From JAFGIT01 sp016929465 [NCBI: Candidatus Coatesbacteria bacterium] (lineage in GTDB: Bacteria > B130-G9): 9,646 nt of DNA. Shown here piece after piece: positions 1-9,646 of this stretch. Each line of letters opens with the position of its first letter. Within the stretch, counting starts at the first letter, position 1. The position numbers were made by a program, and so were the translations under genes. Location: NCBI GenBank assembly GCA_016929465.1, contig JAFGIT010000042.1:1-9646 (forward strand), read 5' to 3'. Below the pieces are notes generated by a model, which saw only the letters and a program-made list of their open reading frames with translations, had not been told where the DNA came from and made no database searches.

Positions 1-1
1 C

Positions 2-316
2 ATCATCGGCGGCGGTTTCTTTGGATGTGACACCGTCCGTGTGGGGCACAACGTGCGGATAGCAGTTCTCGTCAGCGACACGGATGGGTCCTCGGACATC
101 GACCGCGTGGAGCTATTCCTCGAGGGCGGAATCCCGACCGGCATTGGGCTGCACGACGACGGGGTCGATGGCGATGATTACGCGGGGGACGGTATATACT
201 CATTCCAGACACCCATGCCTTCAGGGATCCCGTCTGGAAACATGACGCTGGAGGTGGTCGCGTTCGACAAGTCAGGTAATTCCAGCGCGAGGTATCCCTA
301 CTTCACAATACTATAG
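2..316 (+). CDS. 3' end of a secreted Ig-like repeat protein (partial, cut by window edge)
   Basis: The reading frame is open from the window edge (first full codon at base 2) to the TAG at 314-316, so only the last 104 residues are visible. They form one Ig-like or cadherin-like beta-sandwich repeat. It starts with an IIGGGFFG motif, passes through DIDRVELFLEGGIPTG and an acidic DDGVDGDD...AGDGIYSF loop, and ends in VVAFDKSGNSSARYPYFTIL. The DDG-x-x-GD-x-x-AGDG pattern resembles the repeat that databases name choice-of-anchor X, and its aspartates could bind calcium (inference). The same domain, with few changes, closes the next gene (about residues 981-1088), so the two are tandem paralogues. 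The first ATG in frame lies at 41, inside the domain, and is not the real start. The function of the missing N-terminal part cannot be seen. Confidence 0.9.
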   Translation: MIGGGFFGCDTVRVGHNVRIAVLVSDTDGSSDIDRVELFLEGGIPTGIGLHDDGVDGDDYAGDGIYSFQTPMPSGIPSGNMTLEVVAFDKSGNSSARYPYFTIL

Positions 317-330
317 GCATCGAAATACCG

Positions 331-360
331 GCCCGACTTCGGGCGGCGCTGACTGCGCCG
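331..360 (+). terminator. Tandem GC-rich hairpins after the first gene (possible terminator or REP-like element)
   Basis: Two adjacent perfect stem-loops lie 14 bp after the stop codon. The first is GCCCG (331-335), loop ACTT, CGGGC (340-344). The second is CGGCGC (344-349), loop TGACT, GCGCCG (355-360). Only CTCTTC follows, not a clean T-run, so intrinsic termination is uncertain. The second hairpin and its CGCCGCT...TCGTC flank resemble hairpin A of the repeat after the next gene (3702-3730). It could therefore be a diverged member of that family. Confidence 0.4.
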
Positions 361-396
361 CTCTTCGTCACACAACATCAAGACACGGAGAGTAAT

Positions 397-3300
397 GTGA
401 GAAGAATGAAGACTTATCTTGCCCTTCCCTGCCTCTTCTTTGGGCTTTGTGCCTTTGCCTGGGCCAATTCGAATGGTCATTCAGAAGGGGATGGCAGCGC
501 GTATATCCCCGGCACCGAGGGACGTATGCTGAGGGAATTCAAACTCCGAACGGAATTAGCCGAGTCCGCCGAAGCCTCGCTGTCGCTTGCGCCGGACTGG
601 CTCAGGATGGACCTGAGCGACATGTTCACTCGGCTACCGTCCGAAGACCAGGAGGCGTATGGACTGCTCCTACTATCGATCGCCGACCCGAGGCTTATCG
701 ACGAAGTGGCCTTCTCGATCGCGCATTCATCCGCCCGGATTCTCACGGAGACCGATCCACAGCTATACGCAAGGAACGCTGAGCTACTATACCAGATATC
801 GGAGGAGGTACCATACGCGGAGATAATCGACCAGGGAGAGCCCGGTGTCGATCCCGATTTCTATTCAACCGTCAGATATCAGACAAAAAGGGGCGGTGTG
901 ATGGGCCAATACGAGCTGCCGATGGACGTCTATTATTGGGAAGTTGCCCATCCCAGGCTGCCGGAGGAGATCCCTTCGATGAGCTCAGATGCCGCTGATG
1001 ACGATTTCGCGTGCGGGTACCTCTGGCGTGAGTACCTGTTCTACAACCCATCCGATGAATACGACTACAGCACAAACTTCATGGCCACGACACCAAATAG
1101 GATATACGACTCGGACGTGTCCGGCTGGGGTCGATCCGCAAGCGGCTACCTGTCGGATGGCGGCAGGACATGCCCCGACGGCATAGTTGCCGCCGGCCCC
1201 GCATGGGAGATGCCCACGCTGATCGAATATTCCCTTGGCTACTGCAGGGTCGTGGTGACTACGATGGAGCTGGAGCGAGCCCACGCAATGGGTAAGACGG
1301 AATTATTAGAGAATCTCATCATGCGGTCCGGTCCCTATGGCAACGATCTTCTCCTGCCCCCACACGATCCGAACGGAAGCTACGTCAACCCCGATCAGGT
1401 GGTCATACTCGACACGAGCGGCAACCAGGAGATGCTAGGGCCCATAACCTCAGTGCTGGATAGCCACGAAATCATTTACTGGGTGAACGCACCCGATGAC
1501 CTTTACGACGCCAGCTGGGACACAATCAGAAAGGTCATCATCCCCTCGCACCAGGATTGGGCCTTCTACGAATCGATCGCTGACAGCCAGTTCATGGACA
1601 AGTTCAACGTCTGGGCCGGGCGAGTGTCAGGAGTGCTGGAGTTCCATGGGGCATGCGACATCGGGGATTCTTGGTCAGGCCTTCAGCTCTTCGGATTGAG
1701 ATACAACCCGGAGCCCCTTGACGACCTATCGGTATTCGGTTACCCAGTCCTTGGGGATGTTATCGGTAACGCCGACTATTTCTGGGACGATACGGTGACC
1801 GGAGCGGTGCTTCCTGGCAACAGGCCCTTCGAATCAGGGGCGATGGCACTCGATGTGGTTACCAACTGGGTATCCAGAAACATGGCCTTTAAGAGGAAGG
1901 GCTCCCACTGGCTCACTCAGTCGAACGAGATCTGCTACGGCCATGGCGGTTACTGCGGGGAGATAGGGCACTTGCTGAACGCGGCGGCGAGGACTTGTCT
2001 GCTGCCCTCAGCGACGGTCTGCGACTACGTGTTCGACCACGTCTCGAACGAGTTCTGGGAGGGAGAATGGCGCGGCTATGAAGTCGGCTGGGAGGTGGGC
2101 AGCTCGATCATCGCAAGCCAGAATATGATTTCGAGCGACGCCTATGCGGTGGTTCACGAGCGAGCCGATATGTACTCGATCAATGCAACATCGAGATTCA
2201 CCCCGGTCTGCCGGTTCCACGCAACGGTCCAGGACCTCTTCGGGAACCCGGTCGATTGCGCTATGGTGCGTGTGTGGGTCCCCCTGGGTGGTAGTGACGG
2301 TGTGTTTGGGAATCCAATAGCGGATTATACCGATTCCAGGGGCGAGGCGGTCCTGGAACTGGGCGACAACCACGACTACTGGTTCGAGGTCAGGAGCGCA
2401 TCGGGCAACCTGGATAGGCAGAAGATACTTGCGAACACGCAGGCTGATATGGACTACATGCACACGTTCACGGTCGATGGCCCGCCTGTTCCGCAGATGC
2501 CGGCTATCGAGCCGATTGAATTCGCTTCGACCCCCGAGCCGGCATATCGGTTGAATGTCTCATTCGCCGCGGACTATGAGACGATATACAGCCTGAGCAG
2601 GATGACTTTTTCCATTAAGAAGGAGAGCAGCGCGAATATCGACTTCTTCGTCCTGAATGGCGAGAATTTCACCAAGTATAAAGCAGGGGAGCCATTCTCA
2701 GCGTATGAATGGCGGAATGACATCAAGGCAGATGAGTTCGAGGTCGAAATCCCAGACCAAGTCGCGTACTACCTCATCTTCTCGAATGAGGACACCCACT
2801 CCGCCAGGCAGTTTGTGACCATCAACCTGTCTGTGTCCGAGAATCAGGATGGTGCCTGGAATGTGATCGAGGATTTCGAGACATTCGAGGGGATACCCGC
2901 GGGCAAGGCATACATCATCACCCTCAACAACCGCACCGCCCCAAGCGTCTATGCGGCCGGCTTCTTCGAGGCCGAGGTCAATTCTGCAGGCGGCTTCGAA
3001 TTTGGCATTCAGGCGCTGGTGCTCGACCCGGACAGCGCGTGCGACATCGCCGAGGTTGAGCTGTGCTATGCCGGGATCCCGCTCGGAAAGGTTTTGACCG
3101 ACGATGGACTGTCCGGCGACGCGGTTGCCGGCGACGGGATTTTCACCCTCGCCGAGTCGTATCTGCCGGATATGATATCACCTGGAGTCTATCCTCTGGA
3201 GGTCGCGGTGTCCGACATCGCCGGCAATTCGGGCGTGCCCTGGCCCTATCTACGCGTTGGCTCAGTGCAGATTGCTCTTACAGCCGCAGCATCTCCTATG

Positions 3301-3663
3301 AATCCCAACGTCTATAAGCCCGTAGCGACCGCGGAGGGAGCACCCAGGATAATCGGCGGCGGTTTCTTTGGCGCAGACGCGATCGACCCGGGGGATGTCG
3401 TCCGCATCGTCGTATTCGTGGAGGACCCGGATGGTCTCTCCGACATCGACCGAGTGGAACTCTATCTTGAAGGCGGCATTCCGACAGGGCTTTCGCTCAA
3501 CGACGATGGCATCGATGGTGACGACCAAGCCGGAGATGCTCTTTTTACCTTCCAGACCGCCTTGCCAGAGGGTCTGCCGTCATCTGATATGACACTTGAA
3601 GTCGTCGCCTTCGACAAATCTGGAAATTCCAGCGCGAGGTATCCTTATTTCACCATCAGGTAA
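397..3663 (+). CDS. Secreted transglutaminase-like protein with C-terminal Ig-like repeats
   Basis: This is a 1088-aa exported protein. The GTG start at 397 is chosen because GGAG (387-390) sits 6 nt upstream; ATG 406 is the alternative. Residues 1-23 form a Sec signal peptide with probable cleavage after AWA; there is no lipobox. Residues 24 to about 480 match nothing I recognise. A transglutaminase-like core follows: GGYCGE with Cys520, then DHVSNEFW with His548, then GEWRGYEV, where Glu562 seems to take the place of the usual third catalytic Asp. This fold serves proteases, transglutaminases and peptide-binding proteins, so the reaction is not predictable. Residues about 605-672 look like a carboxypeptidase-regulatory-type sandwich and about 689-820 form another beta domain. 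Residues about 848-953 and 981-1088 are two Ig-like repeats with DDG...AGDG loops. The last one nearly duplicates the end of the preceding gene. There is no transmembrane anchor at the C terminus, so it is probably outer-surface or extracellular (inference). Confidence 0.9.
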   Translation: MRRMKTYLALPCLFFGLCAFAWANSNGHSEGDGSAYIPGTEGRMLREFKLRTELAESAEASLSLAPDWLRMDLSDMFTRLPSEDQEAYGLLLLSIADPRLIDEVAFSIAHSSARILTETDPQLYARNAELLYQISEEVPYAEIIDQGEPGVDPDFYSTVRYQTKRGGVMGQYELPMDVYYWEVAHPRLPEEIPSMSSDAADDDFACGYLWREYLFYNPSDEYDYSTNFMATTPNRIYDSDVSGWGRSASGYLSDGGRTCPDGIVAAGPAWEMPTLIEYSLGYCRVVVTTMELERAHAMGKTELLENLIMRSGPYGNDLLLPPHDPNGSYVNPDQVVILDTSGNQEMLGPITSVLDSHEIIYWVNAPDDLYDASWDTIRKVIIPSHQDWAFYESIADSQFMDKFNVWAGRVSGVLEFHGACDIGDSWSGLQLFGLRYNPEPLDDLSVFGYPVLGDVIGNADYFWDDTVTGAVLPGNRPFESGAMALDVVTNWVSRNMAFKRKGSHWLTQSNEICYGHGGYCGEIGHLLNAAARTCLLPSATVCDYVFDHVSNEFWEGEWRGYEVGWEVGSSIIASQNMISSDAYAVVHERADMYSINATSRFTPVCRFHATVQDLFGNPVDCAMVRVWVPLGGSDGVFGNPIADYTDSRGEAVLELGDNHDYWFEVRSASGNLDRQKILANTQADMDYMHTFTVDGPPVPQMPAIEPIEFASTPEPAYRLNVSFAADYETIYSLSRMTFSIKKESSANIDFFVLNGENFTKYKAGEPFSAYEWRNDIKADEFEVEIPDQVAYYLIFSNEDTHSARQFVTINLSVSENQDGAWNVIEDFETFEGIPAGKAYIITLNNRTAPSVYAAGFFEAEVNSAGGFEFGIQALVLDPDSACDIAEVELCYAGIPLGKVLTDDGLSGDAVAGDGIFTLAESYLPDMISPGVYPLEVAVSDIAGNSGVPWPYLRVGSVQIALTAAASPMNPNVYKPVATAEGAPRIIGGGFFGADAIDPGDVVRIVVFVEDPDGLSDIDRVELYLEGGIPTGLSLNDDGIDGDDQAGDALFTFQTALPEGLPSSDMTLEVVAFDKSGNSSARYPYFTIR

Positions 3664-3693
3664 TCGCGAAGTAGTCTTGGATGGTGCGGCTTA

Positions 3694-3795
3694 TATGGAG
3701 TGCGGTGGCTCGACGCCGCTTTTATTCGTCGCGGCTCGACGCGACAACGACCGCTATGATCAATTGTCTTGTGGGACAACATATCCGACAGGGAT
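3694..3795 (+). repeat. Hairpin repeat, direct copy 1
   Basis: The first 72 bp (3694-3765) are identical to 3831-3902. They hold two stem-loops with the same 6-nt loop GCTCGA. Hairpin A is GCGGTG (3702-3707) with CGCCGC (3714-3719), including one G-T wobble. Hairpin B is GTCGCG (3728-3733) with CGCGAC (3740-3745), a perfect match. After the identical core, similarity at the same 137-bp offset returns at 3780-3795 (13 of 16 bases), so the unit was probably larger and partly diverged. It starts 31 bp after a stop codon and resembles REP or other dispersed intergenic repeats. Confidence 0.85.
3702..3727 (+). terminator. Possible intrinsic terminator of the transglutaminase-like gene
   Basis: Hairpin A of repeat copy 1 (six pairs, GCTCGA loop) is followed directly by TTTTATT, a short T-rich run 39 bp after the stop of the 1088-aa gene. 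This is the layout of an intrinsic terminator, though the stem is short. The same structure recurs in copy 2 at 3839-3864. Confidence 0.35.
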
Positions 3796-3830
3796 GAGAG
3801 TAAATCCAGTCGTGTGCGGTGACTGGCCCG

Positions 3831-3932
3831 TATGGAGTGCGGTGGCTCGACGCCGCTTTTATTCGTCGCGGCTCGACGCGACAACGACCGCTATGATCAA
3901 TTTTCCCGACTTATGGCATATCTGAAGGGGAT
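3831..3932 (+). repeat. Hairpin repeat, direct copy 2
   Basis: This is the second direct copy, exactly 137 bp after the first. Bases 3831-3902 match copy 1 at all 72 positions. Hairpin A lies at 3839-3856 and hairpin B at 3865-3882. Bases 3917-3932 match copy 1 at 13 of 16 positions, while the 14 bases between (3903-3916) are mostly different. Perfect identity next to diverged flanks suggests recent duplication or conversion of the hairpin core. Short frames that run through the repeats are not treated as genes. Confidence 0.85.
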
Positions 3933-3971
3933 TGAAGCAGATTTATTAGATCGCTATCTCAAGCCACCTCA

Positions 3972-4002
3972 AATGAAGGCGACATCGAGCTGTCGCACCC
4001 CA
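3972..4002 (-). repeat. Hairpin repeat, inverted diverged copy
   Basis: The reverse complement of this 31-base stretch aligns without gaps to 3696-3726. It matches at 23 of 31 positions and all eight differences are transitions. The stem-loop is GCGACA (3979-3984), loop TCGAGC (the complement of GCTCGA), TGTCGC (3991-3996), with six perfect pairs. Two stem pairs change from G-C to A-T on both sides, and the one wobble pair of the direct copies becomes a Watson-Crick pair. It closes the repeat block in the opposite direction. Confidence 0.7.
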
Positions 4003-4041
4003 AACGCGGCCATCATCAGAAGGTAGTGGGGTCAGGATCCT

Positions 4042-4067
4042 TTACCATATATACTCCCTCATGGTAA
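4042..4067. promoter_or_regulatory. 7-bp inverted repeat upstream of the beta-helix gene
   Basis: TTACCAT (4042-4048) and ATGGTAA (4061-4067) are perfect inverted repeats with a 12-nt spacer, 72 bp before the ATG at 4140. This could be a regulator binding site or a weak hairpin. A poor promoter-like TTGCAT lies at 4089-4094, but no convincing -10 box pairs with it. Confidence 0.3.
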
Positions 4068-4139
4068 TATCTCGCTCGTCAACTACTATTGCATTGTCGG
4101 CTATTCTGGATATCTGAACTCATCCTTGGGAGCTTATAA

Positions 4140-6167
4140 ATGAGCATAAGGAACTATCTCCTCATAGCAGTGTCGTTCTTCGTAATTCTCAGCACGGTGG
4201 CCGTTGCTGCGCCGTCGATATCGATATTCACGGACAAGACTGATTACGTCGGGGGCGAGGTGATCGAGGTGAGTCTCGCCGCTGAGAATTACGAGGAAAC
4301 GCTCGTCGTTGACGTCTATATCGGCCTGATAATGCCCTGGGGCAGCATCTACACCTATGCGAATGATTCCTGGCAGTATGCGCTGGTCCCGTGGATCCCG
4401 AGCATCGAATTTCCCAGCCAATTCGTCTTGGACGAGACGCCCTTCTTCTGGTTCGATGTGCCCTACGGAGTTGACGCGGATTTTGACTTTGCGGCCGCGC
4501 TAACCGTCCTCGGCACGCTCGATTTCGTGTCGGAGATAAGCTACGCCCACTTCAGCATTGGCCCGGGAACAATCTCGGATTACTACGTTGATGCGGAAAG
4601 CGGAGCCGACGCAAACGATGGCTCCGAGGAGAAGCCCTGGCGAACGATCACGCACGCGCTCGCCTTGATAGAGGGTTCGGAGGAGAATCCGCTCACGGTT
4701 CACATTCTTGAGGGGACCTATTCTGCGGGCACGAATGGCGAGCAGTTCCCGCTCAACATGAAGAGCTGGGTCTCGCTTTCGGGAGTGAATCGAGAGACCA
4801 CGATTCTCGATGCGGAGCATCAGGCGAACCACATCATCTATTGCAGCGGGGCGACCGACCTGACCATCGAGGGTATGACACTCAAGCGAGGAAAAGCCGA
4901 TGGAGAGGGCGGCCTCGATGTCATCGGCGGCGGGATTCTGTGCGCCCACGGCTCATCCCCCGTTATCCGCAACAACATTATCACGGAATGCGAGGCAGAA
5001 TCTGGTGGCGGGATCTACTCGACCGACAGCGCGCCGGAGATCGATGGGAACTCCATCCATGGCTGCTCAACGTCTGCAAGCGGCGGTGCAATCACACTCT
5101 ACCTGCGGTCCGCATCGGTCACGAATAACACAATTTCGGACAACACAGCCGGTTGGTCTGGAGGTGCGGTCATTTGTTTCGATTGCGACGTCTTGATTGA
5201 GGGCAATTACATACTGGACAACAATTCGCTTGGCGAAGAGGCAGCCGGGGGGGCTGTTGTTTGTGAAGACTGCTCCGCGACCATCTACAACAACGGCATC
5301 TCGGGGAATACATCTGCGTGCGAAGGCGGCGGAATTCTCTTGAGCGGTTTCGAGCCGTTCGTGGTGGAAGACAACAATATCGCCGAGAACTCGTGCGACG
5401 GTCGTGGCGGGGGTGTCTGCCTTTCGGGATGCGTGGACGCGGTTGTGGAGAACAATGACATAAGTGGCAACACGGCTGTCGATCTTGGTGGCGGCATTTT
5501 TTGCTGGGGCACAGATTCATTCACGCTCTTGAATAACGCCCTATCTGCAAACAGCACGGATGCATCAGGCGGGGGCGTTATGCTGTGGGGGGTCACGGGG
5601 GAAGTGACGATTGAGGATAACCTGATCACCTCTGGCACCGCTGCCATAAACGGTGGCGGGTTATTCCTGCTGGAGACTTCGGGCGGCATTCTGAATAATA
5701 CCATTACGGAGAACACATCGGGCGGCGATGGCGGCGGGATAGCCTGCCACAGCTCGTCACCCGAGATATATGACAACGACATATCGAATAACGTCTCAAA
5801 CGCGGACGCTGGTAGCGGCGGCGGAGCAATTGCCCTGAACGACAGCAATTCAGAGGTCCATTACAATACAATCGCGGACAATTGGTGTGCGAACTGCGGC
5901 GGGGGAATACAAATATGCTGCGACAGCACGGCGGCCATCTACGAGAATGAGTTCTTGCGGAACCACGCCGAATTCATGGGCGGCGGGATCGCCTGCTATG
6001 GGGCATCTCCGACGATTGAGGATAATGCCTTCACGGAAAACACAGCCGGCTGGAACGGTGGCGCGGTCTATGTATCGCGTGACAGTAACGCGACGATTGA
6101 GGGCAACACCATGAGTAATAACTCCGCCTTAGAGGGCGGCGACGATATATTCCACGAGGGCGATTGA
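4140..6167 (+). CDS. Secreted right-handed parallel beta-helix protein
   Basis: This is a 675-aa exported protein. The ATG at 4140 has GGGAG (4128-4132) 7 nt upstream. Residues 1 to about 24 are a Sec signal peptide (LLIAVSFFVILSTVAVAA). Residues about 25-145 form a beta-rich domain starting ISIFTDKTDYVGGEVIEV, like an Ig-type macroglobulin strand. From Tyr148, YYVDAESGADANDGSEEKPW and the following TITHAL are typical of DUF1565, the cap of many beta-helix proteins. From residue 263 to the end there are 15 coils of 25-29 residues plus a partial one. Each coil begins GGGI/GGAV and carries an N-x-I/N-T-I-S-x-N turn. Such helices bind or cleave polysaccharides or serve as adhesins. No catalytic residues can be assigned here, so no enzyme activity is claimed. 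Cysteines cluster between coils (CFDC, CEDC, CANC, ICC). No anchor or sorting domain is visible, and the shared Ig-like tail of its neighbours is absent. Confidence 0.9.
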   Translation: MSIRNYLLIAVSFFVILSTVAVAAPSISIFTDKTDYVGGEVIEVSLAAENYEETLVVDVYIGLIMPWGSIYTYANDSWQYALVPWIPSIEFPSQFVLDETPFFWFDVPYGVDADFDFAAALTVLGTLDFVSEISYAHFSIGPGTISDYYVDAESGADANDGSEEKPWRTITHALALIEGSEENPLTVHILEGTYSAGTNGEQFPLNMKSWVSLSGVNRETTILDAEHQANHIIYCSGATDLTIEGMTLKRGKADGEGGLDVIGGGILCAHGSSPVIRNNIITECEAESGGGIYSTDSAPEIDGNSIHGCSTSASGGAITLYLRSASVTNNTISDNTAGWSGGAVICFDCDVLIEGNYILDNNSLGEEAAGGAVVCEDCSATIYNNGISGNTSACEGGGILLSGFEPFVVEDNNIAENSCDGRGGGVCLSGCVDAVVENNDISGNTAVDLGGGIFCWGTDSFTLLNNALSANSTDASGGGVMLWGVTGEVTIEDNLITSGTAAINGGGLFLLETSGGILNNTITENTSGGDGGGIACHSSSPEIYDNDISNNVSNADAGSGGGAIALNDSNSEVHYNTIADNWCANCGGGIQICCDSTAAIYENEFLRNHAEFMGGGIACYGASPTIEDNAFTENTAGWNGGAVYVSRDSNATIEGNTMSNNSALEGGDDIFHEGD

Positions 6168-6197
6168 GCCGCCTGGCAGCTTGCGTCAATTCTCATG

Positions 6198-6212
6198 GAG
6201 CCGAATCGGCTC
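6198..6212 (+). terminator. Short hairpin after the beta-helix gene
   Basis: GAGCCG (6198-6203), loop AAT, CGGCTC (6207-6212) form a perfect 6-bp stem 30 bp after the stop. No T-run follows, so it is at best a weak terminator or a 3'-end stabiliser. Confidence 0.3.
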
Positions 6213-6219
6213 TCGTCTG

Positions 6220-6248
6220 TTGAAAGTCAGAGAAGCACGAATTATCGT
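6220..6248 (+). promoter_or_regulatory. Possible sigma-70-type promoter of the tRNA-Arg gene
   Basis: TTGAAA (6220-6225, five of six consensus bases) and TATCGT (6243-6248, four of six) are 17 bp apart. Transcription would start about 14 nt before the mature tRNA 5' end. The spacing is ideal but the -10 box is weak. Confidence 0.35.
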
Positions 6249-6268
6249 TGCTGCTGTAAATAGAGGTT

Positions 6269-6345
<77 letters not shown>

Positions 6346-6833
6346 TCCTATAGGGCGATTACGGAGATTTTGTCATGACAATCGACTGCTGCATATTTTG
6401 GCCATTTAGCCTCATTTATACACATCCTTAATCCTCTAAACTGCACACTGAGTGCACACTCCTGCGGTCCTAGCCAATTCTCAGAATCCTATCTATATTA
6501 TACTATATAGCCCTTATAAGAACAATAGACGTCAATCCACAGCGCAGACAATAGGACCGCATAGCCACCCGGATTCTTCACACAGACCTATAAGATGTTC
6601 TCGACCGGATACGCAGATCAGAGACTTGGGAGATCCTCAATATAGCCTATGAGTCGCAATATAACTGCACATTTAGTGCGCATTAGGTGAATATTCTATC
6701 GCAAATGCTCTTCATAATGAGCGCAATTCCAGGTCTAGTGACTTATACGCGCTCCGCATTTTGGCTTACAAGGACGGTGAATAGGAAGCACTCACGCCGC
6801 CGATAAATGTGTCCGATTGTCCCTGATACTTGT
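6346..6833. other. AT-rich gene-free stretch with two similar dyads
   Basis: I see no credible gene here. The frames present lack ribosome binding sites and have unconvincing composition. The stretch is AT-richer than the left part. Two similar dyads occur in it: AACTGCAC-N5-GTGC at 6439-6455 (spacer ACTGA) and at 6663-6679 (spacer ATTTA). No terminator, integrase or repeat of the tRNA end was recognised. Confidence 0.5.
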
Positions 6834-7622
6834 CTATTTGCCGTATGTTACGAATTTCCTTTTGCCGGGCATCGGGGTGGGGGTCTGTTGTGGCAAGCGT
6901 GGAAGTTGAGGCTCCGACAAGTATTTCTGGGGGAAGTCTGGTTGCATTGACCTGCTGCGTCCTTTGCGACTGCGCGCTTGACTTATTTGGGGACGCCGGC
7001 GGTGGTTCCTGTACTTATTCAGAACGCACTCATCCATAATTGGGATAAATAGTCTTCCCGTCGCCCTTCCTTTTAATTCGATGTAATCTCCCTTATTGAG
7101 ATGTAATATTTTGTTATCTTGCCCTTTAAGCAGATTGCAGTGGGCATACTCCAACTGTCCCCCGATCTCTATGTAGATAGCACCTAGCGATTCGCCGATC
7201 TCTTGTGCCGTGCCGTAGACTATTATCACTTGATCTTTGTACTCTCTGTCTGCTCTGACCCGATTTGCTTCATATTCTCTATGGAGGCGAATTGCTGAAA
7301 CTCTGTGTTTGGGCCGCTCGCAAATCATTGCATCGATTTTATCACGATCAGTCTCAGACCATCTTCGTCGATACATTTCGACTGGAGGCCCTTCCTGCAG
7401 CCATTCTTGGGAGTGCACCCGTTGATTGCGCACCTCCAAGTCGGCATCCTGCTTCTCCAGATATTCCAGAATCCCCGAATCTGTCAGATCTCTTTGCTGC
7501 ACTGGCATTCGCGCGTTGTCATGTGACCACTCTGATTCTGCCCAAAAACCAAAAGCGGCTAGAACGAAAATAGCTAGAAGGCACAATAATTGCCACCGCC
7601 TGGGTATTGATTCCCTATTCAT
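6834..7622 (-). CDS. Membrane-anchored protein with tRNA_anti-like OB-fold domain
   Basis: The ATG at 7622 is chosen because GAGGG lies 7 nt upstream and the protein then begins with a membrane segment; a longer frame to 7661 adds 13 residues with no such support. The product has 262 aa. Residues about 10-27 (LLCLLAIFVLAAFGF) form a signal anchor. Residues about 35-110 are polar and probably helical. Residues about 113-202 match the tRNA_anti-like OB-fold family (PF12869) in pattern: YEANRVRADREYKDQ, IIVYGTAQEIG, AHCNLL, LHLNKGDYIELKGRATG, then DECVL. Members of this family are mostly uncharacterised exported or membrane-tethered proteins. The tail (about 205-262) is rich in Arg, Ser, Pro and Gln and is probably disordered. 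The ligand is unknown. It is divergent from the 7793-8334 unit. Confidence 0.8.
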   Translation of the reverse strand: MNRESIPRRWQLLCLLAIFVLAAFGFWAESEWSHDNARMPVQQRDLTDSGILEYLEKQDADLEVRNQRVHSQEWLQEGPPVEMYRRRWSETDRDKIDAMICERPKHRVSAIRLHREYEANRVRADREYKDQVIIVYGTAQEIGESLGAIYIEIGGQLEYAHCNLLKGQDNKILHLNKGDYIELKGRATGRLFIPIMDECVLNKYRNHRRRPQISQARSRKGRSRSMQPDFPQKYLSEPQLPRLPQQTPTPMPGKRKFVTYGK

Positions 7623-7659
7623 GCAAGATCCCTCGCAGGCTATGTCAACCTTACCATGC

Positions 7660-7688
7660 AATATAACTATTCTCAGTTAGTATGAGAA
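7660..7688 (-). promoter_or_regulatory. Promoter-like boxes for the OB-fold gene
   Basis: On the minus strand TTCTCA (7688-7683, four of six) and TATATT (7665-7660, five of six) are separated by 17 bp. The start of transcription would fall about 30 nt before the ATG at 7622, leaving room for the GAGGG site. The -35 box lies inside the dyad at 7668-7690. Confidence 0.45.
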
Positions 7689-7690
7689 TA
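7668..7690. promoter_or_regulatory. 8-bp dyad, candidate operator between divergent genes
   Basis: TATTCTCA (7668-7675) and TGAGAATA (7683-7690) are perfect inverted repeats around a 7-nt spacer. The dyad covers the -35 box and spacer of the minus-strand promoter-like boxes. This is what an operator for a dimeric repressor would look like. No regulator gene is present nearby. Confidence 0.4.
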
Positions 7691-7733
7691 TTCAGATTCA
7701 TTGAAGTAGCAAGAGAAAATAAATAGAATCGAC

Positions 7734-7760
7734 TTGACAATTCACCTTCGCCCTGATAGT
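7734..7760 (+). promoter_or_regulatory. Promoter-like boxes for the 7793-8334 unit
   Basis: A perfect TTGACA lies at 7734-7739. The best -10 candidate is GATAGT (7755-7760, four of six) at a short 15-bp spacing. It would start a transcript about 25 nt before the ATG of the small ORF at 7793. Confidence 0.35.
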
Positions 7761-7792
7761 GATTCCATGAGCTTGTGAGGAGAGAGCTTGCT

Positions 7793-7867
7793 ATGAAGGC
7801 TGGCGAGAATCCAAAGAGCTTCGATTCACTAACCGATATTCACATGCATCTTAGCAGTATTGAATAG
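7793..7867 (+). CDS. Possible 24-residue leader ORF
   Basis: The ATG at 7793 follows a strong purine-rich site, GAGGAGAGAG (7777-7786), and the frame runs 24 codons to TAG at 7865-7867. It ends 5 nt before the ATG at 7873, whose own ribosome binding site is poor. This suggests translational coupling, so the small ORF may serve mainly to load ribosomes for the next gene. The peptide starts MKAGENPKSF and is polar, with no membrane segment. I do not recognise it. An alternative is that only the 7873 frame is real and the purine-rich site is incidental. Confidence 0.4.
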   Translation: MKAGENPKSFDSLTDIHMHLSSIE

Positions 7868-7872
7868 GCCAA

Positions 7873-8334
7873 ATGAGAGAGACAATCCTGATCGGCCTGG
7901 TGTTTCTGACTCTCATAGGTGGAGTGATCGGTATCCGATTCTACACAGAGGCCACGAGCGACACTCACGCCGCTGCTGAAGAAGCAGGCCGCTTTGAGCG
8001 CGAGCAGGTTATTAGAGCTGCGACGCTTAAGGTCAGAGAGAGACTTCGGAGAGAAGAAGAAGAGTTCCAGCAGAGTCTGGCGGAGATTAGATGCGATAGC
8101 GGGGCCTATGCAGGATCTACCCATTCACAGCCCCCGCCCGATCCTGGAGACTATCCGAAGGACAGGTTTTCGGAGCTACTTGAGTGGAATCAGCAGTGGT
8201 TGATAGAGCAAAATCGCCGCCCAATAGGCGAACGTCAAAAGGCCTGGGAGGAGCACGCAAACGACGCTCGAACAAAGTGGCTGAATGCTGAGTCCGCACG
8301 CAGAGAAGCGGAATATTACCGGCGAAATCGATAG
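7873..8334 (+). CDS. Hypothetical membrane-anchored coiled-coil protein
   Basis: This is a 153-aa product of unknown family. Residues about 5-22 (ILIGLVFLTLIGGVIGI) form one N-terminal membrane anchor. Residues about 34-70 are a highly charged helix (REQVIRAATLKVRERLRREEEEF) likely to form a coiled coil. A short proline-rich link (QPPPDPGD) follows, then a second charged helical part (about 98-153) ending EAEYYRRNR. The body would face the periplasm or cytoplasm depending on topology. Only AGG (7866-7868) precedes the ATG, overlapping the stop of the small upstream ORF, which fits coupled translation. The divergent OB-fold protein is also membrane-anchored; a shared role is possible but unproven. 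Confidence 0.65.
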   Translation: MRETILIGLVFLTLIGGVIGIRFYTEATSDTHAAAEEAGRFEREQVIRAATLKVRERLRREEEEFQQSLAEIRCDSGAYAGSTHSQPPPDPGDYPKDRFSELLEWNQQWLIEQNRRPIGERQKAWEEHANDARTKWLNAESARREAEYYRRNR

Positions 8335-8378
8335 TAGCTAACAATCCCCCACAGACCTGCCATCAGAGAGAGAATGTT

Positions 8379-8477
8379 ATGAATGATAATCGGGTCCTTA
8401 ATTCAATCCCAAAATACCAGTGTATGTCCTTGCATAAGTTGCGGATCACTCCATCCCATAGGTCGGCGCTAATATAG
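8379..8477 (+). CDS. Doubtful 32-residue ORF
   Basis: The ATG at 8379 has GAGAGAGA (8365-8372) about 6 nt upstream and 32 codons follow to TAG at 8475-8477. It lies 44 bp after the coiled-coil gene in the same direction. The peptide (MNDNRVLNSIPKYQ...) is not recognised and this could be chance. Confidence 0.15.
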   Translation: MNDNRVLNSIPKYQCMSLHKLRITPSHRSALI

Positions 8478-8547
8478 CAGAAAAGCATGAATCCTGTTCC
8501 ATTATGAATAGGGGTCGTTAGGACCACCTTCGGCATTCGTGCCCCAG

Positions 8548-8712
8548 ATGGCTCCAGGATGGGTCACACAGTCTCAGTTGCGGAACGGTGGTCATTTCGC
8601 TAAATCGGGTATGCAATACGCATACGAACTGATAGCGGAGCAGCTACGACATTATTTCCAAAAGGAGCTCGGCTTCCTCTTGCACGAAGTAAACCGCATC
8701 AGGGCCAGGTAG
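8548..8712 (+). CDS. Doubtful 54-residue ORF, possibly a gene remnant
   Basis: The frame from ATG 8548 to TAG 8710-8712 encodes 54 residues. The second half (YAYELIAEQLRHYFQKEL, then FLLHEVNRI) has the pattern of an amphipathic helix, which is more protein-like than neighbouring frames. No clear ribosome binding site precedes ATG 8548 or the in-frame GTG 8539. It may be chance or the end of a decayed gene; no family is recognised. Confidence 0.2.
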   Translation: MAPGWVTQSQLRNGGHFAKSGMQYAYELIAEQLRHYFQKELGFLLHEVNRIRAR

Positions 8713-8802
8713 ACTCTCTGCAAGGTGAACTGCATAGGCCGCATTTTGCCCCTAATTATGGGGAATAGGCGGAAGATCAATGCGTGACTATTCTTTCGCC
8801 TT

Positions 8803-9414
8803 TTATGCTTTGATCTTATGGATGAACTCCTTGTCAATCACCACTCTCTCATCACAAGCCTCAAGCAGCTCTCTGTTGAAAGGTAGTTCGGTCGAGTAAT
8901 AGAGTTCGACAATCGTGCCCGAGTCTTTAGCCACTTGGATGGCCGGGATGAAATCGCTGTCCGCTATAACGATAACAGATCTCTGAATGAGGCCCGCCAC
9001 ACTTAGCCTGGTGAGGTCCAGCGTCAGCAGTATGTCAACGTTCTTTTGGGTGAATTTGGGCCCTGTTGCAGTATCGATCCTAGCCAAGCGCCCCAACCTC
9101 ACCTGGAAGCGAGGTAGATTCTCGAGTGCTTTTCTGAAGTTATCAAAGCCCCGCTGGCGATTCTTGTCGTCTGCGGAAGGTGATGCAGGCACGAATGGAG
9201 GACAGTCGTAATAGTATGTTCGCAGACGTTCGTAGCCGCGGGAGACTTCATTCGAAAACTTGAGGTAGCAGATCTTGGGTGAGTTGAACTCTTGGAGCAG
9301 CTTCTTTGCGTAACCGCCATCAATGAAGACCGAGTATCTAAGCAAAAATGTCCTCGGACCTGTAAAAAAAGCAACCAGCGACCGGCGCACGGGGCGCCGA
9401 TCACTGGGGCGCAT
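8803..9414 (-). CDS. NYN-domain (LabA/DUF88-type) putative ribonuclease
   Basis: The product has 203 aa from ATG 9414, which has GAGAGG (9428-9423) 8 nt upstream. NYN domains are PIN-like metal-dependent RNases. The acidic residues expected for this fold are visible: Asp32 in SVFIDGGYAKKLL, Asp127 and Asp133 in QKNVDILLTLDL, and Asp152/Asp154 in IADSDFIPAIQVAK. The YYYDCPPF segment and the F-x-V-x-LG-x-L strand also fit. The end, CDERVVIDKEFI, is typical. The 22 or so residues before the first beta strand are Arg-rich and unusual. A start at TTG 9345, with AGGA 5 nt upstream, would remove them and give a family-like beginning (MLRYSVFIDGG, 180 aa). An in-frame TTG at 9420 is also possible. 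The RNA target is unknown and no toxin or antitoxin partner is visible. Confidence 0.88.
   Translation of the reverse strand: MRPSDRRPVRRSLVAFFTGPRTFLLRYSVFIDGGYAKKLLQEFNSPKICYLKFSNEVSRGYERLRTYYYDCPPFVPASPSADDKNRQRGFDNFRKALENLPRFQVRLGRLARIDTATGPKFTQKNVDILLTLDLTRLSVAGLIQRSVIVIADSDFIPAIQVAKDSGTIVELYYSTELPFNRELLEACDERVVIDKEFIHKIKA
9364..9402 (-). promoter_or_regulatory. GC-rich hairpin plus T-run near the NYN gene start
   Basis: Bases 9380-9388 and 9394-9402 pair over 9 positions, including one G-T wobble, around a 5-nt loop. On the minus strand seven T residues (9370-9364) follow after a 9-nt gap. The gap is long for an intrinsic terminator, but the position between ATG 9414 and TTG 9345 would suit an attenuator or a translation-control stem if TTG 9345 is used. 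Confidence 0.35.
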
Positions 9415-9453
9415 TTTCAATGCCTCTCAGAAGCACATCCAAAAGGCATGGGC

Positions 9454-9483
9454 ATTATTCGTAGAATAAAACAAATATGTCCA
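9454..9483 (-). promoter_or_regulatory. Promoter-like boxes and palindrome upstream of the NYN gene
   Basis: On the minus strand TGGACA (9483-9478) and AATAAT (9459-9454), each five of six consensus bases, are 18 bp apart. The transcript would start about 33 nt before ATG 9414. A perfect palindrome, TTATTC-GTA-GAATAA (9455-9469), overlaps the -10 box and could be an operator. Confidence 0.45.
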
Positions 9484-9646
9484 CGTACTGGTGTCGAGTC
9501 AAGCAACACGTAACTTTACACCTCCAATTGTCCTGCATTCAAATCCTATCTTATCGGAGGTTATTAACACGAATTGTGCTGCGGCTCCAAGAACTCTCCC
9601 GACTAATTTCTCAATTATAGAGGAAGAAGCGCGTGTGGCATCTATC

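Follow-up and report, generated by a model that had tools for sequence, protein, structure and literature searches.

Dispersed GGAG-tagged hairpins of a Candidatus Coatesbacteria genome form REPIN-like pairs and adjoin one RAYT clade in other genomes

The locus and its duplicated hairpins

The window, meaning the whole stretch of 9,646 nucleotides analysed here, carries two frames (41-316 and 397-3663) with almost the same C-terminal stretch (..RYPYFTI), a gene for a right-handed beta-helix protein (Beta_helix, NosD, DUF1565; 4140-6167), a tRNA gene recognised by Rfam (6269-6342, plus strand) and, on the minus strand, a gene for a NYN-domain protein (8803-9420). The repeats described in this work lie behind the frame ending at 3663. 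An open frame of 109 amino acids (3596-3925, ..MECGGSTPL..) runs through both repeat copies and is likely spurious.

The direct repeat is composed of two 72-base copies on the plus strand, 3694-3765 (a hairpin unit and the start of an internal region) and 3831-3902, which are identical at 72/72 positions and offset by 137 bases, start to start. The initial annotation had reported this duplication and, within each copy, two different 6-bp stems around the same GCTCGA loop, and re-examination bears it out on both counts. It had also pointed to weak similarity further out, which is present at 3780-3795 against 3917-3932 (13/16), and to mostly different bases right after the core, where 4/14 of the intervening positions are equal. 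The bases bordering the copies are unequal (A/G before, G/T after), and a gapped alignment downstream of the 72 bases scored 7.0, no better than shuffled sequences (mean 4.5, maximum 11), so that the flanking similarity is indeed weak. A BLAST search of its own genome with the 72-mer gave 28 matches at E<=10; at a threshold of E<=1e-5, 16 remain, which include both window copies and lie on 15 contigs. The closest other copy detected in the genome reaches no more than 90% identity (69 bases), and for this reason the 72 shared bases are most likely the product of a recent duplication or conversion at the site.

Copy 1 contains a GGAG tag (3697-3700, placed by alignment A1), hairpin 1 (3702-3719, GCGGTG-GCTCGA-CGCCGC) followed by TTTT, and hairpin 2 (3728-3745, GTCGCG-GCTCGA-CGCGAC), all on the plus strand. 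The corresponding features of copy 2, also on the plus strand, are found at 3834-3837, 3839-3856 and 3865-3882. Beyond what was annotated initially, a third GCTCGA hairpin is present on the minus strand (3979-3996) and represents the inverted end of a whole element. It belongs to a right-hand inverted unit (3950-4005, minus strand) composed of a GGGG tag (4001-3998), hairpin 1 (3996-3979, stem GCGACA/TGTCGC) and a hairpin 2 with a partly broken stem (3970-3953). This unit was matched by covariance model R1 with 54 bits (E 6e-10), a score that is not independent because the unit is one of the rows of A1. REPIN is the term for an inverted pair of REPs, and the units at 3830-3885 and 3950-4005 delimit an element of this layout of 168 bases with four hairpins (3834-4001, no strand assigned). 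In front of it lies a truncated element (approximately 3697-3833, plus strand) that consists of a left unit and a portion of the internal region; it continues into copy 2 and has no recognisable right unit. An HMM built on seven elements of relatives (six from genome G003 and one from G002) matched the whole window element as 4004-3828 with E 6.6e-27 and covered 3693-3803 of the truncated one.

A dispersed family of tagged, covarying hairpins

Model R1 was built from A1, an alignment of 30 units of the window's own genome. Of 31 source rows kept, L035, the second identical window copy and an overlapping L022 row were dropped, and the window unit at 3950-4005 and L025 3125-3180 were added by eye. 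In the own genome the unit consists of the GGAG tag and a single T, then a first 6-bp hairpin, TTT with about five further bases, and another 6-bp hairpin of the same orientation. R1 finds at least 61 matches in the own genome at E<=1 and at least 52 at E<=1e-5, the 30 units used for the model being among those matched; the 61 are a lower bound, since 150 of 1275 candidates were scored. In a search of 60 genomes (the own and 59 others) matches at E<=0.01 were present in six and absent from 54. The own genome had 57 in that search, G042 had 29 and G053 four, and the relatives of the same family had at least 47 (G001), at least 59 (G002) and at least 94 (G003), with 94 candidates scored in each of the three. 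A pattern scan of genome contigs, which perhaps did not include the own genome, gave 64 stretches, some of them in MAGs of the PVC group, in a Pyrinomonadaceae MAG and in MAGs of uncultured bacteria.

Units of the own genome lay wholly outside open reading frames of at least 120 amino acids in 45/53 cases and inside in 8/53, while 21% of random 56-base places fell outside such frames; the first 53 of 58 non-duplicate matches were taken, and the frames are plain ORFs, not curated genes. The GGAG hairpins are thus a dispersed, mostly intergenic family. Further intergenic copies had been proposed initially as support for a REP-like family, and their lack as a sign of a single local duplication; copies are numerous in the own genome and number dozens in each of the three relatives.

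The stems covary. In A1, 7/12 base pairs change on both sides with a covariation score of 0.366 against 0.167 in shuffles, and 95.7% of the cells are paired; shuffled data give 84.9%, and sliding the partner gives no more than 69.5%. Beside RAYT genes of other genomes, in an alignment fitted to the model, 11/12 pairs change on both sides (0.334 against 0.080). Both window hairpins fold alone as single-stranded DNA, with z values of -0.6 and -2.0, and the folding energy of the site does not exceed shuffles as DNA and is weak as RNA (z -1.8). As these single-strand energies are not unusual, the case for the hairpins rests on covariation and not on energy.

The tag is not the canonical REP foot GT[AG]G; the letters at its place are GGAG in 38/60 matches of alignment A2 (GGAC in 11), 99/107 of A3 and 54/64 of A5. 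A2 covers the own genome and includes two duplicate L094 rows among its 60, A5 covers matches beside RAYT genes, and in A3 and A5 some hairpins are also read in reverse. Hairpin 1 is followed by GCTTT, GCTCT or GCCTT in 29/30 (A1), 54/60 (A2), 86/107 (A3) and 55/64 (A5) rows. The loop is another matter. In 58 own-genome rows the loop columns of hairpin 1 read AGCTCT 17 times, GCTTGA 10, GCTCGA 6 and CGCTCG 5, besides others, and the AGCTCT letters could pair further inside the hairpin. Beside RAYT genes the loops vary widely and GGAG, the base of the stem and TTT are mostly kept. The GCTCGA loop is therefore constant only locally, and the earlier idea that a constant loop points to its recognition has to be given up as far as the main signal is concerned; some contact of the transposase with the loop is possible. 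A second type of hairpin 1, with GAGCTCTC in the loop region and an often mismatched stem (L077-L096), occurs in the own genome about as often as the GCTTGA type.

Inverted pairs of units were listed by hand from the model matches. There are 46, seven of them in the own genome, with lengths of 126-233 bases, mostly 165-173, and with units about 120 bases apart from start to start. Two GGAG units facing each other thus make up a REPIN-like structure that measures about 166-173 bases.

Association with a RAYT clade

Y1 transposase genes were scanned with R1 at 62 loci of 13 genomes (3/3 places in the own genome, and 29/29 and 30/40 places from two further searches). Units at E<=1e-4 were present at three (L213, L214 and L224), whose proteins form one clade with an HYH motif, the other two being 94% and 51% identical to the L213 protein; the other 59 Y1 loci had no GGAG unit at E<=0.01 (best E 0.03). 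A search of the 13 genomes with the L213 protein found full-length relatives in G061, G063, G066 and G002, and at all four loci units at E<=0.01 lie within about 1.5 kb. Clade fragments in G063 and G066 also adjoin units. The gene of G002, a relative of the same family as the own genome, is 49% identical, has one in-frame stop and adjoins an inverted unit pair in which the right unit is hairpin 1 alone. Of the 145 genomes searched in the phylum to which G061 belongs, 15 carried the clade at E<=1e-20, and 18/19 further clade loci had matches at E<=0.01 over the same distance of about 1.5 kb, those at L283, L291 and L298 being weaker than 1e-4; the exception is L297 (33% identity). Altogether, the hairpins adjoin the gene in 22/23 loci of this clade in other genomes. 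In another 23 loci of weaker similarity to the RAYT a unit was seen only at L242, near a match on contig C92 of G001 (29% over 71 residues, E 0.01) which was judged a chance protein match because it has no HYH motif.

The same association is seen at the level of genomes. Taking both searches as covering the same 145 genomes, from their shared handles, 13 had both clade and units, two the RAYT only, 11 units only and 119 neither, the thresholds being E<=1e-5 for units, of which 39 candidates were scored in each genome, and E<=1e-20 for the clade. The Fisher p value of 1.9e-10 (13/15 against 11/130 genomes) is uncorrected for kinship and is too small, since the genomes are related. In the two RAYT-only genomes (G089 and G146) weaker units do adjoin the gene, and 11/24 genomes with units have no clade RAYT at E<=1e-20. 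Beside RAYT genes the pairs of hairpin 2 have letters in 21-37 of 60 rows; as hairpin 2 is often absent there, the tandem hairpin pair is not a constant feature of the RAYT-linked family. Two clade proteins were scored on NCBIfam REP_Tyr_transpos (NF047646), where that of G061 reaches 83.5 bits, above the cut-off of 80, and that of G066 is just under it with 79.1; on Pfam Y1_Tnp the G061 protein scores 22.9 bits against a cut-off of 23.

Clade members were not found in the own genome (G000), G001 or G003, where the best scores were 17, 17 and 23 bits; genome completeness is 86% for the own genome and 83% for G003. The own genome has three Y1 genes, whose proteins are 18-22% identical to the L213 protein. 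They were considered as mobilisers and rejected, because each adjoins other hairpins, as judged by eye, and none has a unit at E<=0.01. The three (L033, L032 and L031, on contigs C3, C388 and C195) each have a hairpin family of their own (GTAGGGGCGG-like, GGCATGGGCTTCCAGCCCATG, GTAGCCGTAGGC). Of the loci scanned for these genes, L011 has one partial unit match (E 0.57). The family looks old in the own genome, which may be without a working RAYT. The initial suggestion of a REP-like family moved by a RAYT thus stands for the family, by its many copies and by the count of 22/23 clade loci against 0/59 other Y1 loci, and lacks a matching RAYT in the own genome.

Interpretation and comparison with known systems

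We consider it probable, and with good confidence, that the repeats of the window are REP-type hairpins of a GGAG-tagged, RAYT-linked family, the movement of its elements included. In the available part of PMC8266576, TnpAREP is described to recognise GTAG and to cut at a CT near the hairpin; a guide model pairs A3 and G4 of the tag with this CT, and contacts with the loop are important in some systems. By analogy with this enzyme, the RAYT would bind the single-stranded tagged hairpin, reading tag and stem, and would cut at a nearby CT, by which elements could be copied or moved. The CT in the GCTTT, GCTCT or GCCTT following hairpin 1 is the candidate cut site. GGAG keeps A3 and G4 of GTAG and is changed at position 2. 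The window holds a whole element (3834-4001) behind a truncated one (3697-3833), their identity over 72 bases having presumably come from local duplication or conversion.

In the relatives, the GGAG element is also found inside an element of about 319 bp with terminal inverted repeats. In G003 it is enclosed by two arms of 115 and 38 bases with CCCAATAATCAGATTRA ends, and seven copies with both ends, six from G003 and one (C213) from the own genome with 319 bases, measure 318-319 bases between the ends. Long arms number at least 40 in G003 (40 of 77 candidates scored), five in G002 and one in G001. Flush duplications of at least 5 bp border 9/25 of the elements bounded by such repeats with both flanks in the loci (mean 0.49, maximum 3 in 500 permutations). 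They are seen in 4/13 elements with GGAG cargo, one of the 13 being from the window's genome (0.07 expected, maximum 2 in 2000), in 5/10 with GTAG cargo (0.04 expected) and in 0/2 with other cargo. As the spreading unit in G003 seems to be this larger element, recent movement in that genome could have occurred without a RAYT. From these arms, lengths and duplications it could be argued that a DDE-type MITE with CCCAATAATCAGATTGA terminal repeats and a target duplication of 5-6 bp now carries the GGAG element as no more than a passenger. We regard this as rather unlikely, since 9/13 GGAG-cargo elements have no such duplication and BLAST with the G003 arm gave no match in the own genome. The element HMM aligns there over both arms only in C213, L028 and L087 extend to the end of the short arm, and the alignment of the window copy ends where the arms would begin, with no arm recognisable and no target duplication seen. 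Moreover, elements without recognisable arms exist (L104 and L117), GGAG hairpins flank RAYT genes elsewhere, and a search for the terminal repeat pattern did not find a transposase with CCCAATAATCAGATTGA ends. A related proposal, which we make tentatively and hold to be possible but short of probable, is that REPINs are interchangeable cargo of a second transposon: as in this bacterial family the same CCCAATAATCAGATTGA ends enclose either a GGAG-REPIN or a GTAG-REPIN, a single-strand (HUH) repeat and a double-strand (DDE-type) element would be joined in one unit able to use either engine.

Several other elements with terminal repeats were recorded. Ten of about 300-324 bases in G001 (L122:485-808 and L269-L277) have the same CCCCAATAATCAGATTGA ends and a GTAG-tagged REPIN as cargo, the hairpins of which look by eye like the ones flanking the L049 Y1 gene. 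A 179-base element in L278 (G001, C86) has the arms and a single minimal central palindrome replacing the four hairpins. Eight contigs of the own genome (C13, C123, C177, C201, C290, C304, C362 and C404; L261-L268) begin inside one multi-copy element ending in ..CCGTCAATCTGATTATTGGGG, perhaps a full transposon which breaks the assembly. Outward TTGAC within 30 bases outside the terminal repeats is present in 12/50 flanks, compared with 4/50 for inward TTGAC, and these elements may lie immediately upstream of promoters.

Tandem transcription terminators behind the gene ending at 3663 would account for the position of copy 1, which starts 33 bases behind the stop codon, and for the terminator-like score of hairpin 1 with its TTTT; five such sites occur in 751 bases against 0.4 in shuffles, made of three distinct hairpins of which two are identical copies. 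We think this improbable, because it explains neither the GGAG tag nor the RAYT link nor the pairing of inverted units at an almost constant distance, and hairpin 2 has no T run; the hairpins may end transcripts as a side effect. A structured RNA, or an RNA site where a protein recognises the loop, is very improbable: covarying stems would look alike in RNA and both hairpins are present in the RNA fold of the site, but the loop is not constant, the link to a transposase is there, and no Rfam family matches at the site, Rfam finding in the window only the tRNA and one sub-threshold match overlapping it. That nothing but a local duplication, without any family, is involved is almost certainly wrong in view of the at least 61 model matches in the own genome and the many in relatives, even though each copy has the other as its nearest match among the genomic places detected, and local duplication is likely for the 72 identical bases alone.

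With REP-type hairpins of a RAYT-linked family as the preferred reading, the GGAG family and its own RAYT clade would offer a natural test of the co-evolution of tag and enzyme, and the nested element of the relatives would show repeats outliving the loss of their own transposase. A literature search, with subscription papers outside its coverage, returned no report of a GGAG-tagged REP/RAYT family, and queries for GGAGTGCGG palindromes, for the 12-letter core and its complement and for ECGGLTPL returned unrelated papers only.

The family resembles the REP/REPIN and RAYT/TnpAREP systems of E. coli, Pseudomonas and Stenotrophomonas in its short tagged hairpins, mostly intergenic and in inverted pairs, and in adjoining a Y1 transposase of NCBIfam REP_Tyr_transpos. 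Published REPs, as far as the sources available go, mostly have GTAG or GTGG as their tag, to which a role in guiding the cut is ascribed. The present family differs in having GGAG one base from the stem in place of GT[AG]G and, within this bacterial family, two tandem hairpins per end and four per element, with a spacer of about 64 bases that is conserved in part. With the GTAG- and CGTC-tagged palindromes of PMC3733652, which in its available text include GTAG families of the PVC superphylum, it shares a tag at one end of the palindrome, but the tag is neither of the two, and the letters GGAG are absent from the main text of that paper. Compared by motifs and not by tree, the transposase clade is close to TnpA_Y1 subclass 2.8 as given in Table 1 of PMC6006769 in its HYH motif (NHYH) and its Y[VI]HxNP-like tyrosine motif; in place of the W[YH] given there, the clade proteins aligned or translated have WF, and L288, read by eye, has WH. 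The available text of PMC6006769 places subclass 2.8 in Cyanobacteria, with long GT[AG]G REPs and relatives in other phyla. It also describes class 3 TnpA_Y1 of Planctomycetes and Acidobacteria, which, like the present clade, are flanked by atypical structures, there possibly in high copy, but which have a CnGA foot and a Y----Q motif, in distinction to the GGAG tag and YVHxNP motif found here.
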